Shown: positions 1-64,000 of the stretch, in pieces | Position numbering within the stretch: position 1 is the stretch's first letter | Layout: each line of letters opens with the position of its first letter | DNA from: Oryzomonas sagensis | Lineage (GTDB): Bacteria > Desulfobacterota > Desulfuromonadia > Geobacterales > Pseudopelobacteraceae | Direction: 5' to 3' | DNA length: 64,000 bases | NCBI RefSeq assembly: GCF_008802355.1 | Contig: NZ_VZRA01000001.1 | Location: forward strand, 628,980 to 692,979 | Translations under genes and position numbers: made by a program | Notes under the pieces: generated by a model | The model's database searches: none | What the model was told of the DNA's origin: nothing | What the model saw: only the letters and a program-made list of their open reading frames with translations

Positions 1-140
1 AACAGAAGAACGCCCGGCGCGGCCGGAACCCCCAGACCGGAGAATCGATCATACTCGACCCCCGGAGGGTGCTCACCTTCAAGCCGAGCAACCTGCTGCG
101 GGCGGCAATCAACGGCGATACGGGGCAGGAGTCGGCGTGA
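1..140 (+). CDS. HU/IHF family DNA-binding protein, C-terminal fragment
   Basis: Partial gene; only the last 45 or so codons lie in the window, read in the frame that begins at base 3 and stops with TGA at 138-140. The peptide contains [10 protein letters not shown] followed by [12 protein letters not shown], the classic C-terminal arm and last helix of integration host factor/HU subunits, which bend DNA as dimers. The stop overlaps the GTG start of the next gene by four bases (GTGA), so the two are probably cotranscribed. Which subunit (alpha, beta or HU) cannot be decided from this piece. Confidence 0.85.
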
Positions 141-1087
141 AACGGGTACAACTCGGCGCCACCGGCATCGGCATCTTTCCGCTCATCTACGGGACACTCC
201 CCCTGGGGCCCCTCCAGGCCGGCATTGCCCCCCGCGAGGGAGGCAGGCTCATCCGCCATGCCCTTGAGCGGGGAGTCACCATGCTCGACACGGCCGCGCT
301 CTACGGGACCTATCCCCATATCCGGGAAGGGCTCGACGGCTGGCGGGGCGAGGTGACCATCGCGACCAAGACCCATGCCGCCGACGCAGCCACCGCCCGC
401 GCACATGTGGAACAGGCCCTGCGGGAACTGGGCAGGGAACGGCTCGATATCGTGCATATCCACGGCGCCCGGGTGGCCGACCCCTTCACGGAACGGGCCG
501 AGGTGCTGGAAGCGCTCCTCACCATGAAGCAGGAGGGGAAGATCGCCCATGTGGGATTCTCCTCCCACTATATCGAGGCCTTCCGCAAGGCCGTTTCCCA
601 CCCGGAGTTCGAGGTGGTCCACCCCCTGATCAACAAAAACGGCATGGGCATCCTGGATGGAACCGCCGCAGAGATGGCCTTGGCCATCGCCGCCTGCGCC
701 CGTTCCGGCCAGGGGGTCTACGCCATGAAGGCGCTGGCGGGGGGCAACCTGATCGCCGAGGCGCGCCAAAGCATGGCCTTCGTGGCTGGTCTCGAAGGCG
801 TCCACGGGGTCGCCGTCGGCATGCTTTCCGAACAGGAGATCGACGCCAACGTCGCCTTCTTCGAGCGCGAGGTGATGGATGAGGCGGTCTGGCAGGGGCT
901 GGAAAGCCGGCGCCGCAAGTTGTTGATCATGGAGCGGTTCTGCAAGGGATGCGGCAAATGCGTCGAGATCTGCGGCAGCAAGGCGCTGTCGCTGGTGGAG
1001 GGCAAGGCGGTGGTGGACGAGGCGGCCTGCGTGCTGTGCGGCTACTGCGGTTCCGGCTGCCCCGAGTTCTTCATCCGGGTGGTCTGA
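137..1087 (+). CDS. aldo/keto reductase with C-terminal 4Fe-4S ferredoxin domain
   Basis: A 316-residue protein starting with GTG overlapping the upstream stop. The first ~270 residues are an aldo/keto reductase barrel: the DTAALYG segment carries the Asp and Tyr, ATKTHA the Lys and VHIHGAR the His of the usual catalytic tetrad. The last 50 residues hold two iron-sulphur motifs, [11 protein letters not shown] and [12 protein letters not shown], i.e. a dicluster ferredoxin module. This architecture (COG1453-like) suggests that electrons can come from ferredoxin as well as, or instead of, NADPH; the substrate is unknown. A perfect hairpin follows the stop codon. Confidence 0.88.
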
Positions 1088-1146
1088 ACGAAACCCTGGA
1101 TCCTGAGGACCTCCCGGATTCAGGAAACTACAGAGCCATGAACACA

Positions 1147-1184
1147 ACGGCCCGGCCAGTTCTCTAACTGGCCGGGCCGTTTGC
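1147..1184 (+). terminator. hairpin between convergent genes
   Basis: Perfect 15-bp stem (1147-1161 with 1166-1180) around a CTCT loop, followed by only three T residues. It lies between the aldo/keto reductase and the convergent Tim44-like gene. The T-tract is short, so termination strength is uncertain. Confidence 0.6.
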
Positions 1185-1206
1185 CTGTGTGACGCTGCGG
1201 ACGGAA

Positions 1207-2169
1207 TTATTTCTGGTCGATTCCCGAAAGCCGCCACGGGTTGTTGCCCACCGGCCGGGTAAAGGTCCAGAACTCCTCGAATTTCACCGGATCGGTCTTG
1301 CTTCCCTCCACCACCTGGCCGCTCGCGTCGTCGGTCGTATAGTCCAGCAGGTTGGCGTAGATCAGGGCCGTGATATAGTCCTGGCCCGACTCCTGCCACG
1401 CCTCGCTGACCTCCACGTTGCGCACGGCGATATTCTCCAGCCGGTTCACCCTGTGCTCACGCAGCAGCCGGTCGATATCCTCCTGGAAGATGCGCCGCAT
1501 ATCCGGGGTCAATAACGGCGTCACACTGCTGAGGTCCCGGTTCATCCAGGCACCCTGGATCTTGAAAAAGATATCCATGACCCCGTCCGCGAAGCGTTGT
1601 TCATCAAAACCCGGGTCCATCTGCCTGATGTGGGAGAGGCCCGCTGCAAGGTCGCCGGCGGTATCGGCGTAGGCCGACTGGATGGGCCGGGGTGCCTCGG
1701 GCTCGGAGTACCCTCCCATGGCAGAGGGGCTCTGGTAGGGGGCGGCTTCATTACGCCTCCCTTTGACGATCCGGTAGACCAGGTAAATGATCCCGGCGAT
1801 CAGGATGATCTCGAACAGCCCGATCCCGCCGCCAAAGCCTCCCCCCATCCCGCCGCCGAAACCCATGCTGCGGAATAGCATACCGCCCAGCAGGCCGCCC
1901 GCAAGACCGCCGGCCATGCTGCGCAGGAAACCGCCGCCGGCAGGCTGGGGGGCCTGGTAGGGCGACGGCGAGAACGGCTGGGGCGCAGCCTGCTGGCTGG
2001 GGCGGGGCTGCGAAAAAGGCGACACCGGCTGGGAATAGCTGCGCGACCCGCGGCTGCCGAAGGATTTTCCGCCGCCGGCGCGGGCCTCTGCCTCGACGGT
2101 GACGAGGGTTGCGCCTGCCAGCATGGCCACCAGGCTGAAAACCACCACCAACAGATATCTATTTTTCAT
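1207..2169 (-). CDS. Tim44-like domain membrane protein
   Basis: A 320-residue protein with an N-terminal hydrophobic signal segment (about 1-28), a low-complexity Ser/Pro/Gln/Gly region, a glycine-rich stretch (about 85-115), one transmembrane helix (about 117-137, LFEIILIAGIIYLVYRIV) and a C-terminal Tim44-like domain (about 190-320). Bacterial Tim44-domain proteins of this layout are widespread and poorly understood; mitochondrial Tim44 links the import channel to Hsp70, but that role does not transfer here. Transcribed alone; convergent with the upstream gene. Confidence 0.8.
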   Translation of the reverse strand: MKNRYLLVVVFSLVAMLAGATLVTVEAEARAGGGKSFGSRGSRSYSQPVSPFSQPRPSQQAAPQPFSPSPYQAPQPAGGGFLRSMAGGLAGGLLGGMLFRSMGFGGGMGGGFGGGIGLFEIILIAGIIYLVYRIVKGRRNEAAPYQSPSAMGGYSEPEAPRPIQSAYADTAGDLAAGLSHIRQMDPGFDEQRFADGVMDIFFKIQGAWMNRDLSSVTPLLTPDMRRIFQEDIDRLLREHRVNRLENIAVRNVEVSEAWQESGQDYITALIYANLLDYTTDDASGQVVEGSKTDPVKFEEFWTFTRPVGNNPWRLSGIDQK

Positions 2170-2285
2170 CGTGACTCCTTTTTAACCGAGGTATGCTTTG
2201 CAGAAAGGGTAACCACTGCTGCGCCATATGTCAATGCAGGCGGCGCGCTCCCCGGTATACGAAGGCTGGGCGGCGGCAGGCAGCG

Positions 2286-3011
2286 CTACATGATGCCGTT
2301 GAGTTGCCTGCGCAGCCCGGCGTGGTCCGGCACGTAACGCTCGACCAGGTTCCAGAAGCCGGGTCCGTGGTGCCGCTCCCTGATATGGCACAACTCGTGG
2401 ATGATCACGTAGTCGAGACACGCCGGAGGGGCTTTGATGAGGTGGAGATTGAGGGCTATGCGGCCGGTGCGGTACGAATAGCTTCCCCAGCGGCTTTTCA
2501 TGGAGCGGATCACGATGGGGGGAAGGGGAAGGTCTTCCGCCCCCATCCTCCGATGGCACTCGATTGCCCGTTCCCGAAAGAGCCCCGCCGCCTGATCGCG
2601 GTACCATGCGTCGATGAGCAGGCGCGTGGCCCGAGGGCCCAATTCGTCCGGGGCGGCAACCACCAGCGTGTCCCCCCTGAGCGCCACCGCTTCCGCCGTG
2701 CCCCGCTCCAGGCTTAATCCATACCCCCGCCCCTGGAACCAGAAGGTCGCGCCGGGGTCGTATGTTTGGCAAGGCTTGGGCGGCGCGCTGTCGAACTCCC
2801 GCCATACCTTGGCGATCCACGCGGCCCGCCGGGAGACGAAGTCCCGTATCTCCCCGAGGGAGGTGCGTACCGGAACCCTGACGATCACCGACTTGTCCGG
2901 CCTGACCGTCATGCCCAGGGTCCGGCGCCGGGCATGGCAGTACTGGAACGGGATCACCATGCCATGGCATTCGATGGCGTCGAGGCGAAGTTGTACTTTG
3001 GAAACGGTCAC
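2286..3011 (-). CDS. YgjP-like (SprT-fold) zinc metallopeptidase
   Basis: 241 residues. The zinc site HELCH (about 205-209) is followed by the RERHHGPGFW segment supplying the third ligand, the signature of the YgjP/DUF45 family of minigluzincins. The upstream conserved RSMKSRWGSYS segment also fits. The start ATG overlaps the stop of the upstream membrane protein gene by four bases (ATGA), indicating translational coupling. No signal peptide, so probably cytoplasmic. Physiological substrate unknown. Confidence 0.85.
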   Translation of the reverse strand: MTVSKVQLRLDAIECHGMVIPFQYCHARRRTLGMTVRPDKSVIVRVPVRTSLGEIRDFVSRRAAWIAKVWREFDSAPPKPCQTYDPGATFWFQGRGYGLSLERGTAEAVALRGDTLVVAAPDELGPRATRLLIDAWYRDQAAGLFRERAIECHRRMGAEDLPLPPIVIRSMKSRWGSYSYRTGRIALNLHLIKAPPACLDYVIIHELCHIRERHHGPGFWNLVERYVPDHAGLRRQLNGIM

Positions 3012-3499
3012 GATCTCCCCTGCCTGATCCAGCCGATCAGGCTGCCCATGGCGTAGAGCCCCCCCATGGGTACGGCCCAGGCGACAAAGAGCCAGCCCGA
3101 CAACTTCAGGCGTCTCGATGTCAGGGTTTCCACGGCCTGGCGGTATTCCCTCCCTATCCTGTCAAAGCCCCCATCACCCTCCCTGCCGATCCGGTAGGCC
3201 TTGCGGACCTGGGCGATCCATGGGCCATATCCCTGGGTGCGGGCCGCTTCGAATATCTTCTCGGGGGAATCACCCACGAAGGCGAGACCGTCGTACCGGC
3301 GCGCCTCTTCCGTAACGGCGAACACCATGGCCTTGTCCACCTGCCGGCGCTCCGGCATGAGCAGCCAACCGGTGGCGACAAGCATGAGCAGATACGCGCC
3401 CCCCGTCACCAGCCAGAGACGCTGCCAACTCTTCAGGTCGCAGCGCCGTTGCGCACGGCTCCAGATGCCGGACCGGTCCTTGTGGAGCGTAACATTCAT
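3008..3499 (-). CDS. hypothetical two-helix membrane protein
   Basis: Not recognised. I take the ATG at 3499 (163 residues, MNVTLHKDRSG) rather than the longer open frame reaching 3691, because the extra N-terminus is Arg/Gly/His-rich and looks like non-coding translation. Two transmembrane helices are visible (about residues 30-50 and 132-155) flanking a charged domain of ~80 residues with RIGREGDGGFDRIGREY. It precedes the YgjP-like protease with a four-base overlap, so the two may act together. Confidence 0.6.
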   Translation of the reverse strand: MNVTLHKDRSGIWSRAQRRCDLKSWQRLWLVTGGAYLLMLVATGWLLMPERRQVDKAMVFAVTEEARRYDGLAFVGDSPEKIFEAARTQGYGPWIAQVRKAYRIGREGDGGFDRIGREYRQAVETLTSRRLKLSGWLFVAWAVPMGGLYAMGSLIGWIRQGRS

Positions 3500-3893
3500 G
3501 GCCGTTTTCCCGGCATTGCCGGCGGTCCTTTCCGAGGTTGCCCATTGAGAAGTATGGTACGCCAGAGGCGCCCTCCGGTCAAGGTGATGGGCGTCTGAGC
3601 CCCCTGCCCCACAGCCGGTGGCGCGAAACCCGCGTCTGTTCTTGAAAGGAGCTTCTCCGGCGGAAAGAGTGGCAAAATCGGAAAGTGCCATCCTTATGCT
3701 ATATCGTGTCTATATGCTTACAATGGCTTATATGGGGCAGGCAATACCTCATTTCAGGTACAAAAGATCCGCCCCCTCAAAACAAGGAAAATACAACACG
3801 CTGATTATTCATATTTTTTATACATCGACCACAATTGGCACCACTTATGCTCTTTCTTTCGCAGGTTTTTAAATTTCTTCGGAGGTAGTACAA
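3500..3893. other. AT-rich intergenic region
   Basis: 394 bases between divergent genes. From about 3690 to 3875 the DNA is clearly more AT-rich than its surroundings, consistent with a promoter zone for the small secreted protein downstream. No open frame here has a credible start or recognisable product, and I could not single out one promoter. Confidence 0.5.
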
Positions 3894-4124
3894 ATGAAAA
3901 AAGTTCTCTCCACCATCGTTGCCGCTATCGTAGCCCTGTCCTTCTCGGCTGTTGTTTTCGCTGCTGACGCTGCTGCTCCTGCTGCTGACGCCGCTGCTCC
4001 GGCTGCTGAAAAAAAAGAAGTGAAGAAACCGGCTAAGAAAGCCAAAAAAGCAAAGAAAGCCAAAAAAGCTGAGAAAAAAGAAGCCGCTCCGGCTGCTGAC
4101 GCTGCTGCTCCGGCTGCCAAGTAA
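3894..4124 (+). CDS. small secreted Ala/Pro/Lys-rich repeat protein
   Basis: A 76-residue protein with a good ribosome site (GGAGGT about 10 bases before ATG) and a clean signal peptide (about 1-23, ending VVFA-AD). The mature part is made of three repeat blocks: ADAAAPAADAAAPAAE, then a lysine-rich tract of KKAKKAKKAKKAE type, then AAPAADAAAPAAK. Such composition is seen in histone-H1-like or cell-wall/polyanion-binding low-complexity proteins; no function can be assigned. It has its own terminator, so it is a monocistronic gene, probably well expressed. Confidence 0.75.
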   Translation: MKKVLSTIVAAIVALSFSAVVFAADAAAPAADAAAPAAEKKEVKKPAKKAKKAKKAKKAEKKEAAPAADAAAPAAK

Positions 4125-4151
4125 TTCCTTTTCCTCCTAAAGGAAAACAAA

Positions 4152-4187
4152 AAAAGGCCGCATACATCACTGTATGCGGCCTTTTGC
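4152..4187 (+). terminator. Rho-independent terminator
   Basis: 15-bp perfect stem (4152-4166 with 4171-4185) with TCAC loop and A-tract/T-tract flanks, 27 bases after the stop codon of the small Ala/Pro/Lys-rich protein. The flanking A and T runs make it plausible on both strands. Confidence 0.85.
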
Positions 4188-4288
4188 GTCCCGACCCAGA
4201 CCCTACCGCACGCAGGACATCACCGTTATCCATCGCTTCAAACCACCGACCGGTGCAGCCCCGAACCGGTTTCGCAAAAAAATCCCCC

Positions 4289-4330
4289 AGCTAATCATCA
4301 GCTAAGTTTCCCCCTATAGAGTCCTATCAT
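4289..4330 (+). promoter_or_regulatory. candidate PmrA-type direct-repeat operator and promoter
   Basis: AGCTAA is repeated exactly after a 5-base spacer (4289-4294 and 4300-4305, period 11 bp), the layout bound head-to-tail by OmpR/PmrA-family regulators. The second copy abuts a weak -35 region (CTAAGT, 4302-4307), 17 bases before a -10-like TATCAT (4325-4330). It stands ahead of an operon that itself encodes a PmrA-like regulator, so autoregulation is inferred. The rest of 4190-4452 shows no gene. Confidence 0.45.
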
Positions 4331-4452
4331 ACGACATCGCCGCAACGATGCCCCAAGGAGAAAATAGTAGAATTCGCAGGAAAAAGATTGAGCCATCTTA
4401 GAAAGCAGAGGAAATCACCGGCCGCACCCCCACCTCCCGCCGCGAAATTGCC

Positions 4453-5049
4453 ATGGAAAAATTTAACGAAGCACTGTTTTTGACGATCAACGCCCCGGCG
4501 CACCCCCAGGCATTGCTACTGGCCTCAGCGCGTGGGCTGGCCGAGTGGACGATCTGGCTGATACCGCTGATCCTGGCACTCGGCTGGCTCCGCGGGGATG
4601 GACGACAGCGCAGGCTGATGCTGGAGGCGGCGGCATCGGGTGGAGCCGGGCTGCTGATCAATCAGGGGATCGGCCTCTTCTGGCAGCATCCGCGCCCCTT
4701 TATGATCGGCCTGGGGCACACCTTTCTCGCCCATGCCCCGGACTCATCCTTCCCCAGCGATCATGCGACCCTGATCTGGGCGGTGGCCTTCAGCCTTCTG
4801 TTGCACGAACGCACCCGGGCCGCAGGTCTTGCCCTCGCGTTGTTGGGGCTGCCGGTGGCCTGGGCGCGAATCTACCTGGGGGTACACTTCCCACTGGATA
4901 TGGCCGGCGCGGCCCTGGTATCCCTGACGGCTGCCCGACTGGCCCTGTACCAGAGACGGCACCTTATCGGGCGGCTCTACCGGCCCATCCTGGCATGCTA
5001 TCGCTTGGCGGCCACGCCGCTGATCCGGCGGGGCTGGATATTGAAGTAA
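4453..5049 (+). CDS. PAP2 phosphatase, YbjG/BcrC-like undecaprenyl-diphosphatase
   Basis: 198 residues with about five transmembrane helices. The three PAP2 motifs are visible: FWQHPRPF, SFPSDHAT (PSDH form) and RIYLGVHFPLDM with the R-x5-H-x3-D triad. The HPRPF...FLAHAPDSSFPSDH spacing resembles E. coli YbjG, which recycles undecaprenyl diphosphate for peptidoglycan and O-antigen synthesis. The active site would face the periplasm. First gene of a five-gene operon that ends with a two-component system; lipid carrier recycling and lipid A dephosphorylation are both possible roles. Confidence 0.85.
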   Translation: MEKFNEALFLTINAPAHPQALLLASARGLAEWTIWLIPLILALGWLRGDGRQRRLMLEAAASGGAGLLINQGIGLFWQHPRPFMIGLGHTFLAHAPDSSFPSDHATLIWAVAFSLLLHERTRAAGLALALLGLPVAWARIYLGVHFPLDMAGAALVSLTAARLALYQRRHLIGRLYRPILACYRLAATPLIRRGWILK

Positions 5050-5110
5050 CGTCATACGTAAAAAGCTTCGGAAAACTCACATGAAATCACCGCACGAAGA
5101 AGGATCAAGC

Positions 5111-5869
5111 ATGAACAGCACCGTTAAAGAGAACGTAAGCAAGGTTCCAGAGGCGGTACTCGTCTTCTGGATCATCAAAATCGCCGCCACCACCCTTGGT
5201 GAAACCGGCGGCGACGCAGTATCCATGTCCATGAACCTGGGCTATCTTGTTGCGACGGCACTCTTCGCCGCACTTTTTGCCGCCGCCGTCACCGCCCAGG
5301 TCTCAGCCAAGCGCTATCACCCGCTTTTGTATTGGACGACCATCATCGCAACGACCACAGTGGGTACTACGCTGGCCGATTTTTTCGATCGTTCCCTGGG
5401 TATCGGCTATGCCGGGGGCGCATCGCTTCTGTTTGCCCTACTCGTGGCTTCCCTGTTCACCTGGTATCGCACCATGGGGTCTGTCTCCATCGATACGGTA
5501 CGGACAAAAAAGGCAGAGATCTTTTACTGGGTGACGATCATGTTTTCCCAGACCCTCGGCACCGCGCTTGGGGACTGGACCGCTGATACGGCAGGGTTTG
5601 GCTACGCGAAAGGCGTCGTTGTGTTCACCATGCTGCTGGTGGCTGTTGTTGCCGCATATTACTGGACACGCATATCCCGTACGACGCTTTTCTGGACGGC
5701 ATTCATCCTTACGCGCCCGCTCGGGGCGGTGGTTGGCGACCTGCTCGACAAGCCGCACAGTTCCGGAGGACTGGCGCTCAGCCGTTACTCGGCGTCGGCG
5801 GTGCTTCTTACGTTGATACTGATAAGCCTGTACAGTTTTCCGCAAATGGCCGCACAGAAACACCACTGA
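5111..5869 (+). CDS. COG4705-like membrane protein with four internal repeats
   Basis: 252 residues from the ATG at 5111, chosen because AGAAGGATC lies just upstream; an in-frame ATG at 5081 is the alternative. The protein is almost wholly transmembrane and contains four copies of a ~60-residue unit marked by a TLG-x3-GD type motif: TTLGETGGDA, TTVGTTLADFFDRS, QTLGTALGDWTADT and RPLGAVVGDLLDKP. In the two central copies it is followed by GFGYA/GIGYA. Proteins of this type are annotated only as uncharacterised membrane-anchored proteins. Sits between two PAP2 phosphatases, suggesting a role in envelope lipid traffic (inference). Confidence 0.75.
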   Translation: MNSTVKENVSKVPEAVLVFWIIKIAATTLGETGGDAVSMSMNLGYLVATALFAALFAAAVTAQVSAKRYHPLLYWTTIIATTTVGTTLADFFDRSLGIGYAGGASLLFALLVASLFTWYRTMGSVSIDTVRTKKAEIFYWVTIMFSQTLGTALGDWTADTAGFGYAKGVVVFTMLLVAVVAAYYWTRISRTTLFWTAFILTRPLGAVVGDLLDKPHSSGGLALSRYSASAVLLTLILISLYSFPQMAAQKHH

Positions 5870-5887
5870 TTGAGAACGGGAGACTCT

Positions 5888-6595
5888 ATGCAGGCGAACA
5901 CATGGCGCGAGGCGTTGCTCGTACTGGTATTTCTGACGGTAGCCACGGCCGTAATTGCCGCTACCGGGGCAGATCTGGTGGTCTCGTCCCATTTCTACCG
6001 GTCCGGCGGGTGGCCGGTCGGGGAGCGGTTCCCCTGGAAACTGCTCTATCGCCTGGACCGGTACCCGGCACTCGCCATAGCGCTCTTTGGCCTGTGTGCC
6101 GCCTGCTACGGCAACTCGAAATCTTCGTGGCGCCCGTGGCGCCGTCGAGGAATTTTTCTGGTCCTGCTCCTGGCCCTGGGGCCGGGGGTTGTGGTAAATG
6201 GCGTTTTCAAGGATCATTGGGGCCGGCCACGGCCCCGTGAGATCGTGCAATTCGGCGGCTCCAAGCAGTTTCTCCACCCCTGGCAGCGGGGCATCGACGG
6301 CCAGGGGCGCTCCTTCCCCTGCGGCCACGGTTCGGCGGCGTTCTACCTGGCTGCGCCGTTTTTCATCTATCGCCGCACCAAGCCTGCGCTTGCCGGGAGG
6401 TGGCTGGCGGGCGGCCTTGTCTTCGGCCTGCTCATGAGCTACGCCCGCATAGCCCAGGGTGGGCATTTCCTGAGCGATATCCTCTGGGCCTGGGGGATGG
6501 TCTATCTGACGGCGCTGGCGCTGTCGGCCCTGCTGTTGCCGCGCGGGGTGGATGTGGTATATTTGGCGAATCACGGTGAATTACAGGAGATCTGA
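5888..6595 (+). CDS. PAP2 family phosphatase, LpxE/LpxF-like
   Basis: 235 residues from ATG 5888 (GGGAG upstream). Signature motifs: KDHWGRPRP (K-x6-RP), SFPCGHGSA (PCGH replacing the usual PSGH) and RIAQGGHFLSD (R-x5-H-x3-D), with five to six membrane helices. This motif set matches lipid phosphatases such as lipid A 1- or 4'-phosphatases and phosphatidylglycerophosphatase-like enzymes. The Ser-to-Cys change in motif 2 leaves the catalytic His intact. The stop codon TGA shares its last base with the ATG of the downstream response regulator, so the enzyme is tied to the two-component pair. Confidence 0.82.
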   Translation: MQANTWREALLVLVFLTVATAVIAATGADLVVSSHFYRSGGWPVGERFPWKLLYRLDRYPALAIALFGLCAACYGNSKSSWRPWRRRGIFLVLLLALGPGVVVNGVFKDHWGRPRPREIVQFGGSKQFLHPWQRGIDGQGRSFPCGHGSAAFYLAAPFFIYRRTKPALAGRWLAGGLVFGLLMSYARIAQGGHFLSDILWAWGMVYLTALALSALLLPRGVDVVYLANHGELQEI

Positions 6596-7257
6596 TGCGG
6601 GTGCTACTGGTTGAAGACGACCGGATGATCGGTGAAGCGACGATGCAGGCGTTGAAGGATGCCGCCTATGCCGTGGACTGGGTGCGGGACGGTGACCAGG
6701 CTTTGGATGCCGTCGAGACCGGCGAGTACGACGTGATGCTCCTTGACCTGGGGCTGCCCAAAGAGGACGGCTTGGTGGTTCTGGAGCGGATGCGCAGCCG
6801 TGGCGACGCAACCGCCGTGCTGATCGTTACGGCTCGGGACGGCTTGGATGACCGCATCAGGGGGCTGGATCTGGGGGCGGACGACTATCTGGTCAAGCCG
6901 TTCGCCGCGGGGGAGTTGCTGGCCCGCATGCGGGCCGTTGCCCGACGCAAGGGGGGGCAGGTTGCAGTGCTGTTAACCAACGGTGCTCTGTGTCTCGATC
7001 CGGTGACCAAGGAGGCCGGCTTCGGCGAGCGGCGCTGCCGCCTGTCCGCCCGGGAGTTCGCCCTATTGCAGGCGCTCTTGGTGCGGCCCGGCGCCATCCT
7101 GTCGCGCCAGGATCTGGAAACCCGCATCTATGGTTGGAACGAGGAGGTCGAGAGCAATGCCGTCGAGTTTCTGATCCACTCCGTGCGCAAGAAACTCGGC
7201 AGTGAGGCGATCAGAAACGTGAGGGGGTTGGGATGGATGGTGGATCGGCACCCATGA
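6595..7257 (+). CDS. OmpR/PmrA-family response regulator
   Basis: 220 residues. Receiver domain (1-115) with acidic pair EDD near the N-terminus, phosphoacceptor Asp in MLLDLGLP (about residue 51), T in VTARDG and Lys in VKPFAAGE. C-terminal winged helix (about 125-218) with SAREFALLQALL and the recognition/wing region ending RGLGWMV. Closest in feel to PmrA/QseB regulators. Overlaps the upstream phosphatase stop by one base and the sensor kinase start by four bases. Its binding site may be the direct repeat at 4289-4305. Confidence 0.92.
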   Translation: MRVLLVEDDRMIGEATMQALKDAAYAVDWVRDGDQALDAVETGEYDVMLLDLGLPKEDGLVVLERMRSRGDATAVLIVTARDGLDDRIRGLDLGADDYLVKPFAAGELLARMRAVARRKGGQVAVLLTNGALCLDPVTKEAGFGERRCRLSAREFALLQALLVRPGAILSRQDLETRIYGWNEEVESNAVEFLIHSVRKKLGSEAIRNVRGLGWMVDRHP

Positions 7258-8576
7258 ATAGGTCTCTGCATCGCCAGCTTTCCGGCTGGATTGCCCTGGT
7301 AACGATCATCAGCGGCATAGCCGCCGGCGGATGCTCCTTTTTTTTGGCCTTCCGGGAGGCCCAGGAGCTGCAGGATGACCAGCTCCAACAGGTGGCACTG
7401 CTGGTCGGGCGTTCCGACAAGGCCGTGGAGCCCTGGGCCGGAATAACCAAGGCAGAGAAACGGCACGACCCCGATGCGCGGATCATCATCGCCCCTCTGG
7501 GGACGCCGGTGTCGGCGGGGCAGAACGTCCAGGTTACGCGGCCCGCGATTCCGCCCGACCTCCCGGAAGGGCTCCAGACCATCGACAGTCAAGGCGAGAC
7601 CTGGCGGTTGTTTGTTCGCACCCTGCCGTCGGGCTTGAGGATTGCGGTGGGGCAGCCGACGGCCGTTCGCAACGAGACCGCCCGGGAGAGCGGCCTGCGC
7701 ACCCTGGTGCCGGTGTTGCTGCTGGTGCCCTTCCTAAGCCTTTTGACCGCCTGGCTCGTCCGGCGCGCGCTGGCACCGGTCGCCAGCCTTTCCCGGCAGC
7801 TGGACCAACGGGACGACACCAATCTGACAACGCTCCCCGAAAACGGCGTTCCTAAGGAGATCAGGCCATTTGTAACGTCCATCAACGGCCTGATGCAGCG
7901 GCTCGACGATACGCTCGCCCAACAACGCCGTTTCATCGCCGATGCCGCCCACGAGTTGCGCTCGCCTTTGACAGCCCTGACCTTGCAGGCGGAAAACCTG
8001 GAGCGGAGCGACCAGCCCCGGGAGCGCGAGGAGCGCCTCCGGCACCTCAAGGAAGGTCTGGCCCGTACCCGCTCGCTGCTGGATCAATTACTCTCTCTGG
8101 CGCGGCAACAATCCAGTGCCGTTCCCGCGGTCGAATTTCGCCTGGACCGTCTCGTCCAGCAGGTGCTCGAGGATGTGATGCCGATGGCCGCGGCCAAGGG
8201 GATCGACCTGGGTTGTGAACGTCTTGAGGAGGTAGTCGTGAATGCCCCTACCGACGCGCTGACCATCCTGATGCGTAACGCCGTCGACAACGCCGTCCGC
8301 TATACCCCGGCCGGCGGGATCGTGGATGTGGAACTGTACCGCGAGGAAGGCCGGGTGGTCTTTCAGGTGGCCGACAACGGCCGGGGGATTCCGTCCGACG
8401 AGGAGAAGAGGATCTTTGAGCCGTTTTACCGGGTCATTGGCACCGATGAAACCGGCAGCGGCCTGGGGTTGGCCATAGTGCGCAGTATTGCCGACCGGTT
8501 GGGCGGGACCGTCACGCTTCGTAATCGGGAAGGTGCCGCAGGAGCCCTGTTTCGTTATCTATTTCCGCCCGGCTGA
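7254..8576 (+). CDS. PmrB/QseC-like sensor histidine kinase
   Basis: 440 residues from the ATG at 7254, which overlaps the regulator stop as ATGA; an in-frame start at 7233 would lie inside the regulator gene. TM1 near residues 10-32, a ~115-residue periplasmic sensor region, TM2 near 145-165, HAMP linker, HisKA with phospho-His in AAHELRSPLTALTLQ, and HATPase with NAVDNAVRYTP (N box), DNGRGIP (G1) and GSGLGLAI (G2). Expected to phosphorylate the co-encoded regulator. In PmrB relatives the ligand is metal or cationic peptide; here it is unknown. Confidence 0.92.
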   Translation: MNRSLHRQLSGWIALVTIISGIAAGGCSFFLAFREAQELQDDQLQQVALLVGRSDKAVEPWAGITKAEKRHDPDARIIIAPLGTPVSAGQNVQVTRPAIPPDLPEGLQTIDSQGETWRLFVRTLPSGLRIAVGQPTAVRNETARESGLRTLVPVLLLVPFLSLLTAWLVRRALAPVASLSRQLDQRDDTNLTTLPENGVPKEIRPFVTSINGLMQRLDDTLAQQRRFIADAAHELRSPLTALTLQAENLERSDQPREREERLRHLKEGLARTRSLLDQLLSLARQQSSAVPAVEFRLDRLVQQVLEDVMPMAAAKGIDLGCERLEEVVVNAPTDALTILMRNAVDNAVRYTPAGGIVDVELYREEGRVVFQVADNGRGIPSDEEKRIFEPFYRVIGTDETGSGLGLAIVRSIADRLGGTVTLRNREGAAGALFRYLFPPG

Positions 8577-8919
8577 CCCGCTTGAGGAGGCCCCCTCACG
8601 GGTTCAGGATTCTTTCCTTCAACCTCAGAATGTGCGCACTCCCTAAGGTCTTCATCCCTATGGTCACCTCAGAGGGCATTGCTGCGCCGCTCACGTCGTG
8701 GTTGACCCCTCTGTCAAAAAATCGCACATCATTTTCCCCCTCTTTCGGCTAAATTTTTACACATGCAGTGGCACCCTAAGCTGTCCCAAACGGCCACATC
8801 ATGGTTCCGGTAACACTGCCCTGTAAAAAAACCACCGCAGCTGTGTCACTCCTTGCACACTTTCCGTTTTCAGTATAGTATCCCACAATAACACTCCATA
8901 AAATGCAAGGGACACCGCC
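8577..8919. other. intergenic region upstream of the sigma-54 activator
   Basis: 343 bases without a credible gene. It contains GTGTCACTCCTTGCACAC near 8836-8853, a partial dyad whose TTGCACACTTT part recurs (TGTGCACACTTTT) just after the sigma-54 activator gene near 11253. These could be operator sites. I looked for a -24/-12 promoter here and did not find a good one. Confidence 0.4.
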
Positions 8920-11220
8920 ATGGAACCGATCATCACCTTCAAGGAGCGCTGCCGGCTCTGCTACTCGTGCGTACGCAGCTGCCCGGTAAAGGCCATCAAG
9001 GTCGATAACGGATTTGCCCAGATCATGTACAACCGCTGCATCGGCTGCGGCAACTGCCTGAGCTGCCCGCAACAGGCAAAGGCCGTGGTGGACAGGATGG
9101 GGCAGACCCAAGAACTGCTGACATCGGGCGCGCCCGTTGTGGCCGTGCTGGGGTGCTCCTTCCCGGCATTCTTCCACGCCATCACTCCCGGGCAGCTGGT
9201 GGCCGCGCTGAAAAATCTCGGTTTCCGCGAGGTGCATGAGGGGGCCTACGGCGCCCGCATGATTGCCGACGCGTACAAAGAGGTGCTGCAACAGACCAAG
9301 ATTCCCCTGGTCTCCTCCCACTGCCCTGCGGTGGTCAGCCTGATCGAACGCCATTACCCCAAGCTGATCCCGAACCTGGCGGGGGTCGTTTCACCCATGA
9401 TCGCCATGGGTCGTTTCATCAAGGGCATCCTCGGCAAGGATACCAAGGTCATCTATATCAGCACCTGCATTGCCGGCAAATTCGAGGTACAGGCGGCGGA
9501 ATCGTCCAGCGCCATCGATGTGGTCCTCACCTACCAGGAGATCGATAAATTTTTCAAGGGGCGGGGCATCAACCCGGCATCCCTGGCGGAAGCGCCCTTC
9601 GATGGCCTTGACCCGGACAACGCACGCATATTCACCCTTACCGGCGGCCCGCTCAAGGTGTTCGAGGTTGAACCGGATTTCCTGGATACGGAGATCATCT
9701 CCGCCGAGGGCGAAAATCACGCCATCGACATCATCCGCGATCTTGCTGCCGGGCGGATCACGCCATCTTTTGTGGATTTACGGCTCTGTGACGGCGGCTG
9801 CGTCGACGGCCCCGCCCGTAATCAGGCCCTTAATCATTTTTATAAACGCAAACTGATCGTCAATTACAACGACAGTACGCTCCCCTACAAAACGGCGCCA
9901 CACTACCGCTCCACGGCATCCATACCCGACCTGATGCGCCCTTACTCGGACAAATCGTGCCGGCTGCCGAGTCCGGGCAAAGACGACATCAAACGCATCC
10001 TGCACTCCACCAACAAGTTTACGCAAAGCGACGAGCTCAATTGCCGCGCCTGCGGCTATAACACCTGCCGGGAACATGCCGTGGCCGTTTTTCAGGGGTT
10101 GGCGGACATCGAGATGTGCCTCCCCCACAATTTGCAGCAGGTTGAGGACGACCGGGGGCGGTTGATGCAGAAGTACGAGTTGATCCGGCGCGAACTGGAC
10201 CGGCAGCTGGGCGACGACCCGATTGTGGGGAACGACAGCAAGATCCAGGAGGTGCTGGAACTGATCCGCCAAGTGGGGCCGACGCCGACCACGGTCCTCA
10301 TCAGGGGCGAGACCGGCACCGGCAAGGAGTTGACGGCCCGGGCCATCCACCGCCTGAGCCTGCGCAACGACAAGCCGCTGGTCACGGTCAACTGCACGAC
10401 CATTACCGACTCCCTGTTGGAGAGTGAGTTGTTCGGTCACAAGAAAGGGGCATTCACCGGCGCCATCGGCGACAAGAAGGGGCTCTTCGAGGCCGCCAAT
10501 GGCGGCACCATCTTCCTGGACGAGATCGGGGACATCACCCCCAAGCTGCAGGCGGAGCTTTTGCGGGTTCTCGACCTGGGCGAGGTGCGGCCGGTGGGGG
10601 GGGCGGCGCCCAAAAAGGTGGATGTGCGCCTGATTGCCGCCACCAACAAGGATCTGGAACAGGGCGTGAGCGAAGGGTGGTTCCGTGAAGACCTCTACTA
10701 CCGTCTGAACGTCTTCAATATTCATCTGCCGCCGCTGCGCAACCGGCAGGACTCCATCCCGAGCCTGGCCGAGCATTTCCTCGACAAGGCCCGCAAAAAA
10801 TTGAACAAGAACATCGCCGGGATCGAGGACCGGGCCGTCAAGGCCATGCAGCACTACCCCTGGCCCGGCAATATCCGCGAGATGCAGAACGTTATCGAGC
10901 GCTCCTCGGTCCTCACCAAGGGCACGATCATCAGGCTGGAGAACCTTCCCACCATCTTTGCCGACACCTACGAACGGTGCAGCAACGGAGAGGTCAACCG
11001 CCGCCATGCCTCGTTCAAAGCCGAACGGGAGCTGCACATCAGCCGCACCGAAAAAAACCTGATCCAGCGCTATCTCGAAGAAACCGGCGGCAACGTGGCC
11101 AAGGCGGCCCGGCTGGCCAATATCCCCCGACGGACCTTTTACCGCCTTCTGGAAAAACACGGCCTTGAAATCGTCCAGCGGGTGCGGACCAAGTCAGCGG
11201 AACAGGAGACCCCGGAATAG
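8920..11220 (+). CDS. sigma-54 activator with ferredoxin and degenerate Fe-hydrogenase domain
   Basis: 766 residues. Order: two 4Fe-4S motifs (Cys 11, 14, 17, 21 and 40, 43, 46, 49, the second one residue short between its last cysteines), an iron-hydrogenase-large-subunit-like domain (about 65-345), a FeS motif CRACGYNTC (Cys 375, 378, 383) and a further Cys near 400, AAA+ domain with GETGTGKE (about 464) and the sigma-54 contact loop GAFTGA (about 510), then a Fis-type helix-turn-helix at the C-terminus. The three H-cluster loops survive only as SSHCPAV, STCIAGKF and LCDGGCVDGP. Probably a redox or hydrogen sensor controlling sigma-54 promoters. Confidence 0.88.
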   Translation: MEPIITFKERCRLCYSCVRSCPVKAIKVDNGFAQIMYNRCIGCGNCLSCPQQAKAVVDRMGQTQELLTSGAPVVAVLGCSFPAFFHAITPGQLVAALKNLGFREVHEGAYGARMIADAYKEVLQQTKIPLVSSHCPAVVSLIERHYPKLIPNLAGVVSPMIAMGRFIKGILGKDTKVIYISTCIAGKFEVQAAESSSAIDVVLTYQEIDKFFKGRGINPASLAEAPFDGLDPDNARIFTLTGGPLKVFEVEPDFLDTEIISAEGENHAIDIIRDLAAGRITPSFVDLRLCDGGCVDGPARNQALNHFYKRKLIVNYNDSTLPYKTAPHYRSTASIPDLMRPYSDKSCRLPSPGKDDIKRILHSTNKFTQSDELNCRACGYNTCREHAVAVFQGLADIEMCLPHNLQQVEDDRGRLMQKYELIRRELDRQLGDDPIVGNDSKIQEVLELIRQVGPTPTTVLIRGETGTGKELTARAIHRLSLRNDKPLVTVNCTTITDSLLESELFGHKKGAFTGAIGDKKGLFEAANGGTIFLDEIGDITPKLQAELLRVLDLGEVRPVGGAAPKKVDVRLIAATNKDLEQGVSEGWFREDLYYRLNVFNIHLPPLRNRQDSIPSLAEHFLDKARKKLNKNIAGIEDRAVKAMQHYPWPGNIREMQNVIERSSVLTKGTIIRLENLPTIFADTYERCSNGEVNRRHASFKAERELHISRTEKNLIQRYLEETGGNVAKAARLANIPRRTFYRLLEKHGLEIVQRVRTKSAEQETPE

Positions 11221-11344
11221 TGTATACTTTTGACCATGCGTGCGCCAGATTGTGCACACTTTTCTTCCAAGCCAAGGACGAATGGCTTACCTCTAATCAG
11301 TAACATACCGTTTATATTACTTAATTTTGTGTATACTCCGTTTT

Positions 11345-11392
11345 GGCATAGATATGGCAATAGAATGAGCACTTACTTAAGCGTGCCATATC
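11345..11392 (+). promoter_or_regulatory. candidate sigma-54 promoter and 9-bp inverted repeat
   Basis: TTGGCATAGATATGGCAAT has GG (11345-11346) and GC (11357-11358) separated by exactly ten bases, the -24/-12 spacing; -24 TGGCA is perfect, -12 is TGGC instead of TTGC. Transcription would begin near 11370, ahead of the ribbon-helix-helix gene. The -12 element lies in the left arm of an inverted repeat GATATGGCA (11351-11359) / TGCCATATC (11384-11392), a possible operator. Confidence 0.45.
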
Positions 11393-11423
11393 ACACCACA
11401 TAAAAAAAACGGAGGAACCGAAC

Positions 11424-11612
11424 ATGGGCAGAATGAGAGAAAATCCGCGTTACAACGTAATTTCGATGCGCATCAGTGACGAGGAGCGCGAGCACCTGGA
11501 AAATCTGATGAGCAAGACCAAAAAGAGCGTATCCGACATCATGCGCGAGGCCATGGAATACTTCTCGGCCCAACATGACCAGCAGACGAACCTGGAGCAG
11601 AAGGCCGCCTAA
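11424..11612 (+). CDS. ribbon-helix-helix (CopG/Arc-type) protein
   Basis: 62 residues with GGAGG about eight bases before the ATG. The YNVISMRISDEEREHLENLM segment fits the beta-strand plus first helix of a ribbon-helix-helix fold, and KKSVSDIMREAMEYF the second helix, so it should bind DNA as a dimer. No toxin gene is adjacent, which argues against a simple antitoxin; it stands alone between a sigma-54 activator and a terminator. The inverted repeat at 11351-11392 is the obvious candidate operator. Confidence 0.8.
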   Translation: MGRMRENPRYNVISMRISDEEREHLENLMSKTKKSVSDIMREAMEYFSAQHDQQTNLEQKAA

Positions 11613-11644
11613 GACCTCATTCTACAGGCATACGGGACACACGC

Positions 11645-11682
11645 AAAAGGCGTGGGTAGTTATATCTACCCACGCCTTTTGT
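11645..11682. terminator. bidirectional terminator
   Basis: 15-bp perfect stem (11645-11659 with 11666-11680), loop TTATAT, starting with AAAA and ending with TTTT. It separates the ribbon-helix-helix gene from the convergent RNase G gene and can serve both. Confidence 0.9.
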
Positions 11683-11708
11683 TTCGCAACCACTGGCCAC
11701 AGAGCCGT

Positions 11709-13232
11709 TCAGTTTATCAGGATCTCGAACTGCTCCTGGTGGAAACCGGGCTTGGCCCGCACGGTAATACGCTTCTTGAAGCGCTTTTCCAACTCCTCCA
11801 GCCCCCGCCGCTCCTCATCGTAGAGCAGGTCCGCCACCTGGGGATGGACCGACACCGTAGCCTTGGTCCCCTTGATATCCAGCATCTCGCGGCGCAACTC
11901 CCGGAAGATCTCATGGCACACCGTAATCTTCGACTTGATGTAACCGCGCCCCTCGCAGTACGGGCACGGCTCGCACATCATCCGACCGATGCTCTCCCGT
12001 ACACGCTTGCGGGTCATCTCCACCAGGCCCAGTTCTGAAATTTTGAGGATGTTGCTCTTCGACTTGTCCCCCTTGAGGGCCTCCTCCAGCGCGGTGAAGA
12101 CCTTGTCCCGGTTGACCTCTTTCTCCATGTCGATAAAATCGATGATGATGATGCCGCCGATATTGCGCAGCCGCAGCTGATAGGAGATCTCCTTGACCGC
12201 CTCCAGGTTGGTCTTGAGGATGGTGTCCTCGAGATTATGCTTGCCCACGAAGCGCCCGGTGTTCACATCCACGGCGGTGAGCGCCTCGGTCTGCTCGATG
12301 ATGATATAGCCGCCGCTCTTCAGCCAGACCTTTCTGCCCAGCGCCCGGCTGATCTCCACCTCCAGACCGAAATGGTCGAAGATCGGCTCCTCGTCATCGT
12401 AGAGCTCGATGGAATACTTCATCTTGGGCATGAAGGTGGAGATGAACTGGACGATCCGGTCAAAATCCGGCTTCGAGTCCACGATGATCCGGTCCACCTG
12501 CTCGGTAACGATGTCGCGCACCACCTTCTGGACCACGTCCAGGTCGGAATGGACCAACGAAGGGGCCGCAGCCTTTTCCCTGCGCTTGGCGATCTCGGCC
12601 CACAGCGTGGAAAGATACTGCATGTCCGACAGCAGGTCCTCTTCGCTTTTCCCTTCCGAGACCGTCCTGACGATATACCCCGAGCCGCTCTGCTTGAGGC
12701 GGTCGACGATTTCACGCAAACGCTCCCGCTCGGCCTCGTCCTCGATGCGGCGGGAAATGCCCACATGGTCCACCGTCGGCATGTACACCAGATGGCGGCC
12801 CGGCAGGGAGATGTGGGAGGTGATGCGCGCACCCTTGGTGCCGATCGGCTCCTTGGAAATCTGGACCAGCAGCTCCTGTCCCTCCTGAAGCAGCTCTTCA
12901 ATGGGGTGCAACGGCTTGTAGTCGGGATGGGCGGATTCCGGCTGCTCGACGTTGGGCTCATGTTCCTTCTTGCCCTCGTCCAGAAGCGACTCATACTCCT
13001 CAATGGCGTCAAAGACATCCGCCACGTACAAAAATGCCGCCTTCTCCAGGCCGATGTCCACGAAGGCAGCCTGCATACCGGGCAACACCCTGATGACCCG
13101 TCCCTTGTAGATGTTGCCGACAATCCCCCGTTCGCGGCTGCGCTCGATATAAAGCTCGGCAATGGTGCCGTTTTCAATCAGCGCGATACGCGTCTCGTGG
13201 GAGGCGGCGTTGATAACCAGTTCTACTCCCAT
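11709..13232 (-). CDS. rng: ribonuclease G/E family endoribonuclease
   Basis: 507 residues. Begins MGVELVINAAS and continues with the S1-like domain (RGIVGNIYKGRVIRVLPGMQAAFVDIG), then the RNase H-like/5'-sensor and DNase I-like catalytic parts; LTAVDVNTGRFVGK carries the catalytic Asp and IIIDFIDME the second one, and the Zn-link CPYCEGRG is present. Length matches RNase G (~490-510) rather than RNase E, with no long C-terminal scaffold. Processes 16S rRNA 5' ends and mRNA. Follows a radical SAM gene by 36 bases, an arrangement conserved in many bacteria. Confidence 0.93.
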   Translation of the reverse strand: MGVELVINAASHETRIALIENGTIAELYIERSRERGIVGNIYKGRVIRVLPGMQAAFVDIGLEKAAFLYVADVFDAIEEYESLLDEGKKEHEPNVEQPESAHPDYKPLHPIEELLQEGQELLVQISKEPIGTKGARITSHISLPGRHLVYMPTVDHVGISRRIEDEAERERLREIVDRLKQSGSGYIVRTVSEGKSEEDLLSDMQYLSTLWAEIAKRREKAAAPSLVHSDLDVVQKVVRDIVTEQVDRIIVDSKPDFDRIVQFISTFMPKMKYSIELYDDEEPIFDHFGLEVEISRALGRKVWLKSGGYIIIEQTEALTAVDVNTGRFVGKHNLEDTILKTNLEAVKEISYQLRLRNIGGIIIIDFIDMEKEVNRDKVFTALEEALKGDKSKSNILKISELGLVEMTRKRVRESIGRMMCEPCPYCEGRGYIKSKITVCHEIFRELRREMLDIKGTKATVSVHPQVADLLYDEERRGLEELEKRFKKRITVRAKPGFHQEQFEILIN

Positions 13233-13268
13233 ACAATTTGTCTCCGTCTATATAAAATGCATTCAAAA

Positions 13269-15755
13269 TCAGTCACGTGGCGACGGCGCGGCAAAAACAA
13301 CATCGAGCTTTTCAACCCGCAGGTCATCCATGGCGAGCGTATCGTTGCCGGTAATGGCGCGGGCATACTCCACCGGCTTGCCCCTGCCGGCAACCAGGTC
13401 CAGCGAGTCGGGCCCGGCAACGAGCGAGACGGTTTCCGACCGTAGATCAATAGTTTGACGTTCGCCCTTTTTAATCCGTTGAATGACGAAATCACTGTGC
13501 GCCAAAAACTGCTCACATTTTTGAGGCAGATCGCCACAGGGCGCTTTAGTAAAGGTTATGCGATAATGGGTGGCGATCATCTGGGGCGAAAGAGATGGTG
13601 ATTTCACGTCCACCCGTTCCGCCTCCAGAATCCGCAGCCCCTCGGGCAGGACGCCGTTCAGCCGGCGCTGCACCTCAGCCGCTTCGCAGCCGGCCGCCAC
13701 AACCATATCCATGTATTCCGCCCTGGATTCTATACCAACCGAGGTGGCGGTGGCAAAGGAGAATTTGGGATGGGGGTGGAAACCTTGGGAAAAAAGGATC
13801 GGCACCCCCGCCCGGCTGACGGCGCGCGTGAAGACCGTAATCAGCTCAAGATGGCTCAGAAAACGCATGGCGCCGGTTTTCGCAAAGCGCAGCCGGATAC
13901 GGGCCGGCAACGGCTCGAACAGTGCCGCGGCAGCCGGTGCCGCCACGGCGTCATGGGGCGAGAGGCGCGGCTCCACGGCGCTGAAGTCGCAGACGCCGCA
14001 GGCGCTGCACCGGCCGTGACGGCAATCCTCGGTCGCCGACTCCGCGAAGGCGCGCTCCCGCTCCGCCAGCAAAAACTCCCGCGTAACGCCGCAGTCGAGA
14101 TGGCCCCACGGCAGGACTTCGTCCAGGGCCCGCCGTCGCAAGTACCATTCGGGCTCGATGCCGCAGTCGGCGAAGGCTTGCCGCCAGCGTTCCGGCGAGA
14201 AGTGCTCCCCCCAGCCGTCAAAACGGCAGCCCAGTTCCACCGCCCGCGCCAGCACCGGCGCCAGCCGCCGGTCGCCCCGGGCAAAGACCCCCTCCATGAA
14301 TGAAAGCGGGGCGTCCTGCCACTTGAAATTGAGCTTGCGTCGTTTCAATTCGCCGCGCAACAGCCCCTGCCGCTCCCTGATCTCGTCCTGGGAGATCTGC
14401 GCTTCCCACTGGAAAGGCGTATGTGCCTTGGGAACGAAACTGCTGACCGACACGTTGACCTCGCCCGAAACACCCGACCCTTTGGCCTGGTCCTTGACCC
14501 GGCGCGCCAGGGCGGGGATTTCCAGCACATCATCCAGGGTCTCCCCCGGCAGGCCGATCATAAAGTAGAGTTTGATGAGCCGCCACCCGGCCCCATAGAC
14601 GTTGGCCGCCCCCTCCAGGAGGTCCGCCTCGGTGATGCCCTTGTTGATCACCCCGCGCATCCGTTCGCTGCCCGCCTCCGGGGCCAGGGTGAACCCGGTC
14701 TTGCGCACCTTCTTGATCTCGTCGATCAACCCTTCGGTGAGGGTTCCGACCCTGAGCGACGGCAGGGAAACAGCCACCCGGTCATGGGCATAGCGCTCCA
14801 TCAGCCCGGTCAAAAGCGGGGCGATACAGGAATAGTCCCCCGAAGAGAGCGACAGGAGCGACACCTCGTCATAGCCGGTGGCCTCCAGGGACTTTTCCAC
14901 CAGATCGAAGATGGTTCCGGGCGAACGCTCGCGCACCGGCCGGTAGATATAGCCGGCCTGGCAGAAACGGCAGCCGCGGGTGCAACCCCGGGCAATCTCC
15001 ACCGCCACCCGGTCATGGATGGTCTTCATGAAGGGGACGACCGGCGCAGCGGGATAGGGTGCCGTGTCGAGGTTCGCGAGAAACCGGCGGCGCACGCGCC
15101 CCACGCCGGGCTTGAGCGGGACAATCTCCGCGATGCTCCCGTCCGGGTGGTAGCGGGGTTCAAAATACGAGGGGACGTATACCCCCTCGATGGCGGCCAG
15201 ACGCTCCAGGAGCGCCGCCTTCCCCAGGCCTGCACGCTTTGCCAGACGCGCAGCCTCGGCGATCTCCAGCACCGCCTCTTCACCGTCGCCCAGCAGGAAG
15301 GCATCGAAGAACGGGGCCAGCGGCTCAGGGTTATAGGCGCACGGGCCGCCGGCGATGACCAGCGGGAAAACGTCATGGCGCTCGTCGGCCAAAAGCGGTA
15401 TGCCGGCCAGGCGCAGCATGGTGAGGATATTGGTATAGGAGAGCTCGTACTGCAGGGTAAAACCGATGATATCGCAGGCCGCCAGCGGTGTAGCGCTTTC
15501 CAGGGTCGCCAGGGGGGAGCCTGCGGCCTCCATCTGGGACTCCATATCCGGCCATGGGGCATAGACGCGCTCCGCCGCAATCCCGTCGGCGGCATTGAGA
15601 ACATGATACAGGATCCGCAGCCCCAGGTGGCTCATGCCGACTTCATAGACGTCCGGGAACGCCAGGGCAAAACGCAGTTCGGCCTCATCCTTGCGAATGG
15701 AGCCCATCTCTCCCCCCATGTAACGGGCGGGCTTTTCAACGGCAAGGAGGTTCAT
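13269..15755 (-). CDS. B12-binding/radical SAM protein fused to DUF2344 domain
   Basis: 828 residues from the ATG at 15755 (MNLLAVEKPARYMGGE, the usual start region of the TIGR03960 family); a longer frame to 15827 adds a peptide unlike the family. N-terminal B12-binding-like region (to about 200), radical SAM core with the cluster motif GCTRGCRFCQ, and a C-terminal DUF2344/TIGR03936 domain (RIRLRFAKTGAMRFLSHLEL). In many genomes the two parts are separate genes; here they are one. Substrate unknown; the conserved neighbourhood with RNase G, as here, hints at RNA or ribosome modification (inference). Confidence 0.88.
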   Translation of the reverse strand: MNLLAVEKPARYMGGEMGSIRKDEAELRFALAFPDVYEVGMSHLGLRILYHVLNAADGIAAERVYAPWPDMESQMEAAGSPLATLESATPLAACDIIGFTLQYELSYTNILTMLRLAGIPLLADERHDVFPLVIAGGPCAYNPEPLAPFFDAFLLGDGEEAVLEIAEAARLAKRAGLGKAALLERLAAIEGVYVPSYFEPRYHPDGSIAEIVPLKPGVGRVRRRFLANLDTAPYPAAPVVPFMKTIHDRVAVEIARGCTRGCRFCQAGYIYRPVRERSPGTIFDLVEKSLEATGYDEVSLLSLSSGDYSCIAPLLTGLMERYAHDRVAVSLPSLRVGTLTEGLIDEIKKVRKTGFTLAPEAGSERMRGVINKGITEADLLEGAANVYGAGWRLIKLYFMIGLPGETLDDVLEIPALARRVKDQAKGSGVSGEVNVSVSSFVPKAHTPFQWEAQISQDEIRERQGLLRGELKRRKLNFKWQDAPLSFMEGVFARGDRRLAPVLARAVELGCRFDGWGEHFSPERWRQAFADCGIEPEWYLRRRALDEVLPWGHLDCGVTREFLLAERERAFAESATEDCRHGRCSACGVCDFSAVEPRLSPHDAVAAPAAAALFEPLPARIRLRFAKTGAMRFLSHLELITVFTRAVSRAGVPILFSQGFHPHPKFSFATATSVGIESRAEYMDMVVAAGCEAAEVQRRLNGVLPEGLRILEAERVDVKSPSLSPQMIATHYRITFTKAPCGDLPQKCEQFLAHSDFVIQRIKKGERQTIDLRSETVSLVAGPDSLDLVAGRGKPVEYARAITGNDTLAMDDLRVEKLDVVFAAPSPRD

Positions 15756-15889
15756 AAATGGAAGACAATCCTTAAGAATGTGATGGCAAGGCAAGGGACT
15801 GTAACAAATCGGAAGGGATGATGGCAAGGGAAATAGCCATTTTTTTCTTGCATCGGTTTGTCATTAATGGTAAAGAGAAGATTCTCGTT

Positions 15890-15976
15890 GCCGAAGTGGC
15901 GGAATTGGTAGACGCGCCAGATTCAGGTTCTGGTTCTCGCAAGGGAGTGCTGGTTCGATTCCAGTCTTCGGCACCA
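15890..15976 (+). tRNA. tRNA-Leu (anticodon CAG)
   Basis: 87 nt including encoded CCA. Acceptor GCCGAAG pairs with CTTCGGC; D-arm contains GAATTGGTAGAC; anticodon stem CCAGA/TCTGG with loop TTCAGGT gives CAG (15924-15926); long class II variable arm; T-arm GGTTCGATTCC. All elements of a leucine tRNA are present. Confidence 0.97.
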
Positions 15977-15987
15977 GTTAAGGAATT

Positions 15988-16018
15988 AAGGCTTTGCAGA
16001 CTTCTGCAAAGCCTTTTC
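15988..16018 (+). terminator. terminator after tRNA-Leu
   Basis: 12-bp perfect stem (15988-15999 with 16004-16015) with loop ACTT and a TTTT tail, twelve bases after the tRNA 3' end. Confidence 0.85.
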
Positions 16019-16147
16019 CATTTTCAACCAGCATCCACGCAATCCACGCACGCAGGGCGGCCTTCCGAAACCCGGGCGCCACGACCAACCCCGGGATGGT
16101 TTCTCACCGACAGACAACGCGGGTATTCGATCCGCACGGGAAGCAAC

Positions 16148-17392
16148 ATGAAGATAATGGTATGGGATCTCATCGAATCGGTTTCAAATGCCCTGGACAT
16201 GATCAACAGCAACCTGTCCGAGCACCATGGCAAGGTCGCCTATATCTCCATGCGGATCGGCACCATGCTCGGCATGAGCAACAACGACATCGAGAGGATG
16301 ATCTATGCCGCACTGCTCCACGACTGCGGCGTCTTCACCGGCGACGAGGCGAACTCGATCACGCGCTTTGAATTCGACACCACGGCGAACAACCATGCCG
16401 AGATCGGCTCGAAACTCCTCAAGGGCCTTACGTTCATCGATATCTCCGAAATAGTCCGATTCCACCACACCTCCTGGAAGCATGGCGAGGGGGCCGGCAC
16501 CGGGGACGGCCGCGCCATACCGTTCACCAGCCATATCATCCACCTGGCGGATCGCGTAGCAACCCTTTCCGCGGTCAACAACAACATCCTCTTGCACTCC
16601 CACGACATTTTGAAGACCGTCGAAGCGCACGCCGACAGCGTGTTCCATCCCGATATCGTGGCCGCATTCCATGAACTGGCCCAAAGGGATTCGTTTTGGC
16701 TCGATATGAACAGCAACGACGTCAAATATCTGGTCAACGGTTCGATCCGTTCTTCTTCCATCGACATCGGCATCGACGAACTTTACGAATTTTCCCGCCT
16801 CATCTCCAACATCATCGACTACAAGTGCCGGTTTACGGCGACCCACTCCATCGGCGTCGCCCGGGTGGCACAGGCTGTCAGCCGCAAAATAGGCTTCAGC
16901 AGTGCCGAAGGGACCCTTTTCGAGATCGCCGGCCATCTGCACGACCTCGGCAAGCTTTCCGTCCCGGCCGAGATCCTCTACAAGCCGTCGGGCCTGAACA
17001 GGGAGGAAATGGCGGTCATGCGGTCCCACTCCTACATAACCTTCGCGGCGCTCAGAAAGGTGCGAGGCATGGAAAACGTCGTCAAGTGGGCGTGCGAACA
17101 CCACGAGAAGCTGGACGGCAGCGGGTACCCCTTCAGGCGCACGGACAGCGAACTCTCCCTGGGGTCCCGGGTCATGGCGGTCGCCGATATCTTTACGGCC
17201 CTCTCCGAGGACAGGCCCTACCGCAAGGGGATGTGCAAGCGCGACACCATCAGCACCCTGAACAGCCTCACCGGCACCCACCTGGACCCCTATGTCACCT
17301 CGACGCTGGTCTCGGCCTATGACGAGATCAACGACATCAGGGCCCTGTATCAGAAAAATGCGTTCGACATCTACATGGAGGTCCTCAACTAG
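16148..17392 (+). CDS. tandem HD / HD-GYP domain protein
   Basis: 414 residues from the ATG at 16148 (GGGAAG upstream); the open frame reaching further 5' passes through the tRNA gene and is discarded. The N-terminal half has an HD domain (LLHDCGVF with downstream HHTSW) lacking a GYP motif; the C-terminal half is a full HD-GYP domain with HLHDLGKL, HHEKLDGSGYP and ADIFTALSEDRPYR. HD-GYP proteins hydrolyse cyclic di-GMP or other cyclic dinucleotides. No receiver or membrane segment is seen, so the degenerate N-terminal HD domain may be the input. Confidence 0.88.
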   Translation: MKIMVWDLIESVSNALDMINSNLSEHHGKVAYISMRIGTMLGMSNNDIERMIYAALLHDCGVFTGDEANSITRFEFDTTANNHAEIGSKLLKGLTFIDISEIVRFHHTSWKHGEGAGTGDGRAIPFTSHIIHLADRVATLSAVNNNILLHSHDILKTVEAHADSVFHPDIVAAFHELAQRDSFWLDMNSNDVKYLVNGSIRSSSIDIGIDELYEFSRLISNIIDYKCRFTATHSIGVARVAQAVSRKIGFSSAEGTLFEIAGHLHDLGKLSVPAEILYKPSGLNREEMAVMRSHSYITFAALRKVRGMENVVKWACEHHEKLDGSGYPFRRTDSELSLGSRVMAVADIFTALSEDRPYRKGMCKRDTISTLNSLTGTHLDPYVTSTLVSAYDEINDIRALYQKNAFDIYMEVLN

Positions 17393-17518
17393 GGCCACCA
17401 GGGCCGCGCCCCCCTCTAACCGGTGCCTCCCCGCTGCGGGAAATTGTGTTGCCTCGCGGCGTCAATCCTCTTATGCTGTAGCGGTAGCATCATTCCCCCT
17501 AAACGAAATGGAGTTGTC

Positions 17519-18151
17519 ATGATTACCCGATTGAAAACGCTTCTCGTCGCTGCCCTTGTCGCAAGCCTCCCCGGCTTGGCAGCCGCTTCCGACCCGGCTC
17601 CGGCAGCCGGCACAAAGCCTGCCGCAGCAGCACCCGCCCCCATCGCCCCCGCGCCGGAGAAGAAAACCTCCGAGGCCGCACCGCTCCGCCAGACAACCAA
17701 GCTCGGCACCGTTGACCTGGCCCGTGTCGGCGACGAGACCGAACAGGGCAAAGCGGTTCAGGCCAAACTCCAGGCCAAGAAGGACAAGCTCCAAACCAGG
17801 GTCGACGGCAAGCGGAAGCAGTTGGACAAACTGCGCGCCGGCATCCAGGCCAAGCTCCCCTCTCTCTCCCCGGCCCAACGCGCCGCCAGGGAAAAGGAAT
17901 TCCAGAAAAAGGTGGAAGAGTTCCAGAAGTTCGGCAGGCAATTGGAAGAGGAATTGTCCTCCCTGCAGGAAAAGGAAACCAAAGCGCTGTACGATGAAAC
18001 CGAGCGGGCGGCCGCGGCCTACGGCAAGGCCAACGGCTTTGCCATTATCATCATCAAAAAGCAGATACTCTTCGTCGGCAGCGATGTGGACGCTCAGGAC
18101 GTGACCGACGCCCTGATCAAGGCGATGGACGAGGCGGCCAAAAAGAAATAG
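17519..18151 (+). CDS. OmpH/Skp-like periplasmic protein
   Basis: 210 residues from the ATG at 17519, with GGAG before it; in-frame starts further up give an unlikely Cys-rich N-terminus. Signal peptide (about 1-23, LPGLAAASD), an Ala/Pro-rich linker to about residue 60, then a domain starting KLGTVDLARVGDETEQGKAV followed by long charged coiled-coil helices and a terminal strand (FAIIIIKKQILFVG). This is the Skp/OmpH layout: a trimeric chaperone for outer-membrane proteins. The Ala/Pro linker before the domain is longer than in E. coli Skp. Confidence 0.82.
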   Translation: MITRLKTLLVAALVASLPGLAAASDPAPAAGTKPAAAAPAPIAPAPEKKTSEAAPLRQTTKLGTVDLARVGDETEQGKAVQAKLQAKKDKLQTRVDGKRKQLDKLRAGIQAKLPSLSPAQRAAREKEFQKKVEEFQKFGRQLEEELSSLQEKETKALYDETERAAAAYGKANGFAIIIIKKQILFVGSDVDAQDVTDALIKAMDEAAKKK

Positions 18152-18173
18152 CTTGCCCGCGAAACACGAAACG

Positions 18174-18213
18174 AAAAGGGGGGCGGCATCGCATGATGCC
18201 GCCCCCCTTTTCG
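18174..18213. terminator. bidirectional terminator
   Basis: 17-bp perfect stem (18174-18190 with 18195-18211), loop GCAT, starting AAAA and ending TTTT, between the convergent OmpH-like gene and ahcY. Confidence 0.92.
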
Positions 18214-18245
18214 TTGTGCTGCCCTGCCCCGTTATGCGGGCCGGA

Positions 18246-19640
<1,395 letters not shown>

Positions 19641-19724
19641 CCGTTTACTCTCCTTTATCTGGTATTGTTGTAGGTGCTTCCCGCTTTGGAACCGCCACCC
19701 GACGGCATGCTCTTCCCGGCATTG

Positions 19725-20642
19725 TCACGATGCCCTCACCAGCAGCACCGTCTCCTGCCCGGGCGCTCCTTCGATCCTCTCACAGCGGATGTGGACGAAG
19801 CCGGATTGCGTAAGCCACGAGCCCAGCTCTGCCTCCTCAAACCCCAGCCACTGGTCGGCCAACTGTTCCCGGGCCGCTTCCCGTTCATGGCGGGCAAGAT
19901 CGGCCAGCACCAGTACCCCCCCGGGGGCCAGTACCCGCCTGATTTCGGCAAGTACGGCCGCCGGATTGGCGGCATGATGCAGCACCATGTTGGCCACCAC
20001 GCACCCCACCGAGGCGTCGGACAGGGGCAGGTGGGTCATCTCCCCCAGGCGCAGCTCGATGCCGCCCGCGCCGTCGTGCGCCAGCCGGCGACGGGCCTCC
20101 TCCAGCATGGCGGGGGAATGGTCCACGCCGATCACCCGCGCCGCCCGGGCCGCCAGTTCAGTCAGCAGCCCGCCGGTGCCGGTGCCGATCTCTAAAACGG
20201 TACCATCATCGGGCACAAGTTCAAGCAGGTGCCGGCGATACTCCGGGACCGGCAGGAGCGTCCCGGCCAGGTCGTCCCACTGGCGGGCATGGCGGTCGAA
20301 GAACTCCTGGCTGCGCCGCCGGCGTTCCTCCAGCACCTCGGCCACTGCGGACAGGTCGCGGCCCCGCTCGGGCAGGCCGGTCAACTCGACCTCGAAAGCC
20401 GGGCGGACGGCGGTGAAGAAACGACTCGCCTCGCCCACCCGGTAGTAGCTCCAGGTCCCCTGGTGCTTGACGGTCAGCACGCCGGCCCCGGTCAGGATCT
20501 TCAAATGCCGGGAGATGCGAGACTGCCCCATGGCCAGGATGCGGGTCAATTCCTGCACGGTGAATTCGCCGTGCAGCAGCACCGCCACCAGACGGAGGCG
20601 GGAAGGGTCGGCAAGGGCTTTGAGGGTATCCAGCAGGTCCAT
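19725..20642 (-). CDS. ArsR-type HTH fused to SAM-dependent methyltransferase (SahR-like)
   Basis: 305 residues. Residues 1-90 form an ArsR winged helix (LADPSRLRLVAVLL, TRILAMGQSRISRHLKIL); residues ~130-300 are a class I methyltransferase with VLEIGTGTGGLL (motif I), GVDHSPAMLEEA (motif II) and VLAPGGVLVLADL. This fusion immediately upstream of ahcY matches SahR, described as an S-adenosylhomocysteine-responsive repressor of methionine-cycle genes in Proteobacteria. The methyltransferase fold would then be a ligand sensor. Identification rests on architecture and neighbour. Confidence 0.8.
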   Translation of the reverse strand: MDLLDTLKALADPSRLRLVAVLLHGEFTVQELTRILAMGQSRISRHLKILTGAGVLTVKHQGTWSYYRVGEASRFFTAVRPAFEVELTGLPERGRDLSAVAEVLEERRRRSQEFFDRHARQWDDLAGTLLPVPEYRRHLLELVPDDGTVLEIGTGTGGLLTELAARAARVIGVDHSPAMLEEARRRLAHDGAGGIELRLGEMTHLPLSDASVGCVVANMVLHHAANPAAVLAEIRRVLAPGGVLVLADLARHEREAAREQLADQWLGFEEAELGSWLTQSGFVHIRCERIEGAPGQETVLLVRAS

Positions 20643-20661
20643 ATCATGATTACCAATTTTA

Positions 20662-20685
20662 TTATATCAACTTTTCTTTATATAA
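20662..20685 (-). promoter_or_regulatory. AT-rich promoter and candidate operator of the SahR-like gene
   Basis: TATAAT is readable on the minus strand at 20661-20666, about 20 bases before the ATG at 20642, and overlaps an inverted repeat TTATAT-N12-ATATAA (20662-20667, 20680-20685). A second perfect 8-bp palindrome ATCATGAT touches the start codon. Autoregulation is plausible but the site is a guess. Confidence 0.35.
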
Positions 20686-20760
20686 CATCGGGCCTGGTGA
20701 CGGTCAAGGGAAAACGGGAGGGGACAGGGTGGTCATGTCAGCGGAGCGCGGAACGGAAAC

Positions 20761-20792
20761 GGCCCGCCGGAAGGAATTCCGGCGGGCCGAGG
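20761..20792 (-). terminator. hairpin after the nitronate monooxygenase gene
   Basis: 12-bp perfect GC-rich stem (20761-20772 with 20777-20788), loop GGAA. Read on the minus strand it is followed by GTTTCC, so the T-run is weak. Located between the end of the monooxygenase gene and the start of the SahR-like gene. Confidence 0.5.
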
Positions 20793-20824
20793 CAGGTACT
20801 CTGTCGTGCAGCGGGGGATAAGAA

Positions 20825-21913
20825 TCAGGCTGCTTCCTGCAGCGCCTCTTCCGCCTCGCCGAACAGCTCGTCGAAGATTTCCTGCACGGTGGTGATGCGA
20901 TCGGCTTTCCAGGCATTGGTGCCGCAGAAGACCAGACCGGTGTCCACCTCCCCCCGCTGGGCGCGATCAAGGGAGGAAACGATGCAGAAACGTTCGCCGG
21001 TTTCCTTGTAGGAGCATTTTTTCAGGCAGCCCATGCGGCAGGGGGTATTGTTCTCCACATCATAGCGGCGGATGTTGTCCTTGTTGCTCAAAATGGCCCG
21101 CCCCGGCAGGCCGGCCGGGCTCATGATCAGCCCGATATCCTCCCTGGTGCAGTCAAGGTAGGCCTGCTTGAAGGCATCATCGGCATCGCACTCTTCGGTG
21201 CAGACAAAACGGCTGGCCATCTGCACGCCGTCGGCGCCTTCCGCCAGGGCATGCTCCAGGTCGGCCCGGTCCCATACGCCGCCGGCCGCGATCACCGGGA
21301 CCTCGACGCCGCAGTCGTCGCGGAAAAAAGCCTTGACCTGGCGCACGGTGGCATACTGGTCATACTCGCCGGTGCCGATATTCTCCATCTTTTCACCCAG
21401 GTGGCCACCGGCGGTATCCGGGTCTTCCACCACCACCGCATCCGGCAGGCGCTTATAGGCTTTCAGCCATTTGCGGGCAATGAGTTGGGCCGCCCGCAGG
21501 GAGGAGACGATCGGCACCAGGGCCACATCGGGATGCTCGGCGGTCAACTCGGGCAGACTCATGGGGAGTCCGGCGCCGCAGACGATCACCTTGGCGCCCG
21601 CTTCCACGGCAGCCCTGACGAGTTGTTCGAAATCGGACAACGCGACCATGACGTTGACGCCGATGACCCCGTTCGGTGCAATCTCATAGGCCTTGCGAAT
21701 CTCCGCCTTGAAGCCCTCGGCATCGGCCTGGAAGAAATTCCGGCCGTTGTAAAAACCGCTGCCCAGGCCGATACCGGCCGCCGCAACCAGCCCTATGCCT
21801 CCGCACTTGGCGACGCTGCCGGCCAGACGGCCGGCGGAGATGCGCACCCCCATCCCCCCCTGGATAATCGGATACGGGACGGTGTACTTTCCTATCGTCA
21901 ACGACTGCGCCAT
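20825..21913 (-). CDS. nitronate monooxygenase / FabK-like flavoprotein
   Basis: 362 residues from the ATG at 21913 (GGAGG five bases upstream); longer frames lack family similarity at the N-terminus. TIM-barrel flavoprotein: PIIQGGMGVRISAG at the start, NVMVALSDFEQLV, VIVCGAGLPMSLPEL, DTAGGHLGE and PVIAAGGVWDRADLEHALAEGADGVQMASRF (phosphate-binding region). Family members oxidise nitronates or reduce enoyl-ACP. Unusual: a Cys-rich C-terminal part (CRMGCLKKC, then ERFCIVSS) that could hold a metal cluster and is not required in classical nitronate monooxygenases. Confidence 0.85.
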   Translation of the reverse strand: MAQSLTIGKYTVPYPIIQGGMGVRISAGRLAGSVAKCGGIGLVAAAGIGLGSGFYNGRNFFQADAEGFKAEIRKAYEIAPNGVIGVNVMVALSDFEQLVRAAVEAGAKVIVCGAGLPMSLPELTAEHPDVALVPIVSSLRAAQLIARKWLKAYKRLPDAVVVEDPDTAGGHLGEKMENIGTGEYDQYATVRQVKAFFRDDCGVEVPVIAAGGVWDRADLEHALAEGADGVQMASRFVCTEECDADDAFKQAYLDCTREDIGLIMSPAGLPGRAILSNKDNIRRYDVENNTPCRMGCLKKCSYKETGERFCIVSSLDRAQRGEVDTGLVFCGTNAWKADRITTVQEIFDELFGEAEEALQEAA

Positions 21914-22082
21914 ATTTTCCTCCAAAGAGACTCGGACATCTTTGAAGTTATCATACAAGGGATCGGATTTGATGTTTGTAATAGTTTTGTAAAAGCGCCC
22001 GGCACCAAGAGCCTTTCCCGGTTGACTCTCCATGGCCGATAAGGAATAATGTCCCTGCCGTCGATGACCCCAGGGAGCAGGA

Positions 22083-23537
22083 ATGAGAAAAACGTTTGTG
22101 CACTGCCTTTCGATCCTTCTGGTAAGCACCGCTCTCGCCCATGGCGAGGGGAATGCCGGACCTGCAGAAACACCACCACCGGTGCCCTCGGGGACCATCG
22201 CCACCTTCTGGCCGCTGTTCGATTATCGTTCCAGCCCGGCGACCGGCTACAGCAACCTTTCCATCCTGGGGCCGCTCTTCAAACATGAGCACAATGGCGA
22301 CACGACCAGGACCGCCGTCAGGCCGCTCTTTTTCAAGCAATCGACCCCCGGGGCCGCCGAAAGCGACATCCTCTACCCCCTGGCCTCCACCGGCAGCGGC
22401 GAGACCGGTTCCGACACCCAGGTGCTCCACCTGTTCCAAAAACACACCGAACGCGCCGGGACGGCTGAGGAGCGGCACAGCAGCATGCTGTTCCCCTTCT
22501 ACATCAGCGGCACCTCTGACAAATACGGCCCCTACACCTCCGTATTCCCCCTGTACGGGGACATCTACGAGCGCTTCTGGCGCGACGAGTACCATTACGT
22601 CCTGTTTCCCCTCTATGGGCGCACCGTGAAGCGGGGCACCACCTCCATCAACTGGCTCTACCCGATCTTCAACAGCGTGTCAGGCGAAAAAGAAAGCGGC
22701 TTCGCCGTCTGGCCCCTGTACGGACAGTCGCGCAAGGAGGGGGTTTACGACAAACGGTTCGCACTCTGGCCGATCTACAGCGACGAGCATCTCGGCCAGG
22801 ATACGAATAATCCGACCAGAAGCCTCAACCTGCTGCCGTTTTATGCCTCGTCGGAGTCGCCGCAGCGCAGTTCGACCCACATCCCCTGGCCCCTGTGCGG
22901 CGTGGTGCGGGACGGCGCGGGGACGGTCGTGGAGCGGGACTTTTTCTGGCCCTTCTGGATGACCGCCACGGGCGCCACTTCCAGCACCGAACGCTTCATC
23001 CCCTTTTATGCCGAATCGAAGACCAAGGAGGGGAGCAGCCGCTGGGTCATGTGGCCGATCTACCGCAGAGCGACCATCGACTCCCCCCTGTTCCGCCAGG
23101 AGAAGACCAGCCTGTTCTATTTCCTGTTCCACCGCTCCGACGAAGCCTGGCCCCAAGCGGGCAAAGACCGTGCCCAGAGCGCCTTTTGGCCGCTTTACGC
23201 CTGGAAGCGGGACGAAAACGGCCTGCGAACCCTCTCCATGCCCGCCCTGGTGGAGCCGGTCATCTGGAACGAGGGGGTCGAACGCAACCTGGCGCCGCTC
23301 TGGCGGCTGTTCATCAGCACGTGGGACGACAAGGGTGATGGCGCGACATCGATCCTCTGGAACCTCTTCTGGCGTGAAAAGCGGGGCAACGAGAGCGCCT
23401 GGGAACTCTCGCCGCTGGTTTCGTACCGTTCCGCCCGGGAGGGGAGCGAATTCAAACTGTTGAAGGGGCTGTTCGGCTATGCCGCGGACAAGGGGGGGAC
23501 ATCCCTGAGTATCTTCTGGATACCGTTCGGGATATAG
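22083..23537 (+). CDS. secreted protein with tandem Pro-aromatic (WPLY-type) repeats
   Basis: 484 residues, not assigned to a named family. Signal peptide (about 1-20, LAHGEG), good ribosome site (GGGAGCAGGA). From residue ~35 to the end it repeats every 20-35 residues a short motif of the form [FWLV]-[W/x]-P-[LIF]-[YFW], often followed by G: FWPLFDY, LFPFY, VFPLYG, LFPLYG, LYPIF, VWPLYG, LWPIY, LLPFY, PWPLCG, FWPFW, FIPFY, MWPIY, FWPLY and finally IFWIPFGI. Such periodic aromatic strands suggest a beta-barrel or beta-propeller at the outer membrane (inference). It precedes mlaE by 60 bases on the same strand. Confidence 0.75.
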   Translation: MRKTFVHCLSILLVSTALAHGEGNAGPAETPPPVPSGTIATFWPLFDYRSSPATGYSNLSILGPLFKHEHNGDTTRTAVRPLFFKQSTPGAAESDILYPLASTGSGETGSDTQVLHLFQKHTERAGTAEERHSSMLFPFYISGTSDKYGPYTSVFPLYGDIYERFWRDEYHYVLFPLYGRTVKRGTTSINWLYPIFNSVSGEKESGFAVWPLYGQSRKEGVYDKRFALWPIYSDEHLGQDTNNPTRSLNLLPFYASSESPQRSSTHIPWPLCGVVRDGAGTVVERDFFWPFWMTATGATSSTERFIPFYAESKTKEGSSRWVMWPIYRRATIDSPLFRQEKTSLFYFLFHRSDEAWPQAGKDRAQSAFWPLYAWKRDENGLRTLSMPALVEPVIWNEGVERNLAPLWRLFISTWDDKGDGATSILWNLFWREKRGNESAWELSPLVSYRSAREGSEFKLLKGLFGYAADKGGTSLSIFWIPFGI

Positions 23538-23597
23538 GGTATTCTACGCCATGAACCACCCGCACCGTGCGGGAGAAGGCCTCTTTCAGGATAAACC

Positions 23598-24374
23598 ATG
23601 ACCAAATTTCTCGAATTCATCGGCAAACAACTGATCTACTCGTTCGGCATCGTCGGCGAGGTGCTGATCCTGCTCAAGCGGACGCTGTTCGCCTTCCGCG
23701 AGGCGCCCCACAACATGCCGTCCATCCTGGCCCAGATGGCCATCATCGGCTACGAGACCCTGCCGGTGGCCTCGGTGATGGCCTTCTTCGTCGGCATGGT
23801 CCTGGCGCTGCAAACCGGGGTGGAACTGTCCAAGTACGGCACCCAGGATATCGTCGGCAGTATCGTCGGCCTCTCCATGGTGCGGGAAATGGGGCCGGTC
23901 ATGGTCAGCTTCCTGGTGGCGGGCAGGGCGGGCAGCGCCATGGCGGCGGAGATCGGCGTCATGAAGGTCTACGAGGAGATCGACGCCCTCACGACCCTGG
24001 AGATCGACCCGGTGCGCTATCTGGCCATGCCGCGCCTGATCGCGGCCCTGATCTGCGTGCCGGTCCTGACCATCTATTCCGACTGCGTCGGCATGCTCGG
24101 CGGCGCCATCATCAGCCACCTGCACCCGAAGCTGTTCATCTCCTACGCCACCTACACCGATTCCCTGCGCCTGGCGCTCAAATTCAGGGAGATCGCCGCC
24201 GGCCTGATCAAGTCCTTTGTCTTCGGCGGCATCATCGCCGTCATCTGCTGTTACGTGGGATTCAACACCTCGGGGGGGGCGCGGGGGATCGGCGTCTCCA
24301 CCACCCGTTCGGTGGTGCTCTCCTTCATGCTGATCCTGGTGGCGGATTACTTCCTGACGCGCATACTGATGTAA
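23598..24374 (+). CDS. mlaE: MlaE-family lipid ABC transporter permease
   Basis: 258 residues, the normal length. Five to six membrane helices; family hallmarks VASVMAFFVGMVLALQTG, VREMGPVMVSFLVAGRAGSAMAAEIG and the C-terminal GGARGIGVSTTRSVV. MlaE is the inner-membrane permease of the MlaFEDB system that moves phospholipids between inner and outer membrane. No MlaF ATPase is adjacent; an MlaD-like protein lies 15 kb away at 39.6 kb. The upstream neighbour is the Pro-aromatic repeat protein, probably in the same operon. Confidence 0.93.
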   Translation: MTKFLEFIGKQLIYSFGIVGEVLILLKRTLFAFREAPHNMPSILAQMAIIGYETLPVASVMAFFVGMVLALQTGVELSKYGTQDIVGSIVGLSMVREMGPVMVSFLVAGRAGSAMAAEIGVMKVYEEIDALTTLEIDPVRYLAMPRLIAALICVPVLTIYSDCVGMLGGAIISHLHPKLFISYATYTDSLRLALKFREIAAGLIKSFVFGGIIAVICCYVGFNTSGGARGIGVSTTRSVVLSFMLILVADYFLTRILM

Positions 24375-24397
24375 GCCTGCGGGGTGGCCCCGTTCGT

Positions 24398-25312
24398 TCA
24401 GTCCCGCGGTACGGCCAGCATCCTGTCCAGGGCCAGCCTGGCCTTGACGCGGGTCTCCTCGGTAACGGTGACCACCGGGGACATGGTCTGGAGCGAGTAG
24501 AGCACGTCCTCCAGGGAGGTGAGCTTCATGTTGGGGCAGATCAGGGCCGGCGAGGCCAGGATGAACTCCTTGCCGGGATTCTCGATCCGCAGCTTGTAGA
24601 GGATGCCGGCCTCGGTGCCGACGATGAACTTCCGGGCCGAACTGGCGCGGCAGTAGTCGTACATCCCGCTGGTGGAGCAGACATGATCGGCCAGGGCCGA
24701 GACCTCGGGCGCGCTTTCCGGGTGGCAGATGAACAGGGCGTCGGGGTGTTCGCTCTTTTTCCGCTGAACCGCCTCCACGGTCATGCGTTCGTGGGTCGGG
24801 CAGAACCCCTCCCAGAAGACGAAGCGCTTTTCCGGGACGAACCGGGCCACCCAGCGCCCCAGATTGCGGTCCGGCACGAAGATCAACTCATCCTCCGTAA
24901 GCGACCTGACCACCCGTAAGGCATTGGCCGAGGTGCAGCAGATATCGGAGTGGGCCTTGATCTCGGCCGACGAGTTGACGTAGGTTACCACCGGCACGCC
25001 GGGGTGTTTGGCTTTGAGCGCCTCCAACTCCTCCACCGTGACCATGTCGGCCATGGGACAGCCGGCATCGGGGCGGGGCAGCAGCACCTTTTTGTCGGGG
25101 GACAGGATGGCGGCCGACTCGGCCATGAAGTGCACACCGCAAAAGACGATCACATCCGCCTTCGTCTTGGCCGCCTCCACGGAGAGGGCCAGGGAATCTC
25201 CGGTGATGTCCGCCATCTCCTGAACCTCGTCCCGCATGTAGTTGTGAGCCAGCAGCACGGCATTGTGCCGTTTGAGCAGTTCCCTGATCTCTTGCCCGAT
25301 ACTGTCGTTCAT
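24398..25312 (-). CDS. nadA: quinolinate synthase A
   Basis: 304 residues. Typical NadA features: [21 protein letters not shown] near the start, [25 protein letters not shown], and [10 protein letters not shown]; three cysteines of these segments bind the 4Fe-4S cluster. Condenses iminoaspartate with dihydroxyacetone phosphate to quinolinate in NAD biosynthesis. GGGAGG is found about 10 bases before the ATG. The partner nadB is not in the window. Transcribed convergently to mlaE. Confidence 0.95.
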
Positions 25313-25487
25313 CGTTCCCGATCCTCCCGGAGGTGCCTGATCATAGTAGGTATTCTCCGCGACCCCTCGCGTTCTGTCTTCCCGCCCCTGGTCAGGCAGG
25401 CGGCCATGCTACCCGAAAGTCCCCCAAAACACAAGGCGTGACGCGTGGGACGGAAGAATGCCCGCCGGGAGACATCCGATTGTGGTG

Positions 25488-27122
25488 TCAATGGTTCTCG
25501 GTTTGCGCTTCCACAAGGCTGCCGCAAAAATGCTTCTCGCGGAGTCGCTGCTTTTCAATTTTTCCCGTGGGATTGCGCGGTATCTCTTCGAATATGATTT
25601 TGCGCGGCCGCTTGTAGCGCGGCAACCCGGCGCAGAACTGCGCCATCTCGGCTTCAGAGCAGGAAAAGCCCGGCTTCAACTCAATTATCGCCGCGGGTAT
25701 TTCGCCCAGATGCCGGTCGGGAAGGCCGATTACCGCCACATCCTTGACCGCATCGTACGTATGCAGAAAATTCTCGATCTGCACGGGATACAGGTTCTCG
25801 CCACCGCAGATGATCACATCCTTTTTGCGATCGACGAGATAGACAAAACCGTCTTCATCCATGCGCGCCATGTCGCCGGTGTACAGCCACCCGTCCTTGA
25901 GCACTTCGGCGGAGGCTTCGGGGTTGTTGTAATAGCATTTCATGACGCCGGGGCCTTTCACGCAAAGCTCGCCGACGTCACCCTGCCTCACCTCACGGCC
26001 GCCTGCATCCACGATCTGTAATTCCCATTGGTATCCCGCCTTCCCGATAGCGCCGACTTTATGGCTATTTTCGATGCCGAGATGGACGCAGCCGGGGCCG
26101 ATGGCTTCCGACAGGCCGTAATTGGTGTCGTAATCGTGGTGGGGGAACTGTTTTTTCCAGCGATTGATCAAACTGGGGGGAACCGGTTGCGCGCCGATAT
26201 GCATGAGCCTGCACTGCCCCAGATGATATTCCTCCGGCTTTATATCCCCACGGTCGATGGCGTCCAGGATGTCCTGCGCCCACGGAACGAGCAGCCAAAG
26301 GACCGTTATCCGCTCCTCGGACACGGTTTTTATGATCCACTCCGGTTTGACGCCGCGCAGCAGAACGGCTTTGCTGCCGGACAGGAGACTGCCGAACCAG
26401 TGCATTTTCGCTCCGGTATGGTAGAGCGGCGGAATACAGAGGAAGTTGTCCTCGCGCGTCTGTTTGTGGTGGTTCATTTCAGCGGCGCAGGATGTCATCA
26501 GGCTGCGGTGCGCGTGAAGCACCGCCTTTGGGAAACCGGTGGTGCCGGATGAAAAATAGATAACCGCGTCGTCATCGTCGGAGAGCGTGACTTTGGGAGC
26601 CGTGGAGGAGCAGCACGCCGTGAGCGCATAGTAGCTTTCGGCAAAAGCGGGGCAACCATGCCCCAAAAACAGCCGTATCTTTACCTTCGGAATCTGCCCG
26701 CGGATCGCAGCGACCCTCTCGGTAAATTCCGGCCCGAAAACCAAAATGTCACACTCGGCCAGATCGAGGCAGTATTTGATCTCCTCCTCGGTATATCGGT
26801 AGTTGAGCGGCACCGCAATGGCACCGGTCTTCAGGATGCCGAAATAAATCGGCAGCCACTCAAGGCAGTTCATAAGCAGAATGGCAACCTTGTGGCCTCT
26901 CTGCAAGCCTCTTTCCCGCAGAAAATTGGCAAAGCGGTTGGCTTTGTCGTCAAACTCGCGCCAGGTAATCTCCCTCCGGTACTTCTTCTCGGGATTGGTT
27001 TCCACAAGCTCGTAATCCTTCCAGCTTGCTTTAACCTCTCTGATGCCGGGATTGATTTCGACCAGGCTGATCTCTTCGCCGTACCGGGCAGCGTTGCGGG
27101 CAAGAATTTCTGTGATGGGCAT
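25488..27122 (-). CDS. acyl-CoA synthetase (AMP-forming)
   Basis: 544 residues of the class I adenylate-forming family. P-loop-like YFSSGTTGFPKAVLH, the DTNYGLSEA A5-type motif, GWLYTGDMARMDEDGFVYLVDRKKD and the C-terminal Lys in PTGKIEKQRL are all present. Activates a carboxylic acid to acyl-AMP and then acyl-CoA. The substrate class (fatty, aromatic or other acid) cannot be told from the motif set. Monocistronic as far as seen. Its start at 27122 is an ATG without an ideal ribosome site. Confidence 0.87.
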   Translation of the reverse strand: MPITEILARNAARYGEEISLVEINPGIREVKASWKDYELVETNPEKKYRREITWREFDDKANRFANFLRERGLQRGHKVAILLMNCLEWLPIYFGILKTGAIAVPLNYRYTEEEIKYCLDLAECDILVFGPEFTERVAAIRGQIPKVKIRLFLGHGCPAFAESYYALTACCSSTAPKVTLSDDDDAVIYFSSGTTGFPKAVLHAHRSLMTSCAAEMNHHKQTREDNFLCIPPLYHTGAKMHWFGSLLSGSKAVLLRGVKPEWIIKTVSEERITVLWLLVPWAQDILDAIDRGDIKPEEYHLGQCRLMHIGAQPVPPSLINRWKKQFPHHDYDTNYGLSEAIGPGCVHLGIENSHKVGAIGKAGYQWELQIVDAGGREVRQGDVGELCVKGPGVMKCYYNNPEASAEVLKDGWLYTGDMARMDEDGFVYLVDRKKDVIICGGENLYPVQIENFLHTYDAVKDVAVIGLPDRHLGEIPAAIIELKPGFSCSEAEMAQFCAGLPRYKRPRKIIFEEIPRNPTGKIEKQRLREKHFCGSLVEAQTENH

Positions 27123-27497
27123 TTTCGAGGCCTTCTGACGTACTCATACCGTTTGCGCCGGCAATATGCGGGAATGTAACCGGCACATCACACGTTTGCT
27201 TCGCTATGAGTTTAATTTCGAAGGGAGTAGAATAGGAATTTCAGGCTGGCAAGTCAAGAGTGGCGTGGTCAGACGATGCGATGTCCGGGGCTGTTTTCCA
27301 CAACCCACCCTGTGGCCCGGTTGTAAGCCGTGCTCGCTGCCGCGGCTACAGCCGCCGGGATTGGCATGCTGGCGGCGGGAGCGGACCGAGCTTATTGGGA
27401 GAAGTGGCCCCGGAAACGGCCAGGGGCCACGCAGCGGCCCGCATGTCGTCTTTCCCCTTGACAAAAACTCCTTGCAGATGCTAGAAAAAAGATTCTT
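27123..27497. other. intergenic region with tRNA-Pro promoter
   Basis: 375 bases without a believable gene; the open frame running antisense through the tRNA is a known type of artefact. A fragment at 27290-27310 (GCTGTTTTCCACAACCCACCC) resembles the right end of the 216-bp repeat copy at 28455-28670 and may be a decayed remnant. Confidence 0.4.
27458..27487 (+). promoter_or_regulatory. promoter of tRNA-Pro
   Basis: Perfect -35 TTGACA (27458-27463), 18-base spacer and -10 TAGAAA (27482-27487), ending ten bases before the tRNA 5' end. Typical strong vegetative promoter for a stable RNA. Confidence 0.75.
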
Positions 27498-27574
27498 CGG
27501 GATGTAGCGCAGCCTGGTAGCGCACCTGCTTCGGGAGCAGGGGGCCGCTGGTTCAAATCCAGTCATCCCGACCA
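27498..27574 (+). tRNA. tRNA-Pro (anticodon CGG)
   Basis: 77 nt with encoded CCA. Acceptor CGGGATG pairs with CATCCCG; D-arm GCGCAGCCTGGTAGCGC; anticodon stem CCTGC/GCAGG with loop TTCGGGA giving CGG (27532-27534); T-arm GGTTCAAATCC. Confidence 0.97.
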
Positions 27575-27583
27575 TTTAAAAAT

Positions 27584-27616
27584 AAGGGGTCAGCCGAATA
27601 CGGTTGGCCCCTTTCT
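27584..27616 (+). terminator. terminator after tRNA-Pro
   Basis: Stem AAGGGG...CCCCTT with inner GTCAGCC/GGTTGGC pairing that uses G-T pairs, followed by TTTC. Starts ten bases after the tRNA CCA end. Confidence 0.65.
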
Positions 27617-27853
27617 CGTTCCGCCTGCACCCAGCATTTCGCTGGACGACCGATGGCATGGCACGACCATCCCATGATCGCCCTGTCCTCGCCCCTGCCC
27701 TTCCTCCCGGACCGCCCCCACTTCGAGCGCAAACAAGGCGGCACGGGGCATGCCTGAGATAAAACAACGCCACGCGCCCAGACATCGGCGGCGATACGTG
27801 CTATACTGAACTCTAACAGAAAGGCCAAGACGGCCGCCCAAGAGGAGAAGGCG

Positions 27854-28447
27854 ATGCGCTACCCCGCTTCAGTGCTTGCGATGTTTCTCATCCTTGCCGC
27901 CGCACCGGCCCGTGCCGGTGATGTGGCGACGCTTGCCGACTGCACCGCCAAGGTATTCGGAGAGATCAACCGGACCAAGAAATGGTCGGGCAAGGCGCCG
28001 GCCGGGTGCCCGGCGTCTATTGCCGTGGAGAAACGGACGGACGGGGTTCTGGTCACCGCATGGGTTATCCGCAGCGCTGAGGGGGGCTGGGTCAGAACCG
28101 CATTTTCGGGCGCCATGGGTTACGGCGAGATCGCCAGGAAGAAGGAGCTGGCAAAGGCCGGCCGCGACATCGTGGCGCGGGCCAGGCACCTTGAGCGATG
28201 CCTGGATTCCATCAACACGGTCAACGACCCGTTGGACTGCCGCGACCGTGCCACCAAGTCCTATTCCGCCGGAGAGGAAAGCGGCGTGGAGAATGACCGG
28301 ATCGTCTGGCTTGACGACAACGGCCGCCATGCCGTTCTGGAGTACGCCTTCGGCAACACCGAGTCAACCCCCAGCCCACCCACCGATCTTTTCAACGGTC
28401 AGCCGTTGCCGCCAAACATGATCATCGACCTACGCGTGAACCGATAG
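27854..28447 (+). CDS. hypothetical secreted protein
   Basis: 197 residues with AGGAGAAGG before the ATG and a signal peptide (about 1-21, APARAGD). The mature part has four cysteines (near 32, 54, 117 and 127) that could form two disulphides, and no recognised domain. The segment GYGEIARKKELAKAGRDIVARARHLE is helical; the C-terminus is Pro-rich. Alone on its strand, followed by a copy of the 216-bp repeat. Function unknown. Confidence 0.65.
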   Translation: MRYPASVLAMFLILAAAPARAGDVATLADCTAKVFGEINRTKKWSGKAPAGCPASIAVEKRTDGVLVTAWVIRSAEGGWVRTAFSGAMGYGEIARKKELAKAGRDIVARARHLERCLDSINTVNDPLDCRDRATKSYSAGEESGVENDRIVWLDDNGRHAVLEYAFGNTESTPSPPTDLFNGQPLPPNMIIDLRVNR

Positions 28448-28454
28448 CGTTAAC

Positions 28455-28670
28455 AGGCTGCTAAAAAATCCAGGTTGTTCAAAAATAGTCAGATCGTCGC
28501 ACCCGCTAGACAGGCCCAGAGGAGGCAGCCCTCTCTCTATCTCTCCCCCAGAGGGGGAGAGCATGCCTTGCCCTCTCCCTCCGGGAGAGGGATTGGGTGA
28601 GGGACCGCAGCGCTACGCCGCACGAAAGGGCCTTCGAGGATGAAGGCCTGATGGCTGTTTTCAACAACCC
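28455..28670 (+). repeat. 216-bp intergenic repeat, copy 1
   Basis: One of four copies in the window. It starts AGGCTGCTAAAAAA, has the shared block AGGTTGTTCAAAAATAGTC (28472 on), a GC-rich middle with small inverted repeats, the shared CTACGCCGCACGA and GATGAAGGCCTGATGGCTG blocks, and ends TTTTCAACAACC, so its ends are imperfect inverted repeats. The middle of this copy is the most diverged. It fills the gap between a hypothetical gene and dtd. Non-coding; looks like a MITE or other non-autonomous element. Confidence 0.8.
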
Positions 28671-28674
28671 ACCC

Positions 28675-29112
28675 TTAGCGCTCCAGGATAAAGGTGACCG
28701 GCCCGTCGTTCACCAGATGCACCTTCATGTCGGCCTGAAAGATGCCGGTCTGCACCGGCAGACCGAGCCGCTCCACCGCAGCCGTGAAATATTCGTACAG
28801 CCGCTTGCCCTCCTCCGGCGGTGCCGCCGTATCGAAGGAGGGGCGCCGCCCCTTGTCGCAATTGCCGGCCAGGGTGAACTGGGAAACCACCAGGACCGCC
28901 CCCCCCACATCCGCGAGGGCAAGGTTCATCTTGTCCTCCTCATCCGCGAAGATGCGCAGGCCGGCGATCTTCTCCGCCAGCCAGTCGGCCCGGGACTCGT
29001 CATCCCCCTTCTCCACGCCCAAGAGGACCAGGACGCCTTTCCCGATCCGGCCGACCAGGCTTTCGTCCACGGTAACGGAAGCAAAACTGACACGCTGGAC
29101 AACTGCTTTCAT
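28675..29112 (-). CDS. dtd: D-aminoacyl-tRNA deacylase
   Basis: 145 residues, the standard Dtd length. Starts [16 protein letters not shown]; carries the two active-site motifs SQFTLAG (SQxTL type) and NDGPVTF. Hydrolyses D-amino acids, and glycine mischarged on tRNA-Ala, from tRNA. Its stop codon lies a few bases beyond repeat copy 1. Confidence 0.95.
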
Positions 29113-29121
29113 ACTGTCCCC

Positions 29122-29295
29122 CTGAATCCGTGACGCCGCAATGCCGCAACGTCCGGAAGATTCGGAGCCCGCGCGTCGCCATGTCGTACCAGCTCACTCA
29201 CGAGGCCCGTCCGCCGTCTGATTGTCGCAATCTATTCAAAGGCAAAGGCAGAGGACTTCCGGACCAGTGAAGGCATGAAGGCGTCACGGATTCAG
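29122..29295. repeat. 174-bp element bounded by 16-bp perfect inverted repeats
   Basis: CTGAATCCGTGACGCC (29122-29137) is exactly complementary to GGCGTCACGGATTCAG (29280-29295). Nested inside are GTCCGGAAG/CTTCCGGAC and ATGCC/GGCAT in the same order, so the whole could fold as a long imperfect hairpin. It occupies the gap between dtd and the DUF362 gene. A shorter relative with the same CTGAATCCGTG arm stands at 40750-40776. Confidence 0.7.
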
Positions 29296-29340
29296 AATCC
29301 CCAGTACCTGCCGCCGCGGCTCTGCGGCAGATTTGCCCGT

Positions 29341-30444
29341 TCAGATCTTGACCAGTTCGTAGCTCCTCGACCCCAGGCCGATCTTCTCGCCATGCTCCAA
29401 CTGCACCTCCCAGGGGATCTGGGGGTATACGCCGCGGAACTTGTCCCCTCCCGGTTCGTGGCCGCTCTTCAGGGCCGAGCCCTCGTTGCCCCGGGCCCCG
29501 TTGACTAGGTCGGCGCAGGCCTGGTCGATGGCCACCGGATCGGTGGAGGCGCAGATGCCGATGTCGTTGACGATCGGCGCATCGGCGTGGCCGTAGCAGT
29601 CGCAGGCCGGAGAGACCTGGGTGATGAAACTCAGGTAGACCGACCGCCCCTCCTTGCCGGTCACGGCGCCCTTGGCGTACTCGGCCATCTTCCGCATCAC
29701 CAGGTCGGCCGCCTCGTTCCATTGGACGTTGATGGCCTTCACCGGGCAGACGCTGATGCAGCGGCTGCAACCGGCGCAGAGCTCGGGATCGATGGTAGCC
29801 TTCCCCTCGATGATCCGGATGGCATCGTGGGCACAGGCCTTGAGGCAGGCGCCGCATCCGGTGCAGTACGCTTCCGCCACCTCGGGGGCCACGGTGGAGT
29901 GCTGCACCAGCTTTCCCTTGCGGCTGGCGCACCCCATGCCCAGATTTTTGATGGCCCCGCCGAAGCCGGTCAGTTCATGGCATTTGAAGTGGGTCAGGCA
30001 GACCAGCGAGTCGGCCTCCACGATCTCGGTGCCGATGTGGACCTTTTTCAGCAGGTCGCCGTCAATGGCGACGTCCGTCTCGGTCACCCCGCGCAGGCCG
30101 TCGCTGATGATCAGCGGCGCCCCGGCGCAGGCATAACCGAAGCCGTTTTCGATAGCGCACACCAGGGCCGAGACCGCCTCCTTGCGTTCGCCGGGATACA
30201 GGGTCGATGAATCGGTCAGAAAGGGCCTGGCCCCCAGTTTCTTGATCTCCTCCACCACCCGCCGGGCAAAGATCGGGCGGATGAAGGCGCTGTTCCCCTT
30301 CTCGCCGAAATGGATCTTGACCGCCGTCAGGTCTCCCTCGGCAATGTGCCGCCCCATACCGGCCAGGGCCAGCAGCTTGCCGATCTTGTCGAACAGATTT
30401 TCCTTATGGCCGGCACGCATATCGGCAAAATACACCTTGGACAT
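29341..30444 (-). CDS. DUF362 domain protein with dicluster ferredoxin module
   Basis: 367 residues from the ATG at 30444, chosen for the GGAGG ten bases upstream and because longer frames run over the putative FNR-like site. An N-terminal DUF362 region (MSKVYFADMRAG to ~190) precedes CTGCGACLKACAHD and CAGCSRCISVCPVKA, two 4Fe-4S motifs (about 190-240), then the rest of DUF362. Members are predicted iron-sulphur flavin or redox proteins; function not established. Divergent from hcp. Confidence 0.85.
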   Translation of the reverse strand: MSKVYFADMRAGHKENLFDKIGKLLALAGMGRHIAEGDLTAVKIHFGEKGNSAFIRPIFARRVVEEIKKLGARPFLTDSSTLYPGERKEAVSALVCAIENGFGYACAGAPLIISDGLRGVTETDVAIDGDLLKKVHIGTEIVEADSLVCLTHFKCHELTGFGGAIKNLGMGCASRKGKLVQHSTVAPEVAEAYCTGCGACLKACAHDAIRIIEGKATIDPELCAGCSRCISVCPVKAINVQWNEAADLVMRKMAEYAKGAVTGKEGRSVYLSFITQVSPACDCYGHADAPIVNDIGICASTDPVAIDQACADLVNGARGNEGSALKSGHEPGGDKFRGVYPQIPWEVQLEHGEKIGLGSRSYELVKI

Positions 30445-30469
30445 GGCTTCCTCCACGAAATCGTTTTTT

Positions 30470-30509
30470 TTGACCCGCGTCAAGCAAAAGCCCGACAATC
30501 CGGTATACT
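30470..30509 (+). promoter_or_regulatory. hcp promoter with FNR/HcpR-like site
   Basis: TTGAC-CCGC-GTCAA (30470-30483) is a perfect 5-bp dyad with a 4-base spacer, the architecture of CRP/FNR-family boxes. A -10-like TATACT sits at 30504-30509, placing the dyad centre near -40, the class II activator position. The downstream gene is hcp, a classical HcpR/FNR/nitrosative-stress target. A further AAACTC-N6-GAGTTT dyad (30532-30549) lies in the leader. Confidence 0.55.
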
Positions 30510-30582
30510 GTTCATACCATAGAAACGCTCAAAACTCACCTGCGAGTTTATTCAGACACTCAACACACGGGAGGAAACAATC

Positions 30583-32193
30583 ATGGGAATGTTCTGTAAC
30601 CAGTGCGAACAGGCGGCAAACGGCGTCGGCTGCAACATCTCCGGCGTCTGCGGCAAGAAACCCGAGGTAGCCACGCTCCAGGATCACCTGGTCTACGGCT
30701 TGAAGAGCCTGGCGCTCTACGCCGACAAGCTGGGACGCGACCCCGAAATCGACCGCTTCACCATAGAGGGGCTCTTCACCACCGTCACCAACGTGGATTT
30801 CGAGGCGCCCCGCATCGGCGGCATCATCAAGCGTTGCTTTGAGCTCAAGGAAAAGGCCCGCGCGGCCTTGGCCGCCAGCGGCACCACCCTCTCCGGCCCC
30901 GTGGCCGAATGGAAACCGGCCGAAGACCTGAACGGCATGATCGTCCAGGGCGAGGCCTACGGCATCAACGCCCAGCACGTCAACGAGGACATCCGTTCCG
31001 TGATCGAGATCCTCATGTACGGTCTGAAGGGGATGGCCGCCTATATGGATCACGCCATGATCCTGGGGCGCAGCGACGCAGAGGTGCTGGCCTTTGTCCA
31101 GAAGGCGCTGGCCGCCACCACCGACCCCAACCTGGGGCTCATGGACTTCGTCGGCCTCTCCATGGAGTGCGGCAAGCACAACCTGACCGTCATGGGACTT
31201 CTGAACGCCGCCCACACCGACACCTACGGCCACCCGGTCCCCACGCCGGTCCAGCTCGGCACCAAGGCGGGCAAGGCCATCCTGGTCTCCGGCCACGACC
31301 TGAAGATGCTGGAAGAGCTGCTCAAACAGACCGAAGGCAAAGGGATCAACATCTACACCCACGGCGAGATGCTCCCGGCCCACGGTTATCCGGGGCTGAA
31401 GAAATACGGCCATCTGGCCGGCAACTTCGGCGGCGCCTGGCAGGACCAGGCCAAGGAGTTCGTCAACTTCCCCGGCGCCATCATCTTCAACACCAACTGC
31501 ATCCAGCGCCCGTCCGACAGCTACAAGGACCGCCTCTTCACCTGGGGCCTGGTGGCGTGGCCCGACGTGAAGCATGTGAGCGGCTGGGATTTCTCCGAGG
31601 TTATCGCCAAGGCCCAGGAACTGCCCGGCTTCCCCGACAACCCGGGCCAGGAGATCCTGACCGGCTTCGGCCACAACGCCGTCCTGGGCGTGGCCGATAA
31701 GGTGGTCGCAGCGGTCAAGTCCGGGGCCATCAAGCACTTCTTCCTGATCGGCGGCTGCGACGGCGCCAAATCGGGACGCAACTACTACACCGAATTCGCC
31801 GAGAAACTCCCCCAGGATACGGTCATCCTGACCCTGGCCTGCGGCAAGTTCCGCTTCAACAAGCTGGAGTTCGGGGACATCGGCGGCATCCCGCGGCTGC
31901 TGGACGTGGGCCAGTGCAACGACGCCTACTCGGCCATCCAGATCGCCGTGGCCCTGGCGGGCGCCTTCAACTGCGGGGTCAACGACCTGCCGCTCTCCAT
32001 GATCCTCTCCTGGTACGAGCAGAAGGCCGTGGTCATCCTCCTGACCCTGCTGCACCTGGGGATCAAGAACATCAAGATCGGCCCGTCCCTGCCGGCCTTC
32101 ATCTCCCCCAACGTGCTTAACTTCCTGGTGGAGAACTTCAACCTCGGCCCCATCACCACGGTCGAGGCGGACATGAAGGCCATCCTGGGGTAA
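30583..32193 (+). CDS. hcp: hydroxylamine reductase (hybrid cluster protein)
   Basis: 536 residues, preceded by GGGAGGAAAC. The N-terminal CNQCEQAANGVGC and GVCGK cysteines hold the 4Fe-4S cluster; later conserved motifs include ECGKHN, HGEMLPAHGYPGL, the Cys of FNTNCIQRP, GGCDGAK, LACGKFRFNK and GQCNDAYSA, which coordinate the hybrid 4Fe-2S-2O cluster. Hcp proteins reduce hydroxylamine in vitro and act as nitric oxide reductases/nitrosylases in vivo. Followed by a strong terminator, so monocistronic. Confidence 0.97.
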   Translation: MGMFCNQCEQAANGVGCNISGVCGKKPEVATLQDHLVYGLKSLALYADKLGRDPEIDRFTIEGLFTTVTNVDFEAPRIGGIIKRCFELKEKARAALAASGTTLSGPVAEWKPAEDLNGMIVQGEAYGINAQHVNEDIRSVIEILMYGLKGMAAYMDHAMILGRSDAEVLAFVQKALAATTDPNLGLMDFVGLSMECGKHNLTVMGLLNAAHTDTYGHPVPTPVQLGTKAGKAILVSGHDLKMLEELLKQTEGKGINIYTHGEMLPAHGYPGLKKYGHLAGNFGGAWQDQAKEFVNFPGAIIFNTNCIQRPSDSYKDRLFTWGLVAWPDVKHVSGWDFSEVIAKAQELPGFPDNPGQEILTGFGHNAVLGVADKVVAAVKSGAIKHFFLIGGCDGAKSGRNYYTEFAEKLPQDTVILTLACGKFRFNKLEFGDIGGIPRLLDVGQCNDAYSAIQIAVALAGAFNCGVNDLPLSMILSWYEQKAVVILLTLLHLGIKNIKIGPSLPAFISPNVLNFLVENFNLGPITTVEADMKAILG

Positions 32194-32218
32194 CCCTTTT
32201 TCGTGCAACACCTGTCGG

Positions 32219-32260
32219 CAACAAGGCGCGGGCTTCGGCTCCGCGCCTTGTTGCGTTTTT
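32219..32260 (+). terminator. terminator after hcp
   Basis: 13-bp perfect stem (32219-32231 with 32241-32253) with a nine-base loop and a run of six T after CG, 25 bases downstream of the hcp stop codon. Confidence 0.88.
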
Positions 32261-32435
32261 TGACGGACAATCCGGGATTTCCATAACTGCCTGTTTAGAG
32301 TGCAGCTATTTTCACTTCATCCCTGCATTGAAGGCTGTAAATACGCTCAAAAATGTGCTATTGGATACATTTGGTCCATTATGAAAACACGGGACCGCAT
32401 CAGGCATGTTTTACCATTATCAAGGGACGAGACCG

Positions 32436-34223
32436 ATGGGCATAACCACAGGCACGGCAAAAACAAGAATCCGGCAGATCATCTCCCGGCAGGTGATCAG
32501 CGTCACGCCGGAAACGCCGGCAGATGAGGCGGTAGCCACCATGGCGCAGGCCAAAATCAGTTGTCTCATCGTGGCGGAAAAAAAGAGGCCGCTGGGGATC
32601 TTCACCGAGCGGGACCTGGTCAAGCTGACCAACCAGCGGGTCCCCTTCGGGAACCGGCCGATCCGCGACCTGATGACCAGTCCGGTGGTGACCATCTCCG
32701 GCAACCTGAACATCTACGAGGCCTACAGCCTCATGCTCACCAACAGGATCCGCCACCATGTGGTGGTGGACCATGGCGGCAGGATATTGGGGCTCATGAC
32801 CCAGTCCGACCTGATCAACCACCTGGGGCACGAATACTTCGTGGAGCTGCGCAAGATCGAACAGGTCATGACCACCGGCGTCATGACCGTCGCCAGCGAC
32901 GCTCCCATCAGCGAGGCCTTGGGCATCATGGCCGGTCCGGGGATCAGTTGCGTGGTCGTGGCGGACCAGCGCATGCCGCTGGGCATCATGACCGAACGGG
33001 ATGCCGTCCGTTTGGTGGCCAGGGGCGTTGACCTGGAGGCCGTCAAAGTCGGCATGGCCATGAGCAGCCCGGTGCTGACCGTGACCATCGGGACGACGGT
33101 GTACGAGGCCGCCCAGGCCATGAAGCGGGAGAAGATCCGCCGGGTGGTGGTGGTCGACAGGGAAGGCAGGATCGAAGGGATCATCACCCAGTCCGATATC
33201 ATCAAGGGACTGGAAGGGCGCTATATCGAATCCCTGAAGGAGGTCATCCGGAAGAAGGAAAACATCTTTCAGCAGACCGCCCGGGAGCTTCTGGACAAGA
33301 CCATCTTCCTGGACAACATCCTCCGCTCCTCCATCAGCATGGCGATCGTCGCCACCGACGGCGCCTTGAAGATCAAGTACTTCAACCCGGTGGCGGAACA
33401 GGTATTCGGATACGAAGCGGCTTCAGCCATCGGGCGCTCTGCGACCGACGTGCTCGTCCTGGAGGAGATCGCCCCCCTCAGTCTGGCCAAGGCGCGGGAG
33501 ACCGTGCTGAGCGAGGGGAAATGCACCTTTCCCGCCGAGATACGCAGGGACGGGACCACCTCCTACTACGACGGCAGCCTGTCCGGTATCCTGGACAAGC
33601 AGGACAAGCTGGCGGGCTTCGTGCTGATGCTCAACGATATCACCGAACGCAGGCAGCACGAGGACACCATCCATCACCTGGCATACCATGACGCCCTGAC
33701 CGGCCTGCCCAACCGGATATTGCTCAACGACCGCCTTGGCCAGGCCCTGGCCTCGGCACAGCGCACCGGCACCCGGGGGGCGCTGATGATCCTCGACCTG
33801 GACCGTTTCAAGGACATCAACGACAGCCTCGGGCACAGCATGGGCGACCTGCTGCTCAAGGCCGTGGGCGAACGGCTGCGGGGGCTCCTGCGCAAGAGCG
33901 ATACGGTCTCGCGCATGGGGGGGGACGAATTCGTGCTGCTGCTGCCGTCCATCGCCTCGGCGGAAAGTGCGGCCGTGACCGCGACCAAGATCGTTGCGGC
34001 GTTCAACAAGCCATTCGTTTGCAACGGTCATTCCCTCTCCGTAACCGCCAGCATCGGAATCGCGGACTTCCCCGACGACGGCGACGATGCGGAAACCCTG
34101 CTGAAAAATTCCGACATCGCCCTGTACCGGGTCAAGGAGGCGGGGAGAAACGACTTCCAGCGTTACACCACGGTGCCGGGAAACGAAGGGCCCCTGGAAC
34201 AGCAGAAACGAGGGGCAGCATAA
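32436..34223 (+). CDS. four-CBS, PAS and GGDEF diguanylate cyclase
   Basis: 595 residues from the ATG at 32436; an ATG ten codons earlier is possible. Four CBS motifs in two Bateman pairs (about residues 10-120 and 135-265), each ending in an LGIFTERD, LGLMTQSD, LGIMTERD or EGIITQSD segment, then a PAS domain (about 290-400) and a GGDEF domain (about 420-585). The active site MGGDEF is intact and RKSD five residues before it is a product-inhibition I-site. Expected to make cyclic di-GMP in response to adenine nucleotides or SAM bound by CBS pairs (inference). Confidence 0.9.
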   Translation: MGITTGTAKTRIRQIISRQVISVTPETPADEAVATMAQAKISCLIVAEKKRPLGIFTERDLVKLTNQRVPFGNRPIRDLMTSPVVTISGNLNIYEAYSLMLTNRIRHHVVVDHGGRILGLMTQSDLINHLGHEYFVELRKIEQVMTTGVMTVASDAPISEALGIMAGPGISCVVVADQRMPLGIMTERDAVRLVARGVDLEAVKVGMAMSSPVLTVTIGTTVYEAAQAMKREKIRRVVVVDREGRIEGIITQSDIIKGLEGRYIESLKEVIRKKENIFQQTARELLDKTIFLDNILRSSISMAIVATDGALKIKYFNPVAEQVFGYEAASAIGRSATDVLVLEEIAPLSLAKARETVLSEGKCTFPAEIRRDGTTSYYDGSLSGILDKQDKLAGFVLMLNDITERRQHEDTIHHLAYHDALTGLPNRILLNDRLGQALASAQRTGTRGALMILDLDRFKDINDSLGHSMGDLLLKAVGERLRGLLRKSDTVSRMGGDEFVLLLPSIASAESAAVTATKIVAAFNKPFVCNGHSLSVTASIGIADFPDDGDDAETLLKNSDIALYRVKEAGRNDFQRYTTVPGNEGPLEQQKRGAA

Positions 34224-34269
34224 GCCGGCTCTTCACACGCCCTATGCGGTTCCCTCGCCGTACAGGCCA

Positions 34270-35034
34270 CTAATCCCGCCGCAAGGGGAGACGGAGAACG
34301 ACGCAGGTTCCCTCCCCGAATTCACTGGATACCGCAATCGTTCCCAGGTTCTGCTCTACGATGGAACGCACCATGGCGAGTCCCAGACCGGTACCCCGGC
34401 CATCCTTTTTGGTGGTGAAAAACGGCTCAAAGATGCGGTTCCTCGTCTCGACATCCATACCCGCCCCATTGTCGGCAAACGTCAGAACGGCATACCGTCC
34501 CGGCCGTGTCTCTGCTTCGCCATCAGCGGCATCCTTCACCTCGACGCATTTGGTCGTGATCATGATCCGCCCGCCGTACGGCATGGCGTCACGCGCATTG
34601 GCCGCCAGGTTCAGCAGTACCTGCTCGATCTGATAGGCATCGATGGACACCGGCAGCGCCTCCCCGCCGAGTGCCATTTCAAGGGAGATGCGTTCGCCGA
34701 TCAAACGCTCGACAAATCTTCCGGCATTGCCGACAACCGTATTGAGGTCCGCCTGGGCAGGCTCCATGGCCCTCTTGCGGTTGAATGACAACAAATCAGC
34801 AACCAGGACCGAGGCGCGGTTGGTGGCTTCAATAATATTCCGGGCCAGCCTGCCTGCGGGGTCGCCGGAGCCCGATCTGAGTTCTATGAGTTGGGCCGTA
34901 CCGGCGATAACCGTGACGATATTGTTGAAATCGTGGGCAATCCCGCTGACAAAGACGGCTGCCGGTTCTTCCCCGGCCTGGAGCGGCCGCTGCTCCCCGT
35001 TCGCGGCTGTCGGCACATTGCTCATGGGGCCCAT
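34270..35034 (-). CDS. cytosolic sensor-less histidine kinase
   Basis: 254 residues. Nearly the whole protein is kinase core: HisKA-like GIAHDFNNIVTVIAGTAQL with phospho-His near 35, then HATPase with [29 protein letters not shown] and GTGLGLAMV. No sensor domain or membrane helix is present. It starts four bases after the stop of the chemoreceptor gene on the same strand, so input may come from the receptor or another protein. An ATG at 35025 is an alternative start. No receiver gene is adjacent. Confidence 0.87.
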   Translation of the reverse strand: MGPMSNVPTAANGEQRPLQAGEEPAAVFVSGIAHDFNNIVTVIAGTAQLIELRSGSGDPAGRLARNIIEATNRASVLVADLLSFNRKRAMEPAQADLNTVVGNAGRFVERLIGERISLEMALGGEALPVSIDAYQIEQVLLNLAANARDAMPYGGRIMITTKCVEVKDAADGEAETRPGRYAVLTFADNGAGMDVETRNRIFEPFFTTKKDGRGTGLGLAMVRSIVEQNLGTIAVSSEFGEGTCVVLRLPLRRD

Positions 35035-35038
35035 TTTC

Positions 35039-36670
35039 TCAGGCCAATTTGAAACGGCTGACCAGACCTTGCAACTCCTGGGCCTGGTTCGCCAGCTGGG
35101 CGGCGGCGGCAGCCGTTTCCTCGGCGCCCCGGGCGGTCTGCTGCACGACGTCGGTGATCTGCTGGATATTGGTGGTCACCTCGCCGGTGGCCGCGGTCTG
35201 CTCTTCGGCCGCCGTGGCAATTTGGTTGATCTGCATGCCGACCTCGTTAATCCGGCTGAGGATTTCGTCCAGCGCTTTGCCTGACTTCTGCGAGGTGACC
35301 GCACCTTTTTCCACCTCGCTCACCCCCTCTTCCATGGCACGGACAGCTTCCCGCGTCTCGCCCTGGATAGCCTTGATCATCTCCCCGATCTCGCGTGTCG
35401 CCTTGGTGGTGCGCTCCGCCAGTGCCCGCACCTCGTCGGCGACCACCGCAAACCCCCGCCCCTGTTCCCCGGCGCGCGCGGCCTCGATGGCGGCATTTAA
35501 CGCCAAAAGGTTCGTCTGGTCCGCAATATCTTCAATAGTGCCGACAATATTGCCGATCTGTTCCGAACGCGCCCCCAATGCCTCGACCGTCTTCGAGGTC
35601 TGACGTACCCGCTCGGCGATCACGTTCATGCCGCTGATGGTTTCGTTCACAACCCCAGCGCCAGCTGTGGCTGAATCGGTCGTCTGTTGGGCGGCATCGG
35701 CGGCCATGGTGCAGTTGTGGGCGATATCGCCGCTGGTGGCGGACATCTCTTCGCTGGCGGTGGCCACGGTGTTGGTCTGGGACGCCACCTCCTCCGCCCC
35801 GGTGGCGATCTGCTCGGACGTGGAATGGAGCTGGTTGGAGGCGGAGGCGATGGAAGCAGAGATATCCGCAGTACGCGAGATCAATTGGCGCAAATTCTCA
35901 ACCATGCCCTTCATCGCCACCATCAATTGGCCGGTCTCGTCCTTTGACCGCACATTGACCTCCATTGTCAGGTCCCCCTTGGCAAGACGATGGGCCACAT
36001 CGACGCCTTCCTCCAGAGGACGCCTAATGGCGCGAGCGATTACAACGGCGAGAATAGCGCCGGTTGCGACACAAAAGAGGAGCGTGCCGAGGATCATCAC
36101 CCGTGCCGCGCTATAGACGGCCCCGGCCTTCTGGTACTCGCCCTCGCCCCCCTTGACGTTCAACTCGATATCTTTCTGCAGGCTCGCTTCCGCATCATCG
36201 TAAAATTTTTTCGCATCACCCCGAAGTAGACCCAGCGCCTCTGCGCTCTTGTTTTGACGGGATAAGTCGATGAACATCTTATGGGCATTCATGTATTGGC
36301 CGAAAGCTTTGGTAAACTCTTCGTAGAGCCTCCTCTCCGCGGGGCTGCTGATCATTTTTTGGTAGGTGGCTTCCTCTCTTTTCAGATCCGCGATGGCATC
36401 TTCCATACGTTTTTCGTAGGCGTCCATGTCGTCTTTCGTTGTGGAAAGAGCTTGTTGGAGTTCTGCCCGGCGGATGAGCGCAAGCTTCGAGTTGATGACA
36501 GAAATGGAGTTTGTGCTGGGCATCCAATTCGTGCCCAATCGGACCGCGCCCTGATTAACCCGCGCCATCTGGTAGATGGCAAAAACGCCCAAAAGCGCGG
36601 TCAGAGCAATAACGCAACCAAATGCCGTAAAAAGTTTCGTGCCGATCTTGAGGTTTCCAAACCAGTTCAT
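35039..36670 (-). CDS. methyl-accepting chemotaxis protein, 4HB sensor
   Basis: 543 residues from the ATG at 36670, with AAGGAGAAG before it. TM1 (about 12-32), a four-helix-bundle periplasmic domain (about 35-185), TM2 (about 187-212), HAMP, then a long MCP signalling domain with the conserved tip [21 protein letters not shown] and RTTKATREI. The ligand is unknown. Forms an operon with a downstream histidine kinase, an unusual pairing for a chemoreceptor. Transcribed away from an AT-rich divergent region. Confidence 0.92.
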
Positions 36671-37031
36671 GAAGTCTTCTCCTTTGAGGTGTGAACGTTC
36701 GACTGCCTGAACGGGGGGACCCGATGGCCACCCATTTTTGCCGTGCACTTTTAACAGCTTGTGCTGTTGTGTTTATGATCGTACGCGGCTGCGTGTTTTC
36801 CGAGAAGGGCCCGCTCATTATCGTACCGTTACATCGCTCGCCTTACCCGCCTTACCATACAATATACCTATATAATGTAGATTGTTTGTCGCTGATTCTA
36901 CTTATGATGATGATAAATACCCATTTAATGATGATTATGTCAACACAATCATCATTAAATATTGTTTATATTTTAATACAGTAATGTTCTATAGGCCTAT
37001 CCTAATAACCATGTGAATTCAGGAGTAAATA
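36671..37031. other. AT-rich divergent regulatory region
   Basis: 361 bases between the chemoreceptor and the XRE regulator, starkly AT-rich from about 36840. It contains a TATAAT at about 36871-36876, repeated TGATGATGATAAAT-like tracts, a 14-bp-arm palindrome (separate entry) and ATAGGCCTAT. No protein-coding gene seen. Confidence 0.6.
36923..36960. promoter_or_regulatory. 38-bp interrupted palindrome, candidate operator
   Basis: ATTTAATGATGATT (36923-36936) and AATCATCATTAAAT (36947-36960) are perfect 14-bp inverted arms around a ten-base spacer ATGTCAACAC. It lies about 70 bases before the XRE-type regulator and in the divergent region shared with the chemoreceptor, so it is a likely binding site for that regulator (inference). 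Confidence 0.6.
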
Positions 37032-37352
37032 ATGAAATCCACCAAAGAATTGCTGGGAGCCCGCATCAAGGAATTGCGGAAGTCATGCGGATTTTCACAG
37101 GAACGTTTGGCCGAGATGGTGGGGGTCGAGCCAAAGCATATCAGCCGCATCGAGGTGGGCAGCAGCTATCCTTCACTCAATCGTGTGGAGCTGATTGCTA
37201 AAGCGCTCGGCAGGCCGATGAAGGATCTTTTCGACTTCATACACTTGGAAAGCCCCGACATACGCGCTGCAAATATGGAAAATATGATTAAAGGAATGAA
37301 AGAGGAGCACCAAAGGCTGATTTACAGGATCGTGGGTGCCTTCAGGGAATAG
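37032..37352 (+). CDS. XRE-family helix-turn-helix regulator
   Basis: 106 residues with AGGAGT seven bases before the ATG. N-terminal HTH_3 domain (about 8-65): RIKELRKSCGFSQERLAEMVGVEPKHISRIEVG, then LIAKALGRPMKDLFDF. The remaining ~35 residues form a helix (ENMIKGMKEEHQRLIYRIVGAF) likely for dimerisation. Similar short regulators control restriction systems, phages or envelope genes; no such system is adjacent. The AT-rich palindrome just upstream suggests autoregulation. Confidence 0.85.
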   Translation: MKSTKELLGARIKELRKSCGFSQERLAEMVGVEPKHISRIEVGSSYPSLNRVELIAKALGRPMKDLFDFIHLESPDIRAANMENMIKGMKEEHQRLIYRIVGAFRE

Positions 37353-37383
37353 GTGTCTGATTTTCCACAAACCAAAATCAGCC

Positions 37384-37510
37384 TCACACGGAATGTGAAA
37401 ATCGCCTATAGCTCTTGTCCAGGAGGATTTGCTCCCCTTGAGCAAACGCAGTGATGCGGTGAGAGTCGGTGTTTATGAATCCTGCCAACCGAGGGGGAAA
37501 CGGGTGGGGC
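37384..37510 (+). ncRNA. candidate structured RNA or 3' leader of unknown type
   Basis: Non-coding stretch with consecutive strong hairpins: TTTGCTC-CCCTT-GAGCAAA (37428-37446), CGCA-GTGA-TGCG (37447-37458) and TCGGT...ACCGA (37466-37492), ending at a 19-bp terminator. It begins with the dyad TCACA-CGGAA-TGTGA (37384-37398). It does not match SRP, 6S, tmRNA, RNase P or the common riboswitch cores I know. It could be the XRE gene's 3' UTR, a small RNA, or a decayed repeat. Confidence 0.3.
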
Positions 37511-37553
37511 AATCAAAAGCCCCCGGACTTTACGAGTCCGGGGGCTTTTGATT
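37511..37553. terminator. bidirectional terminator
   Basis: 19-bp perfect stem (37511-37529 with 37535-37553) whose GC-rich core is flanked by AAAA and TTTT. It ends the tRNA-Ser transcript on the minus strand and whatever comes from the XRE side on the plus strand. Confidence 0.93.
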
Positions 37554-37580
37554 ATGATGAGAAGACAGAGGGCGCAAATA

Positions 37581-37671
37581 TGGCGGAGAGAGAGGGATTC
37601 GAACCCTCGGTACGCTATTAACGTACACACGCTTTCCAGGCGTGCTCCTTCAACCGCTCGGACATCTCTCC
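37581..37671 (-). tRNA. tRNA-Ser (anticodon GGA)
   Basis: 91 nt on the minus strand with encoded CCA. Acceptor GGAGAGA pairs with TCTCTCC, discriminator G; D-arm TGTCCGAGCGG; anticodon loop CTGGAAA (anticodon GGA, complement of 37635-37637); long variable arm GTACG...CGTAC; T-arm GGTTCGAATCC. Confidence 0.97.
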
Positions 37672-37781
37672 GCAAGTGAACGGGAAATATAGTATAGTCG
37701 GATGCTTTTGTCCAGCATTTCATATTATGCTTTGAAAAACAACAACGATAATTGTACAGTCCGACCGGGAGTGACCACGTT

Positions 37782-38528
37782 ATGAACATTGCCATCATCA
37801 CCGCCATGCCGGAGGAGACGCGGGCCTGCCTGAAGGCGGCCAAAACAGCGGAGCCACTGAAGGTCGGGCGTTTCAAGGCCTTTCTCTGCCGGGCGCCGGA
37901 GCGGAATCTGCTGCTGGTCGAGTCCGGCATGGGCTTCAAAAATGCCGCGGCTGCGGCGGAGGCGCTGCTGGAGGAATACCGGCCCGCCCTGCTCATCTCG
38001 GCCGGATTCTGCGGCGGCATAGCGCCGGAATTGCGCGTCGGCGACGTGGCGGTGAGCAGGGAGTTGTGTATCGTCGCCAATGGGGCGGTTCAACCGGTCC
38101 CCGTGGCGATTGCCCCTGCGGCCCATAACTTCGTTGCCCGGCAATCGGCGTCGGGTGCGCGGGTGTTCGCCGGCCTGTTTGCCAGCACCCCCTCGATCAT
38201 GGCGAAAAAAGAACTCGCCTTGCTGCTCCCCCCCGGCGCCCCCTGCCCGGTGGTGGAGATGGAGAGCGCCGCCATCGCCATCGTGGCCGCGGAGAACGGC
38301 ATCCCCTTCATGGGCATCCGCACCGTCAGCGACGCGGCCGACGAGGAGTTGGGTTTCTCCCTGGACGAATTCACCGACCATAACCTGCGCATCCGCCCCC
38401 ACAAGGTCGCCCTGACCATCCTGCGCAAACCGTGGATCATACCCCAACTCGTGCGATTGGGCCGCAACAGCCGCATCGCCGCAGACAGCCTTTCCCACGC
38501 CATGGCCCGGTTGCTGGCGTCTCTGTAA
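37782..38528 (+). CDS. phosphorylase-superfamily nucleosidase (MTA/SAH nucleosidase- or HpnG-like)
   Basis: 248 residues from the ATG at 37782. N-terminal MNIAIITAMPEETRACL, central LLLVESGMGFKNAAAAAEALL and LISAGFCGGIAPELRVGDVAV, then VVEMESAAIAIVA and GIRTVSDAADEE, whose Glu and Asp are the ribose and catalytic residues of the PNP/UDP superfamily. Candidates are 5'-methylthioadenosine/S-adenosylhomocysteine nucleosidase or the hopanoid-linked adenosylhopane nucleosidase HpnG. No hopanoid gene is nearby. Confidence 0.8.
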   Translation: MNIAIITAMPEETRACLKAAKTAEPLKVGRFKAFLCRAPERNLLLVESGMGFKNAAAAAEALLEEYRPALLISAGFCGGIAPELRVGDVAVSRELCIVANGAVQPVPVAIAPAAHNFVARQSASGARVFAGLFASTPSIMAKKELALLLPPGAPCPVVEMESAAIAIVAAENGIPFMGIRTVSDAADEELGFSLDEFTDHNLRIRPHKVALTILRKPWIIPQLVRLGRNSRIAADSLSHAMARLLASL

Positions 38529-38561
38529 TTCCAAGTTGCAATCAAGATGGCGCTACTATCG

Positions 38562-38604
38562 ACCACCCCTACCCCCTCCTGATTCAGGAGGGGGTAGGGG
38601 TGGT
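38562..38604. repeat. 43-nt perfect hairpin repeat
   Basis: Two 21-bp perfectly complementary arms (ACCACCCCTACCCCCTCC...GGAGGGGGTAGGGGTGGT) around a single T. Located after the nucleosidase gene; no T-run follows, so it looks more like a REP-type palindromic repeat than a classical terminator, though it may still stop transcription or protect mRNA ends. Confidence 0.7.
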
Positions 38605-38687
38605 TAGGTATCAGCTTGAATGCTTTTTGGAATAAGACCCTTGCCCCTTGACGCAGGGGGGACCCATTCGTTTTCCCAAAGGAATTT

Positions 38688-39569
38688 CTAGCGGGCTTTC
38701 GGTGTGGTTGCCGCCGGGGACCAGGGATAGTCCCGCACATGCTCGCCGAACTCCTCCTTGGTGTAGCGGTTGACCCGCCGCAACGCCAGGGTGATGACGA
38801 TCACCAGCGGCAGGCTGTACATGAGGATACCGCACAGGGCCATGAAGCGCTCGCCGATCAGGAGGGTCATGGTGATGTCGAAGACGAGCACCGACAGGTA
38901 GAGGACCGGCCCCAGCAGGGAGCGGAAGGGGAGATTGCAGACGCCCCTGGGGGCGTCGTTCTGGCGGCGGGCGTCGATCATCTGGAAGGCGGCCACCAGG
39001 CAGAAACTGGTCAAGAGCCACCCCCAATAGTTGGAGAGCGGCACGCCGAAGTGGACGCCGTTTTCCCGGTAGCCGTAGATCTGCCCCAGGAACCAGCGCC
39101 GTCCCTGGAGAGCCACCGGGTCGATCACGATATCGAGAAAGGTTTGCAGGAACGCCCCGAGGACCAGTGCCGACAGGGAACGGCGGATGGCGCGCGTCTC
39201 CAGGGTGGCCACGTTCCAGCGCCAGGACTTGAGGGGCGAAACGATGAACAGGGCCGTGGTGTAGCTGCAATAGGTGAGGAAGACGTAGGAGAGCGAATCG
39301 AAGAACGGCACCCCGGCAATCCACAACTCCCTGCTGCTGGTGGTGTCGATGTAGTAGTACCAGCCGTAGGGGAAGCCGGTGTTGATGGAGAGCCACTCCG
39401 AGGCAAAGGCGATCAGGTAGCCCACCACGGTGAAGAGCATGGTCCTGCGCCACCCCACATGGGGCACGCAGGCCAGGAGGTACGCCCCGAAGAAGGCAAA
39501 CACGTAGGGGCGCATGGTGAAGGTGCCGAGGGCGATGTCCAGGTAGGCGTTGCCGGTTGCAGGTGCCAT
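38688..39569 (-). CDS. CruF-like carotenoid biosynthesis membrane protein (DUF422)
   Basis: 293 residues with seven to eight membrane helices. The family signature EWLSINTGFPYGWYYY and the DIVIDPVA segment identify the carotenoid-biosynthesis/DUF422 group that includes CruF (carotenoid 1,2-hydratase) and bisanhydrobacterioruberin hydratases. No other carotenoid gene is in the window, so the substrate may be another isoprenoid. It starts eight bases after the stop of the mlaD-like gene on the same strand. Confidence 0.78.
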   Translation of the reverse strand: MAPATGNAYLDIALGTFTMRPYVFAFFGAYLLACVPHVGWRRTMLFTVVGYLIAFASEWLSINTGFPYGWYYYIDTTSSRELWIAGVPFFDSLSYVFLTYCSYTTALFIVSPLKSWRWNVATLETRAIRRSLSALVLGAFLQTFLDIVIDPVALQGRRWFLGQIYGYRENGVHFGVPLSNYWGWLLTSFCLVAAFQMIDARRQNDAPRGVCNLPFRSLLGPVLYLSVLVFDITMTLLIGERFMALCGILMYSLPLVIVITLALRRVNRYTKEEFGEHVRDYPWSPAATTPKAR

Positions 39570-39577
39570 GGCCGAGC

Positions 39578-40627
39578 TCAGAACAGCGTGCCGACGACGC
39601 TGCCGATGACCGAGATGGGGCCGGTATCCTGCAGGCCTTCCATGGTCTTTTCGGTCTTCTTGAGGGTCGATATGGCATTCAGGTACAGCTTGTCGTCGTT
39701 GACCAGCTTGCCGATGGTGCCTTCGCCGCTGTTGATCTTGCGGGTGATCTCCTTGAGGTTGACCACCGTGGCCTTCAGCTCGTCGTAGAGAGCAGGGTCG
39801 TTGACCAGTTTGCCGGCCGTCCCCTCGCCCTTGTCGATGCGGGCGGCAATGCGGTTCAGCGACCCCATCCCGTCACGCATCTCCCTGACCGTGGCCAGGG
39901 CGTCGGTGTAGAGGCGGTCATCGGTGAGAAGCTTGCCGGCCGTTCCTTCGCCCCGTTCCAGGCGGGCGCTGACCGTTTTCAGGCTGCCGGCCACGTCGCG
40001 GATGTCCCGCCCCAACTGTTTGTCGTTCACCAGCGTCCCCAGGGCGCCCTCGCCCCGGTCGATCTTGGCGGTAATGCTGGAGATGCTCTTGAGCGAGGTA
40101 TTCACCGCGGCGCGGTTCTCGTCCAGGATGGCGGAGATCTTGGTCATGACCTCGTTCTGATTGCGGTTCAGATCGACGATCAACTGCTTGGCGTCCTTGG
40201 TCAGTCCCCCCACATTATCCATAATGGCGTCGATGCCGAACGCCTCGGTACTCTTTACCGTGCTGCCCGGGGGGAGTTCCGGGCTTGCGGGCGAACCGAA
40301 GGAGAGCCCCAGGAACTGGCCCCCCAGCATGCTCGTCATGCGGATGCTGGCCACCGTGTCCTGTTTGATATGGGTGCCCGGCTTGACCTCGAAGTCCACC
40401 TCCACCCGGCTGTCCTGAACGGCGATCTTGGAGATCGTCCCCACCTCGACCCCGGCCAGCTTGACGGCGTCCCCCTGCTTGAGCCCGGTGGTGGAGGAGA
40501 GAAATACCTTGTAGGGGACTCCCCGGTCAAAGATCTTCCAGCGATTGCCCACCTCCAGCATCAGGCCGAACAGGACGATGCTGAGGATAAAGAACAGGCC
40601 GACTTTTGCTTCGTGCGACAGGGTCAT
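39578..40627 (-). CDS. MlaD/MCE-family lipid transport protein with C-terminal repeats
   Basis: 349 residues. One N-terminal membrane anchor (about 8-26), then the MCE domain (about 38-118: VFLSSTTGLKQGDAVKLAGVEVGTI ... MLGGQFLGL). The C-terminal 200 residues contain at least four repeats with the core GEG-[A/T]-x-G-[T/K]-L-[V/L]-[N/T]-D separated by helices (e.g. RIDKGEGTAGKLVND). MCE proteins carry phospholipids across the periplasm with MlaE/MlaF. Here the gene is unlinked from mlaE (23.6 kb) and precedes a CruF-like gene. Confidence 0.88.
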   Translation of the reverse strand: MTLSHEAKVGLFFILSIVLFGLMLEVGNRWKIFDRGVPYKVFLSSTTGLKQGDAVKLAGVEVGTISKIAVQDSRVEVDFEVKPGTHIKQDTVASIRMTSMLGGQFLGLSFGSPASPELPPGSTVKSTEAFGIDAIMDNVGGLTKDAKQLIVDLNRNQNEVMTKISAILDENRAAVNTSLKSISSITAKIDRGEGALGTLVNDKQLGRDIRDVAGSLKTVSARLERGEGTAGKLLTDDRLYTDALATVREMRDGMGSLNRIAARIDKGEGTAGKLVNDPALYDELKATVVNLKEITRKINSGEGTIGKLVNDDKLYLNAISTLKKTEKTMEGLQDTGPISVIGSVVGTLF

Positions 40628-40749
40628 ACGTGGTTCTCCTACCGTGGCATGACGGCACCCGGTTCCGGTGCCTCCGATCTGCCATTATACCCATCAACGC
40701 AAGGTTAGCAATCATATTGTGTTTTTGCGGTCTTCCCGCTATTGTGTCC

Positions 40750-40776
40750 CTGAATCCGTGGCGCCCACGGATTCAG
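40750..40776. repeat. CTGAATCCGTGG inverted repeat
   Basis: 12-bp perfect arms CTGAATCCGTGG/CCACGGATTCAG with loop CGC, 30 bases before moeA. The arm shares CTGAATCCGTG and the preceding TGTCCC with the 174-bp element at 29122-29295, so both belong to one repeat family. It would sit in the moeA 5' leader or promoter. Confidence 0.65.
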
Positions 40777-40807
40777 CCGGTTCTCCATCATCTGTCAGGA
40801 GGGATTC

Positions 40808-42022
40808 ATGGTTTCATTCGAAGAAGCCCGGAGCATCATTCTGGCCTCCGTTGCTCCCGTTGGTACGGAGCGCATTCATCTCTTGGACGCCGTTGGCCGT
40901 GTCGTGGCCACCGATATGGCCGCGCCGTGGGACATGCCCTTGTGGAACAACTCGGCCATGGACGGCTATGCCGTCAGGTCCGCCGATTGCGGTACAACGC
41001 CCTGCACGCTGCGGGTCAGCGGTTTCCTGCCGGCCGGGGCCAAGGCCGACGGCGTGCGTGTGGAACCGGGCTGCGCCGTCAGGATCATGACCGGCGCACC
41101 GACCCCCGAAGGGTGCGATGCGGTGGTCCCGGTGGAGGACACCGACAACGGCGACCGGGAGGCCATCCTGAACGAGCCGGTCAAAAAGGGACAGCACATC
41201 CGTTTCCAGGGCGAGGATGTGGCCGCCGGGGTGACCTTTGTCCGGGCCGGTTCGATCATCCGCCCCCCGGAGGTGAACATGCTGGCCAGCTTCGGCAAGG
41301 CGCTGGTGCCGGTCTACCGCCGCCCCACCGTGGCGATCCTCTCCACCGGCGATGAGCTTGTGGAGGTGGGCACAACGCCCGGGCCGGGGGAGATCGTCAA
41401 CAGCAACGCCCTCTCCCTGGCGGCCGCGGTACGGGAAGCGGGCGCCGTTCCCCTGATCATCGGCATCGCCCGGGATACCCGCGAAAGCCACCGGGAGAAG
41501 CTGCGGGAAGGGCTGAAGGCCGACGTGCTCATCACCTCGGCCGGCGTCTCGGCCGGCGACCGCGACTTGGTGCGCGACGTACTGGAAGAGTTGGGTGCGC
41601 GGCAGGTATTCTGGAAGGTCGGCATCAAGCCGGGGGGACCCACGGCCTTTGCCCTCTACGGCACGACCCCCGTGTTCTCCCTCCCCGGCAACCCGGTCTC
41701 CACCATGATCACCTTCGAGGAATTCGTGCGGCCGGCCCTGCTCACGATGCAGGGGCATGACCGGGTGCTGCGGCCGCTCTTCAAGGTCGTGCTGCGCGCC
41801 GAGATGCGCAAGAAGGCCGGTAAGGTCCAGATCGTGCGCATCCGCCTGGAACGGGTAGACGGGCGCTGGTACGCCACGTCGGCCGGAGACCAGCAGACCG
41901 CGATCCTCAAGACCATGGTGGACGCCGAGGCCATCGCCGTCCTGCCGGCCGAGAGCACCCGCTTCGCCGCCGGGGACGAAGTGGATGCCCACTTCTACGG
42001 GAACCATATGGATCTGGTGTAA
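40808..42022 (+). CDS. moeA: molybdopterin molybdenumtransferase MoeA
   Basis: 404 residues, typical for MoeA. Shows MDGYAVRS in domain I, IMTGAPTPEGCDAVVPVED, the MoCF-type nucleotide fold ILSTGDELVEVG...NSNALSLAA and TSAGVSAGDRDLV, GIKPGGPTAFALYG and PVFSLPGNPVST, then a small C-terminal beta domain. Inserts molybdate into adenylylated molybdopterin in the last step of Mo-cofactor synthesis. GGAGG stands ahead of the ATG. No other moa/mob genes in the window. Confidence 0.95.
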   Translation: MVSFEEARSIILASVAPVGTERIHLLDAVGRVVATDMAAPWDMPLWNNSAMDGYAVRSADCGTTPCTLRVSGFLPAGAKADGVRVEPGCAVRIMTGAPTPEGCDAVVPVEDTDNGDREAILNEPVKKGQHIRFQGEDVAAGVTFVRAGSIIRPPEVNMLASFGKALVPVYRRPTVAILSTGDELVEVGTTPGPGEIVNSNALSLAAAVREAGAVPLIIGIARDTRESHREKLREGLKADVLITSAGVSAGDRDLVRDVLEELGARQVFWKVGIKPGGPTAFALYGTTPVFSLPGNPVSTMITFEEFVRPALLTMQGHDRVLRPLFKVVLRAEMRKKAGKVQIVRIRLERVDGRWYATSAGDQQTAILKTMVDAEAIAVLPAESTRFAAGDEVDAHFYGNHMDLV

Positions 42023-42135
42023 ATAGTGAATTGTGCCACTGGGCTGCGGGGACGCGGAAACGTGCCGGATTTTCGGCAATGCCGCCGCCGTTTTTCTCTC
42101 AGCCCTGCGCCTCCGTGGCGGAAAGGGAGCTTGTA

Positions 42136-42993
42136 ATGAACGATTATCTCGGTGCCCACATGTCCATCTCCGGCGGCCTGCACCTGGCCATCGACCGGGC
42201 CGTTGCCGCCGGCTGCGGCGTGGTGCAGATCTTCACCCGCAACTCGAACCAGTGGAAGGGGAAACCGGTCAGCGAGGCGGACGCCGCCCTGTTCCGGGAG
42301 AAATTCGCCGCCTCCGGCCTGCACGAGGTGATTTCCCACGACATCTACCTGATCAACCTGGCGGCGGCCCCCGGCGAGGTGCGGGACAAGAGCCTGGCCG
42401 CCTTCCGGGACGAGTTGGAGACCTGCGCCCGCCTCGGCATCGCCAAGGTGGTCATGCACCCCGGCTCGCACCTGGCGGACCCGCCCGAGGTCGGCCTGGG
42501 GCGGGTGATCGAGGCATTCGACCAACTCTTCCGCGAGGTTCCCCAGTTTACGGGAAAGGTGCTGCTGGAAACGACCGCCGGGCAGGGGACCAACCTGGGG
42601 AGGACCTTCGAGGAGTTGCAGGCCATCATCGACGGCTCGCAATTCCCGGACAAATTCGGCGTCTGCTTCGACACCTGCCACACCTTTGCCGCGGGCTACG
42701 ACACGGCCACCGAGGAGGGGTACGCCGATACCATGGCCCAGTTCGACCGCATCATCGGCCTGGGACTCCTGCAATGCTTCCACTTCAACGACTCGAAGAA
42801 GGGGCTCGGCTCCCGGGTGGACCGGCACGACCACATCGGCCAGGGAGCCCTGGGGCTGAATCCGTTCCGCTTCATCCTCAACGACCCGCGTTTCGTCACC
42901 ATCCCCAAGATCCTGGAGACCCCCAAGGGGGACAACGACGAGATGGACGGGGTGAACCTGGGGGTGCTGCGGGGGTTGGTGAAGACGCCATAG
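42136..42993 (+). CDS. nfo: deoxyribonuclease IV (endonuclease IV)
   Basis: 285 residues from the ATG at 42136 (AAAGGGAGCTTGTA upstream), beginning GAHMSISGG as in the family. Zn ligands appear in MHPGSH, LLETTAGQGTNLG, CFDTCHTFAAGYD and HFNDSKKGLGSRVDRHDHIGQG. Cleaves DNA at abasic sites in base excision repair. The stop codon lies directly against repeat copy 2. 113 bases after moeA; possibly cotranscribed. Confidence 0.96.
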   Translation: MNDYLGAHMSISGGLHLAIDRAVAAGCGVVQIFTRNSNQWKGKPVSEADAALFREKFAASGLHEVISHDIYLINLAAAPGEVRDKSLAAFRDELETCARLGIAKVVMHPGSHLADPPEVGLGRVIEAFDQLFREVPQFTGKVLLETTAGQGTNLGRTFEELQAIIDGSQFPDKFGVCFDTCHTFAAGYDTATEEGYADTMAQFDRIIGLGLLQCFHFNDSKKGLGSRVDRHDHIGQGALGLNPFRFILNDPRFVTIPKILETPKGDNDEMDGVNLGVLRGLVKTP

Positions 42994-42994
42994 C

Positions 42995-43210
42995 AGACTG
43001 TTGAAAAAGTGAGGTTGTTCAAAAATAGTCAGATCGTCGCACCCGCAGAATGCCTTGAGGAGGCCCTCACCCGGCCTTTGGCCACCCTCTCCCCGAGGGA
43101 GAGGGTAACGGTGTCCCTTCTCCCTTGGGGAGAAGGATAGGATGAGGGGCGCTACGCCGCACGAGAGGGCTTTCGAGGACGAAGGCCTGATGGCTGTTTT
43201 TCAACAACCT
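42995..43210 (+). repeat. 216-bp intergenic repeat, copy 2
   Basis: Begins AGACTGTTGAAAAAG one base after the nfo stop and ends TTTTTCAACAACCT one base before the stop of the YhaM-like gene, so it fills the gap exactly. Same orientation as copies 1 and 3, with the AGATCGTCGCACCCGC, GGCCACCCTCTCC, GATGAGGGGCGCTACGCCG and GACGAAGGCCTGATGGCTG blocks. Exactly 216 bp like copy 1. Confidence 0.9.
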
Positions 43211-43211
43211 C

Positions 43212-44318
43212 TTAGAACAGGTCCAGGTTCTCCAGCGCCTTCAGGGGCTGGTTGCTGAAGCCCGGCTTCTCCTCCCGCCGTGGGCGGGCAGGGGGCTCGA
43301 CCTGGATGACCGGTTCCTCCGGCGCCTGTTCTCCGCACGCCTCATGCACCACCTCCTGCTCCCCCTCCATGCCGTTGCCCTTGAAAAAATAGCGGTCATA
43401 GAGCCGGTGGTGGGACGTCCAGCGGGAAGTGCTGGCGCTCTCCCGGGCGATGTGGGCCTGGATGCCGTTGATCTTGGAATCCATGTCGTCCAGATAGTTG
43501 AGGATGGTGGCCTCCACGGTCTTGGGCCGTTTGGGGGAGCCGTATTCGTACTGGCCGTGGTGGGAAAGGAGCATGTGCTTGAGCAGCATGGACAACTCCC
43601 GCGGAAAACCCTCCACCATGCGAATCTTGTCCTCCAGCAGCTCCACGCCGATGGTGATGTGCCCCAGGAGTTTCCCCTCGTCCGTATAGTCGAAGGCGCG
43701 CTCATAGCTCATCTCATGGATCTTGCCCACATCGTGCAGCAGCGCCCCCACCACCAGCAGGTCCTCATTGATCCCCTCGTACAGCGGCACAATGGTCTTC
43801 ACCAACCGGGCGACCGAGAGGGAATGCTCCATGAGCCCGCCCAGGTACACGTGGTGCATCCCCTTGGCGGCCGGGGCCGAGCGGTACTTGGCCATGAGCG
43901 GTTCATCCGCCAGGAACGCCGCCATGAGCGCCTTGAGGTGCGGATCACCGATGGCGGCAACCGCCGCGTCGAATTCCCGGACCATGTCGTCGCTGTCGCG
44001 GGGGGATTCGGGCAGGAAGTCGGCCAGATTGACCGTTTCCTCGGGGATCCGGACGATCTCGGCCACCACCACCTGCATCTTGTTCAGATAGACCGACGCC
44101 TTGCCGCGCACCTGCACGAAATCGTCCCGCTCGAAGAGCTTGTCCAGGGCATCCACGTTGTCCCAGACCTTGGCATCCACCTCGCCGCTCTTGTCCATGA
44201 GGCGCAGGTTCATATAGGGTTTGCCGTTCTTGGCCATGGCCATGATCTTTTCCTTGACCAGAAAAACAGCGGAGACCGGGTCCCGGTCCTTGATATCGGC
44301 TACGAATTGTTTTGCCAC
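43212..44318 (-). CDS. YhaM-like OB-fold/HD-domain 3'-5' exoribonuclease
   Basis: 368 residues from a GTG at 44318, chosen because AAAGGAG stands seven bases upstream; an upstream ATG at 44351 lacks such a site. N-terminal OB-fold (MNLRLMDKSGEVDAKVWDN, about 30-100), then an HD domain with HHVYLGGLMEHSLSVA, LLHDVGK and HMLLSHHGQYEYGSPKRPKT. This is the arrangement of the YhaM exonuclease family acting on RNA/DNA 3' ends. The C-terminal ~60 residues are Pro/Glu-rich. Flanked on both sides by directly oriented copies of the 216-bp repeat. Confidence 0.85.
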   Translation of the reverse strand: MAKQFVADIKDRDPVSAVFLVKEKIMAMAKNGKPYMNLRLMDKSGEVDAKVWDNVDALDKLFERDDFVQVRGKASVYLNKMQVVVAEIVRIPEETVNLADFLPESPRDSDDMVREFDAAVAAIGDPHLKALMAAFLADEPLMAKYRSAPAAKGMHHVYLGGLMEHSLSVARLVKTIVPLYEGINEDLLVVGALLHDVGKIHEMSYERAFDYTDEGKLLGHITIGVELLEDKIRMVEGFPRELSMLLKHMLLSHHGQYEYGSPKRPKTVEATILNYLDDMDSKINGIQAHIARESASTSRWTSHHRLYDRYFFKGNGMEGEQEVVHEACGEQAPEEPVIQVEPPARPRREEKPGFSNQPLKALENLDLF

Positions 44319-44365
44319 GCGGTGCTCCTTTACCTCTTGATTTACGAACAAGCTCTCGACAACTC

Positions 44366-44566
44366 AGGTTGTTCAAAAATAGTCAGATCGTCGCGACCGC
44401 TAGACAAGCCCTGAGAAGGCCCTCACCCGGCCTTTGGCCACCCTCTCCCAGAGGGAGAGGGTAACGGTATCCCTTCTCCCTTTGGGAGAAGGATAGGATG
44501 AGGGGCGCTACGCCGCACAAGAGGGCTTTCGAGGACGAAGGCCTGACGGCTGTTTTTCAACAACCT
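44366..44566 (+). repeat. 216-bp intergenic repeat, copy 3 (left end missing)
   Basis: 201 bp, starting at AGGTTGTTCAAAAATAG, so the outer TGTTGAAAAA end present in copies 1, 2 and 4 is absent. Otherwise close to copy 2 over its length. Its right end TTTTTCAACAACCT runs ten bases into the 3' end of the FAD protein gene and provides its last two codons and stop. It lies upstream of the YhaM-like gene, in its promoter zone. Confidence 0.9.
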
Positions 44567-46143
44567 TTTAGCCGGGCTGCAATGGTGTCCGCGATCCTGA
44601 TGCCGTCGATGGCCGAACTCATGATGCCGCCGGCATAGCCGGCCCCCTCGCCCACCGGGTACAGCCCCGCAAGTCCCACCGATTCGTAGTGCTCGTTGCG
44701 CGGGATGCGCACCGGGGCCGAGGTGCGGGACTCGATACCCACCAGGACGGCCTCGGCGGTGACGAAGCCCCGCAGCTTGCGCCCGAATTCGTTGATCCCT
44801 TCCCGCAGTGTTTGGGTGATGAACCGCGGCAACACCGTATCCAGGTCGGCCTCGACGATGCCGGGGCGGTAGCTGGACGAAAGCCGCCCCTTGCCCGGCA
44901 ACCCCATGAACCCCATCAGGTTGCTCGCCGGGGCGTGGTAGCCGCCTCCCCCCGCCAAAAATGCCTGGTGCTCCCAATGGCGCTGGAACCGGACGCCAGC
45001 CAGGGGGTCCGGGCCGCCGAAGTCGTCCGGGGCGACGTTCACCACCAGAGCGCTGTTGGCGAACGGGGTATCGCGCATCTGGCCGCTCATGCCGTTGGTG
45101 ACCACGCCCCCCTCTTCCGATGCACCGCCGATGACCACGCCGCCGGGGCACATGCAGAAGGAATAGGCGCTGCGGCCGGTGGCACTGTTGTTCCAGGTGA
45201 CGGCATAGTCGGCAGCCGGCAGGCTGGGATGGCGCGGGCCGCCGTACTGGATCCGGTCGATCAGGGCCTGGGGATGCTCCACCCGGAGCCCCATGGCGAA
45301 GGCCTTGCGCTCCAGCGGCACCTTGCGCCTCTCCAGCATCTCGTAGGTGTCCCGGGCACTGTGGCCGCTGGCCAGGACGAGCAGGTCGCACGGCAACTCC
45401 TCCCCGTCGTTGACAACGATCGAGGAAACGGCCCCCCTGGTGGTGACGATATCGGTGAGCCGGCAGCCGAAACGGATGGCGAAGCCCTTTTCCAGCAGAT
45501 GCCGCCGCATGGCGCTGACGACCGTGCGCAAGCGGTCGGTGCCGATATGGGGCTTGGCCAGGTAGCGGATCTCCGGCGGCGCGCCGAAACCGGCCATCTG
45601 TTCCAGCACCCAGCCCCCCAGCGGGTCCCTGGAGCGGCAGGTCAACTTGCCGTCCGAGAAGGTGCCGGCCCCCCCTTCGCCGAACTGGACATTGCTCTCC
45701 GGGTCCAGCACCCCCGTTTTCCAGAACTTCTGCACATCCAGGCTGCGCTGTTCCACCGGCTGGCCCCGTTCGACAAGAACGGCGGCCAGGCCGTACTCCG
45801 CCAGGCGCAGCGCCGCGAACAACCCGGCCGGGCCGCTGCCCACAATGACGATCCGCTGGGATGACCTGACCGCCGGGAAGAGTGCCGGCGCCGCTTCCGG
45901 TTGCCATTCCAGGTCCGGCTCACGGTCAAGGCGGGCCAGGAGGGGCGCATCGTCAACGAGGGAGAAGGAAACGGTGTAGATCACCTTGATGCGCGGCTTG
46001 CGGCGGGCATCGATCCCCTTGCGGAGGATGCGGAACCCTTGCAGGGCTGCGGGGGGAACGCCGAGCTGTCCGGCGACAAGCGCCGGCAGGCGGTCCTCCC
46101 CGTCATGCGGCGAGAGAATGAGATTGCGATAGATAAACGGCAT
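44557..46143 (-). CDS. FAD-dependent oxidoreductase (COG2509-like)
   Basis: 528 residues. N-terminal ~90-residue cap (MPFIYRNLILSPHDGE...RKPRIKVIYTVSF), then the FAD-binding Rossmann motif VIVGSGPAGLFAALRLAEYG, EGGAGTFSDGKLTC, and a C-terminal YPVGEGAGYAGGIMSSAIDG. This fits the uncharacterised FAD-dependent dehydrogenase family found in many anaerobes; no substrate known. Unusual end: the final Gly-Cys codons and the TGA stop are part of repeat copy 3, so the native C-terminus was probably altered by its insertion. Confidence 0.88.
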   Translation of the reverse strand: MPFIYRNLILSPHDGEDRLPALVAGQLGVPPAALQGFRILRKGIDARRKPRIKVIYTVSFSLVDDAPLLARLDREPDLEWQPEAAPALFPAVRSSQRIVIVGSGPAGLFAALRLAEYGLAAVLVERGQPVEQRSLDVQKFWKTGVLDPESNVQFGEGGAGTFSDGKLTCRSRDPLGGWVLEQMAGFGAPPEIRYLAKPHIGTDRLRTVVSAMRRHLLEKGFAIRFGCRLTDIVTTRGAVSSIVVNDGEELPCDLLVLASGHSARDTYEMLERRKVPLERKAFAMGLRVEHPQALIDRIQYGGPRHPSLPAADYAVTWNNSATGRSAYSFCMCPGGVVIGGASEEGGVVTNGMSGQMRDTPFANSALVVNVAPDDFGGPDPLAGVRFQRHWEHQAFLAGGGGYHAPASNLMGFMGLPGKGRLSSSYRPGIVEADLDTVLPRFITQTLREGINEFGRKLRGFVTAEAVLVGIESRTSAPVRIPRNEHYESVGLAGLYPVGEGAGYAGGIMSSAIDGIRIADTIAARLKGC

Positions 46144-46146
46144 CCG

Positions 46147-46560
46147 TCAGCCTTGCTGAATCTTTTTCCGTCCCAGGAGTTGCTCGACAATGATGACGAT
46201 ATCCACCGCTTTGGTGGACTTGGGGATATGCACCTTGGCTCCCATGTCGGGGGCGTCATGCTCGTGGGGAGGTTCATGGAACATGGAGGTCAACAGGACG
46301 ATCACCGGTTGTTTGTCGCCCGCCAGGCGGCCGATCTCCATGCAGGTGCTGACGCCCCCCATGCGCGGCATGACGAGGTCGGAGAGCACGGCGTCGGGGG
46401 CCTTTTCCAGGAACACCTTGATCCCCTCAATGCCGTCGCTGGCGTTAAAGACCGTAAACCCGTTCTCGTTGAAGGCGTCGGAAAGCACTTTCTGAAAAAA
46501 GGGGTCGTCATCGATAATCAGGATTTTTCCGCGCGATTCCTTCATGGCCGGCCCGTTCAA
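46147..46560 (-). CDS. single-domain response regulator
   Basis: 137 residues, receiver only. ILIIDDDPFFQKVL gives the acidic cluster, VLSDLVMPRMGG the phosphoacceptor Asp (about 55), LLTSMF the Thr/Ser and HIPKSTKAVD the Lys. No output domain, so it signals by protein contact. Its stop lies three bases before the start of the FAD protein gene, an unexpected partner. Confidence 0.9.
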   Translation of the reverse strand: MNGPAMKESRGKILIIDDDPFFQKVLSDAFNENGFTVFNASDGIEGIKVFLEKAPDAVLSDLVMPRMGGVSTCMEIGRLAGDKQPVIVLLTSMFHEPPHEHDAPDMGAKVHIPKSTKAVDIVIIVEQLLGRKKIQQG

Positions 46561-46638
46561 GGAAAATAAGGGTAACTATATCCCACTTATGGTGCAAAAG
46601 AAAAGTGGAATGCTCGGGCGCCGTGGGATTTTAGTGCT

Positions 46639-47829
46639 TCAGGCTTGTATAACGGCGGGAAATTCCAGGCGGAAAACCGTCCCCTCCGCTGAAGTTTTTT
46701 CAACGGAAACAGCTCCCTGGTAGATGCGGGCAATACGCTGGACCACCGGCAGCCCCATGCCGGTGCCCCGGGATTTGGTGGTGAAAAACGGCTCGAAGAT
46801 GTTCGGCAGGGTCTCGGCGGGGATGCCCCCCCCGCTGTCGCCGACCTTGACCACCACCCAGCCGTTTTCCTCATAAATTTCTATATCGAGACGGCCGCCG
46901 CCGGGCATCTCGTCCAGGGCGTTCAGAAACAGATTGGTGAAGATCTGCTCCACCTCCGCAGGGTCGGCCTTGATGGCCGGCGGCACGCCGTGATAGCGGC
47001 GTTCAACGCGAATATTGCCGGTTTCGATCTGGGGCGAGAAGGCATCGATGACATTATCCACGACCCGGTCGATCTGCACGTCCGAGGAGATCGTGCGGCT
47101 GCGGCGGGAGGCGTCCAACAGCTTGCAGATGATGGAATCGATCCGGTCGATCTCCTTCAAGATCTTGCCCAGGTACTCCTGTTGCTCCTGGTCGGTGGTG
47201 TTCTGCCGCATGAGTTGGGCAAAGAGCGAGATGGAATTGAGCGGATTGCGGACCTCGTGGGCCATGCCGGCGGAAAGATAGCCAAGGGCGGCCAGCTTTT
47301 CCGATTGGGCGATCTCCGACTGGGCCTTCTGCAGCGCCTCGGTCTTCTCCCGGACCCGCTTCTGCAACTCCTGGTTCCAATCGTCGATCTCCTCGAGGAG
47401 CCGCACATGCTCCTGCTGCAACGCCTTGTTGTGGAGCTCGATCTCCCGGATGCGCAGGACGTTGTCGAGGCGGTCGATCAGGTCGCGGTTGTTGAACGGC
47501 TTGAGGATGTACTCGGAGGCGCCCCCCTTCATCAACTCAACGGCAATCTCCTCGTTCCCCTTGCCGGTGAACATGATGACATAGGTAGCCGGATAACGCG
47601 CCTTGATCTCCCGCAAGGTCGTAAGACCGTCCATCTCGGGCATCATGTAGTCCAGAAGCGCCAGCTCCGGCGCCTGGGTGGCAATGATGTCCATCCCCTG
47701 GCGGGCCGTGGAGGCGGTAAGCACATGATACCCTTTTCGGGAGAGGATCAGGGCGGCGAGTTCGAGGATATGGTGGTCGTCGTCGATGACGACGACCACG
47801 GCCTTGCTATCGGGAAGCGGGGGATTCAT
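46639..47829 (-). CDS. receiver-histidine kinase hybrid
   Basis: 396 residues from the ATG at 47829 (a GTG at 47844 is equally open). Receiver domain first (about 10-130: [41 protein letters not shown]), then a coiled coil, HisKA with [20 protein letters not shown] and HATPase with [37 protein letters not shown]. No membrane helix. An input receiver controlling a kinase implies that it is driven by another kinase, possibly within this cluster of signalling genes. Confidence 0.9.
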
Positions 47830-47869
47830 AGCCGGGAGCGCCACGCCGAAACGGTGCCTGGCGCACCGT

Positions 47870-48322
47870 TCATTGTCCCGCCGGCAGACGGATCGTCAGG
47901 ACCGGGCAGGAAGCCCCGCGGACGACGCGTTCGGCGGTGCTGCCGAAGATCAGGTGGTCAAGACCGGTACGGCCGTGGGTGCCGAGCACGATCAGCGAAG
48001 CGGCCGTTTCCTCGGCCGTGCGGATGACCTCCTCGTAGGGGATGCCGGTGACGATGGAGGTGGTGAAGCTGGTAAAAGCGCCCATCTTCGCACCACAGAA
48101 TTTGGCCATCATCTTTTCGGCCCCCTCTTCGATCTCTTTCTCCAACTGCTCGAAGGAGATGTGGGGGACATAGAAACCGCGCAAATCAACCGGCTCGTTG
48201 ATGACATGCAGTACCATAAGCTGGGCATCGAATTGTTTCGCCAAGGTCAAGGCATAGTCGAAGGCATAGTCGGAGTTTTCCGAGAAGTCGATGGCCGTCA
48301 GAATCCTGGTGAACGGTTTCAT
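47870..48322 (-). CDS. universal stress protein (UspA family)
   Basis: 150 residues. Starts with a KRxL-type strand (FTRILTAIDFSENSDYAFDYAL); the ATP-binding motif G-x2-G-x9-G-S/T is visible in VLGTHGRTGLDHLIFGSTAE, followed by CPVLTIR. ATP-binding Usp proteins act in stress survival. Sits among two-component genes on the same strand. Confidence 0.93.
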   Translation of the reverse strand: MKPFTRILTAIDFSENSDYAFDYALTLAKQFDAQLMVLHVINEPVDLRGFYVPHISFEQLEKEIEEGAEKMMAKFCGAKMGAFTSFTTSIVTGIPYEEVIRTAEETAASLIVLGTHGRTGLDHLIFGSTAERVVRGASCPVLTIRLPAGQ

Positions 48323-48395
48323 GTCGCAACCCCCTCATGTCAATGGAGTAACACCGATTTCACATCAAGGTGTAAAATGCCGCACCGGCGCACAA

Positions 48396-48764
48396 TCAAT
48401 TGAATATTTTCCTGATGATTTTTTTGAGCTCATCGATCTTGACCGGCTTGTTGATATACTCGAAAGCCCCCAGATTCATGGCCTCGATATACGACTCGAC
48501 CTCGCCATAGGCGGTAACCATAATCACATTGCTGTCAGGGTGGCTTCTGCTCAATTCCCGCAAAAAGGTCATCCCGTTCATCTCCGGCATATTGATGTCG
48601 GTGATGATCAACTCAACCTCCTTGCCCCGCAGGTAATTGAGCGCCTCGTAACCGTTGCCGGCCGACGCCACCTCATACCCCTCACGGGCCAGGATTTTCG
48701 AGAGCGCAATACGGGCGTTCTCCTCATCATCGACCACCAGTATGCGTTTTTGTTGCTCAACCAC
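48396..48764 (-). CDS. single-domain response regulator
   Basis: 122 residues, CheY-like: ILVVDDEENARIAL, phosphoacceptor Asp in IITDINMPEMNG (about 56), VTAYGEVE and INKPVKIDEL. No output domain. Second stand-alone receiver of this cluster; likely exchanges phosphate with the hybrid kinase at 46.6-47.8 kb or acts on another target. Confidence 0.92.
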   Translation of the reverse strand: MVEQQKRILVVDDEENARIALSKILAREGYEVASAGNGYEALNYLRGKEVELIITDINMPEMNGMTFLRELSRSHPDSNVIMVTAYGEVESYIEAMNLGAFEYINKPVKIDELKKIIRKIFN

Positions 48765-48820
48765 AGAGGGCTCCCCGCTTCAGACTGTGTAGTGTGAGTC
48801 TAGCACGGGGCGCCGCCGTG

Positions 48821-49567
48821 TCAAGAAATCGGGGGCTTTTTCTCCCCGTTTTTGGCGGACGCAACTTTCTGGCGGAGCTTGATCGCCGAAAGGATCAGGT
48901 TTGCGATAATCGAGACAAAGTAGATCTCGTCTTCGGGAAAGCTCCGCATGGAGGTAGTCTGGAGGTTGATGACCCCGTAGACGTCCTTCTTGTCGGTTAT
49001 GGGGAAGGAAAGCATGGAGTTGTATTTCTCTTCGTTCAGTTCGGGGAAGACCTTGTAACGCGGGTCCTGGGAGGCGCGGCTCAGGTTGATGGGCTGCATT
49101 TCCTTGGCAACGGTGCCGGTAATGCCTTCGCCGATCTTGAGGCGGATCACGCCGATCTTTTCCTGTTCGTACCCGTAGGTCGCCTTCAGGACCAGTTCCC
49201 CCCCCTCCATGAGGTAGATGTTGCAGACACTGGCGTGGAGTTGCACGGCCAGCTTGGTCGCCACCATGTGCAGCACTTCGGAGAGTTCAAAATCGGAAGA
49301 CACCAGCATGCTGACCTCTTCCAGGGAGATGATCTCCATGTGTTCCCGGTTCGCCCGCTGCATGGTCAGCACCATCTTCCCCTTTTCGCTCTCCACGTAG
49401 GGGGTGAAATTGGCCTTGTGGTAAAACGGGTTGACGGTCTTGACCTTTTCCGTCTGGGTGCGGAAATCGGAGAAGCCGCAGGAACAGGTCATCTTGACCC
49501 GGTAGTTGTCGATACGCTGGCTGCTCATTACCTTACCGCACTTACGGCAACGTGCTGCTATCTGCAT
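48821..49567 (-). CDS. zinc-ribbon/GAF domain protein
   Basis: 248 residues. The N-terminus has CRKCGK and, 20 residues later, CSCGF, a possible zinc ribbon; then a GAF domain (about 80-225: LEEVSMLVSSDFELSEVLHMVATKLA ... VCNIYLMEGGELVLKATYG ... LKIGEGITGTVAKEMQPINL ... LSFPITDKKDVYGVINLQTT). No output domain, so probably a ligand- or redox-sensing adaptor. Located next to receiver and kinase genes. Confidence 0.83.
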   Translation of the reverse strand: MQIAARCRKCGKVMSSQRIDNYRVKMTCSCGFSDFRTQTEKVKTVNPFYHKANFTPYVESEKGKMVLTMQRANREHMEIISLEEVSMLVSSDFELSEVLHMVATKLAVQLHASVCNIYLMEGGELVLKATYGYEQEKIGVIRLKIGEGITGTVAKEMQPINLSRASQDPRYKVFPELNEEKYNSMLSFPITDKKDVYGVINLQTTSMRSFPEDEIYFVSIIANLILSAIKLRQKVASAKNGEKKPPIS

Positions 49568-49584
49568 GGTGCACTCCTCAGCAG

Positions 49585-49799
49585 GTTGTTGAAAAACAGC
49601 CCTCTCGCCACCGTCCTCGAAAACCCCTTGTGCGGCGTAGCGCCCCTCATCCTATCCTTCTCCCAAAGGGAGAAGGGACACCGTTACCCTCTCCCTCGGG
49701 GAGAGGGTGGCCAAAGGCCGGGTGAGGGCCTCCGCGGGGCTTGTCTAGCGGGTGCGACGATCTGACTATTTTTGAACAACCTGAATTTTTCAATAACCT
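49585..49799 (-). repeat. 216-bp intergenic repeat, copy 4 (inverted)
   Basis: 215 bp in the opposite orientation to copies 1-3: AGGTTGTTGAAAAACAGC at the left and CAATAACCT at the right, with the inner GACTATTTTTGAACAACCT block. It fills the space between the GAF protein start and the rodZ stop. Highly similar to copies 2 and 3 in the GGAGAAGGGACACCGTTACC region. Confidence 0.9.
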
Positions 49800-49811
49800 C
49801 CTCGGGAGGTC

Positions 49812-50699
49812 TTACGGACGGATGCCGTTGGCGTCAAGCACAATGGAAACCGGTTTTCCTGCGGGTCCGAGGGATTTGAGCGGTTTGCCGTTTATCTCGA
49901 CCTCCACCCCGCCCGCATTGGACAATTCAAGGGCGATGTTCTTTTCGGCTTTCCATTCTATGGCATCGCCGGCCATCAGGTCATAGGTTTGGGACACCGC
50001 CCCGTCGATGGTGACATTGAGGGTCCCATTCTGGCTCACCTTCATGCGCGCAATGAAACTCTTCGACTGCTCGGCCGATTGGGACGTGGCGCCGCCCTGG
50101 TCGGCCGACGGCGTATCCTTGAGTTGCTCGGCGGGGACCGGTTTCTTTTCCGTTTTTTGCGGGGGGGGCGGTGCTTGGGCGCTGGACCGCGGCGGCAGGA
50201 CCGGGGTCTGCGGCGCGACAGCCGGCACCGGACGCGTTTGGGAAACCTGGGGGGGGGCCTGTTCCTGCTTGGGGGGGGCTTCGGAGCGGTTGATAATGCT
50301 CGCCGTGATAATGATCAGCAGCAGCAAAAAAGCCGGCAAAGCGAGTTTTTGCAGGGAGATGCGTTTCTTCGGAATCCGGGCGTCGCCGGCAGCCTTCTTT
50401 TGTTGCGCCGTGGCCGACAAGGCGCTGTCCTGGGTTTGCTGCTTATCATACAGCCGGATCATGTCGTCGGGGTTAAGGCCGAGGTAGGTGGCGTAGATAC
50501 GCAGGAAGCCTTTCAGATAGGCCTGGTTGGCAAACTCCTTGGTTCTTTCGTTTTCCAAGGCCAGAAGATAGTTCTTGCCCATCTTGGTCGCCTCGGCGGC
50601 CTCATCGAGGGAGATGCCGTGGTACTCGCGGCATCTCCTGAGGACGGCTCCCAGACTGGTGGGAGAGGAATCTTCTTTGTGCGGCACGGTTTCGGACAA
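49812..50699 (-). CDS. rodZ: RodZ-like cytoskeleton/HTH membrane protein
   Basis: 295 residues. N-terminal Cro/HTH domain (about 15-85: LGAVLRRCREYHGISLDEAAEATKMGKNYLLALENE), a basic juxtamembrane region, one membrane helix (about 118-136), a Pro/Gln-rich periplasmic linker and a C-terminal DUF4115-type beta domain (about 215-295). This is the RodZ layout; RodZ ties MreB to the elongation complex. The downstream position to a PilF-like lipoprotein repeats the pilF-rodZ pairing seen in other Proteobacteria, with 11 bases between them. Confidence 0.88.
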   Translation of the reverse strand: MSETVPHKEDSSPTSLGAVLRRCREYHGISLDEAAEATKMGKNYLLALENERTKEFANQAYLKGFLRIYATYLGLNPDDMIRLYDKQQTQDSALSATAQQKKAAGDARIPKKRISLQKLALPAFLLLLIIITASIINRSEAPPKQEQAPPQVSQTRPVPAVAPQTPVLPPRSSAQAPPPPQKTEKKPVPAEQLKDTPSADQGGATSQSAEQSKSFIARMKVSQNGTLNVTIDGAVSQTYDLMAGDAIEWKAEKNIALELSNAGGVEVEINGKPLKSLGPAGKPVSIVLDANGIRP

Positions 50700-50710
50700 A
50701 CAGTCCTCGC

Positions 50711-51466
50711 TTACTTGAGAAGCTCCAGATATCCTATGGATGCATGTCCCAATTCAGAGTCGGGGATGATGCGAAGCACCTCGTTAAAGGAACTTTTGGC
50801 GGCATCAAGGTTGTTTTGCTTGAGTTGGGCCAGGCCGAGATAATAATACGCGGCGCCAAACTCTTTGAATATCTCCAGCGCCTTGCGGTATTCGGCGACG
50901 GCCTGCTCGGTCCTGTCCATGGCAAACCAGACCCTGCCCAGGGAAAGCCGGGCCACCGGATTGCGCGGATTGGCAACGATCACCGCCCGAAGCTCCTCAA
51001 GCGCCTTGGGATAGTCCCCCTTGCCAAGATAGGCCAGCCCCAGGTTGATGGCCGCACTTTCGCTGTCCTGGTAAAAGATGTCGTCCTTGACGATCTTGAA
51101 CTGCTGGATGGCATTGTCCCACCGTTTGAGTTCGAGATACACCACCCCCAGGTCGTTACGGGCCGGGGAGTAGTTCTGTTTCAGCAGAATGGCCTGCTGG
51201 AGCTTCTGCTCAGCCAGATCAAAACGCTTCTTGCCCAGATAGGCCAGACCAAGATTATAGAGCAATTCCGGGTTCTCGGGATCGAATTTCTCCGCCTCGG
51301 TCAACTCGATCAACGCACCGGTATAGTTGTGCTCCCCCAGGTAGGAAAGCCCCATCTGATAATGGTAGGAGCCCGGGTTCTTACCCTCCTGCTGGCGCCC
51401 GGTGGCGCAACCGGCAGCGACCAACGTCATGAGCAGGCAAACGATGTACAACCGGCAGAATTTCAT
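50711..51466 (-). CDS. PilF/PilW-like TPR lipoprotein
   Basis: 251 residues. Signal peptide with lipobox LVAAGC (Cys about 19), then six or so tetratricopeptide repeats (e.g. YHYQMGLSYLGEHNYTGALIELTEAE, LLYNLGLAYLGKKRFDLAEQKL, AAINLGLAYLGKGDYPKALEEL). In pseudomonads PilF/PilW lipoproteins help assemble the PilQ secretin of type IV pili, relevant for Geobacter pili; the rodZ neighbour supports the assignment. The precise role here is inferred. Confidence 0.82.
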   Translation of the reverse strand: MKFCRLYIVCLLMTLVAAGCATGRQQEGKNPGSYHYQMGLSYLGEHNYTGALIELTEAEKFDPENPELLYNLGLAYLGKKRFDLAEQKLQQAILLKQNYSPARNDLGVVYLELKRWDNAIQQFKIVKDDIFYQDSESAAINLGLAYLGKGDYPKALEELRAVIVANPRNPVARLSLGRVWFAMDRTEQAVAEYRKALEIFKEFGAAYYYLGLAQLKQNNLDAAKSSFNEVLRIIPDSELGHASIGYLELLK

Positions 51467-51542
51467 GGGTATCCGATCAAGCGGTATTCAACCCCGCGGC
51501 AAAGCTAGCAAAACAATCCAAACTTGTCAATAAATCAAATGG

Positions 51543-52466
51543 TTACGATTTGAGATCGTTAATATCCCGAAAACTCGTCAGCGCCTTGAAACTCCGGTAG
51601 CGGGCCTCGATTTCCCGGTATTCCAGGCGTTTCATGCGGTCAAGGCTGAAATCCTCCACATTGAAGGAGGCCATCACCGAACCGAAGACGATGGCTTGGC
51701 GGATTCCCTCCTCGGACAGGTCCCCCGTATTGGCCAGGTATCCCATGAAGCCTCCGGCAAAGGTATCGCCGGCACCGGTCGGATCAAAGACCTCTTCCAG
51801 CGGGTAGGCCGGTGCCGCAAACACGGAATCTGCCGTAAACATCAGCACGCCGTACTCGCCGCGTTTGACCACCAGCCGCTTGCATCCCAGGGCGATGATC
51901 TCGCGGGCCGCCCTGACCAGATTCGACTGGTTGGTGAACTGACGCGCTTCCCCCTCGTTGATCACCACGATATCAGCCTTCTGGAGCACCTTCTTCAGCG
52001 CCTCGGGCTTGGAAGAAATCCAGAAATTCATGGTGTCGCACGCCACCAGCTTCGGCCGGCGCACTTGGTCCAGCACCTCCATCTGCAGGTCCGGGTCGAT
52101 GTTCGCCAGGAAGAGATAGTCGGCATCGCGGTAGGATTCGGGCAGGCTGGGGCGGAACTCCGACAGGACGTTGAGCTGCGTGTCCAGGGTCTGGGCCTCG
52201 TTCAGGTCGTAACCGTATTTCCCGCTCCAGTGAAAGGTCTTGCCGGGGATCCGCTGAAGACCGTCGGTGTTGATATCCCGGGACTGGAGGAAGCTTATGT
52301 GCTCCGCAGGAAAATCCTCCCCCACGACCGCCACCAGCGAGACGTCGGTGAAGAAGCTGGCCGAGGTGGAAAAATAGGTGGCCGAGCCGCCCAGGACATT
52401 CTCTCCCCTGCCGAAGGGGGTTTCCACCGTATCAAAGGCGACGGTGCCGACGACAACGATTCCCAT
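51543..52466 (-). CDS. PfkB-family carbohydrate/nucleoside kinase
   Basis: 307 residues. N-terminal VVGTVAFDTVETPFG and GGSATYFSTSASFF, and the C-terminal PfkB signature DPTGAGDTFAGGFMGYLA with catalytic Asp. Sits 29 bases downstream of the MTA phosphorylase gene on the same strand, so an operon. Possible substrates are adenosine (also made by AhcY) or methylthioribose-like sugars; this is inference from context. Confidence 0.87.
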   Translation of the reverse strand: MGIVVVGTVAFDTVETPFGRGENVLGGSATYFSTSASFFTDVSLVAVVGEDFPAEHISFLQSRDINTDGLQRIPGKTFHWSGKYGYDLNEAQTLDTQLNVLSEFRPSLPESYRDADYLFLANIDPDLQMEVLDQVRRPKLVACDTMNFWISSKPEALKKVLQKADIVVINEGEARQFTNQSNLVRAAREIIALGCKRLVVKRGEYGVLMFTADSVFAAPAYPLEEVFDPTGAGDTFAGGFMGYLANTGDLSEEGIRQAIVFGSVMASFNVEDFSLDRMKRLEYREIEARYRSFKALTSFRDINDLKS

Positions 52467-52495
52467 AGGAAAACATCTCCTTGTTAAAATACGAT

Positions 52496-53362
52496 TTATA
52501 AATATTTGCCGATGAGCAGATCGAGATTTTGTTTCGTCCCGGCCGGGATGACCGACCTGTCGCTGATAATGGCGTACTGGAGGGCGCTGCCGCAGGGGCA
52601 GTTCTGCTCCCGGCCATCGATGGCGGCCACGGCGTGGCGGATGATCTCCTTGGCCATGGCGACGTTTTGCTGGATGATCTGGACCACCGCTTCGACCGAC
52701 ACGTCGTCATGGGAGGTGTGCCAGCAATCGTAATCGGTGGAAAGGGCGATGATGCCGTAACAGATCTCGGCTTCGCGCGCCAGCTTGGCCTCGGTCAGAT
52801 TGGTCATGCCGATGACTGCCGCCTCGCGCTCGCGGTACATGAACGATTCGGCACGGGTTGAGAAGGCCGGCCCCTCCATGCAGATGTAGGTGCCCCCCTT
52901 GTGGACGACCGCCCCGGCCTTGAGGGCAGCGGCGTAGAGAGCCTCCGACAGGTCGTTGCAGACCGGATCGGCAAACCCGACATGGGCTACGATCCCCTCG
53001 CCGAAGAAGGTGTCCTTGCGAATGCCCTTGGTCCGGTCGATGAACTGGTCGGGGATGACGATGTGGCCCGGGGCGATCATCTCCTTGAGGCTGCCCACGG
53101 CCGACACGGAGATGATCCGCTCCACCCCCAGCTTTTTCATGCCATAGATATTGGCGCGGTAGTTGACCTCGGAGGGGAGCAAGCGGTGGCCGCGCCCGTG
53201 ACGGGGCAGGAACGCCATCCGCACGCCGTTCAGCGTGCCGGTGACATACTCGTCGGAAGGGGCGCCGAAGGGCGTTTCCACCTGGACCCGCCGGACATCC
53301 TCCATCCCTTCCATCTCGTAGAGCCCGCTGCCGCCGATAACGCCGATTACCGCATCCGTCAT
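52496..53362 (-). CDS. mtnP: S-methyl-5'-thioadenosine phosphorylase
   Basis: 288 residues. IGGSGLYEMEGM at the start, TPFGAPSDEY, LPRHGRGHRLLPSEVNYRANI, SAVGSLKE, ICMEGPAFSTRAES, GMTNLTEAKLAREAEI and STDYDCWH are all MTAP/PNP family hallmarks; the TDYD form indicates methylthioadenosine preference over guanosine or inosine. Produces adenine and methylthioribose-1-phosphate from the by-product of polyamine or homoserine-lactone synthesis. Starts an operon with the PfkB kinase. Confidence 0.94.
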   Translation of the reverse strand: MTDAVIGVIGGSGLYEMEGMEDVRRVQVETPFGAPSDEYVTGTLNGVRMAFLPRHGRGHRLLPSEVNYRANIYGMKKLGVERIISVSAVGSLKEMIAPGHIVIPDQFIDRTKGIRKDTFFGEGIVAHVGFADPVCNDLSEALYAAALKAGAVVHKGGTYICMEGPAFSTRAESFMYREREAAVIGMTNLTEAKLAREAEICYGIIALSTDYDCWHTSHDDVSVEAVVQIIQQNVAMAKEIIRHAVAAIDGREQNCPCGSALQYAIISDRSVIPAGTKQNLDLLIGKYL

Positions 53363-53505
53363 GATCCCGCTCCTTGCCCGAATGTTTCGCTAAAACGCCG
53401 TAAACTGTAAGTGTTTTGGGCGCAAACTTCAACCGTTATTTTCCATAATGCCGCTTTCCGGGCGGCTTCTCATGCCGCGCTTTTCCGGCCGGCAAAATTT
53501 AGTGC

Positions 53506-53534
53506 TTGCCTTTCTGCAGCAAGGCCTTTATCAT
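53506..53534 (+). promoter_or_regulatory. promoter of the DEAD-box helicase leader
   Basis: -35 TTGCCT (53506-53511), exactly 17-base spacer, -10 TATCAT (53529-53534). Transcription would start near 53541, about 230 bases before the helicase start codon. Confidence 0.5.
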
Positions 53535-53553
53535 CATCAAAGACTTACACCCG

Positions 53554-53585
53554 AAACGACGGCATGGTGTCCGTCGTTTTTCTTT
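53554..53585 (+). terminator. terminator/attenuator in the helicase leader
   Basis: Stem AAACGACGG/CCGTCGTTT (53554-53562 with 53571-53579) with an eight-base loop and a T-rich tail TTTTTCTTTT. It follows the predicted start site by only about 15 bases, so it would cut transcripts to ~45 nt unless read through: a candidate attenuator for the downstream DEAD-box gene. Confidence 0.6.
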
Positions 53586-53770
53586 TGATCATCGCATTCT
53601 GCCCCTCCTGCATTCAATTACCCCATTGAACCAAGCAGACCATTTGGCAGGCGAAGATTATGTCTGCCGCACGGTACTGCCGTCTTTGTCCATGGATCAT
53701 TCTGGTTGATCCTGCGGCCCGAGCGCGCCTGTCTCTACACCGGTAACACCACAGAAAAGGAATAGACTCA

Positions 53771-55120
53771 ATGACGTTTGACGAACTGGGCCTCAATGCG
53801 GCCATCCTCAAGGCGGTGGCCGACTGCGGCTACACGACCCCCACACCCGTACAGGAACAATCCATACCCCTGGCCATGGCCGGCCACGACCTGATCGCCA
53901 CGGCCCAGACCGGGACCGGCAAAACGGCGGCATTCGTATTGCCGGCCCTGCAGCGCCTGGCCACACCCTCCGCCGTACCCGGCAAGGGCCCCCGCATCCT
54001 GGTCCTCACACCGACCCGCGAACTGGCGGGCCAGGTCATGGAGGCTGCCCGTGCCTACGGCCGCAGCTTTCGCCCCCGTTGCGGCACGCTTTTGGGGGGG
54101 ATGCCCTATCGCGAGCAGTTGCGCCTGCTCTCCGCACCGGTGGACATTATCGTCGCCACGCCGGGCCGTCTGCTGGATCACCTGGAACGCGGCAGCGTCC
54201 GCCTGGACCGCCTTGAGATGCTGATCCTGGATGAGGCCGACCGCATGCTGGACATGGGTTTCAGCGAAGACATGGAGAAGATCGTGGCCCGCGCCCCCTC
54301 GGACCGCCAGACCATGATGTTTACCGCCACCATGGATGCCACGGTCAGCAGAATGGCGGAACGCATGTTGCGCAACCCGGAACGGGTGGAACTGGCCGTA
54401 CGGACCGCTTCCCACGCCCTGATCGAACAGCGCCTGCACGTGGCCGACAGCCTGCACCACAAGAAAGAGCTTCTCAACTATCTGGTCAGCGACCAAAAAC
54501 TCACCAGGGCCATTATCTTCTCGGCCACCAAACGCGACGCCGACGAGCTGGCGCGCGAACTGACCCGCAACGGCCATCAGGCTGCCGCATTGCACGGCGA
54601 CATGAACCAGATCGCCCGCAACAAGACCATCGAGCGCATGCGCCGCGGCGGCATCCGCCTGTTGGTGGCCACCGATGTGGCCGCACGCGGCCTGGACGTC
54701 ACCGGGATCAGCCACGTCATCAACTTCGACCTGCCGCGCTTCGCCGAGGACTATGTCCACCGCATCGGCCGCACCGGCCGCGCCGGCGCTTCCGGCATCG
54801 CCATCTCCTTTGTGTCACGGTCGGAAGTGAGTTATCTCGAAAAGATCGAGCGTTTCATCGGCAAGAGGCTGCCCGAGCAGAATATCGAAGGGCTGCCCCC
54901 TCTGTCCGTCCTGCGGCGGAGCGCCGGAGGGGCGAAACGGCCGGCAGGTTCGGGAGCAAACCGTTTCGGCAAGCCGGGCGGCAAGTCCAACGCCTCGCAG
55001 GGGCAGGGGAAACCGTGGAATAATTCCGGGAAGTCCGCCTCCGCCAGGCCGCGGCGCTCCCCGGGCCACCAGCCGGTGGTGGAGTATCGCAACAGGCGGA
55101 CACCGTCCGAGACCCACTAA
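53771..55120 (+). CDS. DEAD-box ATP-dependent RNA helicase, RhlE-like
   Basis: 449 residues with AAGGAATAG before the ATG. Motifs in order: Q motif with PTPVQEQSIP, AQTGTGKTAAF (I), PTRELAGQV (Ia), TPGRLLDHL (Ib), DEADRML (II), FTATM (III, where SAT is usual), RAIIFSATKRDADELA (IV), VATDVAARGLDV (V), HRIGRTGRAG (VI). The C-terminal ~70 residues are Arg/Gly/Ser-rich and basic for RNA binding. Such helicases assist ribosome assembly and RNA decay in the cold. A putative attenuator precedes it. Confidence 0.93.
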   Translation: MTFDELGLNAAILKAVADCGYTTPTPVQEQSIPLAMAGHDLIATAQTGTGKTAAFVLPALQRLATPSAVPGKGPRILVLTPTRELAGQVMEAARAYGRSFRPRCGTLLGGMPYREQLRLLSAPVDIIVATPGRLLDHLERGSVRLDRLEMLILDEADRMLDMGFSEDMEKIVARAPSDRQTMMFTATMDATVSRMAERMLRNPERVELAVRTASHALIEQRLHVADSLHHKKELLNYLVSDQKLTRAIIFSATKRDADELARELTRNGHQAAALHGDMNQIARNKTIERMRRGGIRLLVATDVAARGLDVTGISHVINFDLPRFAEDYVHRIGRTGRAGASGIAISFVSRSEVSYLEKIERFIGKRLPEQNIEGLPPLSVLRRSAGGAKRPAGSGANRFGKPGGKSNASQGQGKPWNNSGKSASARPRRSPGHQPVVEYRNRRTPSETH

Positions 55121-55140
55121 ACCCTGGACATTGCACGCAC

Positions 55141-55176
55141 AAAAAAACCTCGGAAGCCTTGCCGGCCTCCGAGGTT
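55141..55176. terminator. bidirectional terminator
   Basis: Stem with outer CCTCGGA/TCCGAGG arms and inner GCC/GGC pair, preceded by seven A and followed by eight T, between the convergent helicase and rlmN genes. Confidence 0.88.
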
Positions 55177-55194
55177 TTTTTTATTCATCACCGA

Positions 55195-56232
55195 TCATTT
55201 TTTGAGCCGCCCCTTGAGTTGGCCGCAGGCCGCCGAGATGTCCCCGCCGCGGCTGTCGCGGGTGATGACCGTCACATGGCGGTCGATCAGGTATTTATGG
55301 AAGGCATCCACGGCAGCGCGGGTCGGCGCCGTGAGATCGCACCCCTCATGTTCGTTGAAGGGGATCAGATTCACCTTGTTGGGGATGTCGCTGATCAGGC
55401 GCAGCAGGCGCTTGGCATCCTCCAGCGTATCGTTCAGCCCACCCAGCATGACATATTCGAAGGTAACCTTGCGCCGCCCCGGCAACGGAAACTCCTTGCA
55501 GGCCCGGAGCAGTTCCCTGAGCGGATACCTCCGGTTGACCGGCATGATCCGGTCGCGCAGTTCGTCGGTGGTGGCATTCAGCGAAACCGCCAGATTGACG
55601 GTCGGCACCTCGCGGCCGAGCCGCTCCATCTCCGGCACCAGCCCGCAGGTCGAGACCGTCACGCGCCGGTTGGAAAATTGCAGACCGTTGCCGTCGATCA
55701 TGATCTGGATGGCCGGGATGACGTGGTCCAGGTTGTGGAGCGGTTCGCCCATGCCCATCATGACGATGTTGCGGATATCGAACTCCCGCCTGACCGCCAT
55801 GATCTGGTTGATGATCTCGGCCGTGGTCAGGTTGCGGGTCAGCTTGAAGGTCCCGGTGAGGCAGAACTCGCACCCCATGGCGCAGCCGGCCTGGGACGAG
55901 ATGCACAGGGTGTTGCGCCCCTCGTCCGGGATCAGCACCGCTTCCACGGCGTTGCCGTCGGCAAGGGCGAAGAGATACTTGCGTGTCCCGTCGCTCCCCT
56001 CCTCGACCGCCTCCGGCTCAAGGTCGCTGATACAGGCGGTCTCGGCCAACTCGGCCCGCAGCTCCTTGGAGATGTTGCTCATCTCCTCGAACGAATGGGC
56101 ATTCTGCTGGTAGATCCACTTGAAGATCTGGGTAGCGCGGAAGCGCTCCTTGCCCTTGCCCTGGAGAAACTGCTCCAGAGCCGGCAGCGTCAGATTTTTG
56201 AGATCGGTCTTCCCCGTCATCACTGTGTTCAT
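55195..56232 (-). CDS. rlmN: 23S rRNA (adenine-2503-C2)-methyltransferase
   Basis: 345 residues. Radical SAM motif [18 protein letters not shown], the VSTCGLVP segment, and the catalytic second cysteine in the C-terminal ISAACGQL. Methylates A2503 of 23S rRNA and A37 of some tRNAs, improving translation accuracy. The start overlaps the stop of mtgA by four bases, so the two are coupled; rlmN is not beside pilF/rodZ here as it is in some gammaproteobacteria. Confidence 0.96.
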
Positions 56233-57170
56233 TTCTTTTCCTGGCCGGCATCATCCGGCGTTGCCGGCTGCTGTCCGCTGGCCGGCGGTTCCCCTGAAGG
56301 CGTACTTTCCCCTTCCGGCGCCTTCTCCGGTCCCGCATCGACCGGAGGTTCCGCCGACTCGTTCCTGGCCGACGACGACGTCGTGAATACGGGCGCCGTA
56401 GCGATGCTCTTGTCCACCTTGCGCTGCATCCCGGCGATATTCGGCTGCTGGGCCAGGGCGGCCTGGTACTCGCCCTCGCTCAGAACCCCCTTCTGGCGTA
56501 ACAGCCGGAGGATCATGTTGGAGCGGCGCAGCACCTTCCCCAGGTTTTTGTAGGGATTGTAGGCAACCCGCGGGCCGGGCAGCATGGCGGCCAGGAAGGC
56601 GCACTCCCTCGGGGTCAGGGCCGAGGCCGGTTTGCCGAAGTAGTAATGGGCGCCGTTGCCGATACCGTAGACCATCGGCCCCAACTCGACCACGTTCAGG
56701 TAGAGTTCGATGATGCGCCCCTTGCTCAACTCCTGCTCCATGCGCCAGGCCAGGTAGATCTCCTTGAGCTTGCGGGTGATGGTTTTCTCCCGGGAGAGGA
56801 ACAGGTTTTTGGCGGTCTGCTGGGTGATGGTGGAGGCGCCTCGTTTGAGGCTCTTCTTTTCCAGGTCGTACTTGATGGCGTTCTTGATGGCCTTGACGTC
56901 GAAACCCTCATGGGTATAGAAGTTGCTGTCCTCGGCCAGGATCACGGCCCACTTCATCTCGGGCGGGATACGGCCGGAAGGGGTCCAGTAGCGGTTTGGC
57001 GGCCCGACCACAAAGGGATGGTACTCCCCCTGCCAGTCCTTGACCTGAATGGTCATGGTGAATTTTCGGTCGGTCAGGCTGGCAACCGGCGGGGCCAGGC
57101 TCAGGGAGATGACGATGTAGGCGAGGTAACAGGCGATGACCAACAGGGTGTAGTAAATGAGCTTTTTCAT
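56229..57170 (-). CDS. mtgA: monofunctional peptidoglycan transglycosylase
   Basis: 313 residues. One N-terminal membrane helix (about 4-25) and a GT51 domain: [13 protein letters not shown] (catalytic Glu), [45 protein letters not shown] and [24 protein letters not shown]. Polymerises lipid II glycan strands. The ~60-residue C-terminal tail rich in Pro/Glu/Ala is longer than in E. coli MtgA. Coupled to rlmN downstream. Confidence 0.94.
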
Positions 57171-57208
57171 AAGGCGCTATTATTACCAGAATATGGCCGC
57201 GGCGGGAA

Positions 57209-58363
57209 CTATTTTTCCGTGGCTTTTTCTTCCACGGGCGTCGTTTCGGCCGACACAAGGTCAGCCGTTACCTTGCCGAGTGCAATCGAGGTGACGATTC
57301 TGACCGGCACCTTGTTGGCGTCATCGGTCATCCAGATCAGGATTTCCCCCGTTCGCCTGAAAATCCCGGCGGTCTGCTGGAGCGGGCGGACAACCACGGT
57401 CTTCACTTCCTTCAAATTGGGCAGGCGCACCTTTTCCCGGCGCAGGACCTCTACCGGCACGTCTGCATAGACTTCGCTGTCGTAAATGTGGAGCATCTCC
57501 GGCGTACCGACCTGCAAAGCCCGGTTTCTCAGATAGTAAAATCCCGACAGGGTATCGAGCACGTCGCTGGTCGGGATGGATTCCTTGACGCTGCGCCTTT
57601 TCAGAAGATCGATCCAGAAAACGCTCTTATCCCGCAAAAACAGGGTAAATCCGATATCGCTTTTAAATGAGCCTTCCTGTTGCTTTATCTTCGTAATGAG
57701 GAAGTTCCCGGCGATATGGCGCGTTTCGACGACGTCGTCCACGGGGTAGAGGCTTGAAATTGCGGTATTCGACTTGACCCTCAGGGTAATCCGGACTTCA
57801 CCGTTTTCATTTTTAGCCTCCAGTTCGGCGTTCCCCACCGGAAGGCCGAGCAGGCTTATGGCGTACGTGAGCTTCTCGTTCTTGGACGCCAGAAACTCTC
57901 CCGCCGTCCTCAGAGGCGGGGCGATCACCGGTGCGGTCGCTGCCTTGCGCGCAGCACCCGGCAGCGGAGCGGTTGCCGGCTGGCTGCTCGCCGCGGGGGT
58001 GTCGATTTTCTGCCGCTTGGGGGGGATACTGTCGACCGGCTTCAGCGTGGCGGGCTCTACCGGCCCCGCCGCCGCTGCCGGGCTGTCGGCCTTTTTCTCT
58101 TGGGCCCCATGCCGTTTTTCCCCCGGTTCTTCCAGCGGGCTCTTCCCTGCATCGCTGGCCTCCCGGGGTTTTTGGGGGTCCAGCGGCGCGCTGTTTTCAC
58201 GGAGCTTGGCCAGATCGACCATGACGGCCTGGGTATGGTTGACCGGCGCCACAAAGGTGTAGGTCCCGAACATTCTCAGGATATACAGGAAGAGGATATG
58301 GGACAGCAGGGAGAGGGCCAGGCAGGATGCCAGTATATTGATTTTTTTGTGGGATATGTTCAT
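57209..58363 (-). CDS. DUF3108 protein with TonB-like N-terminus
   Basis: 384 residues. N-terminal membrane helix (about 8-30), a Pro/Ala/Lys-rich periplasm-spanning linker (about 50-150), then a DUF3108 domain (about 155-370) with LTYAISLLGLPVGNAEL, YPVDDVVETRHI and LSGFYYLRNRAL. DUF3108 proteins are periplasmic or outer-membrane-associated with unknown function. The layout, anchor plus stiff linker plus beta domain, recalls TonB-like proteins. Upstream of mtgA on the same strand. Confidence 0.8.
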   Translation of the reverse strand: MNISHKKINILASCLALSLLSHILFLYILRMFGTYTFVAPVNHTQAVMVDLAKLRENSAPLDPQKPREASDAGKSPLEEPGEKRHGAQEKKADSPAAAAGPVEPATLKPVDSIPPKRQKIDTPAASSQPATAPLPGAARKAATAPVIAPPLRTAGEFLASKNEKLTYAISLLGLPVGNAELEAKNENGEVRITLRVKSNTAISSLYPVDDVVETRHIAGNFLITKIKQQEGSFKSDIGFTLFLRDKSVFWIDLLKRRSVKESIPTSDVLDTLSGFYYLRNRALQVGTPEMLHIYDSEVYADVPVEVLRREKVRLPNLKEVKTVVVRPLQQTAGIFRRTGEILIWMTDDANKVPVRIVTSIALGKVTADLVSAETTPVEEKATEK

Positions 58364-58393
58364 CGGAATAAGAATAGCAAATTACCGGCCATA

Positions 58394-58421
58394 AGAAAAC
58401 CCCGCCTCTTGCGAGGCGGGG
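58394..58421 (-). terminator. terminator of the porin-cytochrome operon
   Basis: Nine-bp GC-rich perfect stem (58400-58408 with 58413-58421), loop TTGC, followed on the minus strand by TTTTCTTAT. Lies 31 bases beyond the stop of the nonaheme cytochrome gene. Confidence 0.85.
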
Positions 58422-58451
58422 CAGATACGGCATTACAGCGTTACGTCAGAG

Positions 58452-60332
58452 TTACGGACGTTCTGAAACACCGGAAGTAGAGCTATTCCACGCTCCGGTA
58501 CTGCGGCTCCACCCGATCAAGAAGATCATGCTTTCAGTGGTGCCGGGGGACAACGTGGTCAAGGTACCGTCAGTATAGGCAGCCGTACCCATGCCAAACA
58601 AGCCATAGACAGGATTGCCGACTGTAGCGCTCTTCGTTGTTGCCGTTGTGCTAACCGATTGGTTCATGACGCCATCGTCAAGGAAGTCGATGGTGTCGTA
58701 GACAAGCCGACGGGTATAGGAACGAGCATGTGCGTAGGCGGCAGTTTCGTTGGTGAGGAGCCTGATGTTGAATGCAGCTCCCAACAGCTTCTGGCCGAAT
58801 TTCTGGTTGTGCGTCCCAAGAGTCCAGTCCGTCACCGTCTTACTACCAATCTTGAAGGTCGACGGTGCGGTGAAGGTGATGCCATAGGTTGTCTTAAGGC
58901 AGTCAATCGCCAGTTTAATGGCATTTTGATACGATTCGGATTGCGGCTCAAGGAAGTACGTCTGGAAATCCGTCACGGTGGCAATAGCGTGTCCGCCTTC
59001 GCTCGTATGGCAATTACTGCATACCTGGTTGATTGCATCCTGATTAATTGCCAAGGTATGGCTGGAACCACGGCTAGGAACGCCACTGCCATTAAGGTGG
59101 CAGGTTACACAGGGGCCATTGGAGTCGAGCGTGCCGGCAACGAAGAAACTCGGATTGTGGCTGTCGCCGTTGATCGCGGTTGTGCCTAATTTGCGATGAG
59201 TCGAGGTCACGCCGCCAGCGATCCCGTTAATTGAATCTGAAGTACTGTCAATGGTCAATGTCTTGGCGTACGTAGTGGTCGCTGTGGCACTGGTCTTATA
59301 TGAAGCACTTGAGGTGGTGAAGTCTTTAAAACCCGTCGATATGTACATCATCCCTGCAGCCGGCAAATAATGGGGGCTCGGCACTCTTGCAGACGTGAAC
59401 GTGCCGTAAAGCGCCTTGACAGTGTTCCCGTTTTCGCGAGCGGAATGGCAAGCGATACAGAGGTTGGACGCACTGGCATTCGGGAAGGTCCATGGGTTTT
59501 TACCTGAGTTGTAAGGAGCCACAACCTGAGGAGCCTGGCGGACCCTGTTCTTAAAGTTGTAACTCGTGTGGCACGCTGCACAGGTAATGACCTCTTTGGT
59601 CTTGTCGCCAGTTGTTCCCCAAGCAGGGGCAGGATAGGCATAACCAGAATTCACGTAATTAATGAAGCCCGTCGAGGTGTGGCAACGGTTACAATCTGCA
59701 TCAAATTTGAAGTCCTCGCCAAAGGCGGGTCCATTGACATCACCATGGCCACCGGCGGTTTCAGCCCAGTCTTTATGCTCAGTGCCCTTGGCTGCGCCTA
59801 TGGTAAGGGTTTGTGGTTCCGCAGTAGTTGTAGTTACGGTGGAAGCTTCGCCATTCCGGACACCGTTTTCAGCCAAATGCGGATCATGGCAGCTGGTGCA
59901 GGATTTCTGGTAGTTCAAACTTACATAAACAGCGGGCCTGCCATTGTTTCCTGCTGCGGCTGTGTAATTGAAAAAATGACCATGATCATACTTCAGATAA
60001 TTCTGGTGGCAAGCAAAGCATTTACCTGCCGCTGATGGGTCGGGATACGGCAGGGGGCCGACACCGTTATGCTGTGAGCCACCACCATGGCAATCCTGGC
60101 ATCCGACCTCGCCACTTTTATAGTGTCCCGTGCCCAAATAGGCTTCGTAAATTTTTGTTCCAGCCACGGTATCAATACCCGTGCTATGGCACTGGGCGCA
60201 CAAAGCCTCGTCGACCTTGGGCACATCACTCGGGAGTATGCCCGCTTCTTTGCTGCTGGCACCGCAGCCGTTCAATAATACGGCACAAGACAACGCGCCC
60301 AGCAACATCATGCTTAACTTCTTGATCTGCAT
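58452..60332 (-). CDS. nine-heme c-type cytochrome lipoprotein (outer membrane)
   Basis: 626 residues. Signal peptide with lipobox LLNGC (Cys about 23). Nine CxxCH heme motifs: CAQCH, CQDCH, CFACH, CTSCH, CNRCH, CAACH, CIACH, CVTCH, CSNCH; the last ~190 residues have none and are Thr/Ser-rich. Third gene after a porin and an octaheme periplasmic cytochrome, the ombB-omaB-omcB order of Geobacter electron conduits, so it should be the outer-surface cytochrome. OmcB has twelve hemes; nine is unlike it. The gene is visibly less GC-rich than its neighbours. Confidence 0.9.
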   Translation of the reverse strand: MQIKKLSMMLLGALSCAVLLNGCGASSKEAGILPSDVPKVDEALCAQCHSTGIDTVAGTKIYEAYLGTGHYKSGEVGCQDCHGGGSQHNGVGPLPYPDPSAAGKCFACHQNYLKYDHGHFFNYTAAAGNNGRPAVYVSLNYQKSCTSCHDPHLAENGVRNGEASTVTTTTAEPQTLTIGAAKGTEHKDWAETAGGHGDVNGPAFGEDFKFDADCNRCHTSTGFINYVNSGYAYPAPAWGTTGDKTKEVITCAACHTSYNFKNRVRQAPQVVAPYNSGKNPWTFPNASASNLCIACHSARENGNTVKALYGTFTSARVPSPHYLPAAGMMYISTGFKDFTTSSASYKTSATATTTYAKTLTIDSTSDSINGIAGGVTSTHRKLGTTAINGDSHNPSFFVAGTLDSNGPCVTCHLNGSGVPSRGSSHTLAINQDAINQVCSNCHTSEGGHAIATVTDFQTYFLEPQSESYQNAIKLAIDCLKTTYGITFTAPSTFKIGSKTVTDWTLGTHNQKFGQKLLGAAFNIRLLTNETAAYAHARSYTRRLVYDTIDFLDDGVMNQSVSTTATTKSATVGNPVYGLFGMGTAAYTDGTLTTLSPGTTESMIFLIGWSRSTGAWNSSTSGVSERP

Positions 60333-60360
60333 TGTTTTCCTCCCTCTGGTTGGTAATTAC

Positions 60361-61059
60361 CTAAAAGGTTCCCGACGTATGGCACTGCAAGCAAACCCTG
60401 CCGCCACTTCTGTCTTTGTAGTTGCCAGCCTTGAAGCCCCGCGGATGGGGGCTCACACCCGTTTTCGAACTGTGACATTTCTTGCAGGTGTTGCCGTCTT
60501 CATGGCACGTCTGGCATGCCTGCAGGTTCCGCCGCGCTTCGGTGGCATGCTCCATGCCCCATCTGTTCCCGTTCACCGCCTGGCTGTTGTGGGATTTGAA
60601 GCCCAGCGATTTCAGGCCGGCCTGGGGAAGTTTGCTGTGGCATGCCGTGCAGTATTTCTGGTCATGGCAGCGATAGCATTGCTGCTGGTTGTCCTGAGCC
60701 TTGATCGGGTGAATCTGCAGCCAGCCGCTCCGGTGGCTCTTCGGTTTGTAGTCGCGCCCAGCATTGCTCTGCGACAGGTCGTCCCCCGTGCCGCCACCTT
60801 GGTGACAGTCGAGACACCAGGCTTGGGCGTGGCATTGGCTGCAGTTGTTGCCGGCCCTGCTCGCCAGGACGCGGTGACCACGGACAAAGTCGGCGTCGTG
60901 GTTGGGCGCAATGCCTTCGCCTTTATGGCAATCGTTGCATTCCTTGATCGCCATCTTGGCGTATTCCGCGTGAGACATCTTCTTGTCGGCGTACGACCGT
61001 TGCTGTAAACAGATCAGGCCGAAGCCGAGAAGTGCCAGGATTAATACAATTCGCTTCAC
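60361..61059 (-). CDS. octaheme periplasmic c-type cytochrome
   Basis: 232 residues with signal peptide (about 1-24). Eight CxxCH motifs: CNDCH, CSQCH, CLDCH, CYRCH, CTACH, CQTCH, CKKCH, CLQCH. Size and heme number match OmaB, the periplasmic member of Geobacter porin-cytochrome complexes, which passes electrons from inner-membrane-linked carriers to the porin-embedded conduit. Starts 15 bases after the porin stop, so an operon. Confidence 0.9.
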   Translation of the reverse strand: MKRIVLILALLGFGLICLQQRSYADKKMSHAEYAKMAIKECNDCHKGEGIAPNHDADFVRGHRVLASRAGNNCSQCHAQAWCLDCHQGGGTGDDLSQSNAGRDYKPKSHRSGWLQIHPIKAQDNQQQCYRCHDQKYCTACHSKLPQAGLKSLGFKSHNSQAVNGNRWGMEHATEARRNLQACQTCHEDGNTCKKCHSSKTGVSPHPRGFKAGNYKDRSGGRVCLQCHTSGTF

Positions 61060-61074
61060 GTAGGTCCCTCCTTT

Positions 61075-62289
61075 CTAAAAGTCGTAGTTGAAGACCGCAC
61101 GACCTTGCCAGTCGTTTTTGTACTGGGCATTGACGTTGTCTTCAACCCGGACGGACGCGGACATGTTCTTGGCAAGTTTGTATTTGCCGCCGACCCAGTA
61201 TTTGCGCGCAGTTTCGTCCCCGGTCGTCCGGTCGAACTGGTAGACGTCGTACTGGAGGCCCGCAGCCAGTTCCAGAGGTTTGATCGGGGTGTAGTTCACC
61301 TCGGCGCTCCCGCCGTTCAGGTCGCCGCCGTAACCGTTGTTGTGGTCGTAGTTCAGGCTGATGAGTACCTGGTCGATCGGACGAATCCGGCAGCCGACCT
61401 CGACGACGTCGGAGGCATCGCTGCTCTCACCGTAGAATTGCCTGGTGTAGCCGGCGTTGACCGACAGTTTGTCGTTGATGGTGTAGTCGGCACGGATGAG
61501 GGCTTCCTGGTAACGGTCAACGGCAAATATCGAGTAGATGGACGTTGAGTCGAAGGTCGGGTAGCTCTGATACCATTCCGCGGTCAGGATCAGGTCCGCC
61601 GTGGGGAAGTATTTGATGCCCGTGAGAAGTTCGCTGAAGGTTTCACTCGGCAGGTCGAACCGGGTGTTGGCGTACAGTTTGAACGAGTTCCAATACTGTT
61701 TGAAGGTGCCGCCGATCTGGTCGCGCGCGACGCCGTCCTTGTCCAGCTTCATGAAGTAGCTGACTTCGGCGTCGGTGTTTTTGTACCCGTTCAGGTACGC
61801 GGCAACGCCGAAGGCGAAGTCGTGGTCCCGGGTCGCCTCGCCATTCAGGTCGAAGTAGACGTTGCGGCCGCCCATCACCGAGAAGGCGACCGGACCGACA
61901 TTCTTCAGGTCGATCTTGCCACCGTCGATCAGGGCAGAACCCGCCGCGTAGTTGACGAATTGCCGACCGAGGCGAATGTCCACCTTGTCGAACAGGTTGC
62001 TGTAGTCGCCGTACAGGTAGTAGAGCCGACCGTTGATACCCTCACCGTTGCGGATGTCTTCGGTGACACGGCCGTATCCCTGGAATGACAGCTTGCCTTC
62101 TTTGTCGATCTGGGTGACCGACAGGTTGAGATACTCTCCGAGTTCGGCCTGTTTGTTGCCGGTAAAGATGTCGTTGAACCAGCCAAACTGGGTCGAGCTT
62201 CTGCCGTGAATCTCCGCCGGCCACGCAGCGGTCGAGCCAAACACAACCGCTGAACAGGCCAACAGGCAGAATAATCTTTTACATGTCAT
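61075..62289 (-). CDS. outer-membrane porin of a porin-cytochrome conduit
   Basis: 404 residues from the ATG at 62289, preceded by AAAGGAGG. Signal peptide (about 1-27, AWPAEIHG), then a series of alternating amphipathic strands rich in Tyr/Phe/Gly/Asp and a C-terminal Phe (VFNYDF), the hallmark of outer-membrane beta-barrels. Expected ~18 strands. In Geobacter, OmbB-like porins surround the cytochromes; the two cytochrome genes follow directly. Confidence 0.88.
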   Translation of the reverse strand: MTCKRLFCLLACSAVVFGSTAAWPAEIHGRSSTQFGWFNDIFTGNKQAELGEYLNLSVTQIDKEGKLSFQGYGRVTEDIRNGEGINGRLYYLYGDYSNLFDKVDIRLGRQFVNYAAGSALIDGGKIDLKNVGPVAFSVMGGRNVYFDLNGEATRDHDFAFGVAAYLNGYKNTDAEVSYFMKLDKDGVARDQIGGTFKQYWNSFKLYANTRFDLPSETFSELLTGIKYFPTADLILTAEWYQSYPTFDSTSIYSIFAVDRYQEALIRADYTINDKLSVNAGYTRQFYGESSDASDVVEVGCRIRPIDQVLISLNYDHNNGYGGDLNGGSAEVNYTPIKPLELAAGLQYDVYQFDRTTGDETARKYWVGGKYKLAKNMSASVRVEDNVNAQYKNDWQGRAVFNYDF

Positions 62290-62367
62290 CAGAAACCTCC
62301 TTTCATGTAATCTCAAATCTTGAAAAACAAACAAACTTCGTGCGTTTCTTCACCACCTTTCTATCCA

Positions 62368-62397
62368 TTAATATCTGGTCAACGAAAACATTGACAA
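62368..62397 (-). promoter_or_regulatory. promoter of the porin-cytochrome operon
   Basis: On the minus strand TTGTCA (62392-62397) and TATTAA (62368-62373) are separated by 18 bases, giving a start near 62361 and a ~72-nt leader to the porin ATG. Confidence 0.5.
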
Positions 62398-62576
62398 AAC
62401 ACGAACACATTTTACCGCCCTGACGCGAAACGGCGACCACCATAAGCTGCTTCTTGCCGTTAAGCGCAAAGCATCAATCACATACGCATCAACCTCATAA
62501 TACATTGAAATAAAAGATTAAAATAAAATTACGCTGAAATCGAATACAGAATGAAGCGCTTGCAAAGTTTACCGGC

Positions 62577-62613
62577 AAAAACGCCATATCACGCATCCAT
62601 CCGCGATATGGCG
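62577..62613 (-). terminator. minus-strand terminator-like hairpin
   Basis: CGCCATATC (62582-62590) pairs with GATATGGCG (62605-62613) around a 14-base loop and is followed on the minus strand by TTTTT. It lies upstream of the porin promoter and must end another minus-strand transcript, or act as an attenuator. Confidence 0.65.
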
Positions 62614-63040
62614 CTTTCACGGGACGGACAATCCCTGCCGCCACAATCGGTGTGACGGCACAAGATTATCAAAAAAACATAACAATTGAAGCTTGTTATA
62701 GCTGGACATTTCCTCACAGTGGCGCAAATACGAGTGTTACCCCGTATTCGAGACCGATAATTACTGCACAAAACAGGCCAAGAGCGCCTGTAACTTGCTG
62801 ATAAGAGTATTGTTTTGGAAAAGTGACGAAAAAATAGCACGATAGAAGGTTGCTGCACGACGGCTGCCGGCAAAGATCACAATCACCGGTGGCGGTTCTC
62901 CGCGATTTAGCGCAAGCAACAACGCCAAACAACCGATCCCACCCCGAGCCCTATGGCGGAGTTGCCCACGCAGCAAGTAATGGCCATATGCCGTAGACAA
63001 AACCGATACTAAACGGTATTGTAAAAGTCAAGCATCAACA

Positions 63041-63070
63041 TTGACAAACAGGTCGCATAGTTATTACTAT
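63041..63070 (+). promoter_or_regulatory. promoter of the FmdB-like gene
   Basis: Perfect -35 TTGACA (63041-63046), 18-base spacer, -10 TACTAT (63065-63070), about 55 bases before the ATG. Confidence 0.6.
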
Positions 63071-63123
63071 TGTTTGAGCACCAAAGAAAAACCGATCAAC
63101 CAAGGAGGTTGGAATAAGGAGTT

Positions 63124-63360
63124 ATGCCTGTCTACGAATATTGTTGTTCAGCCTGCAACCACCAGTTCGAGCTTCGTCAGAAATTTTCCGATCCGCCGGC
63201 CAGTGAATGCCCCAAGTGCGGCGGGGCCGTGCAAAAACTGATATCCTCCACCTCGTTCAGCCTGAAGGGTGATGGCTGGTTCAAAGAGGGATACTGCCAC
63301 AAAGCGGATGGTCCCAAGCCCGCGGCCTGCGCAGGCGGAAGCTGTTGCGGGGGACACTGA
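63124..63360 (+). CDS. FmdB-family zinc ribbon protein
   Basis: 78 residues with AAGGAG six bases before the ATG. MPVYEYCCSACNHQFELRQ and ECPKCGGAVQKLISSTSFSLKG are the CxxC...CxxC zinc ribbon of FmdB/regulatory-type small proteins. The C-terminus adds a second Cys cluster (CAGGSCCGG). FmdB was first linked to formamidase/amide regulation, but most members are of unknown role. Monocistronic, with its own terminator. Confidence 0.88.
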   Translation: MPVYEYCCSACNHQFELRQKFSDPPASECPKCGGAVQKLISSTSFSLKGDGWFKEGYCHKADGPKPAACAGGSCCGGH

Positions 63361-63380
63361 CCCCCCGGCGTTTACCTTGA

Positions 63381-63408
63381 AAATCCCCCGTTTGGGGGAT
63401 TTTTTTTG
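63381..63408 (+). terminator. terminator after the FmdB-like gene
   Basis: Nine-bp stem AAATCCCCC/GGGGGATTT (63381-63389 with 63394-63402), loop GTTT, and a run of eight or more T. Confidence 0.92.
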
Positions 63409-63584
63409 TCGAAAATCATGTGCCGTCGCCCGACAACCCGCAAAATATCTTTACAAATCACCGGGTTGAAACGTAGTATACGCTGACGTTCCAGCCCGCG
63501 CATCACCGGGTTGTCCCCCTGGCATGGCAATGGGGCGGCAAAGAGAGCGACCAGCCGAAAACCGAACTAGCGAGAGGGACTCAC

Positions 63585-64000
63585 ATGAAAGTCAAGAAAG
63601 CGGTATTCCCGGTCGCCGGACTCGGCACCAGATTTCTACCCGCCACCAAATCCTCACCCAAGGAAATGCTGCCGTTGATCGATAAGCCGCTGGTGCAGTA
63701 CGTGGTCGAGGAGGCGGTTGCTTCGGGAATCGAGCAGATTCTGTTCGTCACCGGCAGGGGCAAGCGGGCCATTGAAGACCATTTCGACATCTCCATCGAA
63801 CTGGAGTCGCATCTGGAGGAACAGGGGAAACTGGCGACCCTGAAGGCAATCCGCGAAATCGCGAAGATGCTCGATATTTTCTACGTCCGCCAAAAAAAGG
63901 CGCTCGGGCTAGGGCACGCCATCCTCTGCGCCAAGGACTTTGTGGGCAACGAGCCTTTTGCCGTCCTTCTGGGTGACGATATTATCGACAGCAAACGCCC
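63585..64000 (+). CDS. galU: UTP-glucose-1-phosphate uridylyltransferase, N-terminal part
   Basis: First 138 codons of a gene cut by the window end. GAGAGGGAC precedes the ATG at 63585. The N-terminal [25 protein letters not shown] is the nucleotide-binding signature of Gal[32 protein letters not shown] and LGDDIID follow the family closely. Makes UDP-glucose for lipopolysaccharide, glycogen and exopolysaccharide synthesis. Confidence 0.95.

Follow-up and report, generated by a model that had tools for sequence, protein, structure and literature searches.

The window analysed here is a 64,000-nucleotide stretch of the Oryzomonas sagensis genome (contig NZ_VZRA01000001.1), and it raises the question of what function a repeat protein with a putative signal peptide serves immediately ahead of mlaE, a gene of the Mla lipid transport system. 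The preliminary description had placed a secreted protein of 484 residues 60 bases before mlaE, and both the open reading frame and the Pfam match of its neighbour bear this out, with 60 bp separating the end of the repeat protein gene (REP) from the start of mlaE; the signal peptide is putative, the N-terminus being hydrophobic and signal-peptide-like on inspection of the translation by eye. The closely similar REP of Oryzomonas japonica Red96 shares 93% identity with that of the window. The features of this pair are:

22083–23537, + strand: REP, exported proline-hairpin repeat protein, 484 aa (open reading frame with ATG start; homologue family).
22083–22145, + strand: putative signal peptide of REP, approximately residues 1–21, boundary approximate (by eye from the translation; AlphaFold2 helix at residues 2–19).
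23598–24374, + strand: mlaE, permease of the Mla ABC transporter, 258 aa (PF02405, E 1.8e-76).

A [FWV]-x-P-[LIF]-[YF] motif had been proposed to occur about 13–17 times in REP at a spacing of 20–35 residues throughout. Its recurrence is far above chance, but the strict pattern was found only 6 times in residues 25–484 (mean 0.11 and maximum 3 in 20,000 shuffles), and counts of 13 and 15 were reached only with two relaxed forms (shuffle means 1.05 and 1.26, maximum 6); none of the 20,000 shuffles attained the observed strict or relaxed counts. The proposed spacing has to be revised, as successive repeat prolines are mostly separated by 17–22 residues and in a few cases by double steps of 35–45. 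These prolines are the constant element of the repeat, with eleven of them (P44, P64, P81, P99, P156, P176, P194, P211, P230, P252 and P270) invariant across 35 aligned homologues whose identity to the window REP falls to 21%. The unit comprises ~18 residues, namely a strand, an x-P-[LIF] turn, a second strand and a polar turn. Among 26 sequences, large hydrophobic residues occupy positions −2, −1, +1 and +2 of the eleven invariant prolines in 97, 82, 100 and 88% of cases, respectively, and only 2–8% at +7, +8, −7 and −9, where charged residues reach 34–44%; in the broader residue profile around REP prolines, the +1 position itself served to select the sites.

The AlphaFold check suggested in the preliminary description gave no prediction of disorder. 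The AlphaFold2 model, built on 26 sequences and of moderate confidence (pLDDT 77.7, pTM 0.53; two of five models below 50), is a meander of 44 short, consecutive, antiparallel strands, 39 of them 4–6 residues long (38 of 5 or 6) and none longer than 8, and the N-terminal half modelled alone gave 28 similar strands (pLDDT 80.8, pTM 0.51). Hydrophobic residues cluster at the proline turn, with no alternating pattern along the strands. The top VIA-align rows are single-layer sheets. The two leading matches fall on residues 299–484, the CPAP G-box with 150 aligned positions at Z 13.0 and rmsd 6.2 and MORN1 with 161 at Z 11.8 and rmsd 4.7; each was also found with the N-terminal half (Z 10.9, rmsd 13.2 and Z 10.2, rmsd 9.9, respectively). 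OspA sheets follow, with LptD (Z 6.5), porins and ushers at lower Z, and the match to the apolipoprotein B beta-belt is weak (Z 9.3, rmsd 10.0, 212 aligned). In Foldseek, propellers come first, at TM-scores near 0.1, and they are not among the top VIA-align rows; the best Foldseek E-values, for LRP6, IFT-A and megalin, with BamB below them, were rejected on TM-scores near 0.1 and rmsd >20, and with the N-terminal half model no Foldseek match reached E 0.001. At a beta-strand spacing of ~4.8 Å, the 44 strands of the modelled ribbon would, if flat, extend ~210 Å, near the length of the PqiB needle, a resemblance that is suggestive only. The needle is given as 230 Å in PMC10897342.

Within its family, the window protein has homologues in 18 of 76 genomes, and it matched 30 loci of named records, among them ones of Geobacter argillaceus, Geotalea toluenoxydans and Oryzomonas japonica. 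A profile of 26 sequences matched 79 of 141 genomes of the order, a count that takes in one genome (G033) whose sole match is a larger relative (L154), and 112 of 395 genomes sampled from the phylum, where at most three candidates were scored per genome and REPs may therefore have been missed. Alignment A1 holds 26 of 31 sequences (L023 and L024 left out as near-copies of L022, L029 and L049 as cut and L044 as frameshifted), and alignment A3 holds 32 of the 38 phylum loci described below plus three others (L115, L116, L129, L139, L150 and L152 omitted). The window REP matched no Pfam family at E up to 10, 35 members of the family gave one chance-level Pfam match only, and PDB sequence searches returned no relative. 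Among the models of particular relevance, MlaA (PF04333) had no match at E up to 10 with the window protein or at 0.01 with the 35 members, MlaC (PF05494) had none at E up to 10 with the window protein nor in the 35 members, and the Pfam models of ABC auxiliary lipoproteins (PqiC/DUF330), of MORN repeats and of AsmA and bridge-like lipid transfer proteins matched neither the window protein nor the 35 members. The likeness to the NCBIfam family LA_1737 (NF047486) is a weak, sub-threshold profile similarity, seen in 6 of 35 members (best E 6.5e-6) and in the window REP at 18.7 bits over 29 residues, below the cut-off of 60; no paper was found on LA_1737 in Leptospira.

Most REP homologues carry no lipobox. 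The pattern was present in 7 of 69 loci scanned, all of them distant homologues, and absent from the window REP; a further match, in L027, is probably false, and the REP of L139, missed by the pattern, looks like a lipoprotein by eye. Two larger proteins with the same repeat, of 924 aa (L153:7928–10702, − strand) and 705 aa (L154:6660–8777, + strand), have no Mla gene near them and are possible relatives with another role. In genus g21, each REP match holds one in-match TGA, probably the gene's own stop codon near the C-terminus.

The search for REP beside mlaE in other genomes, proposed in the preliminary description, was successful. For 38 loci (L115–L152) chosen across families before their neighbours were seen, with one (L152) from the window's order and a few families represented more than once, genes on the same strand within 4 kb of REP included an MCE gene in 36, mlaE in 32 and an MlaF-like ATPase in 31, and Pfam confirmed the identities of Mla neighbours in sample loci. 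All three occur together in 30 of the 38, a conserved co-encoding that, with the 36 MCE-linked loci, places REP within an Mla operon of the MlaEFD type. Gene order around REP varies while the gene set stays together, the commonest arrangement being mlaE-mlaF-mlaD-REP, with REP-mlaE-mlaF-mlaD in L115, L116, L139 and L143. Three loci (L142, L144 and L146) have mlaD beside REP without mlaE or mlaF, L128 has no ATPase gene and L129 is gapped. An 808-aa frame in L129 was considered as an MCE-REP gene fusion and rejected, because it runs through N stretches and so provides no evidence of fusion. An unusual variant is seen in L132 (10515–12238, − strand), where mlaD-REP comes after a pair of ABC ATPase genes and mlaE was not found; in L144, a gene for a TPR protein precedes the mlaD-REP pair.

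In the 30 named-record loci, mlaE lies near REP in 21 and an MCE gene in 17; three of the nine loci without mlaE (L027, L029 and L049) end at a contig edge. Across both sets, no Mla gene is near REP in L022–L024, L028 (beyond 6 kb), L030, L047 and L133. Fourteen of the 30 named-record loci share the operon REP-mlaE-mlaD-PF04240, without mlaF. The PF04240 (Caroten_synth) gene is the fourth operon gene in Geobacterales (L031–L036, L038–L041 and L043–L046), and its presence may hint at the lipid handled. The window holds the same genes as two pairs, 22083–24374 (+) and 38688–40627 (−), ~14–15 kb apart on opposite strands, the second pair consisting of:

39578–40627, − strand: REP-class mlaD, MCE protein, 349 aa (PF02470, E 1.4e-16).
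39581–39622, − strand: codons of the conserved hydrophobic C-terminal tail of MlaD, last 14 residues (tail pattern).
38688–39569, − strand: PF04240 (Caroten_synth) membrane protein (PF04240, E 2.9e-29; after mlaD in 14 of 30 loci).

The window MlaD is 59% identical over 349 aa to the MCE protein of the intact REP-mlaE-mlaD operon in L039, and the PF04240 protein 69% identical to the copy there, while the window MCE protein is only ~26% and 23% identical to two other long MCE proteins of its genome. Judged by sequence, mlaD at 39578–40627 is the separated partner gene of one ancestral operon with REP. Four genes each for MlaE and MCE proteins are present in the genome, and the Mla ATPase for this REP system must come from elsewhere. 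A second set in the same genome (L164, G000:C1:1116000–1120800) combines short MlaD, MlaE and MlaC, with no MlaA match in the assembly.

REP is linked to one class of MlaD, 300–420 aa long. Among the best-scoring 150 MCE matches, on which the length classes rest, frames of 300–420 aa number 25 in REP-bearing genomes against 2 in genomes without REP, frames of at least 460 aa 0 against 29, frames of 270–298 aa 2 against 2 and frames of up to 213 aa 7 against 83. Of the two exceptions of 300–420 aa, one frame (G446) runs off its contig and the other (G180), on a short contig, bears the tail that is typical of REP-linked MlaD. This hydrophobic C-terminal tail, GPISVIGSVVGTLF in the window, is conserved in 53 of 56 REP-linked MCE frames, as scored with a pattern composed after the tails had been inspected, and the remaining three frames are incomplete (L037, the upstream piece of L044, and L129). 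Eleven MCE proteins not beside REP yielded a match to the pattern only in that of G180, and it is absent from the two other long MCE proteins of the window's genome. In three genomes without REP (L161, L162 and L163), long MCE proteins of 465–509 aa have aromatic-rich C-terminal strands that look barrel-like by eye.

The distribution of REP is opposed to that of MlaA (PF04333), which is present in 17 of 112 genomes with REP and 192 of 283 without it (odds ratio 0.085, Fisher p 3.6e-22, a value that is too small because the sampled genomes are related). By family, MlaA is present in 9 of 26 with REP and 61 of 81 without (p 2.8e-4), based on hand-copied family labels and a total of 107 families read from tables. 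In 34 genomes hand-picked by REP and MlaA status, MlaC is missing in 15 of 17 with REP and no MlaA (the exceptions being G000, the window's genome, and G141), and present in 14 of 14 with MlaA and no REP and in 3 of 3 with both. REP and MlaA coexist in 17 genomes; in three of these whose gene positions were listed (G458, G186 and G221), the MlaD encoded next to MlaA is short and the one encoded next to REP is long. A link of REP with the lipid transporter, raised in the preliminary description, is thus strongly supported by the phylum-wide linkage to mlaE, mlaF and mlaD and the anticorrelation with MlaA, and REP very probably belongs to the Mla lipid transport system. As REP occurs mostly where the usual outer-membrane parts are missing, it may be the outer-membrane end of a common lipid transporter.

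In E. coli, the outer-membrane-side lipid job is done by MlaA and MlaC, and in barrel-type MlaD by the C-terminal barrel. Like MlaA and MlaC, REP is an exported partner of MlaEFD, but it occurs mainly in genomes without MlaA and, in the subset compared, without MlaC, has no Pfam similarity to either and pairs with a long instead of a short MlaD. The long MlaD of Veillonella parvula with its C-terminal outer-membrane barrel (PMC10665443) likewise goes without MlaA and MlaC, which are replaced by the proposed outer-membrane contact, whereas REP-linked MlaD, about 310–420 aa long in nearly all complete cases, has a short hydrophobic tail at its end, the additional part being encoded by a gene of its own. 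The same paper describes most MlaD as long, in the majority of cases lacking a barrel, and mentions as yet unidentified proteins possibly aiding barrel folding. PqiC (DUF330), an auxiliary lipoprotein of MCE systems at the outer membrane (PMC10897342 and PMC5561183), likewise has a gene of its own in the operon of the MCE protein that it partners; REP differs in being an all-beta repeat with no match to its Pfam model and, in most cases, no lipobox. In VIA-align, MORN repeats and the CPAP G-box, free-standing single-layer meanders, come nearest to the predicted fold of REP, but REP has no sequence similarity to them, a proline-centred unit and the features of an exported bacterial protein. MCE neighbourhoods were surveyed by Pfam domain in PMC5561183, where DUF330 is named as the commonest downstream partner; a survey of that kind would miss REP, as the family has no Pfam or PDB relative. 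For Desulfovibrio alaskensis, PMC5193443 reports fitness defects and SDS sensitivity for an operon of the MlaA type, not for REP. No account of the REP family was found in the open-licence PMC papers searched on Mla or MCE in Desulfobacterota, Geobacter, Deltaproteobacteria or Desulfovibrio or on their gene neighbourhoods.

The reading that we favour, with moderate confidence, is that REP is the outer-membrane-side partner of a long, tail-bearing and barrel-less MlaD. MlaE and the MlaF ATPase would act at the inner membrane, and REP-class MlaD, with its MCE domain, long helix-like part and hydrophobic C-terminal tail, would extend into the periplasm. REP, exported via its signal peptide and probably lipidated in some lineages, would form an outer-membrane-side station, a row of ~18-residue hairpins with W/F-P-L-Y turns on one edge and charged turns on the other, which receives the tail of MlaD and moves lipid into or out of the outer membrane; the W/F-P-L-Y edge would touch the membrane or the tail. 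The location of REP, its contact with the MlaD tail, its lipid handling and the direction of transport are inferred. More tentatively, Desulfobacterota might possess three interchangeable outer-membrane ends for one MlaEFD engine: short MlaD would go with MlaA-MlaC, very long MlaD would carry its own fused barrel, and barrel-less MlaD would dock by its hydrophobic tail on a free-standing REP ribbon, a previously undescribed end that moves lipid into or out of the outer membrane.

Other functions would account for parts of these data. Bridge-like lipid conduits have been proposed for AsmA/TamB and VPS13-type proteins, and REP itself might be one if its meander curled into a hydrophobic groove that carried lipid over part of the periplasm, either alongside the MCE tube or past it. 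The 44 consecutive short antiparallel strands and the weak matches to the apolipoprotein B beta-belt and LptD would suit such a conduit, but those matches have very large rmsd, the hydrophobic residues gather along the turn edge and do not make up a single face, and the linked MlaD may form a tube itself, making this unlikely. We also consider it unlikely, and to a similar degree, that REP serves the MlaD needle as a structural clamp or assembly factor, with no part in lipid handling. Scaffolding is a known role of free-standing meanders, including the folds nearest to REP (MORN and the CPAP G-box), and the pairing of REP with a single MlaD class and the conserved tail of that class would suit such a function. 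Against it stands the anticorrelation with MlaA, which, MlaA being a lipid-handling protein of the outer membrane, points to a role there.

The integral outer-membrane beta-barrel or propeller envisaged in the preliminary description appears very improbable. While REP is all-beta, aromatic-rich and exported, and barrels and LptD occur in lower VIA-align rows and propellers in the Foldseek rows, its strands are mostly of 4–6 residues without an alternating pattern, the hydrophobics sit at the turn edge, single-layer sheets rank above the barrels and the Foldseek propeller TM-scores are those near 0.1 given above. Least probable of all is that REP and the Mla genes are mere neighbours, with REP serving a separate envelope function; the REP genes without a nearby Mla gene (L022–L024, L028, L030, L047 and L133) and the unlinked larger repeat relatives L153 and L154 are consistent with this, but MCE linkage in 36 of 38 loci, association with a single MlaD class and the anticorrelation with MlaA all argue against it.

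REP is probably a previously unnamed, dedicated component of an Mla system, in which its membership is well supported. As a conserved exported protein encoded beside one class of long MlaD, mainly in genomes without MlaA, it offers both a candidate for the outer-membrane end of the transporter and a direct test of it.
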